Source of the DNA: a virus
Strand: one strand, 5' to 3'
Virus record (IMG/VR): IMGVR_UViG_3300036715_001368
Coordinates: 62,001 to 126,000 of that record
Length of the DNA: 64,000 nucleotides
The position numbers and the translations under genes are program-made. Below the pieces are notes generated by a model, which searched no databases, was not told the origin of the DNA, and saw only the letters and a program-made list of their open reading frames with translations. Shown here one piece after another: positions 1 through 64,000 of this stretch. How positions within the stretch are numbered: position 1 is the first letter of the stretch; each line of letters opens with the position of its first letter.

Positions 1-138
1 CTCGGCGTGGATCTGCCTGACGAGCTGTACGAGGCTTGGAACAAAGGGGAAGGTTGGAACGAAGCTGGGAAGGAAGGTCTGGCCATGTTCGATTGGGGCA
101 AGATCAAGGTCATGAAGCAGCGGAAAGGACGCAAGTGA
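1..138 (+). CDS. 3' end of a hypothetical protein (partial)
   Basis: The frame is open from the left edge and ends at a TGA that overlaps the next start as TGATG. The 45 visible residues are charged and end in a basic KQRKGRK tail. No motif is recognisable, and the beginning of the gene lies outside the window. Confidence 0.55.
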   Translation, partial: LGVDLPDELYEAWNKGEGWNEAGKEGLAMFDWGKIKVMKQRKGRK

Positions 139-362
139 TGGCCGAAGTCATTGTCGTTCGAATGAGAGAAGGAAGCGCTGAAGCGTACATGGAGAAAGCC
201 AGGCGAGTCATCGCTCTCGGCAACGAGACGATGCTCGCTCTTCTCTTTGGAAAGAACCCGATCTCAGACGCCGAGCTTCGGGCGCTGATCAGGAAGCGTC
301 CAGAAGTGTACGGACGATTCTCAGGATACGTAGGGAAGCAACGGAAAGGACGTGGACGATGA
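138..362 (+). CDS. Small hypothetical protein, 74 aa
   Basis: The ATG sits inside the TGATG overlap with the upstream gene, with GGAAAGGAC before it as ribosome binding site; the same leader is reused before several genes nearby. The product is predicted mostly helical, with a basic C-terminus. The family is not recognised. The stop overlaps the next ATG, so this gene and its neighbours are probably translated as one coupled unit. Confidence 0.65.
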   Translation: MAEVIVVRMREGSAEAYMEKARRVIALGNETMLALLFGKNPISDAELRALIRKRPEVYGRFSGYVGKQRKGRGR

Positions 363-898
363 GTACATGGAAAGACGTGGAGTGTGGCGAGTGTGAGGGT
401 ACTGGGCACGTCGCAGGCGACGAGGAGTGCGCCAAGTGCAGCGGTCGTGGGTTCGTCTTCCCGTGGGGTCTGACATGCGGCGTGAGGAAGACGGTTGCCT
501 TGGGCGCTCGTGCCATCTTCCAGGGCTTCGACCAGATCGACATCGTCTGGAATCGCCAGGCCCTGATCGGAGGCACCGAGGAGCAGCGGAACATCCTCGC
601 CAACTGGCTCGTGGATTGGGGCATCCCACTGCTCAAGAAGCTGTGCAAGGAGGAGAGCCTCCTGACCAGCGACCATCGGCTCGTCAGCACCCAAGTCCAC
701 GACTGGTGCATCATGGCGAACCCGCGCAAGTCCCTCGGCTACCTGTACATCGGCGTCTGCCCGGTTGACGGGGTCGATATGCCGAAAGCGGTTCCGCCAC
801 CGCCGCGGGGCAAGGTCGACAACGCGCGCCGATTGATCGACCGAGCAGACCGGGCTGGTGAGCGTACGGGGCTTCGCAAGCTCCGAGGGAGGCTGTGA
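359..898 (+). CDS. Zinc-binding protein with two DnaJ-type CxxCxGxG repeats
   Basis: The 179-residue product opens with two CxxCxGxG units (Cys9/Cys12 and Cys24/Cys27), the pattern of the DnaJ cysteine-rich domain. Four such units are normal in DnaJ; two are enough for one zinc site. No J domain is present. The remainder is unrecognised, with a helical centre and a basic, arginine-rich end. The start overlaps the previous stop as ATGA. A role as a small RNA- or protein-binding factor would be guesswork. Confidence 0.75.
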   Translation: MSTWKDVECGECEGTGHVAGDEECAKCSGRGFVFPWGLTCGVRKTVALGARAIFQGFDQIDIVWNRQALIGGTEEQRNILANWLVDWGIPLLKKLCKEESLLTSDHRLVSTQVHDWCIMANPRKSLGYLYIGVCPVDGVDMPKAVPPPPRGKVDNARRLIDRADRAGERTGLRKLRGRL

Positions 899-1197
899 TG
901 CATCGTACGAAGAAGATCTGGCTCATCGACAAAGAGCCGCAGCCGGAGGGTGACAAGGTCTCCTGTTTCGACAACAGCGACAAGGTGCCCAAGGGCTGGT
1001 TCAAGGAAGCTCCGGCCTATGCCGCCGAGCTGTTTGCGCTCGAGCATCACGGTTCCGCTGAATCGTCGAAAGAGTACAAGATCCGAGTGATCGACGAAGC
1101 GGACCAGATCTACGACTTCGTCGTTCGGTGTCGTCGCGAAACCACGGCGAGCGTCTACGACAAGAAAGGCAAGTTCGTCAGTGGAGGCACAGATTAA
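898..1197 (+). CDS. Hypothetical protein, 99 aa
   Basis: The ATG overlaps the previous stop (TGATG); a GTG one codon earlier is an alternative. The product is charged, with alternating short strands around a Tyr/Asp-rich centre, and no recognisable family. It ends TAATG, coupling it to the next gene. Confidence 0.65.
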   Translation: MHRTKKIWLIDKEPQPEGDKVSCFDNSDKVPKGWFKEAPAYAAELFALEHHGSAESSKEYKIRVIDEADQIYDFVVRCRRETTASVYDKKGKFVSGGTD

Positions 1198-1445
1198 TGG
1201 CCCCGTTCAAAGATACCGGGTCCAAGACCGGCCTCGTACTCGACAGCTCGCTCGCGGAGTATGTCTCGGCCGAAGAGCACTTCGGACACGCCAACTATGC
1301 TCGCTGGGTCAGCACGTACCACGAGCTGAAGGGGCATGCGGTTCAGCATCGTCTTGCAGGTGACATCACAGAAGCCGTGAAGTACGAAGCTCAGTGTGAT
1401 GAGATCGCCAAGACGATCGAAGAGTACGAGAACAACAACCAGTAG
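1197..1445 (+). CDS. Small helical hypothetical protein, 82 aa
   Basis: The ATG overlaps the previous TAA. The C-terminal half (AVKYEAQCDEIAKTIEEY) is strongly helical and could form a short coiled coil. No family is recognised. Confidence 0.65.
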   Translation: MAPFKDTGSKTGLVLDSSLAEYVSAEEHFGHANYARWVSTYHELKGHAVQHRLAGDITEAVKYEAQCDEIAKTIEEYENNNQ

Positions 1446-1458
1446 CGGGGCGGGAAAC

Positions 1459-1701
1459 ATGTACATCACGAAGGGAACATCGGCCGGAGCGTTGCAGCAG
1501 ATCCTCAAGGACAGTGGCGTCAAGGAGATGCGCGTCAGGGTCCGAGAGGGTCACTGGCACGTCTCCATGAGCGAGAGCGGTGCAGCATTCTTGAGCGCAA
1601 CGAGCGCCGATCTGATCGAAGCAGCCAACAAGGCCCTGAAGTTGGTGCTGCCTGTTGCGGAGGACGAGGATGCACAGTTGGTACGCGCAATGAACTGGTA
1701 G
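1459..1701 (+). CDS. Small hypothetical protein, 80 aa
   Basis: The ATG follows a GGGGCGGGA leader 13 bases after the previous stop. The sequence alternates helix, strand and helix (ALQQILKDSGV, EMRVRVREGHWHV, DLIEAANKALKLVLPV), so it is a compact alpha/beta fold, but I do not recognise the family. Confidence 0.65.
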   Translation: MYITKGTSAGALQQILKDSGVKEMRVRVREGHWHVSMSESGAAFLSATSADLIEAANKALKLVLPVAEDEDAQLVRAMNW

Positions 1702-1715
1702 AAAGGACGTGGACG

Positions 1716-1937
1716 ATGAGCGAAGATGACAAGAAGCGTAAGTGTGGACTGGCACCGAACCTCGAACACGGTCACGATCACTGCCCGGTCGCGAAGTCGA
1801 TCGCGCAGGCTCTGATCGGAGAGCGTGAGCTCGTTTCGAACTCAACGAGCTCGGGACCAGCGAAGGTCAACTTGGAGGCGTACCGTACGAACTTCGAGAC
1901 CATCTTCGGAGCGAAGCAGAAAGTCTGGACGTCCTGA
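1716..1937 (+). CDS. Small Cys/His protein, 73 aa
   Basis: The start has the GAAAGGACGTGGACG leader that also precedes the gene at 359. Cys10, His18, His20, His22 and Cys23 lie close together (KCGLAPNLEHGHDHCP), suggesting metal binding. The function is unknown. Confidence 0.6.
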   Translation: MSEDDKKRKCGLAPNLEHGHDHCPVAKSIAQALIGERELVSNSTSSGPAKVNLEAYRTNFETIFGAKQKVWTS

Positions 1938-2053
1938 CGGGCGACAACTACGGCGGCAGGACCGTGCCTGGACGCGAGTCGATCTACGGAGAGACGAGCG
2001 TTGGTGCATACGATCACGAAATCATCAAAGGACTTCGAGAGGAGAAGAAGGAC

Positions 2054-2653
2054 ATGGGCGGACGACTCGAAGGATGCAACGCGGGGTTCTCGCGTACGGA
2101 AGCGAAGGAGGTCGCGGACGCTGTCGAGGCGATCCTGGCCAAGTTCGAAGCATGCGAGACCGTGATCATGGCGGGCTCGTACCGGAGGTCCAGGCCAATG
2201 GTGAACGATCTCGATCTCGTCGTGGTCATCACGAACCTGAAGCACGAGAAGGGCCTCGCGGAAGCGATGAAGACCTTCGGCATCGAGGGATGGAGTGACA
2301 AACGAACGAACGCCTCGATCGCCTGGGGCTTGTCGGACAAGAAGCGGAAGATGCAGGTCGACTTCTTCGTCGTCCGAAGCCCAGCATCACTGTCTGCTGA
2401 GATCATGTGCTGGACCGGGCCTTTTGAGGCGAACATTGCCATGCGAATGCGCGCCAGGAAAATGGGTCTCAAGCTTTCGCAGCGAGGCCTGTCGAAGGAT
2501 GGCAACATGTTGTCGTTGCGATCAGAAGAGGAGATCTACAAGAAGCTCGGGTTGCCGTTCATTCCGCCAGAGAAACGTGACGACTTCACTAGCGAACGAG
2601 CATTTGACGAGCTGGTGGAGCAAGTCAAGTCCGGCTCGTATGACGCTGGGTAA
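2054..2653 (+). CDS. Family X DNA polymerase-like nucleotidyltransferase (catalytic domain only)
   Basis: The product carries the polymerase beta superfamily signature: GSYRR at residues 41-45, then the metal-binding pair Asp52-x-Asp54 and a third acidic residue, Asp103, in a strand (MQVDFFVV). The C-terminal stretch EEEIYKKLGLPFIPPEKRD matches the end of family X polymerases. The 8-kDa lyase and fingers parts are absent, so this is a palm/thumb-only enzyme of 199 residues against about 335 for polymerase beta. It could add or fill nucleotides during repair or end processing. The ATG at 2054 has a strong AGGAGAAGAAGGAC leader; an in-frame GTG at 1964 would add 30 residues without a good binding site. 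Confidence 0.8.
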   Translation: MGGRLEGCNAGFSRTEAKEVADAVEAILAKFEACETVIMAGSYRRSRPMVNDLDLVVVITNLKHEKGLAEAMKTFGIEGWSDKRTNASIAWGLSDKKRKMQVDFFVVRSPASLSAEIMCWTGPFEANIAMRMRARKMGLKLSQRGLSKDGNMLSLRSEEEIYKKLGLPFIPPEKRDDFTSERAFDELVEQVKSGSYDAG

Positions 2654-2705
2654 GTCGAAGCTTTGCGCGATCTGTCATCGCGCCCATCACAGTCAGAGCT
2701 ACTGA
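2640..2705 (+). CDS. Possible 21-aa zinc-like microprotein
   Basis: A very short frame overlaps the end of the polymerase-like gene and contains LCAICHRAHH, a CxxCH pattern. It may be chance; only its position and cysteine spacing support it. Confidence 0.25.
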   Translation: MTLGKSKLCAICHRAHHSQSY

Positions 2706-2732
2706 TCATATGGGTGGTCCCACGGAGCCACC

Positions 2733-2742
2733 TTGGTACTCT
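2733..2742 (+). promoter_or_regulatory. Candidate extended -10 element (TTGGTACTCT)
   Basis: The 75-base spacer 2706-2780 holds an imperfect GGTGG/CCACC hairpin followed by TTGGTACTCT and a CT-rich leader. The same TTGGTACT occurs right after the strong terminator at 21123 and at 17943. It fits TGnTAnnnT; no -35 box is visible. Confidence 0.3.
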
Positions 2743-2780
2743 CTTTCTCTCACCTCAATTCAACGACAAGGAGCAAGGAC

Positions 2781-3005
2781 ATGGACGACGATGACAAGGC
2801 GACGTGCATCGAAGAAGGCAGCAACTGCAAGGGACCGGTCGAGTTCCACTCGTACGGAGGACGCATGAAAGCGTTCCCGCGGTGCGAGGCTCACCACGAG
2901 ACGCGGCTCGCGGCCGAGCGTGGCATCCAGGAGAGGTACCCGGTGCACGCTCCGTCTGACTTCAGCGGGTCGGACGCGGGCGAACAGTGGGAAGAGGATC
3001 TCTGA
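2781..3005 (+). CDS. Small Cys-containing hypothetical protein, 74 aa
   Basis: The ATG follows AAGGAGCAAGGAC, the commonest leader in this genome. Cys9, Cys16 and Cys35 plus a His pair (RCEAHHETR) could bind zinc. The C-terminus is acidic (EQWEEDL). It is the first gene after a spacer with promoter-like features, so it may open a transcription unit. Confidence 0.65.
   Translation: MDDDDKATCIEEGSNCKGPVEFHSYGGRMKAFPRCEAHHETRLAAERGIQERYPVHAPSDFSGSDAGEQWEEDL
2936..2946. repeat. GTACCNGGTAC-type site (one mismatch)
   Basis: GTACCCGGTGC lies inside the preceding gene and differs from the palindrome at one base. Confidence 0.4.
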
Positions 3006-3012
3006 GGCGACC

Positions 3013-3432
3013 GTGAAGCACGATCGGCTGTCTCCCTGTAAGAGCTGTCCGTATCGGAAGGACGCGAAGCTCGGCTTCTGGGACAAGGAACACTTCGTCA
3101 AGCTGCTGGCCGATGATCGCGATCCGATGCATGGAGCGATGTATCAGTGCCACGAAGACGGGAAGAAGCCGGACAAGGATCGTGACTTCTGCATCGGTTG
3201 GTTGCTGAGCCAACAGGAAAGAGGCACGCCGTCGATTCAGCTTCGCTTGAAGCTGATGAGCGACCAGGAGGCTTGTAATCAGTACAAGTCGATCACGAAC
3301 AACGGGTTGGAGATGTACGAGTCGATTGTCGACATGTGCGATTCCAACCTGGAAGCGACCCAGGACATGAAGAGCAAGGCCAAGAAGACGAGGAGCAGGA
3401 CATGCAAGAGCAAAAAGGACGTGGCGCGCTGA
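3013..3432 (+). CDS. Cys-rich phage protein with CxxCPYR motif (DUF6283-like)
   Basis: The GTG start lies 8 bases after the previous stop. The product has PCKSCPYRKDA near the N-terminus, then YQCHEDGK and FCIGWLLSQ, a spacing of cysteines that resembles the phage family annotated DUF6283; the assignment is from memory of the motif layout. Function is unknown, and metal binding is likely. The C-terminus is lysine/arginine-rich and overlaps the next gene by 31 bases. Confidence 0.65.
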   Translation: MKHDRLSPCKSCPYRKDAKLGFWDKEHFVKLLADDRDPMHGAMYQCHEDGKKPDKDRDFCIGWLLSQQERGTPSIQLRLKLMSDQEACNQYKSITNNGLEMYESIVDMCDSNLEATQDMKSKAKKTRSRTCKSKKDVAR

Positions 3433-4160
3433 CGACGAGACTTGGTGACATGGTGAAGCTCCCGGAGCTCGCCACCGTCGTCAACGACAAGAAGGACATG
3501 AGCCGTGTGGTTGACACGGCAACCCGCGCCAGGAAGAAGGCAAATAGTCAGGATGAGGTCCTGACGGTGAAGCTCGGCGACGTCGTAAGTCTGACGGTTC
3601 CGAACACTGGCGCGTCGCTCGAACCGGCCATCACGGCGCTGAAGCAGATCATCGCGTCGTGGAAGCGCAAGGTTCGCCAAGCGCTCGCTCGGTCGGTGGA
3701 GAAGGCGAAGAAGGAGGCCGCCGAAGCGGAGGTGCTCGCCGAAGCGAACGAGACGGCTCGTCGTTCAGAGCGCGAAGCGCTCCAGGGCAAAGCGCAAGCG
3801 CTTGCGGAGATGGCAGTCGATCTGGAGACACGGACGGGCTGGATCTGGCAGGACGAGGTCGAGGACTTGCTCACTCCCGCCGAACGCGTTTTCATCGGTC
3901 AAGCCATCGAGAACGGCGATTGGGTTGGTGGCTACTGGCGTGGAGACTACGAGACCAGGTCGACCTACAAGGCCAAGGAGAAGGTCGATCGTCGGTACGT
4001 CGACTACGAGCTGATCGATTCGCTCGCGGCTCGCAAGATGTTCGAGATCGAGAGCGAGACCGAGAACCTCAGCGCGAAGGATCTGAAACGCGTCGTCGAG
4101 GAGTACGTTGCCGAGCTGACCATCGGTCGCAAGAGAGACGTGAAGGACGACGATGAATGA
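3402..4160 (+). CDS. Coiled-coil hypothetical protein, 252 aa
   Basis: The ATG at 3402 has GAGGAGCAGGAC before it and lies inside the end of the previous gene. Residues of roughly 85-145 are a long Ala/Glu/Lys helix likely to form a coiled coil, followed by a Trp/Tyr-rich segment (GWIWQDEVEDLLTPAE, GDWVGGYWRGDYE) and a charged C-terminus. A copy of the 14-base palindrome falls within the coiled-coil codons (AQALAE). The family is not recognised. Confidence 0.7.
   Translation: MQEQKGRGALTTRLGDMVKLPELATVVNDKKDMSRVVDTATRARKKANSQDEVLTVKLGDVVSLTVPNTGASLEPAITALKQIIASWKRKVRQALARSVEKAKKEAAEAEVLAEANETARRSEREALQGKAQALAEMAVDLETRTGWIWQDEVEDLLTPAERVFIGQAIENGDWVGGYWRGDYETRSTYKAKEKVDRRYVDYELIDSLAARKMFEIESETENLSAKDLKRVVEEYVAELTIGRKRDVKDDDE
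3793..3806. repeat. 14-bp palindrome CGCAAGCGCTTGCG, perfect copy
   Basis: This perfect dyad lies in a coding region and is read as Q-A-L-A. It belongs to the dispersed family described in the findings. Confidence 0.8.
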
Positions 4161-4345
4161 CCCAGCACGAAAAGGAACGGCTAACGCAGCTCCTGGATTC
4201 GACGCTATCCTGCGCCAAGTGGACGCTGGCGTACCGCGACCACGTGAAGGTGCCTGATGGTCACCCGACACGTGAAGCGCTCATGGGAACCATCGCGGAG
4301 CTGGAGTCAGCACTCCAGCACATGACCGAGAAAGAGAGTTCGTAG
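4157..4345 (+). CDS. Small hypothetical protein, 62 aa
   Basis: The start overlaps the previous stop as ATGA. The product is two amphipathic helices joined by a His/Pro loop; there is no known family. Confidence 0.65.
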   Translation: MTQHEKERLTQLLDSTLSCAKWTLAYRDHVKVPDGHPTREALMGTIAELESALQHMTEKESS

Positions 4346-4347
4346 TC

Positions 4348-4617
4348 ATGGCTGACAATCTGTTCGTGGGTAAGAGGGTCGTCGAGTTCATGTCGATGAC
4401 GAAGCTGGAGGAGGAGGGCTGGAACAGCTATCGACCGAACGATCGCATCCCGGCCATCGCCTTCGATGATGGCTCCAAGATCTACCCGTCGATGGACGAT
4501 GAGGGGAACGGTCCCGGTGCACCCTTCGGCGTCGACCAGGCCGGCGCGACGGTTTGCTACCTCGGTCCGCCATCGGGTCAGCCCATCAAGCTGAACCCGA
4601 AGAAGGCGGTCGGCTGA
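4348..4617 (+). CDS. Hypothetical protein, 89 aa
   Basis: The ATG comes two bases after the previous stop. The protein is Gly/Pro-rich with beta character (IPAIAFDDGSKIYPSMDDEG), so a small beta-barrel is possible. The family is not recognised. The stop overlaps the next ATG as TGATG. Confidence 0.65.
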   Translation: MADNLFVGKRVVEFMSMTKLEEEGWNSYRPNDRIPAIAFDDGSKIYPSMDDEGNGPGAPFGVDQAGATVCYLGPPSGQPIKLNPKKAVG

Positions 4618-4913
4618 TGCGTTACACGACTTCGCAGAAGCTCGCGGCCCTCAAGGAAGGGAAGGAGCTACCGGTCGATCCGGGTCACATGCACGAGCCC
4701 GGAACGTATCTCGCCACGGATGAGAAGCTCGTTCGCGATCTGGCCATCGCGTATCAGTTCCGTGACGATCCGGACTACGCGTCCGTCTCGTGGGAGAACC
4801 AGGTGAAGGCGGCCAAGCACTTCAACGAGCACGGGCTCAACGACACGCTCGACCACATGCTGATGCTCGAACGTGAGAACGAAGAGAGCAGGGCTCGACG
4901 GAGAGGGACCTGA
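4617..4913 (+). CDS. Helical hypothetical protein, 98 aa
   Basis: Translationally coupled to the previous gene (TGATG). It has a helical C-terminal half ending in an Arg-rich tail (ENEESRARRRGT). No family is recognised. Confidence 0.65.
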   Translation: MRYTTSQKLAALKEGKELPVDPGHMHEPGTYLATDEKLVRDLAIAYQFRDDPDYASVSWENQVKAAKHFNEHGLNDTLDHMLMLERENEESRARRRGT

Positions 4914-4915
4914 CG

Positions 4916-5110
4916 ATGGTCGCGATCTCGATCTGGTTCAGGTCACAAGGAAAGAAGCCGGAGAAGGTAGACGAGGCTTCGTCCAGGAAGGAAGCGTCCA
5001 TCCTGCTCCGCGAGTACAGGATGGCCTTTGGGGTGATGAACGGAGGTCATCGGGTCCAGAAGGACAAGATGTGGATGGGAAGAAGGAAGGACGAGCCGAA
5101 TGATCCATGA
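4916..5110 (+). CDS. Small basic hypothetical protein, 64 aa
   Basis: The ATG is spaced two bases from the previous stop. A basic helix (SSRKEASILLREYRMAFG) precedes a Lys/Arg/Met-rich end. It may bind nucleic acid, but this rests on charge only. Confidence 0.6.
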   Translation: MVAISIWFRSQGKKPEKVDEASSRKEASILLREYRMAFGVMNGGHRVQKDKMWMGRRKDEPNDP

Positions 5111-5468
5111 CAAGCGCGTGTACCGGGTAGCGGATCGAGTCCATGGAGAGCTGTTCTCCACGCCTCACGAGCTTGCCCAGATCCTCGTGAACTACTCGTG
5201 GTGCATGTGCAACGGTTTCCGGCTCAAGCACCTCGTCTTTCTGAACGATGCGTTCTCGGCAGACGGCGCGCAGGAGTACGCGGTCTTCGACGAGAGGACT
5301 GGAAGGCAGATCGAATCGCTTACGTGCTCCTGGATGACGGTCGTCGCCCTGGAAGAGACCATCGAGCAGTTGCTTGCGGAACCAGAAGGCAGCGAGTGTG
5401 GCGTCGGAATGAAGTCGAAGATGCCAAGTTTCGATCATCCGGAAGGGAGCTGTCACCACTGTGCCTGA
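5100..5468 (+). CDS. Hypothetical protein, 122 aa
   Basis: The gene overlaps its predecessor by 11 bases. Aromatic and Cys residues (NYSWCMCNGFRLKHLVF) sit in the centre, and the protein ends in GSCHHCA, a possible metal site. The codons for V-Y-R-V carry a copy of the GTACCNGGTAC-type site. Function is unknown. Confidence 0.65.
   Translation: MIHDKRVYRVADRVHGELFSTPHELAQILVNYSWCMCNGFRLKHLVFLNDAFSADGAQEYAVFDERTGRQIESLTCSWMTVVALEETIEQLLAEPEGSECGVGMKSKMPSFDHPEGSCHHCA
5120..5130. repeat. GTACCNGGTAC-type site (one mismatch)
   Basis: GTACCGGGTAG, within the gene at 5100. Confidence 0.45.
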
Positions 5469-5835
5469 TCTAGAAACCAGGCTCGATAGGGCCATGCGTC
5501 CACTCCAGTGGAAGTTCTGGACCACGTGCGTCGAAAGCGATGGTCCATCCATCAACGACATGCAGCGCGCAGCGAAGAGCGTCAGCTACAGCACGCTGCG
5601 CAGGGTCCTTGGCGACGAGCTCGTCAAGGTCGAGAAGAAGCTCGGGTACGACACGGGCCGGTCGAAAGAGACCGGCTTGCGCATGAAGAACGACTGGGCG
5701 GTCTCGTGCTTCAAGAGCATGTACAGGGGGATGCCCTGCTACTACTTCGTGTGGTCGCACATTGAGCACATCTTCGTTCAGGGCAGGGAAGTCTGGGGAA
5801 CAAGAAACAAGGAGGAAGGTCATGGACACGTGTGA
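5461..5835 (+). CDS. Hypothetical protein, 124 aa
   Basis: A GTG start overlaps the previous gene by 8 bases. The sequence is basic with a central helical stretch (TLRRVLGDELVKVEKKLG) and an aromatic patch (CYYFVWSHIEHIFV). The family is not recognised. Confidence 0.65.
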   Translation: MPDLETRLDRAMRPLQWKFWTTCVESDGPSINDMQRAAKSVSYSTLRRVLGDELVKVEKKLGYDTGRSKETGLRMKNDWAVSCFKSMYRGMPCYYFVWSHIEHIFVQGREVWGTRNKEEGHGHV

Positions 5836-6226
5836 GAGAGAGATCGAGAGCGTCGTGAGCGCGGTCACCGGCGGACAGATGATCAGTGGCTACGGTGGTG
5901 GGCCAAGCAAGTCCAGGTTCCACCAGGAAGCGATGGTGATCGCGAAAGTGATTGCCAAGAAGCTCGGCCTGTCGCCCAAGGACTTCAACATTCGCTCGAA
6001 CAAGGCGGGTCCGGCTGTATGCGGCGAGGTCGTTCTCCACACGATCAACGTGTACGTGCAGTTCAGTCAGTTCTACTGCGGGCCCGATCAGCCCGGCATC
6101 TTGTACCGCATGTGCAATGGCCTCCGCGACTACAGTGGCGGCATGAACCAGTACTGGAAGTGGGACAAGCTCAAGGACCTCGACGCGTTTGTGTCGAGAC
6201 TGAAGACGATCTCGGAAAAGAGTTGA
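5822..6226 (+). CDS. Hypothetical protein, 134 aa
   Basis: The ATG at 5822 follows AAGGAGGAAGGTC, a strong binding site that decides the start over an in-frame ATG 60 bases upstream. The product is alpha/beta with a glycine-rich turn (ISGYGGGPSKS). It is the last gene before the LAGLIDADG element. No known family. Confidence 0.65.
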   Translation: MDTCEREIESVVSAVTGGQMISGYGGGPSKSRFHQEAMVIAKVIAKKLGLSPKDFNIRSNKAGPAVCGEVVLHTINVYVQFSQFYCGPDQPGILYRMCNGLRDYSGGMNQYWKWDKLKDLDAFVSRLKTISEKS

Positions 6227-6230
6227 CCAC

Positions 6231-6842
6231 ATGGGCAACCTGAAAGGATTCCAGGTTCGACTTTCGGCCGCCACGAAAAAAGATGTGAGGCTGTTCTACT
6301 CTAGAGGCATGCCTCTAGCTGAGATCCGGGAGCAGTTTGGAATCAGTCAACGACAGCTGATGTACATCGTGGAAGGGTTAGCTCTGAAACGAGACAACTG
6401 GATCTGGAGTGCAGCTGTCGCGCGCTTGCGACTTTGTTCTGATTTGCAGCTCGGATGGATAGCCGGGATCGTCGATGGTGAGGGTTGGATTGGATTGAAC
6501 TCGTCAACATCCAGCAAGACCTATGTAGACGTAAGGATTGCTGTGACATCGACAACCGTTGCAATGCAGAACGCGCTTTTGAAACTGACTGGCCTTGGAA
6601 CGGTTCACGATCAGAAGCCAGCCAAGCCGAATCATCGACCTCAGTTTACGTGGCGAGTTCAGTCTGCACTAAACGTCGGAGCGTTTCTTGAGGTTGTGTC
6701 TCCGTATCTCTTGATCAAGAGAGCGGTCGCAAAGGTCGTGCTGGATGTTTGCGTCAAGCGAATACGACCGCACGAAGGTCCGGTAAATGTGAGTGACGTT
6801 CGAACTAAGGTTCGAGCTTTGAACAAAAAGGGACGACCATGA
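6231..6842 (+). CDS. Free-standing LAGLIDADG homing endonuclease
   Basis: The product contains one LAGLIDADG helix, LGWIAGIVDGEGWIGL, with the acidic catalytic residue near its end, followed by the beta-rich DNA-binding part. At 203 residues with a single motif it would act as a homodimer. The N-terminal third (PLAEIREQFGISQRQLMYIV) is a helix-turn-helix that may add DNA specificity. AT-content and codon choice (TCT, AGA, TTG, CTA) differ visibly from the neighbouring genes, which suggests lateral acquisition. It sits between a hypothetical gene and the GHKL gene, overlapping the latter by ATGA, so it has inserted without breaking the transcription unit. Confidence 0.85.
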   Translation: MGNLKGFQVRLSAATKKDVRLFYSRGMPLAEIREQFGISQRQLMYIVEGLALKRDNWIWSAAVARLRLCSDLQLGWIAGIVDGEGWIGLNSSTSSKTYVDVRIAVTSTTVAMQNALLKLTGLGTVHDQKPAKPNHRPQFTWRVQSALNVGAFLEVVSPYLLIKRAVAKVVLDVCVKRIRPHEGPVNVSDVRTKVRALNKKGRP

Positions 6843-8443
6843 CGACGAAGAGCAAGGCTCGTGGCAAGAAAAAGATGTCTGTTGAAACGGTGGAGTTGAC
6901 CGTATCGGTTGATTACGTGTCGAATTGGTCGACACGTCATGGGGTTAGAGAAATCTTTCAGAATGCGATCGATGCCGAGAAGGTCATGGGAAACCGGATG
7001 GAGGTCGTCTACGAAAGAGACCTCCTTCGACTGCGTATCGTCACGCACGACGCGAAGCTGGAGATGAAGACGCTCCTCCTGGGCGTAAGCGAGAAGGGTG
7101 GCGAGGGTGCCATCGGTCGGTATGGCGAAGGCTACAAGGTCGGCGTGCTCGCCATGATCCGCGACGGCAAGCGGGTCGAGATCAGGACCGGCACGCAGCT
7201 CTGGAAGCCGAGGCTCGATCGTTCGGCATCGTTCGGCGTTCCCACGCTCCACTTCGACATCGAGAGCGGCCACGACGACTTCAGTGGCATCGAGGTCTGC
7301 ATTCACGGCATCATGCAGAAGGAGTGGGACGAGTACCGTCTCATGTTCAGGCACACCTCGGACTGGAGCGACTCGATCCTGACGAAGCTCCTTCCGTACT
7401 GGGAGGGCGACCCGCGGAGAGATGAATGCCGCGTCTTGCTCGGCGAGGAGCAGAAGGGACGTCTCTACGTCGGCGGCATCTTCGTCACCATGGACGAGGA
7501 GCTGGAGCACGGGTACGACCTGCCGCCCGAATCTTTCTGCCTCGACCGCGATCGCGACGTGATCCGCCGGCACGAGCTCGACGCGTGCATGGGGACGTTC
7601 TGGCAGTCCGTCTTCGTCGATGCCTGGGAAGCCAAGGACTCGGTGCGCATGTCGTTCGTCGTCGACAAGATCAAGAACGACGACCGCGACGCGCAGTCGA
7701 TCAAGACCGGCTCCATCCGAAGCCAGTTCCATCGCGCACTGGTCGCCTGGATCCGTCAGCAGCACGGTGAGAACGTCTACCCGGTTCCCGACACCTCAAC
7801 GGCGCACCAGGCCAAGGAGGCTGGTGTCGTAGCGACCGTCATCCCGGCCAAGGTCCACGCGCTCGTCTCGAACCAGTTCCCGTCGCTGGCGGACCTGAGG
7901 AAGCGTCGCGAGAGCGAGGTCGTACGATCGTGGTCGGTCGATACGCTCGAGAAGACGGACAACGTCACGCTTCGCTGGGCGTGGGACATGGTCGTGAAGG
8001 CGGGCAAGAAGCGGCTCACGTGGCTCGAGCCCAAGAATCTACCGATGCCACAGATCGCTGAGTTTCGCAGCGAGAACGTCGAAGGCGTCAACGCAGGCGG
8101 CCTGATCTTCGTGAAGAAGGACATGCTCAAGCAGAAGGGTCGGCTCATCGTGACCCTGGTGCATGAGTACATCCATCAGGTGACAGGCAAGCACGACGAG
8201 GCGATGCTGTCCTTGAGCGAGCAGATCTACGAGGAGATCATCGGAGACATGGTGAGCGACGTCGACCACGACGCCGTTGCCTGCGATGCAGCGGAGACGG
8301 AGGAGTTGACGGAGAAGACGACGGTCGATCGTGCCAAGACCACGTTCATCCAGCCGGAGTCCGGATCGTGCGTACCTGGTTCCGATCCTGGAACGAACAT
8401 GGATCCGATCGAGAGCAAGGACGACTCGGAGATTCCGTTCTGA
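6839..8443 (+). CDS. GHKL-type ATPase fused to an HExxH metallopeptidase-like domain
   Basis: Residues of about 20-130 show the Bergerat ATP-binding fold: VREIFQNAIDAE corresponds to the N-box and GRYGEGYKVG to the glycine-rich lid. The C-terminal part has LVHEYIHQVTGKHDEA, a zinc-metallopeptidase HExxH helix. The protein ends in DDSEIPF, an acidic tip like that of SSB proteins, which recruits DNA-repair partners. The combination resembles neither MutL, Hsp90 nor topoisomerase VI as a whole. An ATP-switched protease or DNA-associated chaperone is possible; ATP and metal binding are inferred only from motifs. Confidence 0.75.
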   Translation: MTTKSKARGKKKMSVETVELTVSVDYVSNWSTRHGVREIFQNAIDAEKVMGNRMEVVYERDLLRLRIVTHDAKLEMKTLLLGVSEKGGEGAIGRYGEGYKVGVLAMIRDGKRVEIRTGTQLWKPRLDRSASFGVPTLHFDIESGHDDFSGIEVCIHGIMQKEWDEYRLMFRHTSDWSDSILTKLLPYWEGDPRRDECRVLLGEEQKGRLYVGGIFVTMDEELEHGYDLPPESFCLDRDRDVIRRHELDACMGTFWQSVFVDAWEAKDSVRMSFVVDKIKNDDRDAQSIKTGSIRSQFHRALVAWIRQQHGENVYPVPDTSTAHQAKEAGVVATVIPAKVHALVSNQFPSLADLRKRRESEVVRSWSVDTLEKTDNVTLRWAWDMVVKAGKKRLTWLEPKNLPMPQIAEFRSENVEGVNAGGLIFVKKDMLKQKGRLIVTLVHEYIHQVTGKHDEAMLSLSEQIYEEIIGDMVSDVDHDAVACDAAETEELTEKTTVDRAKTTFIQPESGSCVPGSDPGTNMDPIESKDDSEIPF

Positions 8444-8471
8444 TGGCTGCACCCACTGGCATGGCGCGATC

Positions 8472-8621
8472 ATGAACACGATGGCCTACGGCGACGGACT
8501 TGATCACGTAAAGAACGACGACATCAAGCACTTTCATCGCATCGCGATGATGATGGCGTTCATGGACCGAGCCGACTGGATGGCTCTCCAGCACGCCTTC
8601 TTGGAGCTGGAGACGGATTGA
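8472..8621 (+). CDS. Small hypothetical protein, 49 aa
   Basis: A short Met/His-rich helical product (KHFHRIAMMMAFMDRADW). The frame starts 28 bases after the GHKL gene with a weak binding site and overlaps the next start as TTGA. Confidence 0.45.
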   Translation: MNTMAYGDGLDHVKNDDIKHFHRIAMMMAFMDRADWMALQHAFLELETD

Positions 8622-8962
8622 ACACGTATCGCATCATCAAGCAGCCCTCCGGGTTCACCTATGTGTGCATCCCAGATCTGTTCCCAGGCCACCCTCGTGA
8701 AAACGAAGAGACGGTTTGGGAGGGAGAAGCGGAGGACATGAAAGGCGCGTGGGCAAAAGCTGCGTCCGAGAAACTTCAAACGCTCGACTTGCGCAGCGGA
8801 TTTCTGGGTACGACCAAGCCAAAGCCTCTACGTCCGAAGACGATGTCGACGGACGAGGTGAAGCACGTTCTTCCGCCGCCAGCGGCGCAGGCTATCCTGG
8901 AGGCAGGGCTGATACCGGCTACGGTAGGCATCAAGAAGCAACCGCCGAAGAAGAAGATCTAA
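8618..8962 (+). CDS. Hypothetical protein, 114 aa
   Basis: A TTG start within a TTGA overlap is the only start consistent with the open frame. The N-terminal half is beta-like with a Trp-rich helix; the C-terminus is proline/lysine-rich (KKQPPKKKI) and probably disordered. No family is recognised. Confidence 0.6.
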   Translation: MNTYRIIKQPSGFTYVCIPDLFPGHPRENEETVWEGEAEDMKGAWAKAASEKLQTLDLRSGFLGTTKPKPLRPKTMSTDEVKHVLPPPAAQAILEAGLIPATVGIKKQPPKKKI

Positions 8963-8971
8963 GAGGAACCA

Positions 8972-9775
8972 GTGGACAACGTTATTCGGCTCGTTGATGC
9001 GAGAACACGCAAGCACTTGCGAAAGGCTCTCGGTGGCTACGAAAAGACAGCAAACGTGGGCACGCTCATCAGCGTGCTCGGCAACGAAGACCTGAACCTG
9101 AAGGTCCGAAAAGCTGCGATGGCTGAGATCACCAGGAGGTACCTGGTATCGGTGAAAGACCTCGCTGGCCAGCTCATCGGCCGCCGGTTCACGGTCGAGG
9201 AGAAGCTCTTCGAGAATCCAGTCGAGGCCATGTCCCAGAGGAACGGAGAAATCTTCGCTGAGAAGCATGCCAAGCGCGCAGACCTTTGGATTCGTCTCTT
9301 CGTCCAATCGTCGATGAAGTCCGAGGCAGCCACGTCTTGGCTCGCTCTGTCGCTGCACCATCGTCAGCTCTCGATCGACTTCGAAAGCGTGAAGGCGCTC
9401 GTGGCCGCCAGTCCAAAGGAGGCGAAGGTACCGTTCCTCAAGGAGGCGATGTACGGCTTCGGCGAGAACACTGTCTGGGTCGGGCTCAAGTGGCCGTTCG
9501 ATGGAGTCAGAGTGAACGTACCGCCGTCGAGCCCAGCTTTCACTAACGTGACGAAGTGGGTCGTCACTCCGTTTTTTGCAGATTGCACCATCTGCAAGAA
9601 TCGGATCGAGACCATGAGCGACGGCCGCCTTCGTTGCCCAGGCACGGACTACCCGCGCCCGCCTAGTGTGGTCATGGCCAACGTTGCCGAGAATGGGTGC
9701 GCTTCATTCGAGAATGAGAACGAGCCAGTCAGACGCCTTCATCTGGAGGCAGTAGCAAAGGAGCAACGACAATGA
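8972..9775 (+). CDS. Hypothetical protein with C-terminal zinc-ribbon-like segment, 267 aa
   Basis: A GTG start follows AAGAGGAACCA. The first 150 residues are helical and basic; later residues include DCTICKNRIETMSDGRLRC, a CxxC followed by a distant Cys, suggesting one zinc knuckle. A copy of the 14-base palindrome lies within the first 17 codons, where it reads R-K-H-L-R rather than Q-A-L-A. The family is not recognised. Confidence 0.7.
   Translation: MDNVIRLVDARTRKHLRKALGGYEKTANVGTLISVLGNEDLNLKVRKAAMAEITRRYLVSVKDLAGQLIGRRFTVEEKLFENPVEAMSQRNGEIFAEKHAKRADLWIRLFVQSSMKSEAATSWLALSLHHRQLSIDFESVKALVAASPKEAKVPFLKEAMYGFGENTVWVGLKWPFDGVRVNVPPSSPAFTNVTKWVVTPFFADCTICKNRIETMSDGRLRCPGTDYPRPPSVVMANVAENGCASFENENEPVRRLHLEAVAKEQRQ
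9008..9021. repeat. 14-bp palindrome variant CGCAAGCACTTGCG
   Basis: One base from perfect symmetry, near the 5' end of the gene at 8972 and in a different codon frame from most other copies. Confidence 0.7.
9139..9149. repeat. GTACCNGGTAC-type site (one mismatch)
   Basis: GTACCTGGTAT, 118 bases after the palindrome at 9008. Confidence 0.4.
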
Positions 9776-9987
9776 GCCAGAAAGCAAGCAAGAGTGAAGA
9801 TCCAACGCCACGCTGCGTGACGTGCGGCGAAACGCATGACGTAAGAGTGGAACCAGTACCGCCGTTCGGCGCGTTTCAGAAGTACAAGGAAGGCTTGTAC
9901 TCATGTCCGGTGCCGCCAATGCCAAGCGGTCGGTGGACGGAGGATTCGTGGGTTCGATGGATCACGAACCACGGAGTGTGGCTGTGA
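9772..9987 (+). CDS. Small zinc-ribbon-like protein, 71 aa
   Basis: It overlaps the previous stop by ATGA. RCVTCGETH and a later YSCPVPP give three cysteines; the end is Trp-rich (GRWTEDSWVRWITNHGVWL). Function is unknown. Confidence 0.6.
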   Translation: MSQKASKSEDPTPRCVTCGETHDVRVEPVPPFGAFQKYKEGLYSCPVPPMPSGRWTEDSWVRWITNHGVWL

Positions 9988-10430
9988 GCTCGGTCGCTAG
10001 CGCTCCGGCTACAGATCGAGCAGAGACGTACGAGGACCTCTCATACTTGCTCGATGAAGAGTGCAAAACGACGGGCGCGGAACGACGCGAGCTTGTCGAG
10101 AAGACCACGAGGATAAACGCAGAGGCTTGGCTCTACTCTGATCGATACGGTAGCTACCGATACGTATTGAGGGTCGATAACGCGATCGTCTGTGCGCTTC
10201 AGTTCATGAGCAAGGACGAACAGAACGCCACCCTCACGAACGCGTACACGCACATGAGCCATCGTCGTCGCGGGTACGCAAGGTACTTGCTCGAAGTTGC
10301 GATGAAGAAGTTTCGGCAGCCCGGGACAACGCTCGCCAGCATCAACTTCTCGAAAGATCGTTCACTTGTCGGAGAGGCGTGGGTCACGAAGATGAGCGAC
10401 ACCTTCTGGCCGTGCCGTGTTCGACGGTAA
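9984..10430 (+). CDS. GNAT-like N-acetyltransferase
   Basis: The central sequence AYTHMSHRRRGYARYLLEVA fits GNAT motif A, where the Arg-Arg-Gly-x-Ala turn binds acetyl-CoA pyrophosphate; a strand before it (AIVCALQFMSKDE) and a helix after it fit the fold. At 148 residues it is typical of single-domain GNATs. The substrate is unknown. The GTG at 9984 overlaps the previous stop as GTGA; an ATG at 9957 is a possible longer start. Confidence 0.65.
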   Translation: MSSVASAPATDRAETYEDLSYLLDEECKTTGAERRELVEKTTRINAEAWLYSDRYGSYRYVLRVDNAIVCALQFMSKDEQNATLTNAYTHMSHRRRGYARYLLEVAMKKFRQPGTTLASINFSKDRSLVGEAWVTKMSDTFWPCRVRR

Positions 10431-10999
10431 TGACATGGATCCCAACTTTTGCAGAAGGCACTGGTGACATCATGGACGATGACAAGATCAAGATCGACGC
10501 TGGCGAATGGGAGAAAACGAAGCGCGTCTTCGATGAGATCAAGGCAATGTGTAAGCGCCACCAGATCGTCGTGATCGTGGGGTCGCCGTCGCATGCGAAT
10601 CGTCAGATCAATGAGCTGAAAGATCTTCCGTTCGGAGACTTCTCCGAGATCGTGTCAGAGATTCCGAGTGTGTATGTCTCTCTGATCTTGCTCGACGAGC
10701 CGAAGGGCGAGATGACCATGAAGGTCCTCAAGAAGCGTCGCGTCACCAACGTGAAGGAGATGACGCGAGAGGATCTGGAGTCTGTCGTCACCGACGTTCA
10801 GGCAGTCCTGTGGCCGTTCAATGACGAACGAGATCAGGAGTACGAGTGGGGTGCCGACACGATCGAATATGTTGCGAGGGCACTCGATGATCATGGGCTC
10901 GGTCCGGGTACCGTGGTGCCAGTTCCAGAGGAGGCAAAGTGCACCTGCGCAGCTCGTCTCGGATTGCCGCATTCTCAACCGTGCGAGATTCACGGTTGA
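10430..10999 (+). CDS. Hypothetical protein, 189 aa
   Basis: The start at 10430 overlaps the preceding TAA; an in-frame ATG at 10472 is the alternative. Strand-rich segments (HQIVVIVGSPSHANRQ, VYVSLILLDEPKGEM, KVLKKRR) resemble in layout the later strands of RecA/DnaB-type ATPase domains, but no Walker A is present and I do not assign it. Three cysteines and a CTCAARLGLPHSQPCEIH tail could bind metal. Confidence 0.6.
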   Translation: MTWIPTFAEGTGDIMDDDKIKIDAGEWEKTKRVFDEIKAMCKRHQIVVIVGSPSHANRQINELKDLPFGDFSEIVSEIPSVYVSLILLDEPKGEMTMKVLKKRRVTNVKEMTREDLESVVTDVQAVLWPFNDERDQEYEWGADTIEYVARALDDHGLGPGTVVPVPEEAKCTCAARLGLPHSQPCEIHG

Positions 11000-11003
11000 T
11001 GCC

Positions 11004-11441
11004 ATGAGTAACCCTACAAGACAGAACTGGGCAAAGCTAAGCAAAGAGGCAGCCGCCGAGATCGAGCGTCGTGCTCGAACAATGAGCAAGGCCGAAGCAG
11101 CCAAGTCCTTGAACATGGGCGTCTACACGCTCTATGGTTTGCTGAGCGGCGGTACGGCTCGACCAGACACGATCAGGCGCCTCGAAGAGACGGTCCGAAA
11201 GCAGGCCGAAGAAGCGAGGAAGCATGACGAAGAGCAGGGCGGAAGCGACCAAGACGTGTGCCTATGTAGTGAAGTGCGACTACAAGGGGAGGACTCCGCC
11301 TCGACAGTGCAAGGCAGATGCGAAGAAGGGGTCATGAGCACTGCGGTACCCACCTCTACGTGTTGTCCAAGTACGCTACGAGCGAACGGCTCGATGGAGG
11401 ATTCTGTATCTGGTGCTCGCAGCCAGCGAAGAGGTATGTGA
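11004..11441 (+). CDS. Helix-turn-helix protein; C-terminal part uncertain
   Basis: Residues of about 28-70 form a helix-turn-helix (SKAEAAKSLNMGVYTLYGLL followed by RPDTIRRLEETV), typical of small phage regulators. After about residue 85 the sequence turns low-complexity and Ser/Thr/Cys-rich and overlaps two frames encoding a better zinc protein. If the run of four G near 11330 carries one base too many, this protein would stop near 11337 instead of 11441. The N-terminal domain is solid; the tail is doubtful. Confidence 0.55.
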   Translation: MSNPTRQNWAKLSKEAAAEIERRARTMSKAEAAKSLNMGVYTLYGLLSGGTARPDTIRRLEETVRKQAEEARKHDEEQGGSDQDVCLCSEVRLQGEDSASTVQGRCEEGVMSTAVPTSTCCPSTLRANGSMEDSVSGARSQRRGM

Positions 11442-11500
11442 GGGATGGAGTGACAATCGCTCTATGCCAGAAGTGCGGCAAGAGCTTGGCAAGCTTCTGA
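11224..11500 (+). pseudogene. Zinc-finger protein interrupted by a frame break at a G run
   Basis: Frame one (11224-11337) encodes CAYVVKCDYKGRTPPRQCKA and stops; the next frame from about 11318 encodes HEHCGTHLYVLSKYA, then CIWCSQ and LCQKCGKS to a stop at 11500. Joined by removing one G from GGGG at about 11329-11332, they give one 91-residue protein whose Cys/His spacing (RQCKADAKKGHEHCGTHL) fits a zinc finger. The break may be a mutation, a programmed +1 shift or a sequencing error. Confidence 0.55.
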
Positions 11501-11512
11501 TGGGAGAGACCT

Positions 11513-12418
11513 ATGGTCGCAGAACGTAGAGCAAGGATCGATTTGTACTGTGGGCCGCTAAACAGCATCGAGCGGCGCCAGATACCTGGGATCGACATGA
11601 AGGGCGGATATGTCGCCGAGCGAAAGTACGACGGCATGTGGTGCGCCTGGCATGTCGATCACGCCGGGAGCAGCGATCACAGGTTCGAGTCTCGTACCGG
11701 CCTCGACTGCGATGGGTCAGACATCGACGGTCTCCAAGGGATCGACATGGGGCCTGTTGGCAGGGGCACGGTCCTCATCGGTGAACTGGAGGCCGCCTCC
11801 GAGCTTGCGACGAAGTCGTACAAGCAGCTCGGACATCGGAGGTTCTTTGTTTACGACGTGGCCATCTACCAGGGCATCGACCTCCGTGGTCGTCCGTACA
11901 GGGAGCGCCAGGCAGTCCTGCGAAAGCAGATCTGGTACGCGATCCCAAGAACGCACCAGAGGAAGGTCGTGCTCGCAGAGCAGGTGTTCGACGGGTTCTT
12001 GCCATTCTACGATCGCATCCTGTCCGAAGGTGGCGAAGGCATAGTGCTGAAGCCCCTGGATCTGGCGGCCCGACCGACGAGAGCTGATGGGAAGACCCCG
12101 GAGTGGCTCAGGGTCAAGCCATGGAGAACGGTCGACTACATCGTCGTTGGTCCGGCCCGAACAGAGAAGGGGGAGCTGAGCGCGAAGCTTGGCCTGTGGG
12201 GGAACGGAAAGCCGCGTGTTGTCCTTCAGTGCTCGCTCCCAGATCTCGAGCTGGACGAGTCAGGAGAGAAGCTTGTCCAGGAGGGGCAGGTCGTCGAGCT
12301 CTATGGGCGCGAGCTATTCGATTCAGGTGCGATTCGTCATGCTGTATTCCGGAGGTGGCGCAAGGACAAGACCCCGGAGATGTGCACTGGTGAGCCGGTT
12401 GTCCTTGGCGAGGTCTAG
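11513..12418 (+). CDS. ATP-dependent DNA ligase
   Basis: Nucleotidyltransferase motifs are in order: motif I ERKYDGMW with the AMP-accepting Lys, motif III FFVYDVA, motif IV EGGEGIVLKP and motif V WLRVKPWRTVDYIV, then an OB-like C-terminal region. At 301 residues it is a minimal phage-type ligase, compared with about 360 in T7. It would seal nicks during phage replication and repair. The start ATG at 11513 follows GGGAGAGACCT. Confidence 0.9.
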   Translation: MVAERRARIDLYCGPLNSIERRQIPGIDMKGGYVAERKYDGMWCAWHVDHAGSSDHRFESRTGLDCDGSDIDGLQGIDMGPVGRGTVLIGELEAASELATKSYKQLGHRRFFVYDVAIYQGIDLRGRPYRERQAVLRKQIWYAIPRTHQRKVVLAEQVFDGFLPFYDRILSEGGEGIVLKPLDLAARPTRADGKTPEWLRVKPWRTVDYIVVGPARTEKGELSAKLGLWGNGKPRVVLQCSLPDLELDESGEKLVQEGQVVELYGRELFDSGAIRHAVFRRWRKDKTPEMCTGEPVVLGEV

Positions 12419-12435
12419 TCACGAAGGGAAGAGCG

Positions 12436-12822
12436 ATGATGGTTCCGGTCAAGCGTCAGGTCTGTGTGAACGGCAAGTCTCTGGGTTGGTTCGTTCGCGA
12501 TGAGAATGGGGACTGCAAGATCGTTGGAGGCGGTGACCTCTCACAGGTCGAAAGAAAGCTGCTCAACTTGTGTTTCGAGGTGCTGAAGCACTCGGTCTGT
12601 CGCAACGGACACTTCCCGAGCGAAGAGCAGATGCATGCGAACGCCGTGCGGCTTGCGGTACCGACGTATGTCATCGGGCCACTGTTTGCTCATTCGAACG
12701 AGAGCCTCGCCAGGCTTCTCGGTGTACCTCCGTCACTTGTCATGACACGACGCGAGCAGATCCTTGCCTACCAAGGTCACGGTCGCATCCCGATCAACAT
12801 CCTTGGTGGTGGCGATGCGTGA
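12436..12822 (+). CDS. Hypothetical protein, 128 aa
   Basis: Preceded by AAGGGAAGAGCG. The sequence has a beta-rich start (SLGWFVRDENGDCKIVGGG) and helical remainder with a possible helix-turn-helix (ESLARLLGVPPSLVMTRREQ). No family is assigned. Confidence 0.6.
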   Translation: MMVPVKRQVCVNGKSLGWFVRDENGDCKIVGGGDLSQVERKLLNLCFEVLKHSVCRNGHFPSEEQMHANAVRLAVPTYVIGPLFAHSNESLARLLGVPPSLVMTRREQILAYQGHGRIPINILGGGDA

Positions 12823-13141
12823 TGAAGGCGCTCGTGCCAGAGCGGCCAAGGCCAGCCTGGAGCGCCTTCACACTGTCCTGGCAAGGAAAGGCCAAGGACA
12901 GACGCTGAGAGACAACAGCATCACGATTCGCTCGATCAACGAGATGATCGGATTCTGGAAGACGATTCGAGCACTCAGAAGCAAGGTTGCCCTGCTGAAG
13001 GGTGAGCTGGTCGAGTACGGGTGGGCATGCGGCTGCAATGCGCTAGCCAGCAACGGAGCGGTCACGCAGTTGGTGAAGTGCAAGGAGCACGGAGGCGTAG
13101 ACGACTTTGAGTTCGATTCTTTCGACGAAGAGCAGCTCTGA
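12815..13141 (+). CDS. Hypothetical protein, 108 aa
   Basis: The ATG lies 8 bases inside the previous gene. It has a helical N-terminus, CGCNALASNGAVTQLVKC as a possible zinc site, and an acidic end (FEFDSFDEEQL). The function is unknown. Confidence 0.6.
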   Translation: MRDEGARARAAKASLERLHTVLARKGQGQTLRDNSITIRSINEMIGFWKTIRALRSKVALLKGELVEYGWACGCNALASNGAVTQLVKCKEHGGVDDFEFDSFDEEQL

Positions 13142-13142
13142 G

Positions 13143-13538
13143 ATGACCAGGCGAGATTCGCCGCTGCGCGTCTCCACCATGTTGATGGGGACGGGAACGG
13201 AAAAGAGGCAGACGAGGTTGAAGAAGGTATACGGGCTCGACCAAGCCTTCTCGATGAAGAGGTCTGGAACCAGGTACCTCGTGTACGTGGAGGACCACTG
13301 GGTCGGCGAACTGCCGACGCTGGCTGCTCAAGCATGCTGCGCGGCCGACGATAGCGGTGTGGAGGTCGGGCTCAAGATGGCGAAGGTGGTCCAGGTTCCG
13401 TACGCCCTGGCAGATGCGAGACGAGCAGCGTTCGAGTTGTTCGATCGTCATGAGAGTGATGCGCCGAAGAAGGTCTTTGGCGTGTTGGTGGTGGTGGAGA
13501 TCGGAAAGGCGAACGAGGTCCGAGGGCTTCTTCGATAG
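13143..13538 (+). CDS. Hypothetical protein, 131 aa
   Basis: The start is one base after the previous stop. A beta-alpha pattern (RYLVYVEDHWVGELPTL, KKVFGVLVVVEIG) suggests a small compact fold. It carries a GTACCNGGTAC-type site. No family is recognised. Confidence 0.6.
   Translation: MTRRDSPLRVSTMLMGTGTEKRQTRLKKVYGLDQAFSMKRSGTRYLVYVEDHWVGELPTLAAQACCAADDSGVEVGLKMAKVVQVPYALADARRAAFELFDRHESDAPKKVFGVLVVVEIGKANEVRGLLR
13267..13277. repeat. GTACCNGGTAC-type site (one mismatch)
   Basis: GAACCAGGTAC, inside the gene at 13143. Confidence 0.4.
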
Positions 13539-13545
13539 GTCGAAC

Positions 13546-13842
13546 ATGAGTCTGGAAGATGACACGAAGGCGCTGCAAGCGTCAGCGCAGAAGGCAGGAC
13601 AGTTGGCGGAGATCATCGGCACGCTCGCGGCGCGCGTCATCCCTCAAGATGGCGAGTTCGTGCTCGTGTTCGCGGTGGTGAGGCAGGAGGACAAGGCTTT
13701 CGCGGTCGGCTCGACACCACGACTGAAAGACCCAGCCAAGGACATGGAGGACATCTTCCGTACGGTCTTGAAGACGATGGAGGGCTCGAAACCACAGGCG
13801 GTCGTACAAGGAGATGTGCCGAAGGACCCAGCGCTCCACTGA
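13546..13842 (+). CDS. Hypothetical protein, 98 aa
   Basis: The ATG is 7 bases after the previous stop. Helices flank a two-strand region (EFVLVFAVVRQEDKAFAVG). It is followed by a 154-base spacer (13843-13996) with CT/CA-rich stretches and no clear promoter, terminator or gene. Confidence 0.6.
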   Translation: MSLEDDTKALQASAQKAGQLAEIIGTLAARVIPQDGEFVLVFAVVRQEDKAFAVGSTPRLKDPAKDMEDIFRTVLKTMEGSKPQAVVQGDVPKDPALH

Positions 13843-13996
13843 TCGCACGGGCGAAACCAAATCCTGGCCACACGAGGCCCTCAATGCCATCATCCTATCC
13901 CCTCCACAACCCCCTCAGGCCCAAGCCATACGGAAGCACACGGACAGCTTCACGCATGCCCACGGCCAGTCACCTCAACACTCTCGGAGACACGAC

Positions 13997-14317
13997 ATGG
14001 TTTGGACTCTGCCCCCGATCTTCTGTGGTTGGGTCGTCACACGCGTCAGAGACCTGAAGCTGCCGGACCCGGCCACCTTCGACGTGCAAGCGTATGTGAA
14101 GGAAGCGTCGAACGGAGACCTCGTCAACGACATTGGACGTCCGCACATAGTTGCTCACATGGATCACGACACAGCTCTCAAGGTTGCCGCGGATCACTTC
14201 GGGATCATTAAGTCGACAGACGAACTGACGCTTGTTGCGCTGCGGGTCCCGGAGGTTAGCAAGGGTACGGTAGTCCTTCGGTACCACAAGGACAAGGTCA
14301 TCGCCGACGAGGTTTGA
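13997..14317 (+). CDS. Hypothetical protein, 106 aa
   Basis: First gene after the 154-base spacer; the leader GGAGACACGAC supports the ATG. Beta/alpha character, no cysteine motif, no recognised family. The 14-base palindrome follows immediately after its stop. Confidence 0.6.
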   Translation: MVWTLPPIFCGWVVTRVRDLKLPDPATFDVQAYVKEASNGDLVNDIGRPHIVAHMDHDTALKVAADHFGIIKSTDELTLVALRVPEVSKGTVVLRYHKDKVIADEV

Positions 14318-14318
14318 G

Positions 14319-14332
14319 CGCAAGCGCTTGCG
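14319..14332. repeat. 14-bp palindrome CGCAAGCGCTTGCG, perfect copy in a spacer
   Basis: It occupies most of the 22-base gap between the stop at 14317 and the ATG at 14340. This is the only fully intergenic copy and shows that the repeat is not a protein motif. Confidence 0.85.
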
Positions 14333-14339
14333 GAGACAG

Positions 14340-14825
14340 ATGAGCAACAAGAACGCAGCAAAGATCGTCGAAGTCCTGGATGGAGTGCGAGTTGCTCACA
14401 GCCCACCATGGGACATGAGAGCGAACATGTTCTGTGTGTCTCCAGGGACGCCTGTAGTGGATGGTGTCCACATGCACGTTCGTCGAACGTGGGCGGATGC
14501 CGATGAGATCGACATCGTCGTCGCTGTCGATACCGGGTACCTCGACTGTGGATGCAACGGAGAGCGACGCATGCGCGGGCATAAGGCTCACGTGAATGGA
14601 CACCTCTCGGAGCAGGCTTGGTACATGGAGCTGTGTGCGATCCATGTGCAGAAGCAAACGGCTCGCAAGCAGAGAGTGATGATGGGTGGGCAAGGAGCCA
14701 ACGGCACCATGCTGCTCCTTGCATTCAGCGACGAAGAGCTAAGGGAAGAACTGCGACGAAGAGGAAAGGGCAATGACCATGAGCAAGAGCGAAGAGACGA
14801 AGAAGCGAAACCCACCACTGACTGA
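14340..14825 (+). CDS. Hypothetical protein, 161 aa
   Basis: The ATG at 14340 follows GCGGAGACAG. Residues of about 60-105 include DCGCNGERRM and a later LCAIHV, a possible zinc site; the C-terminus is a charged helix. It overlaps the next gene by 53 bases. No family is recognised. Confidence 0.6.
   Translation: MSNKNAAKIVEVLDGVRVAHSPPWDMRANMFCVSPGTPVVDGVHMHVRRTWADADEIDIVVAVDTGYLDCGCNGERRMRGHKAHVNGHLSEQAWYMELCAIHVQKQTARKQRVMMGGQGANGTMLLLAFSDEELREELRRRGKGNDHEQERRDEEAKPTTD
14530..14540. repeat. GTACCNGGTAC-type site (one mismatch)
   Basis: ATACCGGGTAC, read as T-G-Y, a different codon frame from the copies that read Y-R-V. Confidence 0.45.
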
Positions 14826-14976
14826 CGGCGATCGCGCGAACATCCTGGCGATGGCCATAGGTTTCTGTGAAGACCTTGGCGACGACATCGAGATCATGAG
14901 CGACTCGAAGATCGATGAGACCCCCGGATGGTTCTGGGTTCATGCCCGCGTGTGGGTGAAAGGACCTACGTCGTGA
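14773..14976 (+). CDS. Small hypothetical protein, 67 aa
   Basis: It starts inside the previous gene; the leader GAGGAAAGGGCA supports the start. Acidic helix then a Trp-rich strand (PGWFWVHARVWVKGP). The function is unknown. Confidence 0.55.
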   Translation: MTMSKSEETKKRNPPLTDGDRANILAMAIGFCEDLGDDIEIMSDSKIDETPGWFWVHARVWVKGPTS

Positions 14977-15308
14977 GCGGCGAGCAGGGTCCGGCACTAA
15001 CGCAGATGGAGTTCAAGGGCGATGACTTCGATGTCGCGGAGAAGATAGCTCGCCGGCTTGGGTTCAAGCAGACGGCCTACACATCGTCGTCGGCTCTCTG
15101 GGGTCTGTTCTGTCTTCCAGATCGACCGACCCAGAACAGAGGGTGCATCATCAAGACGAAGGAGCTCGGCATGCTCTTCGTCCAAGATGTCGAAGACATG
15201 CTGCTCGATCCACAGTCCCTCAAGCCGGCAGAGGTCGAAGTGGTCAGGCACGAGAAGCCTCAGTCACTTCCCATGTTCGATGGCCCTGGGAAAAAGTACG
15301 AGTACTGA
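14973..15308 (+). CDS. Hypothetical protein, 111 aa
   Basis: A GTG start in a GTGA overlap. Alpha/beta sequence (FDVAEKIARRLGFKQ, GLFCLPD, GCIIKTKELGMLFVQD), no recognised family. Confidence 0.6.
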   Translation: MSGEQGPALTQMEFKGDDFDVAEKIARRLGFKQTAYTSSSALWGLFCLPDRPTQNRGCIIKTKELGMLFVQDVEDMLLDPQSLKPAEVEVVRHEKPQSLPMFDGPGKKYEY

Positions 15309-15309
15309 C

Positions 15310-15732
15310 ATGGACAAGAAATACAAGGAGTGGATCGCGGCCTACCTGGCTCGCGAGAAGTACGCCGTTCTTGGAAAGTGTCGCCCTGCCGTCGAAGAAA
15401 TGGTGAAGGTCTTCCCCGAGCTGAAGATCGTCAAGGGACACGTAGACGTGCCGCTTTGGCCAAAAGACTCGCGTCGTGGCCACTGGTGGCTGGAGACAGA
15501 AGCGGGGACGATTGTCGATCCGACAGAGTCGCAGTTTCTGTCCATCGGTCGGTACATCCCATGGGTGCCCGGTGAGAAGGTTCGCGTCGGGCGGTGCATG
15601 TACTGCGGAGATCAGATCTGGGCAGCAATGATGTCTTTGGACACGGCTCCTCCGCACCAGAGCTTCTGTGACAACAACGGCAAGTGCTTCAAGGCGTTTG
15701 CTGAAGACATGGGCGAGAGCGTAACGGAGTAA
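15310..15732 (+). CDS. Hypothetical protein with C-terminal four-Cys zinc site, 140 aa
   Basis: The ATG lies one base after the previous stop. The middle has the pattern GHWWLETEAGTIVDPTESQF, which I associate with small phage proteins of unknown function. The end has RCMYCGDQIW and later FCDNNGKCF, a four-cysteine site. Confidence 0.65.
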   Translation: MDKKYKEWIAAYLAREKYAVLGKCRPAVEEMVKVFPELKIVKGHVDVPLWPKDSRRGHWWLETEAGTIVDPTESQFLSIGRYIPWVPGEKVRVGRCMYCGDQIWAAMMSLDTAPPHQSFCDNNGKCFKAFAEDMGESVTE

Positions 15733-15743
15733 GGAGAGCGAAC

Positions 15744-16016
15744 ATGAGGATCGAGACGAACGGAATCAGCGTGTGGAAAGCCGGGAACCATCGGGTCAAG
15801 GTGGAGCTGGTGGAGAACAAGAGTCCGACCGAGGACTACTCGGGACCGAACGCCAGAATCATGGACCAGAAGGGTGAGATCGACGCCTTCGTCTACAACT
15901 GCACGGCGCTCCAGGGTCGATTCGTGAAGGGCGAGAAGGTCGCGTTCTTCTTGATGTCGGTCGATCCTCACGGAGTCATCGAGATCGGCGACAAGATCCC
16001 GAAGGCGGCCTGGTAA
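15744..16016 (+). CDS. Hypothetical protein, 90 aa
   Basis: Strong AAGGAGAGCGAAC leader. Strongly beta (HRVKVELVENK, FVYNCTALQGRF, KVAFFLMSVDPHGVIEIG), so probably a small barrel. The family is unknown. Confidence 0.65.
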   Translation: MRIETNGISVWKAGNHRVKVELVENKSPTEDYSGPNARIMDQKGEIDAFVYNCTALQGRFVKGEKVAFFLMSVDPHGVIEIGDKIPKAAW

Positions 16017-16031
16017 CCAAGGAGAGCGTCG

Positions 16032-16214
16032 ATGAGAAGGCTACCAGTCCTCATGGATGAGGAAATGCTTGCGGTGAACACCGACGACATGAAGCGTCTG
16101 ATCGAAGTGGTCGACAGCTTCTTGAGGACGACCGCGAAGAAGTGGTCGGACAAGGAGCGCTGGCCGTATATGCGGATCCTTCAGACCCTGAAGAGGACGA
16201 GCGGAGATGGTTGA
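16032..16214 (+). CDS. Small hypothetical protein, 60 aa
   Basis: CAAGGAGAGCGTCG precedes the ATG. The product is a single long amphipathic helix with flanking basic residues. Unknown family; overlaps the next gene by 8 bases. Confidence 0.6.
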   Translation: MRRLPVLMDEEMLAVNTDDMKRLIEVVDSFLRTTAKKWSDKERWPYMRILQTLKRTSGDG

Positions 16215-16611
16215 TTTCAACAAGCTGCTCCGGGAGAAGCTCGGCCCCGAGAAGTACGCTCAGATGGAGCGCAAGAAGGAGTATCTCGCCAAGGAGAAGA
16301 AGAGTCACCGTGACATGAGCGATGACGAGTTGATCGTCACTGCTTTGCACGACTGGCACAACTGCTCCTGTACGTGCGACGTTGGAGCTGCCACCGAGTA
16401 TCCAGAAGGAACGAAGAGAGGGCATGTCAACGGCTACAACAAGTACGACTGCGTGTACGAGGCAGCCTTGGTCTTCAGGCTGTTGCCTGAGTTGATCATC
16501 CGACTCATGCGCGACTCGGATCACTTCAAGCACTTCGTCGACCAGCTCGCCGCGGGCGAGACTATCAAGTGTCCAATGACGAACTGCACCGGCTATGTGG
16601 AGCTGCCGTGA
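16207..16611 (+). CDS. Cys/His-rich hypothetical protein, 134 aa
   Basis: It contains ALHDWHNCSCTCDVGAATEY and, at the end, IKCPMTNCTGYVEL, so one or two metal sites are likely. No family is recognised. Confidence 0.65.
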   Translation: MVDFNKLLREKLGPEKYAQMERKKEYLAKEKKSHRDMSDDELIVTALHDWHNCSCTCDVGAATEYPEGTKRGHVNGYNKYDCVYEAALVFRLLPELIIRLMRDSDHFKHFVDQLAAGETIKCPMTNCTGYVELP

Positions 16612-16919
16612 AGCCGTTCGAAAAGATGCTGCGGCTCACCTTGGATCTCTATGAGCTCGAAAAGAACGGCAAGAGCGACGGGCCCGAAGGAGACGCCATC
16701 AGAGATCAAATGGACGGACCTTGTGGTTGGGGCGGCCCAGCGTCGAAAGACGGTCTGCTGACCGACCGAGAGAAGGAGCTGCTGTCGAAGGTATCGTCAG
16801 CGCTTCGTCGAATCGTAGATGGCGACACGTGCCCATGCAAAGAAGGAACGGTTCGACAGTGCAAGATGTTCAGCTGTGGCTGCTTGCACTGCGACAAGTG
16901 CGAAAGATCGTTTGGTTGA
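16608..16919 (+). CDS. Cys-rich hypothetical protein, 103 aa
   Basis: GTG start in a GTGA overlap. The C-terminal third (TCPCKEGTVRQCKMFSCGC, then HCDKCERS) holds eight cysteines, enough for two zinc sites as in RING- or treble-clef-like modules. The exact fold cannot be told by eye. Confidence 0.6.
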   Translation: MKPFEKMLRLTLDLYELEKNGKSDGPEGDAIRDQMDGPCGWGGPASKDGLLTDREKELLSKVSSALRRIVDGDTCPCKEGTVRQCKMFSCGCLHCDKCERSFG

Positions 16920-16938
16920 GCAAGACAAGGAGAAGACG

Positions 16939-17625
16939 ATGAGCAAGGACAAGAAGACGGAAGAGAAGAGCGACGAGGCGGTCCGCATTGTGGCGCTGTC
17001 CGCAGTGGTGGACGTCACCCGCGAGGACCTCGAAAAGGCGCCGAGCGATAGAGCGCTCACGCTCGTAGAGAAGTCGAAGAACCTCGTCTTCCACGGCAGT
17101 GTGAAGGACATGAGCCCGGTGGAGAAGGTGCGCGCATTCGTTCTGGTGACGCGTCTTGCCAACGCTCTCGATCGTCGCAAGAAGGTTCTCCGCAAGGAAG
17201 TCGACGAGATGCTCGCCGAGAACGCTCCCACACTGAGTGATCGCGAGGTTCGACTGGAGGCTGGCGAAGGCTTCGCCGCGGTCAGCAAGAACGGCAGCTA
17301 CGGAAAGAAGGTCCTCAATAGGGACCGAGCCATTGCTCTCCTCAAGAAGAAGGAAGAGGAGACGGGGAAGCCGCTCGTCGGCACGTGCATGGTTATCCCG
17401 GAGCCACCGCCTCCGTACTTCTCACAGGAGAAGTTCGAGGCGCTCGTCACACTCGGCATCCTCAAGGCTGATGATGTCAGTGAGTGCATGGACGACGTTC
17501 CCGTCTCGACAACGGTGACGGTCGACTGCGACGAGATCTATGATGTGGCGATCGCCGGGGCAATCCTCGGGCCCGACCTCGCCGTGAAGAAGGCGCTGAA
17601 GAAGGGCAAGAAAGAGTCGCTGTGA
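16939..17625 (+). CDS. Hypothetical protein, 228 aa
   Basis: AAGGAGAAGACG precedes the ATG. Charged N-terminus, then helical segments (EKVRAFVLVTRLANALDRRK) and a proline run (PEPPPPYF) before a second domain with VTVDCDEIYDVAIAGAIL. A basic C-terminus suggests nucleic-acid binding. I do not recognise the family. GTGA overlap with the next gene. Confidence 0.65.
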   Translation: MSKDKKTEEKSDEAVRIVALSAVVDVTREDLEKAPSDRALTLVEKSKNLVFHGSVKDMSPVEKVRAFVLVTRLANALDRRKKVLRKEVDEMLAENAPTLSDREVRLEAGEGFAAVSKNGSYGKKVLNRDRAIALLKKKEEETGKPLVGTCMVIPEPPPPYFSQEKFEALVTLGILKADDVSECMDDVPVSTTVTVDCDEIYDVAIAGAILGPDLAVKKALKKGKKESL

Positions 17626-17942
17626 GCCAGCAACCGAGCAGAGTCGACAGGGAGCCGTTGGTGCATGTCCTCTTTGAGGCATGTCCGACGCGCGAGATCA
17701 CGCAGGTTCCCTGTCCGAACTTCGGCGCCACCGGAGATTGTGACTCGTGCATGTTCGCGTGGGACTCGCTCGCGATCACTCTCTACGATGCGTGCGTCGA
17801 GCTCGAAAAGAGGCGCTCGAAACATCGACGCCTCGCACTCGCAGCAAGTAGACACGCGAAGGCAGCCGTCGAGCAAGACAATCCATCCAAGGAAGTCCTG
17901 GCGGAGTTGAACAAGAAGCCAGATGGCGAAGACGGTTCGTAG
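17622..17942 (+). CDS. Hypothetical protein, 106 aa
   Basis: GTG start. Four cysteines in the N-terminal half (FEACPTREITQVPCPNF and DCDSCMF), then a long basic helix. Possibly a zinc-binding nucleic-acid protein; unproven. Confidence 0.6.
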   Translation: MSQQPSRVDREPLVHVLFEACPTREITQVPCPNFGATGDCDSCMFAWDSLAITLYDACVELEKRRSKHRRLALAASRHAKAAVEQDNPSKEVLAELNKKPDGEDGS

Positions 17943-17975
17943 TTGGTACTACTGTGTGGAACGGAGAAGATCATC

Positions 17976-18161
17976 ATGGATGCAAACCAGCTCGAATCGG
18001 TCTCGTGCACGAACTGTGGCAAGCACTTCAAGTTTCCGGTGGGAACGCTCACGGCCGCCGGCAAGTCGAACTTTCGGTGCACTGGATGCGCAACGTCCAC
18101 GCTCGAGGCCAACGTGCAGACGCACGCGCAATCTGGAAAAAAGCTCCTCACCGAAGGATGA
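17976..18161 (+). CDS. Small zinc-ribbon protein, 61 aa
   Basis: CTNCGKHFKF and FRCTGCATST form a classical CxxC/CxxC zinc ribbon about 24 residues apart. Such ribbons occur in nucleic-acid-binding phage proteins. TTGGTACT, possibly promoter-like, lies at 17943 just upstream. Confidence 0.65.
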   Translation: MDANQLESVSCTNCGKHFKFPVGTLTAAGKSNFRCTGCATSTLEANVQTHAQSGKKLLTEG

Positions 18162-18167
18162 CCTGGA

Positions 18168-18632
18168 ATGACAGCCAAGTCGTGCAAGCACTGCGGTACC
18201 GTCCTCTTGATGTGCGACTACTCGTCCACCGAGTGTTCTGACTGTCGAAAGGAGGCCAAGAACGCCGGGGTCGCATGTGGAAAGTGCAACGTTGTCTTTA
18301 CGGCCAAGAACATGTCTACGGTCACGGTGCGTGCCCAGTCAGCAAGTTCTGCCAGCCACAGAACGCACAAGGTTCGGTACTGTTCTGAGTGCTTCACAAA
18401 GGTCGAGGCCGGACTCTCGAAGCAGTCGTCGAGCCAAGAGAAGGTCATCGCAGATGCGGTGAAAGCAAGGGCCGACCGAGTCAAGCAGGTCAGGCGCGAC
18501 AAGAGAAAGTCGAAAGCAGAGTCGGAAGGAGTGCCGCCAGTCCAGCCAGACATGCCAAGGCGTAGACACACCGAGTCAGCTTCGACTAGCAATGGAGACG
18601 ATGAGCTTGGGGCATGTGATCGAAGGCAATAA
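18168..18632 (+). CDS. Multi-zinc-knuckle protein, 154 aa
   Basis: The pairs CKHC, CSDC, CGKC and CSEC occur in the first 85 residues, enough for two zinc sites; the C-terminal half is basic and Ser/Lys-rich (VKQVRRDKRKSKAES). It overlaps the methyltransferase gene by 32 bases. Probably nucleic-acid-binding. Confidence 0.65.
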   Translation: MTAKSCKHCGTVLLMCDYSSTECSDCRKEAKNAGVACGKCNVVFTAKNMSTVTVRAQSASSASHRTHKVRYCSECFTKVEAGLSKQSSSQEKVIADAVKARADRVKQVRRDKRKSKAESEGVPPVQPDMPRRRHTESASTSNGDDELGACDRRQ

Positions 18633-19383
18633 GAACTGGGAAGTGGTGAAGGCAGACAGCACTGTCTTCCTGAAGACACTTCCCAATGACACGTTCGACG
18701 CGTGCATCACGGATCCTCCGTACGACAAGAAGACGCACAAGGGCGCTCGCAGCGTTGCGAAGAAAGGCAAAGGTACGCGCGTTCACGCCATCGACTTCGA
18801 TTCGCTGAAGAACGTCCAGTTCGTACACGAGCTGCTGCGCGTCACGCGTCGATGGGTCTTGGTGTTCTGCCCACTGGAGATGTTCGGTCTCTACCAGCAG
18901 GCGGTTGGAGAGAAGCAGTGGATCCGAGCTGGTGTCTGGGACCGTGTCGATGGAGCACCACAGCTATCCAGCGACCGACCGGCCCAGGCCGCAGAAGGTA
19001 TCGCCATCATGCACAAGCGCGTAAAAGGTGGCGGCTCCATGCACTGGAACGCGCACGGTAAGCGTGGCATCTGGCGTCATGGAGTGGAGCGCGTCGAGAG
19101 GCTGCATGAGACGCCGAAGCCAGTGTCGTTAATGCGCGAGCTCGTTCAGGACTTCACCGACCAGGGAGAGCTGGTCTTGGATGCGTACGCCGGTTCGTCG
19201 AGCACTGGTGTGGCCTGCCTCCAGCGTGGACGTCGGTTCTTCGGCATCGAGCGGGATGCTGAGGGTAAAGACTACGTGCAGACGTCACGAACGCGGCTCC
19301 AGGGCATCGACGAGGGCCTGTCGTTCAGCCAGAAAATGGCTGGATGCCGTTCGGTGAAGCAGCAGCTGCTCTTCCAAGAATGA
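18601..19383 (+). CDS. DNA (adenine-N6 or cytosine-N4) methyltransferase, DPPY type
   Basis: Catalytic motif IV ITDPPYD comes first (about residue 40), and the AdoMet-binding motif I LVLDAYAGSSSTGVAC lies near the C-terminus, followed by RFFGIERD; this order is typical of beta-class amino-methyltransferases. At 260 residues it is a complete solitary enzyme with a short recognition region. No restriction endonuclease is adjacent, so protection of phage DNA from host restriction is the likely role. GGAGACG precedes the ATG at 18601; an ATG at 18592 is also possible. It is followed by a 231-base spacer. Confidence 0.88.
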   Translation: MSLGHVIEGNKNWEVVKADSTVFLKTLPNDTFDACITDPPYDKKTHKGARSVAKKGKGTRVHAIDFDSLKNVQFVHELLRVTRRWVLVFCPLEMFGLYQQAVGEKQWIRAGVWDRVDGAPQLSSDRPAQAAEGIAIMHKRVKGGGSMHWNAHGKRGIWRHGVERVERLHETPKPVSLMRELVQDFTDQGELVLDAYAGSSSTGVACLQRGRRFFGIERDAEGKDYVQTSRTRLQGIDEGLSFSQKMAGCRSVKQQLLFQE

Positions 19384-19614
19384 GTGCAATTCTGACGCGG
19401 TGACGCAGTTTTGTGCGCGCAGTTCGCGCAGTCTGGGCCGGAAGGGCACGGTAGCGGGACACCGCGTGCTTGCGCACGAGTCGCTGGCGCGGTACCTTAC
19501 TGCAAGCACTGGCGCACTTATGGGTGTACCTACGAACTTTCTTCCGGCACCCTCTCTCCTCACCTTCCCTCAACGGGGCCCCCAAGAACATGACGACGAG
19601 CACGGGAGAGATGG
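19384..19614. other. 231-base noncoding spacer before the replication block
   Basis: No convincing gene is seen. It holds a small CGTGC/GCACG hairpin near 19465, a weak half-match to the 14-base palindrome (GCAAGCACTGGCG near 19502), and a CT-rich stretch GGCACCCTCTCTCCTCACC resembling leaders at 39921 and 58252. It probably contains the promoter for the replication genes. Confidence 0.4.
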
Positions 19615-20445
19615 ATGCAGTGGAAAGTCCGAAGGCCAGAGGAACGAATTGTGCCAACCCATGAAACGCTTCGAGATTCGAACGTACTCGACGGAGCGTT
19701 TCGCACGTATGTGTGGCTCCTCACGGAGCAAGAGAATGGGAGCATCGACTTCGAGGGTCACGCAGTAGCAAGAGGTATCGGCCTCTCCAAGCTGCGCGAT
19801 CAGGTAGAGCAGCTAGAGAGAGCAGGTCTTGTCGTGTTGAATCGAGTCGACAGCGTGATGGAAGTGCAGCTCACCAATCCGGTGGCGCTGTATCAGTCGC
19901 GTCCACCGACTGTGTTCAATGACACCCGCGATGAGCTCTTGGCATCGCTCTCGCAAAGTAGTGCCGAGCGGTCCAAGGCCGTGGATGAGCGAAGAGCTGC
20001 CAAGCCGTTTCGGAAAGGAATGGACAGGGAGGACGAAGAGAGGCCGAGGAAGGACCCGAAGTTCAGCTCACATACGCTCTACGGTCACTGGAAGGATGCA
20101 TGGAGTCGTTCGTTCCCGACCGTCGAGATCGTCAAGTGGGACATCCAGAGCATGTCCATCGCGAAGAACCTGATCGCGAGGATCGGTCCTGACAGAGCTA
20201 CGAAGCTGGTGGAGCTGACTATCGAGAACTGGACGTCCATCACTCGACGACACAACTTTCGAGGGTACCCCACGATTGGCTGGTGCTTGAAGTTCCTGGA
20301 CTCGATCGGTCAGGAGCTTCTCTCGGGTCAGAAGATCGGAACAGACAGAGTTTCCAACGATTCCAGAACGAGGGCCCTCAACAAGGGCGAATATGATGAA
20401 CGCGGTGCGACAGGAGAAAAAGACGTTGGGTGGGGTGACGGCTGA
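19615..20445 (+). CDS. Replication-initiator-like winged-helix protein
   Basis: The N-terminal 90 residues look like a winged helix (ARGIGLSKLRDQVEQLERAG followed by strands). The C-terminal part (GPDRATKLVELTIENW and GYPTIGWCLKFLDSI) resembles the helicase-recruiting regions of DnaD or lambda O-type initiators. It lies directly before a DnaC-like loader and DnaB-like helicase, as initiators do in many phages. The assignment rests on context and general layout. Confidence 0.5.
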   Translation: MQWKVRRPEERIVPTHETLRDSNVLDGAFRTYVWLLTEQENGSIDFEGHAVARGIGLSKLRDQVEQLERAGLVVLNRVDSVMEVQLTNPVALYQSRPPTVFNDTRDELLASLSQSSAERSKAVDERRAAKPFRKGMDREDEERPRKDPKFSSHTLYGHWKDAWSRSFPTVEIVKWDIQSMSIAKNLIARIGPDRATKLVELTIENWTSITRRHNFRGYPTIGWCLKFLDSIGQELLSGQKIGTDRVSNDSRTRALNKGEYDERGATGEKDVGWGDG

Positions 20446-21106
20446 GCGACCGGTGGTCGTGCGCCCGGCTCGTCCTCTGACCCAAGAGGACCTGGTGCTC
20501 ATGCGGCTACCGGAACGCTACTGGTCCGCCTCGTTCGACGGCATCTCCGAAGGGAAACACAAGCGAATCGTCGGCAAGTACGTTCAGCGCATCCAGGACG
20601 CCATGAGTCGTGGCTTCGGCCTCTTGCTCTGGGGTGCGAACGGCACCGGGAAGACCAGTGCGGCCGTCGTGTGCGCAAAGCATGCCCGTCGCAATGGCTT
20701 CACGACCCTGTTCATTCGAGCTGCGGACCTTCTGCGTTCGGATGTGAACAAGACCTACTTCGACGCTACTCGCACGCAGACAATCCTTGATCGAGCTAAG
20801 GCTGTGGACCTACTGATCGTGGATGACCTCGGTAAGGAAGGTCACCCCGGTACCGGGTACATGGCCGGCTATGCTACCGACCTGTTCGAGGATCTTGTCA
20901 GGGATCGTTCGAGTCGACTTCGGTCGACGATCTTCACGACCAACATGACTCCCGCTGACATTCAGAAAGGGGGCGAGGACGGCATCTACAAGAAGTCGAT
21001 GGCCCACGTCCTGAAGGCCTCCACCCTTGCAGTAAAGGTTGAAGGTGACGACCGCCGCAAGACGGAGGTCGACGAGCTGTCGGCCGCACTGTCTGGCGAC
21101 GAATAG
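20393..21106 (+). CDS. DnaC/IstB-like helicase loader ATPase
   Basis: AAA+ motifs are clear: Walker A GANGTGKT (about residue 82), Walker B LLIVDDLGKE and a sensor-I-like STIFTTNM. The short N-terminal segment would contact the helicase. At 237 residues it matches the DnaC family. The gene overlaps the initiator-like gene by 53 bases and ends just before a strong terminator; the DnaB-like helicase comes next. It should load helicase at the phage origin. Confidence 0.88.
   Translation: MMNAVRQEKKTLGGVTAERPVVVRPARPLTQEDLVLMRLPERYWSASFDGISEGKHKRIVGKYVQRIQDAMSRGFGLLLWGANGTGKTSAAVVCAKHARRNGFTTLFIRAADLLRSDVNKTYFDATRTQTILDRAKAVDLLIVDDLGKEGHPGTGYMAGYATDLFEDLVRDRSSRLRSTIFTTNMTPADIQKGGEDGIYKKSMAHVLKASTLAVKVEGDDRRKTEVDELSAALSGDE
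20850..20860. repeat. GTACCGGGTAC, exact palindrome-family site
   Basis: Exact match to GTACCNGGTAC in the loader gene, read as G-T-G-Y. Confidence 0.6.
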
Positions 21107-21122
21107 TCTCAAAGAGAGGGTC

Positions 21123-21164
21123 TCAATGGCCTCGTGGTTCGCTCCACGGGGGCCATTGATTTTT
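21123..21164 (+). terminator. Rho-independent terminator
   Basis: TCAATGGCC pairs perfectly with GGCCATTGA; an inner CGTGG/CCACG stem closes a TTCGCT-type loop, and five T follow. It lies 16 bases after the loader stop and divides the initiator/loader unit from the helicase unit. Confidence 0.85.
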
Positions 21165-21172
21165 GGTACTGT
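21163..21172 (+). promoter_or_regulatory. Candidate extended -10 element (TTGGTACTGT)
   Basis: It sits directly on the T tract of the terminator and 48 bases before the helicase start. It matches TGnTAnnnT and shares TTGGTACT with 2733 and 17943. No -35 box is seen. Confidence 0.35.
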
Positions 21173-21219
21173 GAGCGACCCTCACTGACGCAGAGCAATG
21201 GACGAAAAGGCAAAGACAC

Positions 21220-22545
21220 ATGGATCTCGATAGGGGCACCGTGGCAGCAGCGCTGAAGGAAGGCGCGGACTCGGTGAAATTCGTCAAGCGGTACCAGCTT
21301 GGCGGGAAGTACTTGAAGGGGGACGCTTCGCTTGCTTGGCGAATTGTCGAGCGGCACGTTTCTGAGTTCAACGACATTCCTACGTTGCAGGTCATCCAGA
21401 AAGAGGTTCCCAGCTTCCAGCTACCGGAAGAAGAGATCGACAAGCTGGAGTACTACGTTTCTGAGCTTCGCTACCGCGACCGTCAGGAGAGCTGGAACAG
21501 GCTCGGACCAGACATTGGGAACCTGGTGGTGAAGCAGAAGGATTTCGAGAAGGCGACCCATCGAATCAAGTCCTTCTTGCGTGAACAGGAAGAGAAAGAG
21601 CTGGTTGATCGCCAGATGGTCCGATCGCTCTTCGATATGACGCCGCTGGTGCGACAGAAGTACTTGGACATGAAGGAAGGGAAGATGGGCGTTCCGTTTC
21701 CCTGGTCCAGGATGAACAACATCACGCTTGGTGCGGAGCCTGGCGACAACACCGGATTCTTCGGACGACTGGGGATGGGCAAGACCCACGCTCTACTGCT
21801 TTCATGTCATCACGCATGGAAGTATGCCGGGTCCAAGACCCTCTTCGTCTCGCCAGAGATGAAGCAGATCTCGCTTGCGCAACGAATGTTTGCTTATGAC
21901 CTTCGCCTTCCACATGGACTCGTTCGTCGTGGCAAGCTCGATGAGTTCACGGAGACGAAGTTCTTCGAGGAGCTCGACAAGTTTGCCTCGATGGATGGCA
22001 TTTACATCGTCGACGACTCGTTCAGGATCACGCTCGACCTGCTCGAGGCCGCCATCGATCATGTGCGACCAGACATCGTCTATGTCGACGGTGTCTACAT
22101 GGTTCTCGCGGAGCGCGGTCTCAATCAGAAGGAGAACGCGGACGCCGTAGCTGTTGGCCTGAAGATGATTGCCAAGAAGAAGGCAGTGCCGATTGTTTAC
22201 TCGTCACAGTTCAATCGGACAGTGCAGAAGAACGATCCGTCAACGTTCACGGCAGAGGGTGTCGGCATCTCGGATCATTTCGGCTGGTTCGCCGACAACA
22301 TGTTTGCACTGATCCAGACGGACGATATGAAGGCAGACCGAGAGATGGTCTTCAAGGCCATCAAAGCTCGCGAGGCAAGCGGAGACGATGAGGTTCGCGT
22401 GAAGTGGGATTGGGAGCACCAAGACTTTTCGCAGTGCGGAGACGAAGAGAAGGGCAAGTTCCAGGATGCGGACTACCAGGCTTACGGTGGCCAGGGAGCG
22501 CCGACCAACGACCAGCCAGGACCAGATGACGATCTACCCTTCTGA
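21220..22545 (+). CDS. dnaB: DnaB-like replicative helicase
   Basis: The C-terminal RecA-type domain has Walker A GRLGMGKT (about residue 188), Walker B DIVYVDG and a Gln/Asn-bearing strand VPIVYSSQFNR. The N-terminal 150 residues are helical, as in the DnaB primase-interaction domain. At 441 residues it is a full-length hexameric helicase. The protein ends in DDDLPF, like the SSB C-terminal tip, which is unusual for a helicase. Loader upstream and primase downstream complete the replisome set. Confidence 0.88.
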   Translation: MDLDRGTVAAALKEGADSVKFVKRYQLGGKYLKGDASLAWRIVERHVSEFNDIPTLQVIQKEVPSFQLPEEEIDKLEYYVSELRYRDRQESWNRLGPDIGNLVVKQKDFEKATHRIKSFLREQEEKELVDRQMVRSLFDMTPLVRQKYLDMKEGKMGVPFPWSRMNNITLGAEPGDNTGFFGRLGMGKTHALLLSCHHAWKYAGSKTLFVSPEMKQISLAQRMFAYDLRLPHGLVRRGKLDEFTETKFFEELDKFASMDGIYIVDDSFRITLDLLEAAIDHVRPDIVYVDGVYMVLAERGLNQKENADAVAVGLKMIAKKKAVPIVYSSQFNRTVQKNDPSTFTAEGVGISDHFGWFADNMFALIQTDDMKADREMVFKAIKAREASGDDEVRVKWDWEHQDFSQCGDEEKGKFQDADYQAYGGQGAPTNDQPGPDDDLPF

Positions 22546-22573
22546 GGTAGCGACAGGAGCAAGGAGCAAGGAC

Positions 22574-22921
22574 ATGGCACTGATCACGATCGACTTCGTA
22601 GCAATGAACGACGATAGGGGAGAAACGGAACTCCTTGCCAGAGTGCGTTGGCCGTTCCTTCCTCGAACTGGCGAGACAGTCGTTCTGAGAAGTCTTCGTG
22701 TGAAGGCTGACGAAGAGAAGGAGCTCGACGAGCAGAGAACGGAAGACGTCATGTTCGTGGTCGAAGACATTCAGTACAGCGCCGACGCGCATTGGACGAT
22801 TGGTCGTACCAAGGAAGGTGTCGAAGCGGAGCCGCAGGAGGAGTACGACGTCGAAATTTTCCTGGTGTTGCCACCGGAGTCGCGCAGCTGGACTGGGCTT
22901 CAGCGTACGGAGACGACGTGA
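22574..22921 (+). CDS. Hypothetical protein, 115 aa
   Basis: The leader AGGAGCAAGGAC is the genome's common binding site. Mostly beta (ALITIDFVAMN, TVVLRSLRVKAD, YDVEIFLVLPP), so a beta-barrel or sandwich is likely. Located between helicase and primase; the role is unknown. Confidence 0.65.
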   Translation: MALITIDFVAMNDDRGETELLARVRWPFLPRTGETVVLRSLRVKADEEKELDEQRTEDVMFVVEDIQYSADAHWTIGRTKEGVEAEPQEEYDVEIFLVLPPESRSWTGLQRTETT

Positions 22922-23250
22922 TGAGTCGCGAATCGTATGTGTACAAGGACGAGATCATCTGCGGCATGTGTGCCCGTGATGTCTTTGCGAAGCTAGATCC
23001 TAAGGGATGCGCAGATGACACTGGTGACTCTGACACGTATCCACAGGAGATGCCCACCCCGCTCGGAGCCTCAGACTGGCTTATGCATTGCGAGTGGTAC
23101 TGTTACTTCTTCGGCAATGCGTTGACCGAACGGGGCCGTCAGATCGCCATCCAATCCATGTGTCGGCGGCTGAAGGAGGCTCAAGCAGCAACAGCGCGTC
23201 ATCGACGCATAACGAATCAAGGATGGCTCTCCGATGGCCCGGATTCCTGA
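22921..23250 (+). CDS. Cys-containing hypothetical protein, 109 aa
   Basis: TGATG-coupled. IICGMCARDVF with later Cys residues suggests a zinc site; the C-terminal half is a basic helix. It overlaps the primase start by 17 bases. Confidence 0.6.
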   Translation: MSRESYVYKDEIICGMCARDVFAKLDPKGCADDTGDSDTYPQEMPTPLGASDWLMHCEWYCYFFGNALTERGRQIAIQSMCRRLKEAQAATARHRRITNQGWLSDGPDS

Positions 23251-24397
23251 GGAGGTCATCCGGCGCGTCAGGTCCGAAACAGACCTGGTGGAGTTGATTA
23301 GCCTGAGCGTGCGACTTCGTCGCGCGGGGCAGAACTTTGTCGGGTTGTGTCCGTTCCATCAGGAGAAGTCGCCCAGTTTCAACGTCAGCAAGAAGAAGAA
23401 TTTCTACCATTGCTACGGATGCAAAGAGAGTGGAGATGCCATCGACTGGGTGATCCATCAGGAAGACGCGTCCTTCAAAGATGCGGTCCTTATGCTCGCC
23501 AAGGATCTCGGGATCGACGTTCAGGGAGGCATCGAAGGCGAGTGGAACTGGACGCTGAAGGATCCGCCGCCGCCGCCACCACGACCTCTGCTTCACACGT
23601 GGCCAGAGTCATCGATCGCTCGGTTCGCCAACAGGATGCCAAAGTACATGATCGAACGCGGCATCATGATCGACACGGCGAAGGCGTACGAGATCGGGTA
23701 CGACCGAGAGGAGAAGAGGGCCACCTTTCCTGTTCGAAAGCCGACCGGTGAGCTGGTGGGCATGTCCGGACGCTCCACCATCGGCGCCAAGCTGAAGTAC
23801 ATGCACTACCGAATCGACCAGCAGGAGTGGCGCGCGATCGCTCGAATTCCACGCCACCTCTACGACTCGATGGACGAAGACGAGATCGAGGCAAGGTTCG
23901 CTCGGTGGCCAAAAGCTCGCACGCTGTACGGCGCCCACGTAGTCGCTTCGCAAGCGCTTGCGCCAGCAGGCGGATGGAGAGACGGCAACCTGTACCTGGT
24001 AGAGGGGCACATTGACGTGCACGCCTTCTATCAGCGTCGACTACGTGCAGTGGCGTCCATGGGCTCGTCAGTCAGTGCGGAGCAAGGAGACATGCTTGCC
24101 GAGCTCGTTCCTGTTCGTGGCAACCTCGTCATATGCCCCGACCCGGACATGCTCTACAAGAAGCCGAGAGGAAGCGAAAAGACACTGTTCGAACTGTACG
24201 TGCTGAACATCAAGGAGGTGATCTACGAGCGACACCCCATCTGGCACTTGCTCTTGCCGGGCATCCGTGTTCCAGAGGGGCGTGACGTAGCGATGATGAT
24301 GGACGAAGAGTTGGACGCCTGTGTTAGGGTTGATCCAGCAAACGTCAACGATGACGAGTTCGAGACCGCGTACGCAAAGCTGACGCGGCTCGCCTAG
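23234..24397 (+). CDS. dnaG: DnaG-type primase (zinc finger plus TOPRIM)
   Basis: Residues of about 38-63 form the CHC2 zinc finger (CPFHQEKSPSF then YHCYGCKESGD). A six-proline linker follows, then the primase core and the TOPRIM motif LYLVEGHIDVHAF with its Glu-Gly and Asp, and a second acidic patch CPDPD. At 387 residues it is shorter than bacterial DnaG (about 580) and lacks the helicase-binding C-terminal domain. It should make RNA primers at the phage fork with the DnaB-like helicase upstream. The codons A-S-Q-A-L-A-P carry a perfect 14-base palindrome. Confidence 0.9.
   Translation: MARIPEEVIRRVRSETDLVELISLSVRLRRAGQNFVGLCPFHQEKSPSFNVSKKKNFYHCYGCKESGDAIDWVIHQEDASFKDAVLMLAKDLGIDVQGGIEGEWNWTLKDPPPPPPRPLLHTWPESSIARFANRMPKYMIERGIMIDTAKAYEIGYDREEKRATFPVRKPTGELVGMSGRSTIGAKLKYMHYRIDQQEWRAIARIPRHLYDSMDEDEIEARFARWPKARTLYGAHVVASQALAPAGGWRDGNLYLVEGHIDVHAFYQRRLRAVASMGSSVSAEQGDMLAELVPVRGNLVICPDPDMLYKKPRGSEKTLFELYVLNIKEVIYERHPIWHLLLPGIRVPEGRDVAMMMDEELDACVRVDPANVNDDEFETAYAKLTRLA
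23949..23962. repeat. 14-bp palindrome CGCAAGCGCTTGCG, perfect copy
   Basis: Within the primase gene, 29 bases before a GTACCNGGTAC-type site; the two motif families lie close together here. Confidence 0.8.
23992..24002. repeat. GTACCNGGTAC-type site (one mismatch)
   Basis: GTACCTGGTAG, within the primase TOPRIM region. Confidence 0.4.
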
Positions 24398-24431
24398 GGG
24401 ACGAACCCCACCACCACATGGAGAAGAAGAA

Positions 24432-25304
24432 ATGGCAGACACGAACGATACGGAAGCGGATTGGTTCCAGGACACCTCGCCTGAGACGATCAAGAAGGAG
24501 CGCGAGGATCGCTCTTCGTCATTCGCCAGGAAGAACCAGCGCCGCGTTTGGCTTCCGCCTCCTGGGCCACGCGGCCCCGGCGGTGAGTTCGAGGGGGTGT
24601 TCCTCGACGACAATCCGCGTGCGATCCACGAGCACAGCTTGTTCTTGAACGGTTCCCGCAAGGGGAACTGGTTCACGTGCATCAAGAAGCTCGACAACCG
24701 CGACAAGCCTGCGCTCAAGCCATTCTGGGGCGGATGTCCGCTCTGCCAGAGCGGTGACGAGGCGTACTACATCGCGTTCCTCACGGTCCTCGACACCACC
24801 GGCTTCGTCATCTCAAGAGGCAAGGATCGCGGTAAGGAGGTGAAGAACTTCCGGAAGCTGCTCCCGCTCAAGCTCGACGGCGTCGAGTGGCTGAACAAGG
24901 AGAAGAAGATCCGCAAGAGCCTCATCGGCGCGAAGTACCACTTCTCGCGCACGAAGAAGCAGCAGGCGGTCTACGGCGAGGCGTCGTACATGGACAAGGT
25001 CGACCTCAATGCCGACGAGTTCAAGTACACGTCCGATAAGGACGGGAAGGTCTACGAGCCGACTCCGTACGAGTACGGCAAGATTCTCGCTCCGCTCAGC
25101 CGCAACGAGCTTCTCTCGATCGTTCAGCAGATGAAGCAGCAGTCGGAAGCGGAGAAGCACGGCGCCAGACCGAAGGGCGGCGCTCCCGTCGACGAAGAAG
25201 AGGGATACGCCAACGGCGCCGACGACGAAATCCCGTTTGCCTTGAATGGAGACGTTGTCAGCTACAGGCACGAGCGCCGAAAGGGATTGGCTTTCAAGTT
25301 CTAG
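24432..25304 (+). CDS. Putative single-stranded DNA-binding protein with zinc site (gp32-like)
   Basis: The 290-residue protein has a basic N-terminus (FARKNQRRVWLPPPG), an aromatic-rich core with WGGCPLCQSGDEAYYIAFLT and an upstream Cys (WFTCIKKL) that could bind zinc, and an acidic region with DDEIPF about 25 residues from the end. Size, position after helicase and primase, and domain layout suggest a T4 gp32-like protein, but the sequence match is general. A separate OB-fold SSB is at 35680. Confidence 0.5.
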   Translation: MADTNDTEADWFQDTSPETIKKEREDRSSSFARKNQRRVWLPPPGPRGPGGEFEGVFLDDNPRAIHEHSLFLNGSRKGNWFTCIKKLDNRDKPALKPFWGGCPLCQSGDEAYYIAFLTVLDTTGFVISRGKDRGKEVKNFRKLLPLKLDGVEWLNKEKKIRKSLIGAKYHFSRTKKQQAVYGEASYMDKVDLNADEFKYTSDKDGKVYEPTPYEYGKILAPLSRNELLSIVQQMKQQSEAEKHGARPKGGAPVDEEEGYANGADDEIPFALNGDVVSYRHERRKGLAFKF

Positions 25305-25331
25305 GACATGAAGGTCTGTTTCAATTGACTT

Positions 25332-25384
25332 GAACAACGACCCGGCTCCAGCCTCCTGAAGATTCAGGGGCCGGGCCGTTGTTC
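25332..25384 (+). terminator. Long hairpin, probable terminator
   Basis: GAACAACG pairs with CGTTGTTC, and CCCGGCTCC with GGGGCCGGG inside it, giving about 17 paired bases with one mismatch. There is no long T tract. It fills the spacer between the SSB-like gene and the helicase start at 25403 and could terminate or attenuate transcription. Confidence 0.55.
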
Positions 25385-25402
25385 ACCTACGAAGAGCCAC
25401 AC

Positions 25403-27769
25403 ATGCCCAAAGTCTACGTCAGCGGCCTCGCTTGGCTGGACGTCAGCAGTTATGACTTGACGCGCATCGCGTCTGTCAAAGCTGCCTGCACGCTCAATCC
25501 ACGAAGGACCAGCAAGCATCAGACAGAGAAAGATCTCGAACCCATCGAGCTGTTTCAGCAGAGGGAGAGCCTGCTCGGAGTTCCGCGCGAGTACTTCATG
25601 AAGCACCGTACGATGGACCACGAACCGGTGTACCGGGTAACCCCTGGTCGCAAGTGGGCGAAGCAGTACGCGAGCGCCTTCACTCTACGAGACGACCAGC
25701 CTGATGCGGTCGAAGCTGTCATGCTCAGAATGACAGAGCCTTTTGGTGGAGCCGTGGTTCAGGCTCCAACCGGATGGGGGAAGTGTCTAGGGATTGGTAC
25801 GCCGGTTCTCAGATACGACGGAAAGATTGTCTTGGTAGAGACGCTGAAGGTTGGCGATCTTCTGATGGGGCCAGACAGTAGGCCAAGGAAGATCTTGTCG
25901 ACGTGCCGCGATCACGGACCGCTCTATCGGATCGTTCCGACAAAGGGTGGAGATCCGTGGGTATGCAATGACGTCCATGTGCTGACGCTCGTTCACACGG
26001 AGGACGGCAGGATCGTTGATGTACCGCTCAACGAGTACCTACGGAAAAGTGCGAACTGGAAGCGGGTCTACAAGCAGTTCGCACCAGAGAACGGTGTCGA
26101 ATTTGTTCCGAGGAAAGATCCGGAGGTCGATCCGTACTTCCTTGGAGTCTGGTTCGGTGACGGCACCAAGAGCCTGAAGGCCGTGTCGGTGACGACCATG
26201 GATGCGGAGATCGTGCAGATGCTACGAGACGTAGCTGCGTCGTACCGACTCAAGGTTCGGAAGGAAGATAATGACGGCACCAAGTGCCCGACCTACTTTC
26301 TGACCCACAACGGTCGAGTAAAAAATGACTGGAACGAACTGCTGAAGAGGATGAGGCACATCCTTGGAAAGGATGTCCGGATCCCGGACTCGATCCGATT
26401 CGGATCGAAGAAGATGAGAAGCGAGTTCCTTGCTGGATTCATCGACTCCGATGGGCACAACAACGATGGCTGTTACGAGATTGCGCAGAAGAGAAAGGAT
26501 TACGCAGAAGCCATCATGTTCATCGCAAGGTCTCTTGGGTTCTTTGCCCGAATGAGGCCGAAAGTTGTCAATGGAACGACGTACTGGAGGATTCATCTGC
26601 ACGGAGACTTCAGAAAAATTCCGATTCGGATCCCAAGGAAGATCCATAGTGGCAAGCTCCGGCACGGAGTTGAAGGTGGAACCAGGAACAAGCTCGCAAC
26701 GAGGACCGGCTTCACGGTCGAACCGTTGGACGACGGAGAGTACTTCGGGTTCGAGCTGGACGGTGACGGACGGTTCCTGATGGGTAACTTCGTGGTTACT
26801 CACAACACCGTCTTCGCGGTCGAGGTAGCTCGGCGCCTCGGGGTGTTTACCGCGGTGCTTGTGGAGAAGGAGAAGCTCAGAGATCAGTGGATCGAGCGCA
26901 TCAAGCAGCAGATCCCAGGGATCCGGGTTGGCATCCTTCAAGAGAACAGATGTGACATGGACTCGGATGTCATCGTCTGCATGCTGGACTCGATGACAGG
27001 TCGCGAACACAAAGACCTGTACGAACAAGTTGGCTTCGTCATCGCTGACGAAGTGCATCACATGGGTGCTCGTACAAGAGCGCCGATCCTCGCGCGGTTC
27101 TCGGGTCCATGGAGACTCGGGCTCAGCGCAAAGCCAAGCCGCATCGACGGGTGCGAAAGGGCGTTCTACGACAACATCGGACCCAAGGCATACATCGCTA
27201 GTGTCCGCCGTCTCACCGCCCGCGTCTTCTTCAGGAAGACGTACTGGCGTCCGATTACGACACGAGACTTCAACCCGGAGAAGGTTAGCGACCAGACGCT
27301 TCTGAACATCATGTGCGCAAGCGTCCCACGCAATGAGCTGATCGTCTCTGACTTGATCAAGGCCGTTATCGCTGGGCGCAAGGTCATCGTGTTCAGTGCG
27401 CGCAGGAAGCACCTGGACACGTTGCGAGACATGTTTGCCAGGCAGAGGCCAGCAGGGAAGACGGACGGCTTCCTGAGGGGTGGCATGTCAAAGAAAGACC
27501 TTCAGCGCACCGATCGGTGTGATGTGCTCTGGGCCACGTACGAGTTCGCAAAGGAGGCGTACGACAACCCGGACATAGACACCGTGTTACTCGCCACGCC
27601 TGTTTCCGATCCAGAGCAGCCGGTCGGTCGTGGCACCAGGTGGAAGCCAGACAAGAAAGAACCGTACGTGCTCGATTACGTGGACAGCGGACCCACGATC
27701 TTCGAGAAGCGACACGACCGACGCAAGTCGGTCTACAAGGCGATCAAAGCATCCATCGGCAAAGACTGA
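25403..27769 (+). CDS. XPB/UvsW-like DNA helicase interrupted by an intein
   Basis: The spliced protein would be about 447 residues. Motif I APTGWGK/T is split by the intein after Lys; motif II is IADEVHH (DEVH), motif III-like GLSAKPSR, and the C-terminal RecA domain has VIVFSARRKHL and PVGRGTRW as motif VI. N-terminal residues precede the Q-like LRDDQPDAV. This matches superfamily 2 helicases of the XPB/UvsW branch, which remodel recombination intermediates. The ATG at 25403 is chosen over a TTG at 25379 that would start inside the hairpin. Without intein removal the ATPase would be inactive, so splicing is essential. Confidence 0.88.
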   Translation: MPKVYVSGLAWLDVSSYDLTRIASVKAACTLNPRRTSKHQTEKDLEPIELFQQRESLLGVPREYFMKHRTMDHEPVYRVTPGRKWAKQYASAFTLRDDQPDAVEAVMLRMTEPFGGAVVQAPTGWGKCLGIGTPVLRYDGKIVLVETLKVGDLLMGPDSRPRKILSTCRDHGPLYRIVPTKGGDPWVCNDVHVLTLVHTEDGRIVDVPLNEYLRKSANWKRVYKQFAPENGVEFVPRKDPEVDPYFLGVWFGDGTKSLKAVSVTTMDAEIVQMLRDVAASYRLKVRKEDNDGTKCPTYFLTHNGRVKNDWNELLKRMRHILGKDVRIPDSIRFGSKKMRSEFLAGFIDSDGHNNDGCYEIAQKRKDYAEAIMFIARSLGFFARMRPKVVNGTTYWRIHLHGDFRKIPIRIPRKIHSGKLRHGVEGGTRNKLATRTGFTVEPLDDGEYFGFELDGDGRFLMGNFVVTHNTVFAVEVARRLGVFTAVLVEKEKLRDQWIERIKQQIPGIRVGILQENRCDMDSDVIVCMLDSMTGREHKDLYEQVGFVIADEVHHMGARTRAPILARFSGPWRLGLSAKPSRIDGCERAFYDNIGPKAYIASVRRLTARVFFRKTYWRPITTRDFNPEKVSDQTLLNIMCASVPRNELIVSDLIKAVIAGRKVIVFSARRKHLDTLRDMFARQRPAGKTDGFLRGGMSKKDLQRTDRCDVLWATYEFAKEAYDNPDIDTVLLATPVSDPEQPVGRGTRWKPDKKEPYVLDYVDSGPTIFEKRHDRRKSVYKAIKASIGKD
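25630..25640. repeat. GTACCNGGTAC-type site (one mismatch)
   Basis: GTACCGGGTAA, in the N-terminal part of the helicase gene. Confidence 0.45.
25784..26806 (+). mobile_element. Intein with LAGLIDADG endonuclease, inserted in Walker A
   Basis: The 341-residue insert (residues 128-468) begins with Cys1 (CLGIGTPVLRYDG), has a block-B-like region around DVHVLTL, and ends GNFVVTHN, with extein Thr at +1. Two endonuclease helices, LGVWFGDGT and LAGFIDSDGH, form a monomeric LAGLIDADG domain. Codon use is somewhat different from the flanks. The insertion point, between Lys and Thr of GxGK/T, is a well-known intein site in ATPases. All splicing residues appear present, so the intein is probably active. 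Confidence 0.93.
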
Positions 27770-27784
27770 ACAAGGAGCCCGGAC

Positions 27785-28426
27785 ATGGCGACGACGAGAA
27801 AGAAAGCGACACCAGTTTCGCAATCAGAGCCGGAGGAGATGCCCATCGAGTCGAGAGACATGTTGCCTCGCAATCCGGATGGAAGGATCAACAACTGCGC
27901 AATCGCTTGCGTGACAATCGAGAGCGAGTGCCAGATGTGCAAGGGTATCTGCCCAGACAAGCAGAAGTTCGAATCGGGTGGAGCGTTTTCGACAACACCG
28001 ATCATAGGTCGTCGGACCGAAGAGTCCGGGTCCGACATCGAAGCTGATGGTGAACGCGTCATCGTTCAAGAGCAAAGCGTCACGCAGGAGGTCGCCAACG
28101 GTGACGTGAAGCGCGGAACAGTCGTCGTGCGTAGTCAGCTCGACAAGCTGGATCCCACTTTCAGGTCACGAGAGATCGAGGTAGAGGCGTTCGTCACACA
28201 GCCCGCGATTGTCTCGAGATCGTTCGAGGCTGTCATTCTCGGGGTCGATGGATACCCTAGGGGCAAGACCAGCGTCTTCGTCTCATGGCCTTGCTATCGA
28301 GAAGAGTTCCAGGATGCGATGACTCTCGTGAGGAAGGTCGCGAAAGAGGAGCTACGCGTCGAGCTTGCCTCCGCCAAGGAGAAGCTCGACCGCGTTAAGT
28401 CGAAACCGAACAGCGGTCGCCTGTAG
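27785..28426 (+). CDS. Hypothetical protein with N-terminal Cys cluster, 213 aa
   Basis: Residues of about 38-57 include NNCAIACVTIESECQMCKGI with a further Cys, so five cysteines could hold a metal. The C-terminal half is alpha/beta and ends in a basic helix. Located between helicase and RecA; no family is recognised. A near-palindrome of the 14-base type lies in its Cys region. Confidence 0.65.
   Translation: MATTRKKATPVSQSEPEEMPIESRDMLPRNPDGRINNCAIACVTIESECQMCKGICPDKQKFESGGAFSTTPIIGRRTEESGSDIEADGERVIVQEQSVTQEVANGDVKRGTVVVRSQLDKLDPTFRSREIEVEAFVTQPAIVSRSFEAVILGVDGYPRGKTSVFVSWPCYREEFQDAMTLVRKVAKEELRVELASAKEKLDRVKSKPNSGRL
27898..27911. repeat. 14-bp palindrome variant CGCAATCGCTTGCG
   Basis: One mismatch from CGCAAGCGCTTGCG, within the preceding gene. 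Confidence 0.5.
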
Positions 28427-28444
28427 GCGAAGGAGACAGACAAG

Positions 28445-29953
28445 ATGGCTTTGATTCCGAGGGCGGACAGTCAAGACGTAGAGAAGACAGCGGCAGACGC
28501 GGAGAAGAAGCGAAGACTCAACGAAGCTGTGCGAAAAGCGCAGGACGCCAAGGCGATCAAGAACCTTGCGGAACGCAAGAAGGGCGTCGACATCGTCGTC
28601 GACAAGATGCAGAAGGACTACGGGAAGGGTGCGCTCACGTTGATGAGCGATCACGCGCTCGACATCCCTCGCATCTCGACCGGCCTGCTCTCGATGGATG
28701 TGCACACGGGCGGAGGCGTACCGAAGGGCCGCATCACCGAGTTCTTCGGACCCGAAGAGAGCGGAAAGACAACGCGCATGGCTGCCACCATCGCGCAAGC
28801 CCAGCGAACCTGCGTTCACTGCGGCAAGCGTGGGCGCTTCATAGTTTATGGCACGGTGAAGGTGCCGCTGCCTGGTGACATGAGCCTGGAGGTGCCGAAC
28901 CACGTTCTCGTCGAATGTCCGTGCGGCAACCCGCGTCAGTTCATGGCTGCGCACTTCGACATCGAGGGTTCGTACGATCCAGTCTGGTTCATGGCCCAGG
29001 GCGTTTGGCTAGAGCACTGCTTCCTGTCTCGCCCCATCGTTCTCGAAGAAGCGGTGGACGTCGTGCAGGGCGTGCTCGAGTCCGGGAAGTTCGACATGGT
29101 GTCGTTCGACTCGGTGGCCCAGGGAACGTCGAAGCAAGAGGTGGAGAAGTCGGCGGCCGACGCCACCGTTGGCCTTGCGGCCCGTCTCTACAACAGCGCC
29201 ATGCGTCGATGGCAGGTCATGCAGAACCAGACCTATCGCCGCGCGTTCGACAAGGGTGACATGGTCGCCGTGAACTGCATTCCGACCATTCTGCTCATCA
29301 ATCAGGTGCGCATGAAGGTCGGTGGCTACGGCAATCCTGAGACGACTCCAGGAGGAAACGGGATCCGCTTCTCTGCATCGCTTCGCATTCGATTCCAGGG
29401 TGCAGAGGCCGCAAAAGAGGGCGGAGGTGACGCAAGCAAGGGAATCAGCGTTGGCGAGAAGCAGACCGGCGGCTACCTGAAGACGCACGTGATGAAGTTC
29501 AAGATCGCGAAGTCGAAGGTCAGTCCGAAGGGCTACGGCGGCGAATACCTGCTCGTTCAGGAAGACACGCCATTCTACAGGCTCGGCGAGATCGACCAGT
29601 CCAACGATCTTGTCGAGTTCGGCCTCAAGTCTGGTGTCATCTACGGTGAGCCGAACTCGTATCGGATAGAGGGGGTCGTCGAAGACCCGAAGAACGTGTC
29701 GAAGAAGGAGTTGGACAAGCTCGAAGGCGTACTCCCGCTGAAGCGATTCCGCGGCAAGAGTGAGATGGAGCTGTTCATGTCGGAGAATCGCGACGAGGCC
29801 CGACGCATCTACGATCTCATTGTCTTCAAGATGACTGGCACGTCCTACGACGGAACGCTCGGCGGACCCGTCCCGTCGAACGTTGTGGAGGATGACGTCG
29901 AGTCTGATGGAGACGAAGACGAAGAGAAGGACGAAGCGTCCGACGACGAGTAA
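28445..29953 (+). CDS. recA: RecA-family recombinase with a cysteine-rich insertion
   Basis: The RecA core is clear: DYGKGALTLMSD, Walker A GPEESGKT (residues 102-109), FDIEGSYDPVWFMAQGV matching the DAEHALDP segment, Walker B MVSFDSVAQ (about 218-226), and ILLINQVRMKVG plus NGIRFSASLRI in the later core. Between Walker A and the DAE segment lies an extra stretch of about 45 residues with CVHC (123-126) and CPC (158-160), likely a zinc knuckle. At 502 residues it exceeds bacterial RecA (about 350). The C-terminus is strongly acidic, as in RecA. It would carry out strand exchange in phage recombination and repair. Confidence 0.88.
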   Translation: MALIPRADSQDVEKTAADAEKKRRLNEAVRKAQDAKAIKNLAERKKGVDIVVDKMQKDYGKGALTLMSDHALDIPRISTGLLSMDVHTGGGVPKGRITEFFGPEESGKTTRMAATIAQAQRTCVHCGKRGRFIVYGTVKVPLPGDMSLEVPNHVLVECPCGNPRQFMAAHFDIEGSYDPVWFMAQGVWLEHCFLSRPIVLEEAVDVVQGVLESGKFDMVSFDSVAQGTSKQEVEKSAADATVGLAARLYNSAMRRWQVMQNQTYRRAFDKGDMVAVNCIPTILLINQVRMKVGGYGNPETTPGGNGIRFSASLRIRFQGAEAAKEGGGDASKGISVGEKQTGGYLKTHVMKFKIAKSKVSPKGYGGEYLLVQEDTPFYRLGEIDQSNDLVEFGLKSGVIYGEPNSYRIEGVVEDPKNVSKKELDKLEGVLPLKRFRGKSEMELFMSENRDEARRIYDLIVFKMTGTSYDGTLGGPVPSNVVEDDVESDGDEDEEKDEASDDE

Positions 29954-29963
29954 GGAGGTCGAC

Positions 29964-30290
29964 ATGGTCGATATAGAAAAGCAGAAGCCGAAGACGATAG
30001 ACATTCGTCTCCTGTTTGTTGGTCGTGCAGAGCTTTCTGATGGAAAGCTCGGGCGGAAGTACTACCGAGTACCGGATGGCCGGAAGGATGCTCCGCGCCA
30101 GAGCTTCAACAACAACATGGTGTCCGTGTACTCGAAGCAGGTTGGTCGAAGACGGCCTGGAAATTACGTCATCGAGAGGCTGGAGCCGCTACGTAATGCG
30201 TACTGGAACCTCGAAGGCAGAGCCCGCGCCGCGTTTCTGGCACGCGTCGTTGCAAGCATCACCAGCCATTCGTCGTTGAAGAAGAAATGA
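29964..30290 (+). CDS. Hypothetical protein, 108 aa
   Basis: A textbook TAAGGAGGTCGAC leader precedes the ATG, suggesting high expression. Beta N-terminus (TIDIRLLFVGRAELSD), then a basic helical end. No family is recognised. ATGA overlap with the nuclease gene. Confidence 0.65.
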   Translation: MVDIEKQKPKTIDIRLLFVGRAELSDGKLGRKYYRVPDGRKDAPRQSFNNNMVSVYSKQVGRRRPGNYVIERLEPLRNAYWNLEGRARAAFLARVVASITSHSSLKKK

Positions 30291-30688
30291 AGTACGAGGT
30301 TAGATCGATCGCACTTCGTACCGACAAAGCTCCTAAGCTCCGCAAGCAAAAGAAGCGAGCCATGGCGATGGAGAAGAAAACGGCCGAGACGTTCGGCGGT
30401 CGGCGTCAGCCCAGGTCTGGAGGAGGTATGTTCAACAAGGGCGACGTGAAGTGCCCGAGCGTCCTCTTCGACGACAAGTACACCGATCAGAAGAGCTACT
30501 CGCTCACGCAGAAGGACGTCGCCAAGTTGTGCTCGGAGGCGATGCAGGAGAGAAACAGAAACCCAGCCTTCAAGATTCGGTTCGACAGTCCGATCGAAGG
30601 GATGGAGATGTTTCCAAAGGAGTGGGTCGTCATCCCTGCCTCGTTCTTCAAGGAGCTGATGGCAGCATTCGAGAAGCGCGATGAGTGA
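30287..30688 (+). CDS. PD-(D/E)XK nuclease, Holliday-junction-resolvase-like
   Basis: The core GGRRQPRSGGGMFNKGDV with Asp53, then VLFDDKYTDQKSYSL with Asp62-x-Lys64, matches the layout of Hjc/VRR-type junction nucleases, where KGDV supplies the first acid and DxK the rest. At 133 residues it is the right size. It lies three genes downstream of the helicase and two after RecA, and a RuvC-like resolvase is at 35150, so two junction-cleaving activities may coexist. Confidence 0.6.
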   Translation: MKYEVRSIALRTDKAPKLRKQKKRAMAMEKKTAETFGGRRQPRSGGGMFNKGDVKCPSVLFDDKYTDQKSYSLTQKDVAKLCSEAMQERNRNPAFKIRFDSPIEGMEMFPKEWVVIPASFFKELMAAFEKRDE

Positions 30689-31109
30689 AGACGAGATCGA
30701 GTCGCTCATCGACAAGATCCTCGTCGAGTGGGACAGGAAGTCGAAGCGCTGGGGTCGTGAGGTCGTTCATGGAACACTGATCGACGACGAGAAAGCACCA
30801 GGGGGATTCAGGGATCCGTTCGAAGAGCTGAACGAGAAGCACCACGGGATCATCGACGAGTGGTTGAGGGCTGCCTGTATGGAGCTCACCAAGAAGAAGG
30901 TGGAGGATCCCATGTCGAGGATCTGCACCAGAATGCTGAACACGAACAAGCCGCAGAACAGTCCAGGAGGAAACCTGGCCATGCACCTCATCACGGTGAG
31001 GGCCATGCGCAGCGTCCACTGGATGAAGCGGTTCAAGGAGAAGGACTGGGACTTCGAGATCGCGAAGACAGAGCTGATAGCTCGTGGAATCATGAAGAAG
31101 AGAGGGTAG
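30681..31109 (+). CDS. Helical hypothetical protein, 142 aa
   Basis: It overlaps the nuclease gene by 8 bases. Almost entirely helical and charged; EEWLRAACMELTKKK-like segments suggest protein-protein contacts. No known family. Confidence 0.6.
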   Translation: MSEDEIESLIDKILVEWDRKSKRWGREVVHGTLIDDEKAPGGFRDPFEELNEKHHGIIDEWLRAACMELTKKKVEDPMSRICTRMLNTNKPQNSPGGNLAMHLITVRAMRSVHWMKRFKEKDWDFEIAKTELIARGIMKKRG

Positions 31110-31114
31110 AGACG

Positions 31115-32719
31115 ATGAGTATGGGAATGGCCAACGAAGAGCAGATGGTGACGGTTTCACTTGGTGGCGAATCGCGCCGAGTGTCCAAGTCAAAGGCCAT
31201 GGACGTCGCAGACGAGCTTCACAACAAGTACGGAGGCGCTCCGCAGATCGTGGAAGATGGCGTCCCTGATGCCGTGACCGATATCAACGACAATCCGTAC
31301 ATGAACGATCTGAAGAAGCAGATCGACGACGGGGGCAACAAGAGGACGCTCGTGGTAAAGAAACCGGTCGGAGCTGACCGAGACACCAGCGAAGGCGAGA
31401 TGTCCTGGGAAGGCAAGCTGCGATCGCTCATGGACAAGGCGGCGGCCGAGGAGGCTGGGTTCGCACCGGCTCAGACGGTCTACGAGCGCGGCCGACTGGT
31501 GAAAAGTATCGGTGTCGAGAACGCAACGAGGGGCCGTGTCGAACACAAGAAGAAGCCAACGGTGAAGGAGTACTGCGAGAGCTTTATCAAGCAGATCGAG
31601 ACCGAGGACCGAGAGGACATGATCGTCACCTCTACGGACCTCCGCATGCAACCCAATGGGATGATCTACTGCCCGAAGGACAAGAGCGTCGAGCTTGCCC
31701 TGGCCGCCCCGGCGTTCGGCAGCTTCCTCGCGCGGTCGAAGATCACCGGCGGCGACTACCTGAAGCGGTGTTGGCCAGAGCTTCGCGCTCACAACGTGAA
31801 CGAGTGGCTGGCCTTCATGGAGGAGATGGGCGTTGTCGACGATGACGACGTCGAGCTCGGGCCCGTCGAGCTGAAGATGCGCACGCGCAAGAACGGCAAC
31901 CTGATCGGAACGGACCGCGAGGTCTTCGGCGTGGTGAGTCCCGGCTACCAGGACTACGACGTCGACATCATTGCAGAGGCTCTCGCGAAGGCTGCTCCGA
32001 AGGACGCCCGCGGCACTGTCACGTACGACGGCTACCGAGCAAGGTTCGAGGTCATGTTTCATTCGAACGTGAAGCCAAAGGACTACGTCGCTGGAGAGTT
32101 CTTCAAGTCGGGCGTCATCATCGGAACGGACGACACGGGCAAGGGCGGCATCATCGGCAACGCAGCCGTCTGGCAGAACCTCTGCTTGAACCTCATCGTC
32201 ATCGACACGCAAGAGCAGAACCTCTTTCGCATCAAGCATGTCGGCGATGTGGATGAGATCGCCGAGAAGTTCGAAGTCGGGTTCGTCGCATGCCTGAAGA
32301 AGATCGAGTACTTCATGACGGCATGGGGGTACGCGGTACACGAGAAGCTCACCGACAGCGGCAAGGTCGTCGCCATCGACGAGGACCAGGAGATTCCGAT
32401 CAAGCTTTCGGATCTCATGCCCGGCATCTTCAGCGGCATCATGGAGCGCGAGCTCGTTCCGGTGAGGGCTCGCAAGGAGGAGGCCGTCCCGAAGCTGATG
32501 CAGATGTGGGAGAAGGACACGTCCGCCGCCGCAGGGCCGACGCGAGCAGCCGTAGTGAACGCGTTCACCAGGTACGCTCACGAGGTCCAGCAGCCGACCC
32601 CGTGGCTAGAGGATGACATCCAGCGTGCCGCTGGCCAGCTGCTCTATGGAAAGAGGAAGTCGGACGGATCCAGAACGAGCCCGGCCCCGCTTCCGTTTGA
32701 AGAGTTCGTTCCAGCCTGA
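31115..32719 (+). CDS. DUF932-like phage protein, 534 aa
   Basis: The ATG at 31115 follows AGAGGGTAGAGACG. The first 170 residues are charged and probably partly disordered; the centre (REVFGVVSPGYQDYDVDII, ARFEVMFHSNVKP, IIGTDDTGKGG, NAAVWQNLCLNLIVID) resembles the DUF932 family of plasmid and phage proteins, whose members carry a REVFGVVS-like strand and a conserved Asn/Cys segment. The function of that family is unknown. It is among the largest proteins in the window and sits among recombination genes. Confidence 0.5.
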   Translation: MSMGMANEEQMVTVSLGGESRRVSKSKAMDVADELHNKYGGAPQIVEDGVPDAVTDINDNPYMNDLKKQIDDGGNKRTLVVKKPVGADRDTSEGEMSWEGKLRSLMDKAAAEEAGFAPAQTVYERGRLVKSIGVENATRGRVEHKKKPTVKEYCESFIKQIETEDREDMIVTSTDLRMQPNGMIYCPKDKSVELALAAPAFGSFLARSKITGGDYLKRCWPELRAHNVNEWLAFMEEMGVVDDDDVELGPVELKMRTRKNGNLIGTDREVFGVVSPGYQDYDVDIIAEALAKAAPKDARGTVTYDGYRARFEVMFHSNVKPKDYVAGEFFKSGVIIGTDDTGKGGIIGNAAVWQNLCLNLIVIDTQEQNLFRIKHVGDVDEIAEKFEVGFVACLKKIEYFMTAWGYAVHEKLTDSGKVVAIDEDQEIPIKLSDLMPGIFSGIMERELVPVRARKEEAVPKLMQMWEKDTSAAAGPTRAAVVNAFTRYAHEVQQPTPWLEDDIQRAAGQLLYGKRKSDGSRTSPAPLPFEEFVPA

Positions 32720-32727
32720 GGAGAGGC

Positions 32728-33072
32728 ATGTCTGAGATCACCAACTTTGGCGCAAGCATCGACCTCATGAAGTCAGTGGAGTCGTACGTGCTCGGAAGGC
32801 TGAGTTGGTGGTCTCGGGTGTTTTTCTGGATTGCTCGCCGACACCAGCGAATGGGTCGCGCCGCCGTCGAAGTGTGGATGACGGGTCGTACCAAGGAGAA
32901 GGTCGACGAGACGACTTTGAACGACCTGCACAACGGGTACTGGCAAAAGTACCCATGGATGTCGTCGCTCTACCTCGCGCTGAGAGAGAGCGGCGCAATT
33001 GGACGCTCCGCCTCCGAAGATCCCTTGCGAGTGCACGGGACGAACGGTACGGTGCAGAACCTACGACGATAA
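32728..33072 (+). CDS. Hypothetical protein, 114 aa
   Basis: TGAGGAGAGGC precedes the ATG. An aromatic helix (GRLSWWSRVFFWIARRHQRM) may touch a membrane or pack a core; no signal peptide. The function is unknown. Confidence 0.6.
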   Translation: MSEITNFGASIDLMKSVESYVLGRLSWWSRVFFWIARRHQRMGRAAVEVWMTGRTKEKVDETTLNDLHNGYWQKYPWMSSLYLALRESGAIGRSASEDPLRVHGTNGTVQNLRR

Positions 33073-33090
33073 GCCAGGGCAGGTGACGAC

Positions 33091-33501
33091 GTGGACGTGT
33101 ACTTCGACATGAAAAGCGGTGAGTTTGTCCTTGATCCGGACGAAGAGGACATCGCCAAGACGAACAGGGATCGGTTCGTTGTTCTGAACAGATCCGCTCG
33201 AGATCTGTGGCCGATCCTGCCAGGGCACATCGTCAAGGATGGCAGCACCTTCAATGGTCAGCCGTACACGCACCTGATTTCTGTGGACGACACGGAGGGT
33301 CATGTGACGTCGACATTGCCTCCAGAAGCTACCCAGAAGGTGCTCTTGGCAGTGGCCACGCAAGCGCTTGCGGATTCGAAGGGCGAAGAGCATCGAGAAG
33401 ACGAGGCTGCCAATCGGTTCACGGAGGAGACGGACGACTTCGTGATCGAGCCACGGCTGGACGATTACTCGTCCTACCCGGACGAGGACCCTGATGTCTG
33501 A
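33091..33501 (+). CDS. Acidic hypothetical protein, 136 aa
   Basis: A GTG start is used; there is no upstream ATG in frame. Beta-rich start, very acidic C-terminus (DDYSSYPDEDPDV). It carries a perfect 14-base palindrome read as Q-A-L-A. Overlaps the nuclease gene by 8 bases. Confidence 0.6.
   Translation: MDVYFDMKSGEFVLDPDEEDIAKTNRDRFVVLNRSARDLWPILPGHIVKDGSTFNGQPYTHLISVDDTEGHVTSTLPPEATQKVLLAVATQALADSKGEEHREDEAANRFTEETDDFVIEPRLDDYSSYPDEDPDV
33359..33372. repeat. 14-bp palindrome CGCAAGCGCTTGCG, perfect copy
   Basis: In the gene at 33091; the next copy (35208) is only 1.85 kb away. Confidence 0.8.
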
Positions 33502-34414
33502 TCTGCTCGATCTCTTGAACCCGTCTTCGGTCATCATGACGGACGATGCCGGGGAAACGTTCGGCAAGCGCCTCTTCAAGTCGCTGAAAATGGAGAAGAA
33601 GGTCGAACCCATTACGGCGAAAGGATGGCTTCGAGGGAGCGCCATCGGTGACATGTGCGCCCGCGAGGAGGTCCTCGTTCATCGTCTCCAGAAGACGCGG
33701 ATCAGGGAGGAGTCCGGCGGCGGAGCGATGGTCTACGGCATCGGTTCGAACTTTCATTCATGGGTGCAGAAGAACGCACACCCGTTTCTTGTGGGCACGT
33801 GGAAGTGCATGAACAGGATTCGGATGCCGGATTGGCCGAAGGGCGCTTACCGATTCTGTGGCTACAGGACAGACTCTGACGAACACCCGCGCGTTCCTTT
33901 GCCCAAGACGGCGTGTCCACGCTGCCTGGGCGAAGACAAGTGGAAGTATATCGAGCGGATGTACGTCAACAGGGAGTACCGGGTACGCGGCCATCCTGAC
34001 GGGTTTCGTCGGATCACGGATGATCCGGATGACGACGAGATCCTGGAGTTCAAGACCCAGGCTGAGTGGGGATGGAAGACCAAGGTCGAACCGTTCGCCG
34101 CCTACATGAAACAGGTACAAGTCTACCTGTGGCTCACCGGACTGAAGAGAGCTCGCATCGTTCTTGTGAACAAGAACGGCGGCGGCGACAGCCCGAATGG
34201 ATGGTTCAAGGAGCACGTGTACGGTCGGGACGAAAACGAGATCGAGATGATCAAGCGGAACGCGCGGAACGTCTGGAACGGCATCAGCGAGAACAAGCTT
34301 CCAGAGCGCGTCTGCTCCACGCGATCTTGCAAGAGAGCTGAAAACTGTCAGCTCATGAACCACTGTTTCGCAACGAATGAAGGTGTTGTCTATGGACACG
34401 CAGCAGAGTTCTGA
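33494..34414 (+). CDS. Cas4/RecB-like PD-(D/E)XK exonuclease with Fe-S cysteines
   Basis: The early GDMCAREEVL, the catalytic GHPDGF, EILEFKTQAEWGW (Glu-x-Lys) and YMKQVQVYLWLTG, and a C-terminal CSTRSCKRAENC follow the Cas4/AddB pattern in which one N-terminal and three C-terminal cysteines bind a 4Fe-4S cluster. An additional CPRCLG lies in the middle. At 306 residues it is full length. Family members are 5'-3' exonucleases that resect DNA ends, fitting the neighbouring RecA and resolvases. There is no CRISPR in the window. Confidence 0.78.
   Translation: MSDLLDLLNPSSVIMTDDAGETFGKRLFKSLKMEKKVEPITAKGWLRGSAIGDMCAREEVLVHRLQKTRIREESGGGAMVYGIGSNFHSWVQKNAHPFLVGTWKCMNRIRMPDWPKGAYRFCGYRTDSDEHPRVPLPKTACPRCLGEDKWKYIERMYVNREYRVRGHPDGFRRITDDPDDDEILEFKTQAEWGWKTKVEPFAAYMKQVQVYLWLTGLKRARIVLVNKNGGGDSPNGWFKEHVYGRDENEIEMIKRNARNVWNGISENKLPERVCSTRSCKRAENCQLMNHCFATNEGVVYGHAAEF
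33976..33986. repeat. GTACCGGGTAC, exact palindrome-family site
   Basis: Exact match in the Cas4-like gene, read as Y-R-V. Confidence 0.6.
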
Positions 34415-35144
34415 GACCAAGCAGACGATCGAGGAGAAGTACCAGTTCATCTTGCCGATGACTGGCCGAGTGCTCGTCGAGCTGGAGAAGGTGGTGGCGG
34501 AGAAGAAGGTCGGGTCCGTATGGATCGTCGACACGACCGCCAAGAACCACAAGTACCGGAAGGGCGTCGTCGTCAGTGTGAGCAAGGACGGCGTTCTTTG
34601 CGTGGGCGGCAAGCTGAGCCCGCACCTTCTCAAGTCTGGCGATGCGGTGCTGGTGCTTCGAACCGCTGGCCGTGACGTCTCGGGAGGTGCTGGACTGAAG
34701 CCTGGCACGCTGTGTTCGATCTGGGAGAACTACGTTCTTGCGATTGTGCAGAACGACGAAGGAGGAGAGAAGATCATGGAACTCAAGCCGATGTATGACC
34801 GCGTGGTGCTGAAGCGAATCGAGGGCAGTGACAAGACGCCCGGCGGGATCTTCATTCCGTCTACGGCTCAGGAGAAGAGCGACAAGGGGGAGGTTATTGC
34901 AGTTGGAGAAGGCCGACTGATGCAAGACGGAACGGTTCGCAAGATGGCCGTCGAGATCGGAGACCAGGTCTTGTTCAGCAAGTTCGCCGGCACCGAGGTG
35001 AAGATCAACGTTCCGAAGAAGGTGCAGGTCGGCAAGGACTCGAACGACGCACCGATCTACGAGGATCGCGTGGGCGAGGAGGAGCGCGTTATCGTCAAGG
35101 AGGACGACATTCTGGCCGTCATGCCCAAGGCCAAGGTCTCGTAG
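34392..35144 (+). CDS. groES: Tandem GroES-like co-chaperonin
   Basis: The 250-residue product contains two GroES-like units. The first (FILPMTGRVLVELEKVV, KGVVVSVSKDG, GDAVLVLR) is diverged; the second, from Met at 34776, is canonical (LKPMYDRVVLKRIE, PGGIFIPSTAQEKSDKGEV, VGEGRLMQDG, DDILAVM) with a small insertion near the end. An AAGGAGG motif lies 10 bases before codon 34776, so a separate 122-residue GroES may be made by internal initiation. A phage co-chaperonin would cap host GroEL and assist capsid folding. No GroEL gene is in the window. ATG 34377 is an alternative start. Confidence 0.85.
   Translation: MDTQQSSETKQTIEEKYQFILPMTGRVLVELEKVVAEKKVGSVWIVDTTAKNHKYRKGVVVSVSKDGVLCVGGKLSPHLLKSGDAVLVLRTAGRDVSGGAGLKPGTLCSIWENYVLAIVQNDEGGEKIMELKPMYDRVVLKRIEGSDKTPGGIFIPSTAQEKSDKGEVIAVGEGRLMQDGTVRKMAVEIGDQVLFSKFAGTEVKINVPKKVQVGKDSNDAPIYEDRVGEEERVIVKEDDILAVMPKAKVS
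34759..34765 (+). promoter_or_regulatory. Internal ribosome binding site within groES
   Basis: AAGGAGG followed by AGAGAAGATC and ATG at 34776; it is stronger than the site at the gene's first start. Confidence 0.5.
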
Positions 35145-35149
35145 CAGTC

Positions 35150-35683
35150 GTGTCGGTCGTCCTTGGACTCGATTTGTCGCTCACGAGCGCCGGAGCAGTC
35201 ATCCTGTCGCAAGCACTTGCGAAGCCGCTTTCGATGACGACCGGGTACGCGTTGCCGAAGAAAGGGATCAAGGGACAGAGGAAAGAGCCGCTACCGGAGC
35301 GCGCTCGTCTCGATCGTCTCATTCAGATCGCGACGCATCTGGTCACGTTTGCGAAGGCGAACGGAGTGACCGCAGGCTTCGTCGAGAACTACGCATTCAA
35401 TAGGCCGTACCAGGCCGCCCACTGCGGCGAGCTTGGAGGGGTCGTCAAGTGTCAGTTCTTTGTGAACCTCGGGATTGTGCTACAGCCAGTGACCGTGTCT
35501 TCGGCGCGCAAGTTCATGTGCGGGAAGATCCCTGCTTCAGCGAACAAGAAGACATGGGTGCAAAAGTTCCTGGCAAACAGGAACATCGAGTTCGATTCGC
35601 TGGACGAATCAGATGCGTACGTGATTGCTAACTGGGGAATGAACGCGGTCGGGCTTCCGGCCATTTCTAGTGAGGAAGAATGA
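35150..35683 (+). CDS. ruvC: RuvC-like Holliday junction resolvase
   Basis: The RNase H-fold carboxylates appear as GLDLSLTSAG at the start, FVENYAF in the middle and DESDAYVIANW near the end, in the order and spacing of RuvC. At 177 residues the length fits. It would cleave branched recombination or replication intermediates before packaging. The GTG start at 35150 lies five bases after groES. The first 25 codons contain a 14-base palindrome variant. Confidence 0.85.
   Translation: MSVVLGLDLSLTSAGAVILSQALAKPLSMTTGYALPKKGIKGQRKEPLPERARLDRLIQIATHLVTFAKANGVTAGFVENYAFNRPYQAAHCGELGGVVKCQFFVNLGIVLQPVTVSSARKFMCGKIPASANKKTWVQKFLANRNIEFDSLDESDAYVIANWGMNAVGLPAISSEEE
35208..35221. repeat. 14-bp palindrome variant CGCAAGCACTTGCG
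   Basis: Within the RuvC-like gene, one base from perfect symmetry. Confidence 0.7.
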
Positions 35684-36018
35684 GTCGAGGAGGCAGTATC
35701 GTCGCGACAACAGGCAATGTCGGAGACCCGATCGTTTTCGGAAAGACGCCGAAGAACGAGGACTGTTGCTCGTTCATGCTGGCTCTCGAAGAGCGAAACC
35801 AGACGTTTCCGACGTGGGTGAAGGTCAACATCTACGACGCGGGCAACGTCACTATGTGTAGGGAGCGCCTACTCAAGGGGGCCAGCGTCACCGTGTACGG
35901 GAAACTTATGAACCGAAGACGTTCGAGCAACGAGCTCGCGGTCGAAGTGAAGGCGAGCGAGATCATCTTCAACGGCTCGACCGTCCGCAACAATGTGAAT
36001 CAGGAGCAAGGTCGATGA
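35680..36018 (+). CDS. ssb: OB-fold single-stranded DNA-binding protein
   Basis: TGNVGDPIVFGKTPKNEDCC, FMLALEE, TWVKVNIYD, and LLKGASVTVYGKLMNRR follow the strand order of bacterial SSB OB folds. At 112 residues it is one OB domain without the acidic C-terminal tail; the tip-like motifs occur instead on other proteins here (6839, 21220). ATGA overlap with the RuvC-like gene. Confidence 0.82.
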   Translation: MSRGGSIVATTGNVGDPIVFGKTPKNEDCCSFMLALEERNQTFPTWVKVNIYDAGNVTMCRERLLKGASVTVYGKLMNRRRSSNELAVEVKASEIIFNGSTVRNNVNQEQGR

Positions 36019-36941
36019 CGACAGAAGACACCGCAGAGTTGAATGGTCAGAAGCTCGTGAAGAAGAACAAGCCCAAGAAGGACGAGAAGGCTGCCAAGGC
36101 AAAGAAGCCGAAGAAAGCAGACGACGCTGACCTCGAAGCCTCTGGCAAAGAGTCCGGAGAAGAGGAGGAGGTTCGTTCGATCATCCTGACGCCAGAAGAG
36201 AAGGAGAAACTCAGGTCCGAAGTTCGCTCCTACAGCGACAAGATCGAGAACCACTACTTCGATCTTGCCGCTCTGGTGTACCAGGTATACGACTCGGCCT
36301 CGTACCTCGACTGGGAAGGCCCGATCCACGACGACGAGACAGACAAGACCGAAGTCCGGAAGTACCTCACGTTCGCGGAGTACGTCGAGAACGAGCTTGG
36401 TATGGGTCAGCGCACCGCCGACTACTTCGTCTCGATGAGCCGGTTCTTCCTGATCGATATGCAGGACCACCCCGAGGTAACGACCAAGGTCAAGAAGCTC
36501 GGCTGGTCGAAGACCAAGGAGCTGGTCGGCGTCGTCAACGCGGAGAACGTCGATGAGTGGGTGGAGAAGGCCCAGAAGATGACGGTCTCCCAGCTCGCCG
36601 CAGCTTGTCGATCTGCCCTTCGTGGAGACGATGACAAGGACGACAAGAACGACGTGAAGCGAAAGTCGTTCACGTTCGTGGACGATCAGATCGATGTCGT
36701 CGAGAACGCGCTCGATCACGCCAAGGAGACGTCCGGCAGCGACAAGGATGGGTTCGCCATGACGCTCATCTGCCAGGACTATCTGGCTGGCGCCGTTCGT
36801 CCGAAGGAAGGTTCGCAGCAGCTTGCGTACATCAAGCGCATGGAGTCGATCTTGGGTGGCATCAAGCTCATCGCGGTCGATGCTGATGCCAAGAAGGTCG
36901 TGTACGGCAAGCGTACCTTCAGCAGCTTGAGCGAGGACTGA
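36015..36941 (+). CDS. Hypothetical protein with Lys-rich N-terminus, 308 aa
   Basis: The first 50 residues are Lys/Ala/Glu-rich and likely disordered. The rest is helical, with FAEYVENELGMGQRTADYFV and LGWSKTKELVGVV reminiscent of helix-turn-helix segments in phage DNA-associated proteins. No firm family. It follows SSB by an ATGA overlap, so a role with the recombination machinery is plausible. Confidence 0.55.
   Translation: MTTEDTAELNGQKLVKKNKPKKDEKAAKAKKPKKADDADLEASGKESGEEEEVRSIILTPEEKEKLRSEVRSYSDKIENHYFDLAALVYQVYDSASYLDWEGPIHDDETDKTEVRKYLTFAEYVENELGMGQRTADYFVSMSRFFLIDMQDHPEVTTKVKKLGWSKTKELVGVVNAENVDEWVEKAQKMTVSQLAAACRSALRGDDDKDDKNDVKRKSFTFVDDQIDVVENALDHAKETSGSDKDGFAMTLICQDYLAGAVRPKEGSQQLAYIKRMESILGGIKLIAVDADAKKVVYGKRTFSSLSED
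36278..36288. repeat. GTACCNGGTAC-type site (one mismatch)
   Basis: GTACCAGGTAT, within the gene at 36015. Confidence 0.4.
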
Positions 36942-36943
36942 TA

Positions 36944-38050
36944 GTGGAGGCGAAAGCTGTTATCGGATGGGATCCGTCTGCGTTCGCGGTCATCGCATCG
37001 CGAATTCAGATGGCCCTTCAGACAGGACATGTGTCCCTCGGCGACAGTACGAAGCTGGTCGAGGGACTGTGGCCTGGTGAGGGTGGAGATAGGCATAGCG
37101 TCGTCGTCTCGAATGGGACCACGGCGCTGGAGCTTGTCTGGCACTTGTTCAGGCCAAGGGTCGTGATTGCTCCAGAGATGACAGTGCCGATGGTGCACTG
37201 GTCCGCAAAGAACAGCCCAAGCCGCCCAACCCTGATCAAGGTTGATGTCGACGACACCCTCTGCGCCGACATCACCAAGATCGATGAAGCGATCGAACTC
37301 GCGAAGCTGAATGGATCAGACCTCTCGGATGTGGCCGTGTGCTACGTCATGACCGCAGGACTCGTAAGTCCGGGACTGGCTGCCGCAGCCGTAAGGTGGC
37401 GCTCGCTCGGCGTCAAGGTCGTGCTCGACATGAGTCACGCGCACGGCGCCACGTACAACGGATACGCTCCGTACACGTGGGCTGACGCAGCTACTTGGTC
37501 CTTCTACGCTACGAAGGTGCTGACCAGTGGCGAAGGCGGCATTGCATGGTTCAGTGACCCTCAGCACGCGGAGGATGCGAAGATCGTCGCGAACCAAGGA
37601 AAGAAGCGCGGTACCGGCAAGTTCATGGTGGAAGGCCGAGGGTATCGGCTCAGCGAGTTCGCGGCAGCCGTCATGGCCTACGAAGTCACCATGGCCCGCA
37701 CGGTCTACCAGAAGCGACAGAGTGTCGCGAAGTCGTACGAAGGTTTCGGGATTCCTGGGTTGCACCAGTTCGTCCCTCAGCTTCAGACCTCGTTCTACAA
37801 GTACGTGGTACCCGTCAGTGCCACCAAGTTCGCTCCAGATTCAGCCGATGCTGTGGAAGAGGCTTTCGCTTCTCTTGGTGTTCGCTGTACTGGTCGCGTT
37901 CATGGGTTCTCCGAAAACGGAGGCCGCCCATGGTCAATGCCCAGAGCAAAGTTCTGGGCTCAGAATCACGTCTGTCTCCCGGTGGGTCGTCTCATGCATC
38001 CGATGATGCTGGAGACGATCGAAGAAGCCTGGAAACAGATTCGCAAGTAA
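36944..38050 (+). CDS. DegT/DnrJ/EryC1-type PLP aminotransferase
   Basis: The fold-type I signatures are SNGTTALEL near residue 56, VVLDMSHAHGA with the Asp that contacts the PLP ring (about 162) and SFYATKVLTSGEGG with the Schiff-base Lys (about 191), followed by CLPVGRLM near the C-terminus. At 368 residues it is normal for sugar aminotransferases that make amino-deoxy sugars on nucleotide carriers. GTG start two bases after the previous stop. It opens the biosynthetic region and probably supplies an amino sugar to the enzymes downstream. Confidence 0.85.
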   Translation: MEAKAVIGWDPSAFAVIASRIQMALQTGHVSLGDSTKLVEGLWPGEGGDRHSVVVSNGTTALELVWHLFRPRVVIAPEMTVPMVHWSAKNSPSRPTLIKVDVDDTLCADITKIDEAIELAKLNGSDLSDVAVCYVMTAGLVSPGLAAAAVRWRSLGVKVVLDMSHAHGATYNGYAPYTWADAATWSFYATKVLTSGEGGIAWFSDPQHAEDAKIVANQGKKRGTGKFMVEGRGYRLSEFAAAVMAYEVTMARTVYQKRQSVAKSYEGFGIPGLHQFVPQLQTSFYKYVVPVSATKFAPDSADAVEEAFASLGVRCTGRVHGFSENGGRPWSMPRAKFWAQNHVCLPVGRLMHPMMLETIEEAWKQIRK

Positions 38051-38084
38051 ACGCTCCGGCATTCAAACAAGAAAGAGACAGGTC

Positions 38085-39065
38085 ATGGCGACAACGTATG
38101 TGAGCATCGACAAGATCGAGACGAAGCCCCAGGTCCGGACGGTTTGGGAGCAGTCTGCTCTCGAAGAGCTGTCCGCCAGCGTGAAGGAATACGGCATCCT
38201 GGAGCCCCTGGTCGTTCGCTCGAAGAGCGGCAAGGACTCTGGGTACATCCTGGAGATCGGACGCCGGCGCCTTGAAGCTGCCAAGATGGCCGGACTGAAG
38301 AAGGTCCCCGTCACGGTCACCAAGGAGCCGGTCGCGAACACGCCGGTCATCCAGCTCATCGAGAACCTCCAGCGCGAGGACATGAACGACATGGACCTCG
38401 CGAATGCGTTCAAGGGAGTCATGGAGACCCAGAGCCTCACGTTAGACCAGCTCGCCGAGAAGATCTCGAAGACGAAGGGCTTTGTGAAGCAGCGTCTCAC
38501 GCTGACGAAGGCTGCCCCTGAGGTTCAGGAAGCCGTCCGTCGTGGCGACATCGAGTTCAGCGGAGCTCGCGCGTTGTGCGGTTTGCCGAAGGAGGAGCAG
38601 GCCAATGCACTCCAGGAAGCTGTCGCTGAGGAGGCGGAGGCGCGCAAGGATCGCGACGAGCGGAAGGCCAAGATGCTCGACCTCCCGGGCGTCGTTCGTG
38701 CAGAGTCGGGGGAGACCTCCGACGAGGAAGAGAAGGGAGAGGCGAAGGGTGAGGCGAATGCCGATTCCGAGGACAAGCAGCGCAAGCAGCGTGTGTCCAA
38801 GAAGAAGACGGAGCCGAAGGCGAAGACGTCCACGGTCAAGCGCATCACGCGCCGCCGCAAACGCGACAAGGCCGGCGCCCAGACCACCGCACGTCCGGTC
38901 GCCGAGCGCCTGGAAGAGAAGACGAAGGAGTGGGTGGCTGGCTTCATCGACGAGGACACCAAGGGCAAGGGCCTCGACGAGCAGCTCAGCGCCCAGAGCG
39001 CCAGGAACCTGCTGAAGCGGTTCACGGCGTACTTGCTCGAACAGCGCGCCCTCATGGTTCGCTGA
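38085..39065 (+). CDS. parB: ParB-family DNA-binding protein
   Basis: The ParB core is present: EIGRRRLEAAKMAGLKKVPV (CTP-binding GxRRxxA box), QLIENLQREDMN, and a helix-turn-helix LTLDQLAEKISKTKGFVKQR. The C-terminal third is Lys/Arg/Glu-rich. At 326 residues it is standard. No ParA is seen in the window. In phages such proteins may act in plasmid-like segregation or as transcription regulators. The dispersed palindromes here are candidate binding sites. AGAAAGAGACAGGTC precedes the ATG. Confidence 0.85.
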   Translation: MATTYVSIDKIETKPQVRTVWEQSALEELSASVKEYGILEPLVVRSKSGKDSGYILEIGRRRLEAAKMAGLKKVPVTVTKEPVANTPVIQLIENLQREDMNDMDLANAFKGVMETQSLTLDQLAEKISKTKGFVKQRLTLTKAAPEVQEAVRRGDIEFSGARALCGLPKEEQANALQEAVAEEAEARKDRDERKAKMLDLPGVVRAESGETSDEEEKGEAKGEANADSEDKQRKQRVSKKKTEPKAKTSTVKRITRRRKRDKAGAQTTARPVAERLEEKTKEWVAGFIDEDTKGKGLDEQLSAQSARNLLKRFTAYLLEQRALMVR

Positions 39066-39071
39066 GGTTAC

Positions 39072-39097
39072 GTAGGGGGCCCATCAAGGCTCCCTAC
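39072..39097 (+). terminator. Possible terminator hairpin after parB
   Basis: GTAGGGGG pairs with CTCCCTAC (one G-T) around a 10-base loop, 7 bases after the parB stop. No T tract follows, so it is a weak or Rho-type terminator at best. Confidence 0.4.
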
Positions 39098-39164
39098 CAC
39101 CCCACCCTCAGGAGCCAAAACGAGGCCACGGGAGGCTTCGGTAGCCATCATGCACGGAGCCACC

Positions 39165-39905
39165 ATGGGCATCCTCGTCAGCGTCCATCAGCCCCAAGTC
39201 TTCCATTCGATTCATCTGCTCAGTCGCATCATCAGATCCAACGTTCACGTGGTCATGGATCTGGCCCAGATCAACCGAAAGGTGGGGATGGCCACCTACC
39301 TGCTAGGCAGACGCGACGAAGATCCGGATCGTTCGCCCATTTCCATGAAGGTGCCGGTAAGCGGCGGAAACAGGGTCTCCTGTCTTGAGGCGAAAATCGG
39401 CGTTGATGACGGATGGGTCGACAAGCATCTCGGAATGTTCGATCACTTGTACTCACGAGCGACGCACTACCAAAGCACGAGACGACAGCTGGCTCTTTGT
39501 CTGACCGAATGGAGAGGGGCCAGTTTCGCATCGTTCGGGACCATGTGCCTTCGGTTTGCCTTTGGAGCCATGGGTCTCGAAAACCCGCCGACAGTCTTCA
39601 AGGAAAGCAGCCTACGAATGCCTGTCGTCGGCGAAGATGGTACTGACCGCATCGCAGGTCTTGTGCAGACGGTCTACGGAACCGGGTACTACTGCGGAAG
39701 GCCAGAAGACAGGCCGTATCTGGACGAGGATCGCCTCCGAGCTCGCGGAATCAAGACTCACGCTCAAGACTTCGTTCCACCGCCGGATGGAAACCTATCT
39801 TGGGTCCATGTGCTCGCGAAAGAAGGCCGCCAAGGACTACAGGCTGCCTTGATTGCAGGTCCACGCGACAAAGCAACGGACAGGGTGCTGCACTTTGCGC
39901 CGTAA
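39165..39905 (+). CDS. WbqC-like protein (copy 1)
   Basis: VHQPQVFHSIHLLSRIIRS, VVMDLAQINRKVGMAT and a late TGYYCGRPEDRPYLDEDRLR match the WbqC family (HQPxxxPxxG start, then Asp-rich strand), which is associated with polysaccharide or amino-sugar clusters and thought to act in surface-sugar modification; the reaction is not firmly known. GGAGCCACC supports the ATG at 39165 over 39150. A second copy follows at 41150. Confidence 0.65.
   Translation: MGILVSVHQPQVFHSIHLLSRIIRSNVHVVMDLAQINRKVGMATYLLGRRDEDPDRSPISMKVPVSGGNRVSCLEAKIGVDDGWVDKHLGMFDHLYSRATHYQSTRRQLALCLTEWRGASFASFGTMCLRFAFGAMGLENPPTVFKESSLRMPVVGEDGTDRIAGLVQTVYGTGYYCGRPEDRPYLDEDRLRARGIKTHAQDFVPPPDGNLSWVHVLAKEGRQGLQAALIAGPRDKATDRVLHFAP
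39679..39689. repeat. GTACCNGGTAC-type site (one mismatch)
   Basis: GAACCGGGTAC, in WbqC copy 1, read as G-T-G-Y. Confidence 0.45.
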
Positions 39906-39920
39906 CTTCCTCAAGACCTA

Positions 39921-39942
39921 CGGCACCCTCTTGATAGAATCA
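39921..39942 (+). promoter_or_regulatory. Promoter-like element CGGCACCCTCTTGATAGAAT
   Basis: Within the 80-base spacer 39906-39985. It matches an element at 58252-58273 at 19 of 22 bases when aligned at CGGC and GATAGAATCA. TGATAGAAT fits an extended -10 box; a CT-rich leader follows. Confidence 0.5.
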
Positions 39943-39985
39943 CTACTCCCACTTCCCACTCCCAACGGAGAGCAAGGTCATCGAC

Positions 39986-41146
39986 ATGAACGAGAAGCAG
40001 ACTGGTTTCTTCGAAGCGCTGGGCGAAAAGCCACCTGAGCCAAAGAAGGCGAAAGAAGAAAAGCGCACTCATCCGACCATCAGGTACGTAGAGGTAGAAG
40101 CGCAGACGTCGGCCGGGAAGTACAAGGTCGACCTATTCGAAGGAGTGTGCTCCTGCTCGGCTCCAGTCGGGGAGGGGTGCTTCCACCTAAGGAAGGCCCG
40201 CGACGTCCATCTGAACAAGTGTGCCAAGACGCGGCACGAAGCCGTCAGTGCGATGCACAAGGAGATTCGACGCGGAGATGTTCAAGCCTCCCTGTACTGG
40301 GCGGACATCCTGTCAAGGCACTCCGACTACTACGTAAAGCGGTACGTTCGTCAGATCGTGGGCGAGGAGACGAGGAACTGGAACCTGTACTGGATGGCCC
40401 TTCGTCCAGGCGAGCACTCGTACCGAGACATGGTCGGAGCGATCGCCAGCTCGAGGAAGAAGTGGGAACACAAGAACGTCTGCCGTCCGTTCAAGGAGCA
40501 GCTGAAGGCGTTCTGGGACCTCAACGAGAGCAACTACGACTTCAAGCCCGGCGAGGAGCTGATCGAAGAAACGCGCGCCGCTCTGAAGCGTGACGACATG
40601 CCATTGATCTTCAAGCTCTTCGCGGCCATCGAATGCAAGGAAGAAGACGAGACGACCTTGGCTTTCGAACATGTCCTGTGTGAAGAGGTTGAGCATCGGT
40701 TCGAAGACATGAAGAATCTCAAGTTCTTCATGGAGAAGTACCCGGGGTGGACGGGGCGCGACAATTGGGAGAATCGTCTCACCATGATCGAGATGCTCAC
40801 CGGCGCATGGGACAAGACCATGAACGAGTTCATCCACGATCCAGAAGGGGCCTACGAGTACGATGACGGTGCGCTTCTGAAGAAGTTCCCAGACTACGTT
40901 TACGACAAGCATCTGATTCAGGGGCAACGTCGCCTGGAGAAGTACTTCGACAAAATTGGTCCGATGAAACCTATGCCAGACAAGCTCGACATGCGCTGGT
41001 CAGGTCAATTTATGGGCGTCTCTTGGAGGTATGCTGCGTACGTCCAGTTCGGCGACAACTACGTCAACGCCAGGTGGGAGGACGTGAAGTGGTCGAAGGA
41101 GTTCTGGGAGTACACGCTGTCCATGCAGAAGGCTTGTGAGGGGTAA
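39986..41146 (+). CDS. SWIM-like zinc protein with MgsA/RarA C-terminal-like domain
   Basis: The N-terminal CSCSAPVGEGCFH (Cys55, Cys57, Cys65, His67) fits a SWIM-type zinc site. Residues of about 84-140 (EAVSAMHKEIRRGDVQASLYW, YVKRYVRQIVGEETRNW) closely resemble the C-terminal domain of MgsA/RarA proteins, which tetramerises and contacts SSB or replication forks. No AAA+ ATPase part is present. The N-terminal KQTGFF may be a clamp-binding peptide. The remaining 240 residues are helical and unknown. It sits between the WbqC paralogs behind a promoter-like element. Confidence 0.55.
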   Translation: MNEKQTGFFEALGEKPPEPKKAKEEKRTHPTIRYVEVEAQTSAGKYKVDLFEGVCSCSAPVGEGCFHLRKARDVHLNKCAKTRHEAVSAMHKEIRRGDVQASLYWADILSRHSDYYVKRYVRQIVGEETRNWNLYWMALRPGEHSYRDMVGAIASSRKKWEHKNVCRPFKEQLKAFWDLNESNYDFKPGEELIEETRAALKRDDMPLIFKLFAAIECKEEDETTLAFEHVLCEEVEHRFEDMKNLKFFMEKYPGWTGRDNWENRLTMIEMLTGAWDKTMNEFIHDPEGAYEYDDGALLKKFPDYVYDKHLIQGQRRLEKYFDKIGPMKPMPDKLDMRWSGQFMGVSWRYAAYVQFGDNYVNARWEDVKWSKEFWEYTLSMQKACEG

Positions 41147-41149
41147 AGA

Positions 41150-41893
41150 ATGGAACGCGTTCACGGTCTTGTCATGGTGCAGCAGCCCCAGGTCTACCCG
41201 AAGTTGCACCGAATTCATCGGTGGCTTCGAGTAGAGCGATACGTCTGCATGGACGACGCGCAAGTTGATCGTCCTGGTGGTATGGCTCGCTTCAGCTTCG
41301 TGCACAACAACGAGCCGCATCGAATCTCGATTCCGATTACGGGCGGCAAGCGGGTCGCATGCAACCAGGCTAAGGTTTATCTGGACATCGGCCACATGCG
41401 AACGATCAAGGAGCACGTTCGAGTCACCCTCGGCAAGATGAAGTACGGTCAGGAGGTGAGCGAGTTCGTTGCCAAAACGCTAGACATGGCTCCACACTCG
41501 CTGTCGTTCGCCGAATGGACGGAAGCATGCATGACGTATCTGACGATCTTGCTGTGCGAGCTGCCTGGATTCCAGGGGCCAGCCCGGTTCCTGGAGTCGA
41601 GGATTCCGTCCGTAAAGACGTCCGGTCCATCGAATCGGATCCTGAGCGTCGTGAAGCTTGTTGGGGGTACCGCGTACTACACAGGCAGTCGCGGCTCGCC
41701 CAGCCGTGACTACCTTGACGAGGTGACCTTCGCCGCTGAGGGGATCAAGATCCTGGAGCAGCAGTTTTACACGAACGACTTTCCAGTTGGTCTTGGCGAC
41801 CGGACGTTTCTGGAGACCTGGGCAAGGTATGGTCTGACAGGAATGCTGGACATCCTGAATCGCGGAACGCTCGACAACAAGGAAGTCACCTGA
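41150..41893 (+). CDS. WbqC-like protein (copy 2)
   Basis: VQQPQVYPKLHRIHRWLRVE, CMDDAQVDRPGGMARF and GGTAYYTGSRG plus YLDEVTFAAEGIKIL parallel the copy at 39165 in order, although the sequences have diverged. TGATG-coupled to the glycosyltransferase, which suggests a shared pathway. The first His of HQP is Gln here. Confidence 0.6.
   Translation: MERVHGLVMVQQPQVYPKLHRIHRWLRVERYVCMDDAQVDRPGGMARFSFVHNNEPHRISIPITGGKRVACNQAKVYLDIGHMRTIKEHVRVTLGKMKYGQEVSEFVAKTLDMAPHSLSFAEWTEACMTYLTILLCELPGFQGPARFLESRIPSVKTSGPSNRILSVVKLVGGTAYYTGSRGSPSRDYLDEVTFAAEGIKILEQQFYTNDFPVGLGDRTFLETWARYGLTGMLDILNRGTLDNKEVT
41667..41677. repeat. GTACCNGGTAC-type site (one mismatch)
   Basis: GTACCGCGTAC, in WbqC copy 2. Confidence 0.35.
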
Positions 41894-43473
41894 TGCAACG
41901 ACGCGTTCTCCTTGTGCCGCAGCTCGGACTTTCTCGCGCTCGGAGCGATTCTTCCTATCAGTTCATGATGGATCTGATTCGCTCATCGAGAGAGATGGAT
42001 CGGAAGTTCTTCTTCTACATGATCCTGCCAGAGTGGGCCCAGGACCCGTGGCCTGATGAGCCGAACCAGTTCACGATCACGGTGCCGATGAACAAGGACT
42101 TCTGGATGAACGAGATGATCGGCGTTCCGGCTGAGCCTCTCGCAGAAGCCTTTTGTCGTCGTGGCGGCAAGTACATCGTCGACATGCTCTACACGGAGAT
42201 GGTTCGACCAAGCTGGTACATGGGGCAGGTGATCAGTGACTATCGGTCGCGTCACAGTTTGCCAGTGTTCATCACTGATCCGATCACCATCGGCGGCTGG
42301 GTAAATCGAACATGGGAGCACCGGGTGGCGAACGCATACTCGTACCTGCACGGGTACCCGCTTGCCACGTCGACGTTCGAGGAGAATGGCTACCGAGAGC
42401 TGGTCACTGACTTCTTCAGGCCCGCGTACATCGACAAGTTCAACCAGCGCATCCACCGGGTGCCGGTCGCGATCGACATCGCCTCGTACCAGAAGGTTAG
42501 AGACGAGGAACAAGGCAACAAGCACGAGAAGGTCTCGCTCTTCTGCGGCATGCGATTCAACGAAGACAAAGGCATCAAGTTCATCATGGATGTCTTCCGT
42601 ACGCTCTACGCCAGCGGCCGTGACATCTACGTGTGCTCGACGACGGGGACCGATCAGATCAAGGGCACTCAGCAGATCCCGGACAAGGACATGTCGATGC
42701 TCAAGACGATGAAGTTCGGATGCCCTCGCGACGAGTACGTTCAAGAAGCTGCCAGGTGCCACGTCTTCTTGTCCGCGTCGAAAGTCGAGTCGTTCGCGAT
42801 GCATATCGTTGAGCAACTCACGCTCGGCCTCATCGGAGTCCTGCCAAATGCTCAGTGGGTATGGGACTGGATCCCGAAGGAGTATCCGTTCGTCTACGAG
42901 CCTGGCGATCGCGTCGAGGCGTACACGATGATCTCATGGGTCATGGATAACTACGAGCGGGCCTACGAGATGGCCCGACCGTTCATGGACTATGTCGCGA
43001 AGGCTTACGACTCGAAAGAATCCTCTAAAGCGATCTTTGATGCGTTCAACCAGAGGATCGACGAGCGATTCGTTGACTACACGAAGAAGCCCCTGCGCTT
43101 CTCGAAAGGTGGCAAGTTCCGGTACCCGTTCCGCCTTGAGGTCTGTGACGCAGCAGATTCACTGGGCGAGAGCTTCTCGATGCCGCAGCTGCTCCAGGTG
43201 CTCAAGGCGCGGATGAAGGGCACAGACGTCGGCGTCTTCACCAAGCTCGGAGGACCGAGACTGGGCGTGCCTACGCTCTACGACATTCGGATGATGTTGG
43301 AGTCGTACGGTTGGACGGATGCGTGCGACGGACCCAAGGTCAGGTTCGTGCGCGGGGACAACGTCATCGTTCCGAGCCACGCCTACGCAGATCAGATCGC
43401 TGCTGCCAAAGCAGGAAAGATTGCCCACGCCGCTGAAGCTGCTGCCGACGAAGAGGAGGATCTCGATGTATAA
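41893..43473 (+). CDS. GT-B glycosyltransferase (GT4-like)
   Basis: The C-terminal Rossmann half has SLFCGMRFNEDKGIKFIMDV and SASKVESFAMHIVEQLTLG, the Glu-x7-Glu nucleotide-sugar motif of GT4 enzymes. At 526 residues it is longer than typical (about 380) because of an extra C-terminal domain of about 130 residues with an acidic end. It could glycosylate a surface polymer, a protein or modified DNA; the acceptor cannot be told from sequence. Confidence 0.75.
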   Translation: MQRRVLLVPQLGLSRARSDSSYQFMMDLIRSSREMDRKFFFYMILPEWAQDPWPDEPNQFTITVPMNKDFWMNEMIGVPAEPLAEAFCRRGGKYIVDMLYTEMVRPSWYMGQVISDYRSRHSLPVFITDPITIGGWVNRTWEHRVANAYSYLHGYPLATSTFEENGYRELVTDFFRPAYIDKFNQRIHRVPVAIDIASYQKVRDEEQGNKHEKVSLFCGMRFNEDKGIKFIMDVFRTLYASGRDIYVCSTTGTDQIKGTQQIPDKDMSMLKTMKFGCPRDEYVQEAARCHVFLSASKVESFAMHIVEQLTLGLIGVLPNAQWVWDWIPKEYPFVYEPGDRVEAYTMISWVMDNYERAYEMARPFMDYVAKAYDSKESSKAIFDAFNQRIDERFVDYTKKPLRFSKGGKFRYPFRLEVCDAADSLGESFSMPQLLQVLKARMKGTDVGVFTKLGGPRLGVPTLYDIRMMLESYGWTDACDGPKVRFVRGDNVIVPSHAYADQIAAAKAGKIAHAAEAAADEEEDLDV

Positions 43474-43735
43474 GCTCGGGGAGAGAAAGCTGACCAGTAC
43501 GCAGTACGAGACGTTGAAAGCGATTGATCAGTACATCAAGACGATGGGGCATGCGCCCACGCATCATGAGCTCGCCGAGGTCATGAGGCTTCCGAATGCG
43601 CGGGCCGTAGCGAATCGTATCGACGCGCTCGTCAACAAGGGTTACCTGGATCAGACGAAGTTTCAGCCACGAGGGATTCGACCCTCGAAGAAGGCAACGT
43701 CCGAGTATCCAGAGCTGGGAAGAATTGCATCATGA
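43466..43735 (+). CDS. LexA-like winged-helix DNA-binding domain, stand-alone
   Basis: LTSTQYETLKAIDQYIKTMG, APTHHELAEVMRLPNARAVA and LVNKGYLDQ match the LexA N-terminal winged helix. At 89 residues the autoproteolytic peptidase half is missing. It may repress or anti-repress phage genes, or compete with host LexA at SOS boxes. It overlaps the glycosyltransferase end by 8 bases and the next gene by ATGA. Confidence 0.75.
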   Translation: MYKLGERKLTSTQYETLKAIDQYIKTMGHAPTHHELAEVMRLPNARAVANRIDALVNKGYLDQTKFQPRGIRPSKKATSEYPELGRIAS

Positions 43736-44835
43736 GACCGAGTCGCAGTGACATCGAGCAGATCTTCGAAGGACGTCGCACCGTTCTGTACGCGCACGAC
43801 CTCCGAGAGAGCCTGCTCATGGACAACGTGTCCCCATTGAGCTGCGACTTCACGCTTTCGGATGCTTGCCAGCACAAGTGCCACTTCTGCGTCGACGATC
43901 GCAACGAGGTTTCTGGCCCGATCATGTCCGAGGAGGACGCCTTTCGGATCTTGACGCAGCTTCGCAAGCTTGGCGTGATGAGCGTGAACTTCGAAGGCGG
44001 AGGCGAGCCAACCATCGCTCCCGCTTTCGTGGCGGCCATGCGCCATGCTCACGGCAGCGGGATGCACGTCGGGCTCATCACGAACGGCGGCATGCTTCAC
44101 AAAGAGGAGATTGCAAACACGCTCCTCGACTGCGCACGCTACGTGCGCATCAGTCTCGATGCGGTGTCCCCGGAGACTCACGAGACGAGTCACGGCGTGA
44201 AGGGGCAGTTCAACAAGATCGTCGAGTCCATCAAGGAGCTCGTTCGACGTCGAGACGCGAAGACCTCGTCGCGGTCACCGTACGAAAAGCTTCCGGTGAT
44301 CGGACTTGGCTACCTCATCGACGAGAACACGTTCCAGGGCATGCACCACGCCTTGGCACTTGGGGAGCATACGGGTGTCGACTACGTGTCGTATCGACCC
44401 ATGCACAGCGACAAGAAGTATGGTGGGTACTACCTTCGAGACGACATGAACTTCGCGCACTCGCAGGCGTTGAAGAGGGTCTCCGAAGTGGAGGGTGGTT
44501 CGCGAGTCTACGCAGCGATCGACTGGCCCACCTCGAAGTATGTGCCCACCAAGAAGTGTTTTGCTCACCGAGGCAAGATCACGGTAGGAGCGACGGGCGA
44601 CGTCTACACGTGCTGTAACAAGCGGTACAACCAGGACTACAGCTTCGGTCAGCTCAGGCCTGACGTGCCGCTCGAGCGCCTATGGAGCGGGCCGAAGCGC
44701 AAGGACGTCATCAAGCGCCTGGAGAACGCCCTTCAGGACATGAGCCAACACTGCTCCTCTTGCAACAGCGACGATCTGAATCGAACGTATGTGGAGATGA
44801 AGCGTCCGAACCTGCATCACCGCTTCATGGGTTGA
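43732..44835 (+). CDS. Radical SAM enzyme with SPASM-like C-terminus
   Basis: The cluster motif ACQHKCHFC (Cys46, Cys50, Cys53) is followed by FEGGGEPT (SAM-binding GGE) and IRISLDA-like strands. The C-terminal part has KCFAHRGK, YTCCNKRYN and HCSSC, which could ligate auxiliary clusters as in SPASM/twitch enzymes. At 367 residues it resembles enzymes that modify peptides or alcohols by radical chemistry. The substrate is unknown. It lies in the sugar/amine cluster. Confidence 0.85.
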   Translation: MRPSRSDIEQIFEGRRTVLYAHDLRESLLMDNVSPLSCDFTLSDACQHKCHFCVDDRNEVSGPIMSEEDAFRILTQLRKLGVMSVNFEGGGEPTIAPAFVAAMRHAHGSGMHVGLITNGGMLHKEEIANTLLDCARYVRISLDAVSPETHETSHGVKGQFNKIVESIKELVRRRDAKTSSRSPYEKLPVIGLGYLIDENTFQGMHHALALGEHTGVDYVSYRPMHSDKKYGGYYLRDDMNFAHSQALKRVSEVEGGSRVYAAIDWPTSKYVPTKKCFAHRGKITVGATGDVYTCCNKRYNQDYSFGQLRPDVPLERLWSGPKRKDVIKRLENALQDMSQHCSSCNSDDLNRTYVEMKRPNLHHRFMG

Positions 44836-44837
44836 AG

Positions 44838-44957
44838 ATGGAGAAGCAGACGTCGTTGAACCTGGACTCGCAAGAGTCGATCGACATCATGACTCGCGAG
44901 GAGTTTGGGTACGCGAGAGCAGCGCTGCATACCCAACGGAGCTTCCGCTCTCAATGA
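44838..44957 (+). CDS. Possible 39-aa protein with clamp-binding-like start
   Basis: The short frame begins MEKQTSLNLDSQES; QTSLNL resembles bacterial sliding-clamp-binding peptides (QxSLxL). It overlaps the next gene by ATGA. Weak ribosome binding site, so the gene is uncertain. Confidence 0.35.
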   Translation: MEKQTSLNLDSQESIDIMTREEFGYARAALHTQRSFRSQ

Positions 44958-45427
44958 ACGGAGCGGTCTTCTCGGAGTCCGAGCACTATCGGTACCGATT
45001 GTGGCGTGTCTGGTCGAAGACGAAGGGTCGAGTCCTGTTCGTCATGCTCAATCCGAGCACGGCAGACTTCAAGAAGAACGACCCTACGGTTCGAAAGTGC
45101 ATCATGTACGCCCAAAAGTGGGGCTATGGATCGGCCGAGGTCGTGAACATCTTCGCCTGGAGGTCTACGGACCCGAAGGCTCTCTACGACGCCAAGGACC
45201 CGGTCGGACCTGAAAACGATCGTCACATCCTCCAGGCCGCGGGCAACGCGCAGAAGATCATCTGTGCCTGGGGTGCTCACGGCGCCCTCAAAGGCCGAGG
45301 TCACAACGTGCTGCGCATGCTTCGTGATGACGGGTACCAGGTACAGGCTCTCCATCGAACGAAGGATGGACAGCCCGGACATCCCTTGTATCTCGCTGGA
45401 AGTGCGGTACCTGTCGACTTTCTATGA
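44954..45427 (+). CDS. DUF1643 family protein
   Basis: FVMLNPSTADFKKNDPTVRK, YAQKWGYGSAEVVNIFAWRS and DPVGPENDRHI are the conserved blocks of DUF1643, found in phages and bacterial defence or modification neighbourhoods. 157 residues is full length. The function is not established. It carries an exact GTACCNGGTAC site. Confidence 0.85.
   Translation: MNGAVFSESEHYRYRLWRVWSKTKGRVLFVMLNPSTADFKKNDPTVRKCIMYAQKWGYGSAEVVNIFAWRSTDPKALYDAKDPVGPENDRHILQAAGNAQKIICAWGAHGALKGRGHNVLRMLRDDGYQVQALHRTKDGQPGHPLYLAGSAVPVDFL
45334..45344. repeat. GTACCAGGTAC, exact palindrome-family site
   Basis: Exact match to GTACCNGGTAC in the DUF1643 gene. Confidence 0.6.
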
Positions 45428-45708
45428 AAGCTGACCAGGTCGTCTGTCCACGCTGTCTCGCGAACCACGGCCACAAAGCACTCGGATGCGCTACGCCACA
45501 CACGCATGCCCACATGATCTGTGGGACGTGCAACTGGTCGTGGACGACCTACGACGTCTCATACCTGAAGCTGGAGAACGTGTTCGAGAGGTTCAGGAAC
45601 GGACTCGATCCGGAGCCTGTCTTCGAGAAAAACGACGGAACGAAAGACGAGTCGAAGTGGTGGGTGAACGACGACGGTTCGCATAGAGCGAACCCCGACG
45701 TGAGGTAA
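45424..45708 (+). CDS. Zinc-ribbon hypothetical protein, 94 aa
   Basis: ATGA overlap with the DUF1643 gene. VCPRCLANHGHKALGC and MICGTCNWSW make a four-Cys ribbon with extra histidines. The C-terminal half is acidic and unstructured. Function is unknown. Confidence 0.65.
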   Translation: MKADQVVCPRCLANHGHKALGCATPHTHAHMICGTCNWSWTTYDVSYLKLENVFERFRNGLDPEPVFEKNDGTKDESKWWVNDDGSHRANPDVR

Positions 45709-45720
45709 GGACGAAGAGCC

Positions 45721-46173
45721 ATGGCAAGATGGAACGTTGGCGAGAAAAACGGCCAATGGAAGGGTGGTCGAACCGTAACCAAGGACGGGTACGTCTTGAT
45801 CATGGTCGGAAAAGACCATCACCTCGCAGACGTTCGTGGATACGCGTACGAACATCGCCTCGTTGCGGAGAGAAAGCTTGGAAGAAGACTTCGTCGCGAT
45901 GAAGAGGTTCATCACGACGATGAAAATAAGTCGAACAACAGTCCTGGCAACCTAGTCGTGACACGCGGCACCAAGAGACGACTTCGACATTTTGTTCATC
46001 ATCGCACCAAGCCTTCTGTGCTGAAGAGACCAGAACAAAGAAATCGCACTGTGCTCTGCGCTTGCGGTTGCAAGACGGAGATGAAGAGGTTCGACAAGTA
46101 CGGTCGACCAAGACGATTCATGCCAAGTCACAACATGAGAGTGAGGGCACGATGGGCCAAAAAACGTCCATAG
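45721..46173 (+). CDS. HNH homing endonuclease
   Basis: GYAYEHRLVAERKLGRRLRR and EVHHDDENKSNNSPGNLVV carry the HNH histidines and asparagine; an N-terminal NUMOD-like KNGQWKGGRT segment precedes them, and a basic C-terminus with CACGCKTEM follows. Base use is more AT-rich than the neighbours, indicating a mobile gene. At 150 residues it is intact. It overlaps the start of the DUF5131 gene by 22 bases. Confidence 0.85.
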   Translation: MARWNVGEKNGQWKGGRTVTKDGYVLIMVGKDHHLADVRGYAYEHRLVAERKLGRRLRRDEEVHHDDENKSNNSPGNLVVTRGTKRRLRHFVHHRTKPSVLKRPEQRNRTVLCACGCKTEMKRFDKYGRPRRFMPSHNMRVRARWAKKRP

Positions 46174-46964
46174 AGTGGTGCGACCATACGTTCAACCCGT
46201 GGGCTGGATGTGCGAAGATCAGTCCAGCTTGTAAGTCATGTTATGCGGAAAACATCTCGCATAGGTTCGGCTGGAATGTATGGGGCACCGAGTCCCCTCG
46301 AAGGTTCTTCGGCGATAAGCACTGGAACGAACCGGTGAAGTGGGACCGCGCCGTCAAGGATCCCAACAAAAGACCCAAGGTCTTCTGCGCGTCGATGGCT
46401 GATGTATTCGAGCTGCGGAGCGATCTTGATGTCCACCGCGATCGCCTGTGGAAGCTGATCGAAGCTACGCCTGGCCTCGTTTGGCTGCTGCTCACGAAGC
46501 GTCCAGAGAACGTGAAGAAGATCTATGGAGAGACGCTACGAGCCAACATGTGGCTCGGTACGACGGTCGAGAACCAGAAGTACACGTCACGCATCGAGAG
46601 CCTGTTGAGAATCAACGCTCCGGTGAGGTTTCTGTCATGTGAGCCGATGCTGGGCCCGATCGACTTCAACACGTGCGGCATTTGGCATCCGGGAATGCAT
46701 GACATGTACCTGGAGGGCGTTCACTGGGTCATAGCAGGAGGAGAGTCTGGGCCAGGAGCTCGTCAGCCAAGCCTCGACTGGTATCGAACGATCCGCGATC
46801 AGTGTGGGTACGCCAAAGTGCCGTTCTTCTTCAAGCAGCACGGTAACTGGGCGCCTGGAGCGAACGGGCTTGTGCGGCTCCGGAGTAAGAAAGACGGAGG
46901 CCGCCTACTGGATGGCGTCGAACACAACGGCGTCCCCCTCGACCAGAACGGGAATCCGCGATGA
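46152..46964 (+). CDS. DUF5131 (phage Gp37/Gp68) family protein
   Basis: TSIEWCDHTFNPWAGCAKIS then PACKSCYAENIS is the conserved start of this family, with a Cys-x6-Cys-x2-Cys arrangement that recalls radical SAM clusters; VFCASMADVFE, LLLTKRPENV and VIAGGESGPGARQ are later conserved blocks. 270 residues is full length. The ATG at 46152 lies inside the HNH gene. Substrate and activity are unknown to me. Confidence 0.85.
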   Translation: MGQKTSIEWCDHTFNPWAGCAKISPACKSCYAENISHRFGWNVWGTESPRRFFGDKHWNEPVKWDRAVKDPNKRPKVFCASMADVFELRSDLDVHRDRLWKLIEATPGLVWLLLTKRPENVKKIYGETLRANMWLGTTVENQKYTSRIESLLRINAPVRFLSCEPMLGPIDFNTCGIWHPGMHDMYLEGVHWVIAGGESGPGARQPSLDWYRTIRDQCGYAKVPFFFKQHGNWAPGANGLVRLRSKKDGGRLLDGVEHNGVPLDQNGNPR

Positions 46965-47404
46965 ACCGCAACGGCATGGAGGAGTGGGAGGTCAACGTTC
47001 AGCAACGTCCGGCCCGCGAGAACCACCACCTTGTCTGTCCTGAGTGCGGCGCGAAGCTCGTTCTTCGTTCTCGTAGGGACGGGAAGTGGTTCTACGGATG
47101 CGAGATGTGGATGGACACGAAGTGCGACGGCGGGATCGGGGCGCATCCAGACGGCACACCGCTCGGGATCCCGGCGAACAAGGAGACGAAGAAGGCGAGG
47201 GTCGAGGCCCATCGATCCTTCGATCGCCTTTGCACCGAAGGGAAGATGTCGAAAGGCAAAGCCTACAAGTGGATGAAGAAGACGTTGCAGCTCGCGAACG
47301 GCATGAGCCACATCGCGATGATGACGAAGAGTCAGTGCGAGGCACTGGTGGCGGCAGTAGACACGAAGCTCGGGAAGAAGGAACAGCATGTCGACGACAG
47401 ATGA
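46961..47404 (+). CDS. DUF3268-like zinc-finger protein
   Basis: CPECGAKLVLRSRRDGKWFYGC resembles a topoisomerase-type zinc finger, and HPDGTPLGIPANKETKKAR followed by a helical AYKWMKKTLQL and HIAMMTKSQCEALV matches the DUF3268 layout. 147 residues. Possibly nucleic-acid-binding. ATGA overlap with DUF5131 and 17-base overlap with the methyltransferase. Confidence 0.7.
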   Translation: MNRNGMEEWEVNVQQRPARENHHLVCPECGAKLVLRSRRDGKWFYGCEMWMDTKCDGGIGAHPDGTPLGIPANKETKKARVEAHRSFDRLCTEGKMSKGKAYKWMKKTLQLANGMSHIAMMTKSQCEALVAAVDTKLGKKEQHVDDR

Positions 47405-49028
47405 AAAGGTGTACACGCTCCTCTGCCCATTCGGAGGGATTGGCGCAGGAGCCTTGGGATTCCTTCGTGCTCGGTTGAAGATGCTCGGAGTCGAGGCTCG
47501 GTGGAAGGTCATCGGCAACATCGACAACGACAAGCTTGCCTGTGAAGACTTCGAGTACCTGACGAAGTCGAAGGCCGTCTGCGCCGACATCCAGGCGATG
47601 ACGGCCAAGGAGCTGATCGCTCACTTCGGTCCGGAGCCACCGGACGCTGTCTTCAGCAGCCCGCCGTGCAAGGGCTTCAGTGGTCTGCTCTCGGAGAAGC
47701 GGTCGAAGACGGACAAGTACCAGAAGATGAACCGGCTCATCCTCGACTGGATGGAGCTGATGTTCAAGGCATGGCCAGAAGGCCCTCGGCTCGTACTCAT
47801 CGAGAACGTGCCCAGGATCCAGTCACGCGGCGCTCCGCTTCTCCGCCAGATCAAGGAGATACTGAACGCGCACGGTTACGTCTGCCACGGCAGCACTCAT
47901 GATTGTGGTGAGCTCGGTGGTCTCGGCCAGCATCGTCAACGCTTCCTGCTCGTTGCTCGAAAGTATAAAAAGGTCCCTGCGATTCTGTTTCAACCGATCA
48001 AGAAGCGGGTGAAGGCGTGCGGCGAAGTCCTGGAGAAGCTGCCCATGCCGAATGATCCGGCTGGCGGCCCCATGCACGTTCTTCCAAAGGTCTCGTGGTT
48101 GAACTGGGTCCGGTTGTCCCTCATCCCAGCTGGTGGAGACTGGAGGGATCTCCCGGGCGTGCTCGAGGAAGGACAGGAGCGCCGATCCAAGTTCAAGCGT
48201 AAGGCCGTTGAGAGCTGGTACGCACCAACGGGGACGATTGGCGGACCGGGCTCGAATGGTGTCGAGAATGTCGCGGATCCGCGCGTCACGTCCATCTCGA
48301 ACAGCCAGAACACTCACCAGAACAAGTACGCCATCATCGAGTGGGACAAGGCAAGCAAGACTGTCATCGGAGCGGCGAGGCCAGGCTCAGGAGCCCTGAA
48401 CGTGGCTGACCCTCGCATCCCCAAGGACATCAAGCTCAACATCGTGATGCCACCTGCGGTCTGCTACGACCATGGCTATGGGGTCCTGGACTTCTGGAAT
48501 CAGCCATCCTCCACCATCGCCGCGGGGTCAGCTGTAGGTCAGGGCGCGTATTCGGTAGCTGATCCTCGCCTGATCCCGAAGGCAGAGCCGTACAAAGGAA
48601 CGTACGGAGTGCTCGACTGGAAGGAGGTGGCGAAGACCGTCACCGGCAACGCTCGTCTCGATACGGGCACGTTCGCCGTGGCGGATCCGCGAGACAACCG
48701 TCCGCACTGGATTATCAACAAGCTCACGGACAAGCCACCGTTCGTCCCAGTCATCGTAGCCGAGGACGGAACGTGGCACCGACCGCTAACCACCCTGGAG
48801 CTTGCCGCCCTTCAGTCGATCCCGACAGAAGTGGACGGGAAGCCCTTGAAGCTCGCCGGGAACAGCATCTCTGGCTGGCGCGAGCGAATCGGGAACGCCG
48901 TTCCGGTGGACACGGCTGAAGCCATTGGCGTAAGGATGCTCACGGTCCTTCTGGAGAGCGATACGAACGCATTCATGCTGTCTTCTGGTGGAGCGGTATG
49001 GGTGGAGCCAGCACGGCTCGACTCGTAA
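47388..49028 (+). CDS. DNA (cytosine-5) methyltransferase
   Basis: The C5 motifs are FGGIGAGALG (I), SSPPCKGFSG with the catalytic Cys (IV), LIENVP (VI), GQHRQRFLLVA (VIII) and IGNAVPVDTA (X). Between VIII and X lies a long recognition region with four VADPR repeats, each followed by a variable segment and two YGVLD units. At 546 residues it is larger than typical (about 330-420). It probably protects phage DNA from several host restriction specificities; the repeats could be alternative recognition modules. It is followed by a 69-base leader to the dioxygenase operon. Confidence 0.9.
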   Translation: MSTTDEKVYTLLCPFGGIGAGALGFLRARLKMLGVEARWKVIGNIDNDKLACEDFEYLTKSKAVCADIQAMTAKELIAHFGPEPPDAVFSSPPCKGFSGLLSEKRSKTDKYQKMNRLILDWMELMFKAWPEGPRLVLIENVPRIQSRGAPLLRQIKEILNAHGYVCHGSTHDCGELGGLGQHRQRFLLVARKYKKVPAILFQPIKKRVKACGEVLEKLPMPNDPAGGPMHVLPKVSWLNWVRLSLIPAGGDWRDLPGVLEEGQERRSKFKRKAVESWYAPTGTIGGPGSNGVENVADPRVTSISNSQNTHQNKYAIIEWDKASKTVIGAARPGSGALNVADPRIPKDIKLNIVMPPAVCYDHGYGVLDFWNQPSSTIAAGSAVGQGAYSVADPRLIPKAEPYKGTYGVLDWKEVAKTVTGNARLDTGTFAVADPRDNRPHWIINKLTDKPPFVPVIVAEDGTWHRPLTTLELAALQSIPTEVDGKPLKLAGNSISGWRERIGNAVPVDTAEAIGVRMLTVLLESDTNAFMLSSGGAVWVEPARLDS

Positions 49029-49038
49029 CCTACGTTCG

Positions 49039-49068
49039 TTGCATGCAAGCGTCACCGCGTTGTAGAGT
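49039..49068 (+). promoter_or_regulatory. Candidate sigma70-like promoter
   Basis: TTGCAT and TAGAGT are separated by 18 bases upstream of the operon starting at 49098. The match is moderate. Confidence 0.35.
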
Positions 49069-49091
49069 TTCCTTCGTACCTACCGAAGGAA
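49069..49091 (+). promoter_or_regulatory. Hairpin covering the ribosome binding site
   Basis: TTCCTTCG pairs perfectly with CGAAGGAA around a TACCTAC loop. The right arm contains the AAGGA that should serve the ATG at 49098, so folding would hide it. A translational switch or thermosensor is possible. Confidence 0.45.
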
Positions 49092-49097
49092 CGATCG

Positions 49098-49895
49098 ATG
49101 TACAGCTCGAATGGCGTTGCACTATCAAAGTCGTGCACCGCACCCATGGTCGACAGCAGTGACCTGCTCGGGGATCAAGAGGCGCTTCGCAAGCGCTACG
49201 CAGAGGACGGCTACCTGAAGTTCTCGGGTCTGCTCCCAAAGAAGCGGGTACTCGGTATCCGGAAGCTGTACTTCGACCTGTTCAACTTCAAGTCGGATGG
49301 GTGTCCTTCACATGGAACGCCAGGCCATCCAGCTTTTTCGTTTGTTCGGTCGGAGGTCTTCGATTCGTTCGCCAAGCCAGAGGAGATGTTTCAGATCTCT
49401 GAGGCGCTCTTGCAGATAGATTCAGTGGTTCCGCTCAAGCGGAGACCGCTCCGTCACTTCAAGAAAGGACACGCTGCCTCGCGGGCGCATGCGGATCTGA
49501 GCTACGTCGATCAGGGCACCAAGGACGTCGTCACGTTCTGGGTGCCGATCGGGGACTGTCTCGCAGATACGGGGTCTCTCACGTACCTCGAAGGATCGCA
49601 CAAGATCGGCATCGACAAGCTGCGTCAGACGATGAGCGATCGCACCGACAGTCCGAATGACAAGCGGCGCCTCAGCCACGATCTGCAAGCACTTGCGGAA
49701 CGAACGGGAAGGAAATGGCTGGTCAGCGACTTCGAGGCTGGAGACGTGGTCTGCCACTCTCCGTACATCATCCATGCTTCGCTCGACTGTCGCACCGATG
49801 AACCGCGGCTATCCACGGACCTTCGCTTCGTGCGGCTCGGAGACGAGATCGACCCGCGCTGGTTGAAAGACTGGCGAGCAGACGACGGTTACTAG
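49098..49895 (+). CDS. Phytanoyl-CoA dioxygenase-like Fe(II)/2-oxoglutarate oxygenase
   Basis: RAHADLSYVD supplies the His-x-Asp iron ligands (His131, Asp133), YIIHASLD the distal His (about 226), and PRLSTDLRFV the 2-oxoglutarate-binding Arg (about 237). At 265 residues this is a complete PhyH-type enzyme, which hydroxylates small molecules, lipids or sugars. It starts the operon, and its codons include a 14-base palindrome variant. No TET/JBP-like features are seen, so a DNA substrate is not indicated. Confidence 0.78.
   Translation: MYSSNGVALSKSCTAPMVDSSDLLGDQEALRKRYAEDGYLKFSGLLPKKRVLGIRKLYFDLFNFKSDGCPSHGTPGHPAFSFVRSEVFDSFAKPEEMFQISEALLQIDSVVPLKRRPLRHFKKGHAASRAHADLSYVDQGTKDVVTFWVPIGDCLADTGSLTYLEGSHKIGIDKLRQTMSDRTDSPNDKRRLSHDLQALAERTGRKWLVSDFEAGDVVCHSPYIIHASLDCRTDEPRLSTDLRFVRLGDEIDPRWLKDWRADDGY
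49684..49697. repeat. 14-bp palindrome variant TGCAAGCACTTGCG
   Basis: Two changes from the perfect dyad, in the dioxygenase gene. Confidence 0.55.
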
Positions 49896-49970
49896 CTATA
49901 GATCGCTCGTTTTCGAACAGAGACGGTTGTATGAATCGGTCATGGACAAGAGTCCGGACAGGTTCTTCTG

Positions 49971-50756
49971 ATGAGAGTTCTGGTAGTCGCTCCGCATGCG
50001 GATGACGAAGTGCTCGGAGCTGGTGGGTACATGGCGAAGCTCGCCAACGCTGGTCACGAGGTCTTCGTCTTGATCATGTGCGATCGTTCAGAGGGGCATT
50101 CGTACGATCCGCAGTTGATCGGATTCCTTCGCGATTGCGCCCTGAAAGCAAACGCGATTCTTGGAACGAAAGCGGTGTTCTTCGCTCACCTTCGCGAGGA
50201 ACGACTTGACACGTCACTTTCGGACGTCATCGTTCCGATTGAGAAGCACATTGCCATGATCCGTCCATCACTTGTGATGCTGCCGCATCGAGGCGACGTG
50301 AACCAAGATCATCGAGCGGTCTTCGAGGCTGGGCTTGTGGCCACGCGCACGCTCGGTAACTGGGAAGACAAGTACACCGAGAACGAGCTCCGCGGCGCCG
50401 CTTCTCCGTACAAGCAGAAGGAGAAGACGGCTCGACGTTACAACGTGCAGAAGGTCCTCTGTTACGAGGTCCCCTCAACGACAGAGCAAGCTCCGCCAGG
50501 GTGGGGGTTCAATCCGAATGTCTTCGTCGACATCACCGACACTCTGGAACAAAAGGTAAGAGCTCTCGCTTGCTACACCAGCGAGACGGATGCCTTTCCG
50601 TTTCCTCGATCTCTCGAAGGTATGCGAGTGGTCGCTAGGTTCAGAGGTATGGCTGCCTCCTTCGAAGCCGCCGAGGCGTTCGAGTTGAAAAGGGAGATCG
50701 TGTTCACTACCAACGGAAGCAGTACGACGAAGAGTAAGGTGAAGAGGAAGCGATGA
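49971..50756 (+). CDS. PIG-L/LmbE-family deacetylase
   Basis: APHADDEVLGAGG provides the zinc-binding HxDD (His9, Asp11, Asp12), and LPHRGDVNQDHRAV the third His and catalytic region. At 261 residues it matches GlcNAc-type deacetylases such as those acting on N-acetylglucosaminyl lipids or on bacillithiol and mycothiol precursors. The 75-base spacer upstream (49896-49970) carries GTTGTATGAAT, perhaps promoter-like; a TATGAAT also precedes 63443. It ends ATGA into the next gene. Confidence 0.85.
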   Translation: MRVLVVAPHADDEVLGAGGYMAKLANAGHEVFVLIMCDRSEGHSYDPQLIGFLRDCALKANAILGTKAVFFAHLREERLDTSLSDVIVPIEKHIAMIRPSLVMLPHRGDVNQDHRAVFEAGLVATRTLGNWEDKYTENELRGAASPYKQKEKTARRYNVQKVLCYEVPSTTEQAPPGWGFNPNVFVDITDTLEQKVRALACYTSETDAFPFPRSLEGMRVVARFRGMAASFEAAEAFELKREIVFTTNGSSTTKSKVKRKR

Positions 50757-51283
50757 GTGAAAAGATCGGAGAGTTCAGGATCTCGAACCTCGTTCCTGAG
50801 GACTACGCATCGATCATCTCTGTCGAGATATCGGCCTTCAGTGGAGACAAGGTGATGGGCGTCGAAAACATCGCGGACCTGTACGTGTACGACGGACTCA
50901 GGTTCTCGCTCAAAGCCACTGTGGACGACAGTGACATGGTTGGCTACATGCTCGTGCACGTGATGGCGGAGAACGAGAGTCGTCGCATGCTCTACCTGGC
51001 TGACTTCGCCGTCAGACCAGAGTTTCAACGCATGAACGTCGGATGGCAGATGATGCGGTCGTTCATGTGCGCGATGAAAGAAGAGAGGGTTGTTACGCTC
51101 TTCGACATGGAGCTTGTCGAAGGCTCACACAAGATGATGGAGAAGCGTCGCGACGACATATCGAAGCTCGGGTGGGAGAAGCTGAGCGAGCACAAGCTCT
51201 CCGACTATCACGGCGATCAAGACCATGCCTGGTACCACCTGTACGCGCTCTGCCCGAAAGACACCGATGCTGGTTCAAGATGA
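50753..51283 (+). CDS. GNAT-family N-acetyltransferase
   Basis: LADFAVRPEFQRMNVGWQMM is GNAT motif A/B: a strand then the Arg/Gln-x-x-Gly loop for acyl-CoA; an earlier VGYMLVHVM strand fits. The length (176) is typical. ATGA overlap with the PIG-L gene suggests it acylates an amine freed by the deacetylase or aminotransferase. Confidence 0.8.
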   Translation: MSEKIGEFRISNLVPEDYASIISVEISAFSGDKVMGVENIADLYVYDGLRFSLKATVDDSDMVGYMLVHVMAENESRRMLYLADFAVRPEFQRMNVGWQMMRSFMCAMKEERVVTLFDMELVEGSHKMMEKRRDDISKLGWEKLSEHKLSDYHGDQDHAWYHLYALCPKDTDAGSR

Positions 51284-52142
51284 ACACTTGGTGGACTCGC
51301 TCTTCCTCGATCTGAAAGAGAAGAACGCGCAGCACGTAGCGGACACCCTCTGGTATCGAAAGGCCATCACTGGTCGCGCCAAGCCGTTTGTGTTCATTGG
51401 TCGACAGAGTCATGTGTTCGCGTGGCAGCTCGAAAGCGGAGCCTCTGAAGTGTGGGGCGGCGAGACGTTCGTGGAGCAAGATGCGCTTCCGATGAACGAG
51501 GTCGACGCTTGTCAGTTCGTCGAGGAAATGCCGAAACCTTTTTGGTCGTTCACGTCTGGCGCCCATGAGATCTTGAAGCCAAAGCTCCAGGACGAGTACT
51601 CGTCGATGCGGATCGATCTTTGTCCATATCGATCGATGGAAGAGTACGAGGCCACGGTCTGGTCGAGCAAGCGTCGCCGAAACCTGACTCAAGAACTTCG
51701 CCAGTACGACAGGTTCAGTAGATCGCTGTCGACACTATTTGATGCGCGGGATCTGTCATGGTTGCTGGACCTGAATGCGACTGTGTCCATCAAGATGGGC
51801 GAGGTTCCGTACTACGAGAGTGGCAACAGGCTCGGAGGCTTGTGCAAGCTTCTCGGAACTGCGTCTGCGCTGGGATTCTATCGGTGCCTCAAGATCTACG
51901 ATGGCGAGCGCCTCGCGGCGGCGGAAGTGTTTGTCGAGCATGCGCCGACCAGATCGATCCTGTCATTCATGGGGCACGCGCTTCCTGAATACTCAGGACT
52001 CGGAAAAGTCCTGTACAAAGAAGTGATCGCCAGAGCCATCAGCGTTGGAATCGAAACGGTCGACGTTGGAAATTACAAGAGCGACATCAAACTTCTGTTC
52101 AAGTATCGACCGCTGCCAACGTACGACGTGGAGATTGTGTGA
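51267..52142 (+). CDS. FemAB/CelD-like GNAT-fold acyltransferase
   Basis: RRRNLTQELRQYDRF, LKIYDGERLAAAEVF, and AIYSG-like SILSFMGHALPEYSGLGKVL with a closing DVGNYKSDIKLLFKYRP match the FemAB/CelD superfamily, which transfers amino-acyl or acyl groups onto cell-envelope precursors or polysaccharides. 291 residues. It overlaps its neighbours by 17 and 4 bases, in the middle of the operon. Confidence 0.65.
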   Translation: MLVQDEHLVDSLFLDLKEKNAQHVADTLWYRKAITGRAKPFVFIGRQSHVFAWQLESGASEVWGGETFVEQDALPMNEVDACQFVEEMPKPFWSFTSGAHEILKPKLQDEYSSMRIDLCPYRSMEEYEATVWSSKRRRNLTQELRQYDRFSRSLSTLFDARDLSWLLDLNATVSIKMGEVPYYESGNRLGGLCKLLGTASALGFYRCLKIYDGERLAAAEVFVEHAPTRSILSFMGHALPEYSGLGKVLYKEVIARAISVGIETVDVGNYKSDIKLLFKYRPLPTYDVEIV

Positions 52143-53521
52143 TGAAAAAGGTCTTTGTTACAGGAACATGGGGCCGACCGAACGGACTCGAAGCCAACAT
52201 CTATCGTTCAACCAACGGAGACGCACTCGTTCGTCGATACCCGGACTTCGATGAGTACGACGTTTGGAAGAATGCACATACCACCGCGGATCACGATCCG
52301 TTTGGTGACGGCGAGAAGAGAGACTGGGCCAAGTACTACGGTCACATTGACTCGATGATCAAGAGCGGCAAATGGGACGCGATCATCTGCTGTTTCCTCG
52401 ACGATGCCATCACTGGAGGGATGTCCAAGTACGCGGAGAAGATTCCAACGCTGTGCGTGAACAGAGAAGCGGCCAGGCTCGAGGACGACCGATGGTTTGC
52501 TCGATCGGTTACGTCGAAGTACGGCGTGGCCGCTTCTGCAATGGAGCTCGTCCGGACAAAGCAGGAGGCGCTTGCCTTCCTGAGTAACGACTGCCCGTGG
52601 GAGGGATGCGTTGTGAAACTGCTCGACTCCACGACACATGAGGTCGTTGCGGAGATCTACGATACGAAGAAGGAAGCCATCTCGGCCATCGAGTCGCGGC
52701 CAGACGCTTGGTTTCCGAGCGTCATCGAAGAGAAGCTGTCTGGTCACGAAGTCGCGTTCTCGGTGCTCGTCAGCCACGAAACAGACCAGATCATCCCGAT
52801 GGTCACCGATTTCGAGTACACGCGGTTGGCCACCGGAGACCTGGGTCGAGAGACGAGCGAGATGGGCTCGCACGACATCGCTGGAGTCTCTGACAGGGTG
52901 CTCCAGGAAATCTTTTGGCCAATGATGCCTTGGTTCAAGGAGGTCGGCTACACGGGCTGGCTCGATGCGAGCTGCATGTACAATCCGAAGACAGACACGC
53001 TAACGGTTTTCGAGTTCATGACCAGACTTGGAAGTAGCCAGTTCGAGCTGGCGATGACACTGCTCGGCACGGACTTCTCGGAAATCGTCCAGAGGATGCA
53101 CCGAAAGGCCCTTCGTCCAGACGATGTCCGGTGGCGGTACAAGCACGGTGTAGGCGTTGTGGTCTGCGACAGCTACGCGATGACCGGAGAAAGTGACCGC
53201 CGACACATTGTTTCCGGTCCGGTGAAGGAACTGATCTACGGTCGCGTCTTCGCCGACTACGGCTTCCAGACGCTGTCGAGAATGAACTGTGTCTTCGACA
53301 AGCAGGAACGCATGGTGACGAGAGGCGATCGCGTCTACAACGCCATTGGAGCTGGTGACACGTTTCCCATCGCGAAGAAGCATGCCTACAGCGTTGCTCG
53401 GTTCTGCAAGTTCACGGGCGCGTACTACAGGACAGACATCGGCTATCGCTGGGAAGACGATGAGGCGAAGGGCGCGCTGGGTGAGAGCGGGGTCCTTCCG
53501 AGAGGCTGGTACCGAGAATGA
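52139..53521 (+). CDS. PurD-like ATP-grasp ligase
   Basis: The order of motifs follows glycinamide ribonucleotide synthetase: VIEEKLSGHEVAFSVLVS, DFEYTRLATGDLGRETSEMG (PurD-type QDhKR..gDxGpNTGGMG), GYTGWLDASCMYNP and FEFMTRLGSSQFELAMTLL. ATP-grasp enzymes join carboxylates to amines through acyl-phosphates. As the host would have its own PurD, and this copy lies among sugar-modifying genes, ligation of an amino acid or carboxylate onto the pathway product is more likely than purine synthesis. 460 residues, ATGA overlaps on both sides. Confidence 0.75.
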   Translation: MMKKVFVTGTWGRPNGLEANIYRSTNGDALVRRYPDFDEYDVWKNAHTTADHDPFGDGEKRDWAKYYGHIDSMIKSGKWDAIICCFLDDAITGGMSKYAEKIPTLCVNREAARLEDDRWFARSVTSKYGVAASAMELVRTKQEALAFLSNDCPWEGCVVKLLDSTTHEVVAEIYDTKKEAISAIESRPDAWFPSVIEEKLSGHEVAFSVLVSHETDQIIPMVTDFEYTRLATGDLGRETSEMGSHDIAGVSDRVLQEIFWPMMPWFKEVGYTGWLDASCMYNPKTDTLTVFEFMTRLGSSQFELAMTLLGTDFSEIVQRMHRKALRPDDVRWRYKHGVGVVVCDSYAMTGESDRRHIVSGPVKELIYGRVFADYGFQTLSRMNCVFDKQERMVTRGDRVYNAIGAGDTFPIAKKHAYSVARFCKFTGAYYRTDIGYRWEDDEAKGALGESGVLPRGWYRE

Positions 53522-54096
53522 AGGTCAAGATTTCGTTATGGAATCCGCTCGAAGACGTGATCGAAACGTTCATGTTTTTGCTTGGATTGTCGGGCTCCAT
53601 CGTCTTCATGCGTCACAGGTGGCTGGCGCTTGCTGCCGCGCTGATTGGTGCCCTTGGAGCCGCGAGACTCCTGACCCAGGCCATCGGGCGTTCGCGTCTG
53701 CGCAACAGCATGCGTTACGTCACAGTCCACGGGCTCATGATCGTTGGGAACCGGGTACCCTCTCCAGAGTACGTGGAGCAGGTGATTTCGGAGACGTTCG
53801 AGTGGCTCACCGAAAACGCACGGTTCGAGGAGAAAGACTTCGAGAGACTGCTTCATGGGTGTGTTCTCGAAGTCATCGACGCACCGTTGCCGGAGTGGTG
53901 CGACCTCACATGCCCGTGGGCATTGCTTCCATGGGACTCAGGCAAGTGGATGCGTTGCGGAATGAACGATGGGCGCAAGCTACCGGCTCTGCCGCATGTT
54001 TTGTTACATCGCGCGATGTACGTGAAGTATGGGATGATCGAGTCAGTTGATGTGCATGAAGCGGCCGATGACGTCGGCTTCGATAGGACGGGCTGA
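53518..54096 (+). CDS. Membrane protein with two transmembrane helices, 192 aa
   Basis: VIETFMFLLGLSGSIVFM and WLALAAALIGALGAARLL are two hydrophobic helices with a short basic turn; the C-terminal 130 residues would be on the cytoplasmic side by the positive-inside rule. That domain has a Cys/Trp cluster (PEWCDLTCPWALLPW) and HVLLHRAMY/VDVHEA, a conceivable metal site. It ends the biosynthetic operon and could anchor the enzymes at the envelope. No family is recognised. Codons for N-R-V-P carry a GTACCNGGTAC-type site. Confidence 0.65.
   Translation: MKVKISLWNPLEDVIETFMFLLGLSGSIVFMRHRWLALAAALIGALGAARLLTQAIGRSRLRNSMRYVTVHGLMIVGNRVPSPEYVEQVISETFEWLTENARFEEKDFERLLHGCVLEVIDAPLPEWCDLTCPWALLPWDSGKWMRCGMNDGRKLPALPHVLLHRAMYVKYGMIESVDVHEAADDVGFDRTG
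53748..53758. repeat. GTACCNGGTAC-type site (one mismatch)
   Basis: GAACCGGGTAC, in the membrane protein gene, read as N-R-V-P. Confidence 0.45.
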
Positions 54097-54098
54097 AC

Positions 54099-55127
54099 AT
54101 GGCGAATGAAAAGAAAAAGACGCAGCCCGTATCTACGGACCCGCCGGCGCCTGCTACCGAAACGTTGCCGTCAGCTCCCATGCCGCCCACTCCAGCGTTC
54201 GACATGGCGATGCCCCCAATTCCGTCACTGGCCGGGGCAAGTCTTCCGGCCTTTGCGATGACTCGCATAGAGACGGTCAAGACTGAGGTTCACAACGCTG
54301 AGCCTGTGACCGAGAGCAAGTCGCTCAAGGTGTGGGACGTTCCGGTCGACCTCATCGATCCAAACGTAGACAACCCGAACGAGATGGACGAGGAGACCTT
54401 CAACGTTCTCGCAGAAGAGATCGACGAGCAGCACGAAGGTTCACCTGGCTTCATCGAACCGATTCACCTGGTCCGCTTGAACAACGGTCGATTCCAGCTC
54501 GTTGGCGGAGAGCACCGATGGCGAGCAGTGAAGGCTCTCGGTAGGAAGACGATTCCAGCCTTGATCTTCGAGGGAGGCAATTGGGACAAGGAGGAGTTCC
54601 GGGAGTTCATGCTCTTCCGCTTGAACCACCTCCGCGGCAGTTTGAACACCGACAAGTTCCTGAAGCTGTACCAGAAGCATGCCGAGAAATATGGCAACGA
54701 GCAGCTTCAAAGGCTCTACGCCTTCACCGACAAGGACTACTGGGCAAGCCTCACGGGAGGCACGAAGCAGGCGCTCAAGGACATGGGCATGTCGCAGGAG
54801 ATGCTCAACGACTTCGACGAGAAGAGCAAAGAGGTAAAGACGGTCGACGACCTCGCCTCCATCCTGAATGGCTTGTTCTCGAAATACGGGAACGACCTTC
54901 GGTACAACTTCATGGTCTTCGTTTTCGGCGGCAAAGAGCATCTCATGATCCGAATGGACAAGGAGATGACTGCCCAGATGGAGAAAGTGAAGAGGTTCTG
55001 TCGAGACAATCAGATCGACGTGAACCTGCTCTTCAAGCCAGTGGTGAGTCGCATCAAGGACTTCGCAGAAGATCCAGAGACGCTGGCCAGGCTGAAGTCG
55101 ACCGGTGAAGTCGACGGCTTCAAGTGA
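54099..55127 (+). CDS. ParB/Srx-superfamily protein (second ParB-like gene)
   Basis: VWDVPVDLIDPNVDNPNEMD begins the ParB nucleotide-binding domain, with IEPIHLVRLNNGRFQLVGG and GEHRWRAVKALGRKTIPALI (GEHRxxA box). No classical ENxQR helix-turn-helix follows, only a helical C-terminal part. The first 70 residues are Pro/Ala-rich. 342 residues. It may bind CTP or ATP without sequence-specific DNA binding, unlike the protein at 38085. Confidence 0.78.
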   Translation: MANEKKKTQPVSTDPPAPATETLPSAPMPPTPAFDMAMPPIPSLAGASLPAFAMTRIETVKTEVHNAEPVTESKSLKVWDVPVDLIDPNVDNPNEMDEETFNVLAEEIDEQHEGSPGFIEPIHLVRLNNGRFQLVGGEHRWRAVKALGRKTIPALIFEGGNWDKEEFREFMLFRLNHLRGSLNTDKFLKLYQKHAEKYGNEQLQRLYAFTDKDYWASLTGGTKQALKDMGMSQEMLNDFDEKSKEVKTVDDLASILNGLFSKYGNDLRYNFMVFVFGGKEHLMIRMDKEMTAQMEKVKRFCRDNQIDVNLLFKPVVSRIKDFAEDPETLARLKSTGEVDGFK

Positions 55128-55245
55128 CGTAATCTCGCAAACATAGACTCGTTGACACGCGGCAGATTTGCATGCGGACGCGAACGTGTGTCATGGTGCC
55201 GGGCCTCGCGTCCGGCTGGGCAGTACGACAACAAGGAGAGAGACG
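55128..55245. other. 118-base spacer before the lytic gene
   Basis: No gene is seen. It holds ACATAGACTCGTTGACA and a GGACGCGAACGTGTGTC stretch; TTGACA at 55152 resembles a -35 box, but no good -10 box follows at 16-18 bases. AAGGAGAGAGACG closes it. Confidence 0.35.
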
Positions 55246-55968
55246 ATGAACTTGGTGATGTCAATCGTTGTGTGGCTTGTGAGTGCGATGATCGGCTGGG
55301 TTCCATTGACCGATCACCGCGGCAACGGAGATACGCAGGCTCAGACGGAGCAGAGGTATGAGGACATCGCGCTCGACGCGTTGAAGGTTGCCTTCGACGA
55401 GAACGAGAAGCCGATCTTCTCTGGAGAGTTTGGTCGTACCAGGACGGCGCTCCTCATGCTTGCCATCTCGCGATGGGAGTCGAACTACGCCAAGAGGATT
55501 GACAGCGGTGACTGTCGCAAGGGTGAATGCGACAACGGCATGGCAATGTGCATCATGCAGGTACACGCCGAAGGCGGCGGGCTCGTGCTCGAAGGCGACA
55601 CGTACAAGTTTGCCAACAGCAAGAGCAAGGTTTGGAGGGACGAGCACTCCGATCAGATCATCGACTTGAAGGCGCTCAAGGATCGAAAGAACTGCTTCAG
55701 GGCGGCGCTGCACAAGATTCGCGAATCCTTCATGGCGTGTTCGTGGATGTCGGTCGAAGACCGGCTCGGGATCTACACGGGCGAAGGATGCAAGAAAGAC
55801 GCTGAAGGGCACCCGAAGCCAAACATGCTGAGCAGAACCAGGGTGAAGACGTACCTCTGGGCCATGAATCGAACGGTGGCGATCCCTGTCAACGATGCAA
55901 TGATCGCCCCCATGTTTAGGTCGGTCGACGGACTGTCAGTGGTGGATACGGCTACCGTGGATCGTTGA
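55246..55968 (+). CDS. Lytic-transglycosylase-like endolysin with N-terminal signal-anchor
   Basis: Residues 3-20 (LVMSIVVWLVSAMIGWVP) form a hydrophobic signal or anchor. AISRWESNYAKRIDSGDCRK has the catalytic-type Glu of goose-lysozyme/SLT folds, and GMAMCIMQVHAEGGG matches the GlmQ block. 240 residues. With the glucosaminidase at 60342 it may degrade murein at lysis; export would use the host Sec system (SAR-type). AAGGAGAGAGACG precedes ATG 55246. Confidence 0.68.
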   Translation: MNLVMSIVVWLVSAMIGWVPLTDHRGNGDTQAQTEQRYEDIALDALKVAFDENEKPIFSGEFGRTRTALLMLAISRWESNYAKRIDSGDCRKGECDNGMAMCIMQVHAEGGGLVLEGDTYKFANSKSKVWRDEHSDQIIDLKALKDRKNCFRAALHKIRESFMACSWMSVEDRLGIYTGEGCKKDAEGHPKPNMLSRTRVKTYLWAMNRTVAIPVNDAMIAPMFRSVDGLSVVDTATVDR

Positions 55969-56479
55969 GGACGATGTTGTAGCGACGACTGTCTTCGTTG
56001 ACCATCTCGTCGTAGTGATGCCTCATGTCCGCGGGCGTGAGCTCGTGCAGCAGCTCGTATATGGTGGCGACGTGTGCTTCGACTTCGTCGCTGCCATCGT
56101 TCATCGTCTGGAGAATTCGGCTCGTATGAGCACACGTCCCCATGATGATGATCCGACCATCGGTCAGAGGAAAGAATGGGTAGATCTTGCAGTCGGTTGC
56201 CCACTGAACCTTGCCCCCAGCTGAAGGGTGGATGCCGCAGCCATGGCTTGAGAGAAACGAGCAGTTTCCGTTGCTGTAGATGGTGAGTCGAACGGTTCCG
56301 TCGACGATAGACCCGATATCGGCCATCGTCTGATGTAGCGGCTGGTCCTCGATGCTCACTAGAATCTGATCGTCGTCCTTTCCGTGACAGCAGTACGTGC
56401 ATCCGTCGCTGGCGCAGTCTGTGAAGTAGGCGATGGAAGCTGAGAGTCGAGCCCATTTCGATTCTTTGGTTTCGTTCAT
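55952..56479 (-). CDS. YkgJ-like cysteine cluster protein
   Basis: This is the only convincing minus-strand gene. DGCTYCCHGKDD, then NCSFLSSHGCGIHP and DCKIYPFFPLTDGR reproduce the YkgJ/CxxCC pattern thought to bind zinc or iron, plus a last Cys (IIMGTC). 175 residues. The start ATG at 56479 is chosen because the conserved part begins shortly after; an ATG at 56497 is possible. Its end overlaps the plus-strand lytic gene by 17 bases, and it is divergent from the protease gene. Function is unknown. Confidence 0.7.
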   Translation of the reverse strand: MNETKESKWARLSASIAYFTDCASDGCTYCCHGKDDDQILVSIEDQPLHQTMADIGSIVDGTVRLTIYSNGNCSFLSSHGCGIHPSAGGKVQWATDCKIYPFFPLTDGRIIIMGTCAHTSRILQTMNDGSDEVEAHVATIYELLHELTPADMRHHYDEMVNEDSRRYNIVLNDPR

Positions 56480-56527
56480 GTCAGAGATAGGATGCATCAG
56501 GGGCAAGAAAGCCTCAATGGAGGATGC

Positions 56528-57433
56528 ATGGATCTTTCGCTCTACAAGGCAGGAGCTCGCCCTGACTCTACGGAACAGCACGACGCGGCTCCGGATTACG
56601 AGTCCAAGTACAAAGCCGGGGTCACCAGGATTTCGTCGCTGTACGTGAACATGGCATCGGACCTTCGCCAGTTCAGTCCCAGGACCAGGCATGACCAGGG
56701 CGGCGCAGGTACGTGTGTCACGAACTCCGGGACGCGTGGGCTAGAGATCAAGCGCGTCATGAAGTTCTTCGCTGCTGCCAAGGCGCGAGGGCTGTCCGAT
56801 GCAGATGCTCTGAAAGAGGCGTTTTCCAACCACGTAGCTCTCTCTCGGGCTGCCTTGTACTATGAGGCACGCGAGCTGATGGAGCCGATGGAGATCGACA
56901 AGGACTCGGGCACTAGAAACTCGCTCGCCGCCGCCGCCCTGTCGACGTGGGGCGTCCCGCCAGAGGTTCCGATTGTCGGCCGGCCTGCATCTGAGTGCTG
57001 GGGGTACTCGGACCAGCTGGCGTACCTCTGTACGCCCCCGAGCTGGATGGCGATGAGGAGCGCTGCCGCGCACAAGATCAACGGCTGGGCGAAGCTGAAG
57101 TCGACAGGGTCAGATCTCGTCGAAGACGTCATCGCGAACCTGGCTGTCGGCAACCCAGTGTGGTGGGCGAAACCGGTCGGAGCGAATTACCTCCAGTACA
57201 AGAAAGGCGACGTCATCAGGCCTGTCAACGGAACGGTGGCTGGCAACCATGCCACCCTGCTCGTCGGCTGGGATCCGCTCAAGAACGGGGGCGTCTTCTG
57301 GGACGAGAACTCGTGGGCGAACTCGTGGGGTGATGATGGCTTTGCAATGGTCTCGCCGGACGTCATCGAACAAGAAGGTTTCGACCTGATCGTGCTCGAG
57401 GGTGGATGGGAAACATGGCTAGAAACGGTATGA
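56528..57433 (+). CDS. Papain-like (C1A) cysteine protease
   Basis: The triad context is clear: DQGGAGTC with oxyanion Gln57 and Cys63, GNHATLLVGW with His241, and DENSWANSWGDDGF with Asn261. About 50 residues precede the catalytic Cys, too short for a propeptide, and no signal peptide is present, so the enzyme is probably cytoplasmic or virion-borne. 301 residues. Roles could be prohead maturation or cleavage of host proteins. GGAGG lies four bases before ATG 56528; it is divergent from the YkgJ-like gene. Confidence 0.8.
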   Translation: MDLSLYKAGARPDSTEQHDAAPDYESKYKAGVTRISSLYVNMASDLRQFSPRTRHDQGGAGTCVTNSGTRGLEIKRVMKFFAAAKARGLSDADALKEAFSNHVALSRAALYYEARELMEPMEIDKDSGTRNSLAAAALSTWGVPPEVPIVGRPASECWGYSDQLAYLCTPPSWMAMRSAAAHKINGWAKLKSTGSDLVEDVIANLAVGNPVWWAKPVGANYLQYKKGDVIRPVNGTVAGNHATLLVGWDPLKNGGVFWDENSWANSWGDDGFAMVSPDVIEQEGFDLIVLEGGWETWLETV

Positions 57434-57878
57434 CCGCTGCACATCGCTTGATTCCAGGCCTCACCAACTGGAAGCGAATGCATCGACGATGCTCTCCGAA
57501 GAATAAAGAAAGCGACGTTATTACTTCGACCGAGGCATTGTGGTTTGCAGTCGATGGAAGACGTTCGATGGGTTCCTGGAAGACATGGGTCAACGACCAA
57601 CGAAAGATCACACGATCGAGCGTATGAACAATGACGGTCCGTACACCAAGTCCAACTGTTGCTGGGCCACCAGGAAGACGCAGGCAAGAAATAGAAGTAG
57701 CACTCGACTACTGACGCTCAACGGAAAGACTCAGTGCTACGCAGCATGGGCAGAGGAAATGGGATTGAGTCAAAATACAATCTACAATCGTCTGAGAATC
57801 GGATGGTCTGTTGATGAAGCGCTCACGATGAGGCCTTCACCATTTGGTAGAGGCATACGGAATCAGGAGGTGGCATGA
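57418..57878 (+). pseudogene. HNH homing endonuclease broken by a frameshift at an A run
   Basis: Frame one from ATG 57418 reads LIPGLTNWKRMHRRCSPKNK, and the second frame picks up RRYYFDRGIVVCSRWKTF, then DHTIERMNNDGPYTKSNC and a C-terminal YAAWAEEMGLSQNTIYNRL helix-turn-helix, up to the stop at 57878. One added A in AAA at about 57508-57510 joins them into a normal phage HNH/AP2-type endonuclease. AT-rich codons mark it as mobile. Either a real knock-out, a -1 programmed shift or a sequence error. Confidence 0.75.
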
Positions 57879-58246
57879 GTACGTTCAAGAAAGCGTCCCA
57901 GGTCTTCGTTTGCTTTGTGGCCTCGCTGATCGTGATCGCGTGTGGAGGTTCGAACCAGATCCCTACGCATCACGCAGCCACGGACACCGCGAGCTGCGAT
58001 TCGGCCTGCAAGCACTTGCGGGGCGAAGATGGATCTGGGTTGAATTGCCCGGAGGGTCAGCCGCTCCAGCCGGACAAGGAGCATCCGAAGGGACAGACCT
58101 GCACTGAGTTCTGTGAGTACACGCAGAGCCAGGGACATGCCCTACACCCGTCGTGCGTCGTGAACGTGAAGTCGTGCGAAGAAATCGAGCCACTCTGTCA
58201 GCGAAAGAGCTCACTGAATGGTGCCGAACCAAGCCCTTTTCACTAG
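57875..58246 (+). CDS. Cys-rich lipoprotein, 123 aa
   Basis: FVCFVASLIVIACGGS is a signal peptide with lipobox ending in Cys at about residue 23; the mature part has about eight cysteines in pairs (SCDSACKHL, GQTCTEFCEY, VKSCEEI), probably disulfide-bonded in the periplasm. Phage lipoproteins often act in superinfection exclusion or as outer spanins. AGGAGGTGGC precedes the ATG. A 14-base palindrome variant lies in the CKHLR codons. Confidence 0.75.
   Translation: MSTFKKASQVFVCFVASLIVIACGGSNQIPTHHAATDTASCDSACKHLRGEDGSGLNCPEGQPLQPDKEHPKGQTCTEFCEYTQSQGHALHPSCVVNVKSCEEIEPLCQRKSSLNGAEPSPFH
58007..58020. repeat. 14-bp palindrome variant TGCAAGCACTTGCG
   Basis: Two changes from the perfect dyad, in the lipoprotein gene, read as C-K-H-L-R. 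Confidence 0.55.
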
Positions 58247-58251
58247 TCCCA

Positions 58252-58273
58252 CGGCCCCCTCTAGATAGAATCA
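58252..58273 (+). promoter_or_regulatory. Promoter-like element CGGCCCCCTCTAGATAGAAT
   Basis: It matches the element at 39921-39942 closely. The 215-base spacer 58247-58461 also holds a C/T-rich tract followed by eight G (58297-58304), which may form a hairpin. No gene is seen in the spacer. Confidence 0.5.
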
Positions 58274-58461
58274 AACTCTCCCCCTCCCACCCAATCGGGG
58301 GGGGCGGTCTACGTTCGTTTCGGACAGATACCCGTGGTTTTCGATACGGAACACACTGGGCCGCACCAACGCATGCGGCTGATGTCCGCGACACTTTGAT
58401 GGACGACGATGTCCGGCTCGCCCAACAGACGCGACTCGGTCACCGCCTTTGGAGGACTCCC

Positions 58462-58902
58462 ATGAGTATGGACAGACGGCTTTGCGCTCTACTGCACGAA
58501 TGGATCTCGATGCTGAAGCCCAACGGCGTCTACGAAGACTGGATGATATGTGACCTGGAGAAGGTCGGCATCCTGTACGACGAGAAGGCCAAGATGATCG
58601 GCAACGTGAACATGGGCATGCATCCGATCCGTGTCTTCACGCTTGATGAGTGGTGTGAGCGTTTCAAGAAAGAGGCCGACGCCAAGAGCGAGCTCTCTGG
58701 AACGCTGCCAGAGAGCTGGAAGGGAATGCTTGGTGTCGAGATTGCAGAAGACATCTGCAAGATGCTCAACATGCCGCCCATCTGGATGAACTTCACGGGC
58801 CAGGAGCACAGGTTCAACGCCTGCTTGGACATGCTGAAGCACGTAGCCAACATGGAGCAAGGTCATGGACAGAAAAAGACACCTCAAGGCCCTGCGGGCT
58901 GA
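58462..58902 (+). CDS. Hypothetical protein, 146 aa
   Basis: GGAGGACTCCC precedes the ATG at 58462, and the promoter-like element lies 200 bases upstream. Mixed helical protein with Trp/Met-rich segments (ESWKGMLGVEIAEDICKML, NMPPIWMNFTGQEHRFN). No family is recognised. Confidence 0.65.
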   Translation: MSMDRRLCALLHEWISMLKPNGVYEDWMICDLEKVGILYDEKAKMIGNVNMGMHPIRVFTLDEWCERFKKEADAKSELSGTLPESWKGMLGVEIAEDICKMLNMPPIWMNFTGQEHRFNACLDMLKHVANMEQGHGQKKTPQGPAG

Positions 58903-59142
58903 TCTCGATACCGCAACGTGTACAGAGCTATCGACGCGACCATCTCGTCGATGATCGACATTGCGCGCTACGACAAAGGCTGGACCACCCCATTCACGGT
59001 CGGATGCGACGCCTGCTGCTATGACTTTGCTCTCGTCACTCAGTACGAGATCATTCCGATCATCGACTCGCTCCGAAGGCTGCCAGCATCATCAAAGGAG
59101 AAGATGCGAGCCTCGCTTGAGGCTCGGGTCTCCAAGATGTAG
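58865..59142 (+). pseudogene. Possible frame-broken CxxCC protein
   Basis: An ATG at 58865 with GAGCAAGGTC as binding site reads KRHLKALRADLDTAT and would then need the next frame from about 58918 (YRAIDATISSMIDIARYDKG, then VGCDACCYDFALVTQYE). The second part resembles the beginning of CxxCC proteins such as the one at 55952. Initiation at GTG 58918 would give 74 residues without frameshift. The junction is uncertain. Confidence 0.4.
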
Positions 59143-59213
59143 TTCATGGGAATCGACATCCGATTCTGGCTTCGTACACATCAGCCACAAAAGGACAGAC
59201 GGCTGTCGCGCTC

Positions 59214-59330
59214 ATGCTCTTGCCAGCGATGCTTCTGGCGGCATGGAGACTTGTGGAGGGAAAGAACGAGAGCTACGCACAATGGTTCAACGCGCTCGCA
59301 CTAGAGGCAGAAGAGGTGGATCAGGTCTGA
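59214..59330 (+). CDS. Possible 38-aa membrane peptide
   Basis: The frame starts MLLPAMLLAAWRLVEG and continues with an acidic helix, suggesting a one-helix membrane peptide, perhaps related to lysis. It has no strong binding site directly before the ATG. Uncertain. Confidence 0.3.
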   Translation: MLLPAMLLAAWRLVEGKNESYAQWFNALALEAEEVDQV

Positions 59331-59368
59331 GAAATCGATACGATGAATTTGTAGACAAGGAGTTTGTC

Positions 59369-59710
59369 ATGGGACAAGTAGGCACACAGACGACGATCAA
59401 GCGACGCAGAGCCACGAAGACGGAGCCGGAGGCAACGGCGCTGCCGGCCGTAGTAGAGGACAAGGGAATCTCGAAGAGAGAGAAGAAGCAGCTCTTCGAA
59501 GCGTACGAAGACGCCTCTGGTGAGAAGGTGGACGCCCAGGATGCCTTCAAGAAGGCCGAGGAGAAGGTCAGCCAGATCGTGAGGGAGATCCACGACAAGT
59601 GTGGCAACGGGCCCTTCCACTGGAGCGGGAAGATCGTCACGATCGCTTCCCGCAACGGGAAGTGGTTCTTTCGTAGCAAGAGCGACGAGGACATCGAGGT
59701 CATCGGCTGA
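59369..59710 (+). CDS. Hypothetical protein, 113 aa
   Basis: ACAAGGAGTTTGTC precedes the ATG. Basic N-terminus (TTIKRRRATKTEPE), a helical centre, and a beta end (HWSGKIVTIASRNGKWFFRS). No family is recognised. Confidence 0.65.
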   Translation: MGQVGTQTTIKRRRATKTEPEATALPAVVEDKGISKREKKQLFEAYEDASGEKVDAQDAFKKAEEKVSQIVREIHDKCGNGPFHWSGKIVTIASRNGKWFFRSKSDEDIEVIG

Positions 59711-59715
59711 AAGGT

Positions 59716-59726
59716 GTACCGGGTAC
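59716..59726. repeat. GTACCGGGTAC, exact palindrome-family site in a spacer
   Basis: Exact match between genes, five bases after a stop codon and 12 bases before a hairpin; shows that this motif too is not a coding artefact. Confidence 0.65.
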
Positions 59727-59738
59727 CCAAACCAGGAG

Positions 59739-59764
59739 GGCGGCAAGGAGAGGTCCTTGCCGCC
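59739..59764 (+). terminator. Terminator-like hairpin
   Basis: GGCGGCAAGGA pairs perfectly with TCCTTGCCGCC around GAGG; ATTTGCATTTC follows, a weak T tract. It divides 59369-59710 from the next gene. Confidence 0.65.
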
Positions 59765-59786
59765 ATTTGCATTTCAAGGAGAAGGC

Positions 59787-60332
59787 ATGGACACTCAGCT
59801 ACTGAAGAAGCTCACGAACAAGGCCGCTTTCCTCAAAGAGGGATCGATCCTTGGGTTCCCGTTCTCCGCAAGGCTCGCGGGAGCCATGTACAACTGCGCA
59901 ACCAACGGTTTCTACGCGGTTGCTGTGCATGGACCGGCAGAGTACCCGATGCGCAAGCTCGGCGATGCTGCCAGCTGGGACAAGTTCATCAACTTGTTCG
60001 AGGATGTGCTCCCGTTCAAGTCTGCATGGAGTGATTGCAATGAGTTCGAGGCCATCCGTTGGTGGGCAGGGACGCCAACGTGGGAGGTAGATGAGGATGG
60101 ACACTCGAATGTGTTTGCTCCGGGCAGCCTTCTGGGCGTCCTCTTGAACAAGGAGCTTCTTTCGCAAGTGCTTGCGGTGGTGCCGTGCCCTAGAAGTCAG
60201 GTCAGGGTTCGGGTCACACAGACATGGTCCGATCCGATTATGTTTGCCTGTAGGGAGTGGGCGTTTGTCCTCATGCCTCTCCAGCACCCAGGTGGCGACA
60301 AGGTCGATACGTTTTGCTCAAAGCGGAGGTAG
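59787..60332 (+). CDS. Hypothetical protein, 181 aa
   Basis: AAGGAGAAGGC precedes the ATG. Mixed alpha/beta with many aromatics (FEAIRWWAGTPTWEVDEDG); no signal peptide. A 14-base palindrome variant lies in the S-Q-V-L-A codons. The family is unknown. Confidence 0.65.
   Translation: MDTQLLKKLTNKAAFLKEGSILGFPFSARLAGAMYNCATNGFYAVAVHGPAEYPMRKLGDAASWDKFINLFEDVLPFKSAWSDCNEFEAIRWWAGTPTWEVDEDGHSNVFAPGSLLGVLLNKELLSQVLAVVPCPRSQVRVRVTQTWSDPIMFACREWAFVLMPLQHPGGDKVDTFCSKRR
60163..60176. repeat. 14-bp palindrome variant CGCAAGTGCTTGCG
   Basis: One change at the centre, in the gene at 59787. Confidence 0.7.
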
Positions 60333-60341
60333 ACTGAGGCC

Positions 60342-61043
60342 ATGAGCGAAACCGAACAGACAACAGACCAAGCAGCCGAGCCCACGCCGGAACCCAAGGT
60401 AGAGACTCTCGTTCCTACCGTGCGAACCACACCCACGATGACGCAGTACGCTCATGCGCTTCTGAAGGTGTGGCCGGAAGCTTCGAAGGCCCAGGCGGCA
60501 ATCCTGTGGGCACAGTTCGCCGTCGAAACCGGCGCGGGAGCATGCTGCTGGAACTGGAACCTTGGCAACGTGAAACATGTGAAGGGTGACGGCTTCGACT
60601 ACATGGCGCTGAAGGGCGTCTGGGAGATCGTCAACGGCCAACGCGTCGAGATCCCTGCCACCGATCCGGGGGCGTGGTTTCGATCGTACCCGGATCTGGA
60701 TACGGCGATGCACGGACACTTCGTCTTCCTCCAGAAGCACTACGCTCCTGCGTGGAAGTACGTGATTGGTACGCCCACCGAAGGTCCAAGTGTCGAGTCC
60801 TTCGTGCATGCGCTCAAGGTGAAGGGTTACTTCACAGCTCCGGAAGACGCGTATCGGAATGGCATGAAGGTGCATTTCGACAAGTTCATGGTCGCGTCCG
60901 GCTATGATGAGGCGCTTGCGGCCATCAGGGCTGAGCAGCCTGTAGACAAGACGCCGCAGCCGATCCCGCACATCTATGCTGGCGTCGATATCGAGCCGCT
61001 CAAGTACGACTGGACTGACGACGACAGGCCAGTCGTCGCGTGA
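60342..61043 (+). CDS. Glucosaminidase-like murein hydrolase (FlgJ/GH73-like)
   Basis: AILWAQFAVETGAGACCWNW has the catalytic-type Glu, followed by NLGNVKHVKGDGFDYM, AWFRSYPDLDTAMHGHFVFL and a Tyr-rich segment, the blocks of GH73 endo-N-acetylglucosaminidases. The first 45 residues are Pro/Thr-rich. 233 residues, no signal peptide. It may be the endolysin or a virion-associated hydrolase used at entry. ATGA overlap with the next gene. Confidence 0.75.
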   Translation: MSETEQTTDQAAEPTPEPKVETLVPTVRTTPTMTQYAHALLKVWPEASKAQAAILWAQFAVETGAGACCWNWNLGNVKHVKGDGFDYMALKGVWEIVNGQRVEIPATDPGAWFRSYPDLDTAMHGHFVFLQKHYAPAWKYVIGTPTEGPSVESFVHALKVKGYFTAPEDAYRNGMKVHFDKFMVASGYDEALAAIRAEQPVDKTPQPIPHIYAGVDIEPLKYDWTDDDRPVVA

Positions 61044-61558
61044 TCGACTCCATCCCTCAGGACATCAACGATCAGATCGCCATCGCCACTGCGACCGAGA
61101 ATCTCGTTCAGGTGCTCGGTCCGGAGAACGAATGGTGGTTGGTCGCCCCGTTCTACGTTGCACCCGTAGGTATCGGTCAGGCAGAGACTCTCGCCGAGAG
61201 TCTTGGGTTCGAGCTCCCGACACCGAAGCTGGTGGACGCCATCTACGAAGCGTCCGATCTCAAGGTCGATGCCTCTAAGATGATCTTCACGCCAAAGGAA
61301 GGATCGGACTACTCGTTCAAGACGATGGCGTCGCAAGCCACCTTCGACATCACGTACATGAAGCTGACCAAGCAGATCCTCGGGAAGTCGTTCACGCTGC
61401 TTGGCGGCTCGCACAAGGACGTCGTGAAGAAAGACGGCGTCATCGGCATCTACGGATGGCAGCCTGCACGAGGTTCTACGATCCAGGGCTTCTACACGAA
61501 GCACGACCACGGCTGGATCGACTACAGTCAAGGCTTGCGGCTCGTTCGACGAGCCTGA
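61040..61558 (+). CDS. Conserved hypothetical protein, 172 aa, cell-wall context
   Basis: WWLVAPFYVAPVGIGQAETL, ELPTPKLVDAIYEASDL, and a C-terminal GIYGWQ...HDHGWIDYSQGLRLV form ordered blocks that look strongly conserved, with His residues near the end that could be catalytic. Coupling to the glucosaminidase suggests a second murein or envelope activity. I do not know the family. Confidence 0.6.
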   Translation: MIDSIPQDINDQIAIATATENLVQVLGPENEWWLVAPFYVAPVGIGQAETLAESLGFELPTPKLVDAIYEASDLKVDASKMIFTPKEGSDYSFKTMASQATFDITYMKLTKQILGKSFTLLGGSHKDVVKKDGVIGIYGWQPARGSTIQGFYTKHDHGWIDYSQGLRLVRRA

Positions 61559-61615
61559 TACGACACGTTCAGCAGTGGCAAGACACATGCAAGGCCGTAG
61601 ACACTGGAGTGTCCA

Positions 61616-62071
61616 ATGACGATCCACAAGGTGAAGATGTGCGGCTGCGGCCACGAGGCGAGCTGGCACGCGGAGAACGGTACTGGTCCATGTACGTATG
61701 GGCACGATCACCCGTTCAAAGGCTGTACCTGTGAAGGTTTCGGTCGCCGCCGACACCCGGTACCTTCCGATGATCCGGCGCCGAAGGCGAAGGTTCCTTG
61801 GATGGAGAAGCGGCTGAAAGAGATCGGCAACCAGCTCGACGTCCTGGAGCGCGACTTCGCCCGCGGTATCAAGGCCGTGAGGACGAATGTCGACATGCTC
61901 TTCTCGAACTTCGATCCGGTAGCACGGATGAAGGAAGTCAGAGACACACTCAAGTATCAGCTGGATCGAGTGAACAAGTACGTCGCGTCGGCGGAGGCTG
62001 CGCAGAAAGAAGCTAGGAATGGTGGCAGTCAAAGAGTGCCACGAGTGCAAGAAGAATCGAAAGACGAGTGA
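61616..62071 (+). CDS. Zinc-binding coiled-coil protein, 151 aa
   Basis: MCGCGHEASWHAENGTGPC then KGCTCEGF give five or six cysteines with histidines; the rest is a long helix (KRLKEIGNQLDVLERDFARG) predicted as coiled coil. A GACACT/AGTGTC mini-hairpin overlaps the leader. Overlaps the next gene by 53 bases. Confidence 0.65.
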   Translation: MTIHKVKMCGCGHEASWHAENGTGPCTYGHDHPFKGCTCEGFGRRRHPVPSDDPAPKAKVPWMEKRLKEIGNQLDVLERDFARGIKAVRTNVDMLFSNFDPVARMKEVRDTLKYQLDRVNKYVASAEAAQKEARNGGSQRVPRVQEESKDE

Positions 62072-62165
62072 GTTCGGCCCATGCAAGGCGAGCCGTGATG
62101 GCCTCGCATACTGGTGCAAGAAGTGTCGTTCTGACCACGAGGATGACCGCTCGTGCAACTTCTGA
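62019..62165 (+). CDS. Small zinc-knuckle protein, 48 aa
   Basis: ECHECKKNRKTSEFGPCKAS and WCKKCRSDHED form a CxxC/CxxC pattern typical of tiny phage zinc proteins. AAGCTAGGA lies just before ATG 62019. It is nested in the end of the previous gene. Confidence 0.65.
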   Translation: MVAVKECHECKKNRKTSEFGPCKASRDGLAYWCKKCRSDHEDDRSCNF

Positions 62166-62211
62166 AAGTCGTCGATGACCGGCGATGAGTTTCGAGAGAG
62201 GATGAAAGAGG

Positions 62212-63114
62212 ATGCCGTATTCAGCCAAGATCATTGCTGACTCCATTGGTCCCACTGGAGCTCGCCTGACGACGTGGGAATTAAGTTATCCAAGGTTTTG
62301 TCATAGTGAACTCATGACTCACCGTATGTTCTCGCGCAATGCTGCCAGTTCGCGTGCCATCCCGCTCGAGAAGATGCTCAGTCGAGTCTCGGAAGATCCG
62401 GCTATGCCCAAGTTCTGGGGAGAGAACCAGTCCGGCATGCAAGCCGCTCAAGAGTTGTCGACAGAGGACATCGAAGAGGCAAAGAGGATCTGGCTCGAAG
62501 CGCGCGACCTCATGGTCAAGTACGCCAGGAAGCTCGGATCGCCGAAGGACAAAGGTGGGCTGAATGTTCACAAGCAGATCGCCAACAGGCTCACTGAGCC
62601 GTGGATGCACATCACTGTGCTCGTGTCGGCCACGAACTTCATGAACTGGTATGGGCTACGCGATCACGCGATGGCCCAGCCCGAGCTTGCCTGGGTGGCT
62701 CACGAGATGCTCCAGGTCATCAAGGCAGCAAAGCCGGTGAAGATGCCATTTGGTAGCTGGCACCTACCGCTCGTTCCAGACGAGAACAAGCTTCTGCGTG
62801 AAGGCTTCTCGGAAGACGACATCAAAATGATCTGTGCAGGGCGTTGTGCACGCGTCTCGTACCTGACGCATGATGGTCAGCGAGATCCGAAGGCCGACAT
62901 CGAGCTCGCCACGAAACTGCTCTCGAATGGCCACATGAGTCCGTTCGAGCACGCGGGGAGAGCACTCGAAGAGCTGACATGGTCCGGCAACTTCAGGGGC
63001 TTCGAGCAGCTCAGGAAGACGCTTCCTGGTGAGTCTCTGTTCGCGCACAACTCGAACATGGCGGAGCTGATGGAGATCGAGGGTTTGTCTGTGACTGATC
63101 GGCTGGCCGTATGA
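62212..63114 (+). CDS. thyX: Flavin-dependent thymidylate synthase
   Basis: THRMFSRNAASSRAIP is the ThyX signature (RHRxxSxNxxSxR-like) that binds dUMP and FAD, and HMSPFEHAGRA and FRGFEQLRKTLPG are later conserved blocks. At 300 residues it is longer than average (about 230). It makes dTMP for phage DNA synthesis. No hydroxymethylating variant signs are visible. ATGA overlap with the next gene. Confidence 0.88.
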   Translation: MPYSAKIIADSIGPTGARLTTWELSYPRFCHSELMTHRMFSRNAASSRAIPLEKMLSRVSEDPAMPKFWGENQSGMQAAQELSTEDIEEAKRIWLEARDLMVKYARKLGSPKDKGGLNVHKQIANRLTEPWMHITVLVSATNFMNWYGLRDHAMAQPELAWVAHEMLQVIKAAKPVKMPFGSWHLPLVPDENKLLREGFSEDDIKMICAGRCARVSYLTHDGQRDPKADIELATKLLSNGHMSPFEHAGRALEELTWSGNFRGFEQLRKTLPGESLFAHNSNMAELMEIEGLSVTDRLAV

Positions 63115-63419
63115 ACTGGAAGCGTAAGGACATGCCAACGATCATGAGCGGTATCGTCGTTCGATACCAGCTCGACGATGGATACTACTCGGGCGAGGTC
63201 TCGGTATCGCGCGAAGGTGTCGCTATCAGTGGCGTTTGGCCCACGATGTGCCTCGAGGCCGATCTGGAAGAAATGAAAGCCGTTATGGAGTTGGCTCGGC
63301 ATCAGTATGCACACATCGTCAAATCGCAGAAGGCACGGCCCTTCGATGATGATCTTGTCATCCTGAGAACGAAGATCGGTTCGTTCGCCATTCGAAAGGT
63401 CGAAGCATCGTCCGTGTAA
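63111..63419 (+). CDS. Hypothetical protein, 102 aa
   Basis: Beta-rich (SGIVVRYQLDDGYYSGEVSVS, DLVILRTKIGSFAIRKV) with a central helix; no recognised family. Coupled to thyX by ATGA. The 23-base spacer after it has GGTATGAATGACTC, similar to 49930. Confidence 0.6.
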   Translation: MNWKRKDMPTIMSGIVVRYQLDDGYYSGEVSVSREGVAISGVWPTMCLEADLEEMKAVMELARHQYAHIVKSQKARPFDDDLVILRTKIGSFAIRKVEASSV

Positions 63420-63442
63420 AAGAGCCGTGGTATGAATGACTC

Positions 63443-64000
63443 ATGTCCACGGATGCGCTGACGTTCTCGTCGTCCGAAATTACGCTCCACTGGCTGGAGC
63501 AGTACGTCTCCGATGGCCTCAACCGAAAACTCGGAGCCACATCGGCGCGCGGCGTCTACAGAGGCTTCGATCTCGTTCCGTCCGTGACGGACCTTCACGT
63601 CACAGTGAAAGCAGACCCGACGTTCCTGGACCATGCAGCCCAGGTCATGCTCAACGGAGGCGAGCACGGTGTCGCTGTCAAAAAGAGCGGCGGCGACTTC
63701 GACATCGACCTCACGGCCTTCGCGAACAAGACGGTCGTCCTGGCCTTGTACGTGAACTACACGGTGAGCGCGACCACCACAGGCGCGTTACGCATCTACC
63801 AGCTGTACCCAGTAGACCAGTTTACTGGAGCGACAGAGAAGCCGATCCTCACGATCCTCGGGACGGTCCGCGTTCCGGGTGCCGGTACCATTGCGGACGA
63901 AGACATCACGCCAGGGCTGCGCATGGAGGCGTGGGCCGAAGCAGGTCGTGCCGCCACCATCCCGAGACAGCTCATTCGCAACGGCAGCTTCGAGCAGTCG
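63443..64000 (+). CDS. 5' part of a probable virion structural protein (partial)
   Basis: An open frame of 186 codons runs to the window end. The sequence is beta-rich (FDLVPSVTDLHVTVKADP, VVLALYVNYTVSATTTGALR) and Gly/Thr-rich without cysteine, typical of baseplate or tail-fibre proteins, and ends reading RNGSFEQS, a motif common at the start of carbohydrate-binding domains. The ATG at 63443 lies 23 bases after the previous stop. The rest lies outside the window. Confidence 0.6.
   Translation, partial: MSTDALTFSSSEITLHWLEQYVSDGLNRKLGATSARGVYRGFDLVPSVTDLHVTVKADPTFLDHAAQVMLNGGEHGVAVKKSGGDFDIDLTAFANKTVVLALYVNYTVSATTTGALRIYQLYPVDQFTGATEKPILTILGTVRVPGAGTIADEDITPGLRMEAWAEAGRAATIPRQLIRNGSFEQS

Follow-up and report, generated by a model that had tools for sequence, protein, structure and literature searches.

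The stretch of DNA analysed here, referred to as the window, comprises 64,000 nucleotides and corresponds to positions 62001-126000 of a 159,018-bp viral record (IMGVR_UViG_3300036715_001368), whose source, judged by the genes around ORF 6839-8443 (a DnaB-like helicase, a primase, a UvsX-like recombinase, a DNA ligase and DNA methyltransferases), is a large tailed phage. The ATG start of ORF 6839-8443 overlaps the upstream stop by 4 nt, and the encoded protein carries the motifs REIFQNAIDAE (aa 37-47), GRYGEGYK (aa 93-100), HEYIH (aa 442-446) and DDSEIPF (aa 528-534), which include all those quoted in a preliminary description of the locus. Directly upstream, and sharing this 4-nt overlap, lies a homing-endonuclease-like gene (6231-6842, + strand; phrog_5046, E 3e-20); this gene and the DNA ligase are the nearest identified genes, and the homing-type endonuclease is the only named family that adjoins the ORF. 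The ORF is matched by 112 GenBank phage records, in which the annotations read 'hypothetical' or 'histidine kinase-like ATPase', while weak profile matches of the protein were obtained to the sacsin N-terminal ATP-binding domain of NCBIfam and to DUF6782, on which no paper was present among the literature matches listed. An AF2 model of the whole protein, built with 48 sequences (mean pLDDT 84.8), is ordered over aa 11-480 and disordered over aa 485-534. The gene and its features are the following:

6839-8443, + strand: complete GHKL-zincin fusion gene, 534 aa; matches phrog_6077 (E 3.1e-52) over aa 18-349
6878-7348, + strand: GHKL (Hsp90-like) ATPase domain, about aa 14-170; AF2 pLDDT mostly above 90, Foldseek matches to Hsp90, MORC4 and TopoVI-B
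6947-6976, + strand: N-box, R37-E38-xxx-N42-xx-D45, kept in relatives
7115-7138, + strand: ATP lid, G93-xx-G96-E97-G98-x-K100, kept in 138-139 of 139 relatives
7373-7873, + strand: Hsp90-middle-like (transducer) region, about aa 179-345, from Foldseek matches to Hsp90 NTD-MD
7547-7555, + strand: R237-D238-R239 motif, with R239 invariant (139/139 relatives)
7922-8278, + strand: predicted mini-zincin (minigluzincin/Wss1-like) domain, about aa 362-480, from the model, Foldseek and profile searches against the PDB
8162-8176, + strand: HEYIH, with predicted zinc ligands H442 and H446 and catalytic E443, invariant in 26/26 aligned C-terminal domains
8192-8197, + strand: H452-D453, with H452 at the register of the third zinc ligand of Wss1 (HExxHxxxGxHD) and D453 almost invariant in the family
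8291-8440, + strand: disordered tail, aa 485-534, pLDDT below 50
8420-8440, + strand: DDSEIPF terminus resembling the SSB C-terminal tip, an acidic run followed by hydrophobic-Pro-Phe-COOH

The N-terminal half of the protein is related to Hsp90 by both sequence and predicted fold. The best sequence-profile match of the ATPase domain in the PDB is HtpG (E 3.6e-4), and Foldseek ranks Hsp90 NTD-MD structures first for the model (8u1m, E 2.2e-7; 6xlf, E 1.2e-8), followed by MORC4 and TopoVI-B. These Hsp90 matches have low TM-scores (0.32-0.35, about 0.33), possibly because several domains are compared at once and their relative angles differ. The GHKL fold is common to Hsp90/HtpG, the MORC ATPases and TopoVI-B, and Hsp90 also has the same NTD-middle domain order, but none of them carries a zincin, which in the window protein takes the place of the Hsp90 C-terminal domain. 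Conservation was assessed in 139 distinct full-length relatives (after duplicate removal), which derive from phages and a few bacterial or archaeal contigs and are mostly 17-30% identical. Within this set the N-box residues E38 (137/137), N42 (134/137) and D45 (136/137) are almost universally kept, as are G93, E97 and G98 (each 139/139) and K100 (138/139) of the lid, and the invariant R239 is a candidate gamma-phosphate-sensing basic residue. In the window protein the adenine-contacting G1 box reads T69-H-D-A-K, a degenerate form of DxGxG, yet the other motifs, the profile and the predicted fold still place the protein in the GHKL superfamily; loss of this box is family-wide, as it is kept in about half of the members with HExxH versus 1/101 of the relatives without the protease domain. 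The window protein is predicted to bind and hydrolyse a nucleotide, probably ATP, and probably to dimerise.

The C-terminal domain, modelled in isolation (~120 aa; pLDDT 91.5, pTM 0.83), is a predicted zincin, and both the models and the fold search place HExxH on an active-site helix that follows a small beta-sheet. In an alignment of 26 diverged C-terminal domains, just 13-24% identical to that of the window protein, H-E-x-x-H and the following Asp are invariant. The position of the third predicted zinc ligand, on the other hand, varies across the family: the window protein has HD at the register of Wss1, and other members show DG..xH or D.T..FE; a His six residues after the second His (HExxHxxxxxH), which is H452 in the window protein, is absent from that register in most relatives. 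A changing third ligand has been described for other mini-zincins too (PMC3890501). Although HExxH arises somewhere in 3.7% of shuffles of the window protein, a chance match could be ruled out, because the motif is conserved in the same column in 38/139 relatives and because a profile of 25 domains that excluded the window protein recovered ORF 6839-8443 as its sole significant match in the 159-kb record (E 3.6e-13; next match 0.72).

With respect to the kinship of this domain, each of the best 14 PDB matches in Foldseek is either a minigluzincin (selecase, jannalysin) or yeast Wss1; probabilities among these 14 span 0.5-1.0 (selecase 1.00, Wss1 0.96), with modest E values of 0.008-0.7. Profile searches against the PDB ranked Wss1p first (E 0.0018), then proabylysin (0.0054) and the fish-pathogen toxin AIP56, with S. 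pombe Wss1 and Spartan lower; when the window protein was left out of the profile, Wss1p still came first (0.0020) and Spartan moved up to 0.017. The nearest solved relatives are therefore Wss1 (WLM), SPRTN and SprT by profile and Wss1 also by fold, and the HExxHxxxGxHD spacing of Wss1 is the one seen in the window protein. The curated Pfam cut-offs, however, are not reached: the window protein scores 15-18 bits against WLM (PF08325, cut-off 26 bits) and its C-terminus 14.7 bits against SprT-like (PF10263, cut-off 25.6 bits), so that membership of either family was dropped. Even at this sub-threshold level, the window domain is the sole SprT-like match in the whole 159-kb record, and 9/26 family members match PF10263 weakly (best E 2.7e-5). 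Taken together, sequence profiles and models lend real yet sub-threshold support to kinship with Wss1/SPRTN; the suggestion in the preliminary description that the protein is SPRTN-like in concept thus stands as regards the fold, for which Wss1, Spartan and the minigluzincins are nearest, and not as regards the Pfam families. Eukaryotic adaptor motifs are not expected in a phage protein. Wss1 and Spartan have been classed among the minigluzincins, and Wss1 works with a separate AAA ATPase, Cdc48 (PMC4559962), whereas the zincin domain of the window protein is fused to its ATPase partner, which is a different one. Selecase, jannalysin and proabylysin likewise share the minimal zincin fold but stand alone.

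The relatives provide a view of how widespread this architecture is. Alignment queries built on proteins of Exiguobacterium and Moorella phages retrieved 80 IMG/VR loci, to which further searches added more; single-sequence IMG/VR searches with the same two proteins returned no matches, and that with the window protein nothing beyond one 100%-identical copy, so that IMG/VR relatives were recovered by alignment queries only. A C-terminal HExxH occurs at the same place in 38/139 relatives, while 101/139 have no protease domain, which indicates that the ATPase has a function without the protease. Members with HExxH mostly measure 423-534 aa and those without it mostly 330-400 aa, the length at which most members of phrog_6077 ('histidine kinase-like ATPase' or sacsin-like GHKL; Vequintavirinae and many others) stop; these have the ATPase and middle region in common with the window protein, which adds the protease domain and the tail. 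The same full architecture is found in Exiguobacterium phage EalM-132 (AYP68649) and Moorella phage MTATph1 (WPA89660), both annotated merely as 'hypothetical', with HETIH and HETLH, respectively; these proteins are 22-25% identical to the window protein but shorter, without an SSB-like tail and with D-x-T-x-x-F instead of HD. The HExxH members include some on Desulfofundulus, Bacillota, Archaeoglobales and Micrarchaeota contigs (L110, L111, L113 and L114), which may be proviruses or viral contigs. Two of these relatives are far longer, with extra unidentified regions (979 aa at L114:868-3804, from a Micrarchaeota bin, and 808 aa at L111:2709-5132, from a Bacillota bin).

In a tree built from the ATPase domain together with the middle region (columns corresponding approximately to residues 29-359 of the window protein), the presence of HExxH requires 5 changes, versus at least 27 when labels are shuffled. 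HExxH therefore tracks the ATPase tree, which argues that the fusion is old and inherited by descent rather than scattered. Clades in which the domain is present have retained HExxH and the N-box, and this conservation, together with two confident models and the profile and fold searches, bears out the earlier proposal of a GHKL ATPase joined to a metallopeptidase-like domain. Loss of motifs in homologues or a fold with no metal site had been named as refuting outcomes for it, and both checks spoke in its favour, the predicted fold being that of a zincin. The architecture itself, namely an Hsp90-like GHKL domain, a middle domain and a mini-zincin, can be assigned with high confidence.

The disordered C-terminal tail resembles the end of E. 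coli SSB, DDDIPF (PMC5872125). Three GHKL-only relatives end in SDEDLPF, SSNIPF and EESELPF, and an acidic tail ending in [I/L]PF is present in 4/139 family members versus 1/995 other ORFs at the same loci (Fisher p 0.001, an optimistic value because the motif was picked after seeing the window protein and because related sequences are not independent). Elsewhere in the window, a DnaB-like helicase of the same phage (21220-22545, + strand) has an SSB-like C-terminus (GPDDDLPF), and a phage SSB of 112 aa (35680-36018, + strand; PF00436, E 2.5e-8) is without the usual acidic tip, a combination which suggests that the tail moved between replication proteins. A general phage 'replisome tag' is unsupported in Streptococcus phage GXN1, in which no ORF other than that of the GHKL protein ends in an SSB-like tail. 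We consider that the tail may allow some members to bind host or phage proteins that normally read the SSB tip. Recruitment by SSB-binding machinery, as had been suggested, receives partial support: the tail is enriched in the family and common to the DnaB-like helicase, but it occurs in just 1/38 HExxH members and is best regarded as an extra that individual members carry and not as a trait of the fusion class.

How these parts may work together can be outlined as follows. The protein would be a phage-encoded ATP-gated metalloprotease that acts at replication or repair sites. Its Hsp90-like clamp (GHKL plus middle domain) would bind ATP and close, probably as a dimer; a minigluzincin of the Wss1/SPRTN/selecase type would replace the client and dimerisation region of Hsp90, and its zinc site (H442, E443, H446 and probably H452 or D453) would cut a protein bound in the clamp or close to it. 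The flexible 50-residue tail ending in DDSEIPF would dock the protein to SSB-tip readers, and it is this docking that leads us to propose proteolysis at replication or repair sites, where the likely job would be the removal or trimming of proteins bound to phage DNA. The individual steps do not carry equal weight: the protein is probably an active metalloprotease, its coupling to ATP, read off the architecture only, is somewhat favoured, and a DNA-associated target is slightly preferred over a host defence protein in what is close to an even choice, because of the tail and the kinship to Wss1/SPRTN. As a whole, the model of an ATP-gated metalloprotease with SSB-tip docking that clears DNA-bound proteins is the explanation towards which we lean, if by a modest degree.

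A different target would be implied if the protein were a counter-defence protease, that is, a phage GHKL protein of the rIIA-like kind that recognises a defence or regulatory protein of the host in an ATP-dependent manner and cleaves it with a protease as its variable C-terminal domain. This is a possible but less probable explanation. Host proteins have been argued in the literature to be the targets of the patchily distributed SprT-like and ArdC-like peptidases of phages, and the HExxH domain is indeed clade-restricted. The phage protein T4 rIIA likewise has a GHKL domain at its N-terminus, and its orthologues combine this ATPase with a highly variable C-terminal domain (PMC7824862), although its profile similarity to the family is weak (hhalign probability 24%, E 8e-4, over N-box and lid only). 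PADLOC, which holds models of defence and not of anti-defence, gave no match for the window protein, by which a known defence gene was ruled out, and one relative matched TmtA GHKL only weakly. Gene neighbourhoods are not conserved: among 140 neighbouring ORFs scanned, no conserved partner gene was found beside HExxH members, and a conserved operon partner could be ruled out, as no family occurs more than 3 times. UvrD- and Dda-type helicases (3 each) recur, as do some unnamed families, none of them more than three times, and the other neighbours include nucleotide-metabolism genes and one ArdA. These neighbourhoods fit an early, accessory gene and are compatible with both DNA repair and counter-defence, while the SSB-like tail is not obviously explained by the latter.

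An Hsp90-like chaperone or clamp whose zincin fold serves solely as a structural or substrate-binding module is improbable. The absence of the domain from 101/139 members and the variable register of the third ligand would agree with such a pseudo-peptidase, and a passage in PMC11266112 places such forms in most metallopeptidase families. One relative (L112:4956-6467, from a Bathyarchaeota bin) has kept the zincin domain with HExxH replaced by EELVH and is, from its sequence, a natural pseudo-peptidase. However, the invariance of H-E-x-x-H and the following Asp across such diverged domains is difficult to account for unless the domain binds metal or is catalytic. A protease for virion maturation or other phage-protein processing, a role which has been proposed for phage zincins (PMC7824862), is very improbable, since no identified structural genes lie close to the gene in the window, or as a rule in relatives, and an ATPase domain is unexpected for such a role.

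What is known of DNA-protein crosslink proteases comes mainly from eukaryotes, and a literature search, which missed most subscription journals, retrieved no paper describing a GHKL-zincin fusion. The parts are of known kinds; what is added here is their architecture, its breadth and its kinship to Wss1/SPRTN. If the preferred reading of an ATP-gated metalloprotease is true, the linkage of an Hsp90-like clamp to a protease would represent a new ATP gate for proteolysis that differs from AAA+ unfoldases. With 38 fusions from dozens of unrelated phages, of hosts from Exiguobacterium to Moorella, and from archaeal contigs, the family is large, and it is amenable to testing, as it offers two motifs to mutate, isolated carrier phages and a tail motif with known binding partners. 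A broader generalisation, which we regard as rather unlikely, is that these proteins form a widespread and hitherto undescribed phage class in which an Hsp90-type clamp and a Wss1/SPRTN-type protease would provide single-chain, ATP-gated clearing of replicating phage DNA, some of them docked via an SSB-tip mimic, as a viral counterpart of Cdc48-Wss1.

Two further loci of the window were observed. A probable intein splits a helicase gene (25379-27769, + strand), within which Hom_end-associated Hint and LAGLIDADG homing endonuclease domains are encoded. In addition, a DNA methyltransferase-like ORF of 546 aa (47388-49028, + strand) has a match to phrog_116 that spans 512 residues but only 285 profile positions, and it also matches phrog_32684 at aa 78-223, a possible insertion.
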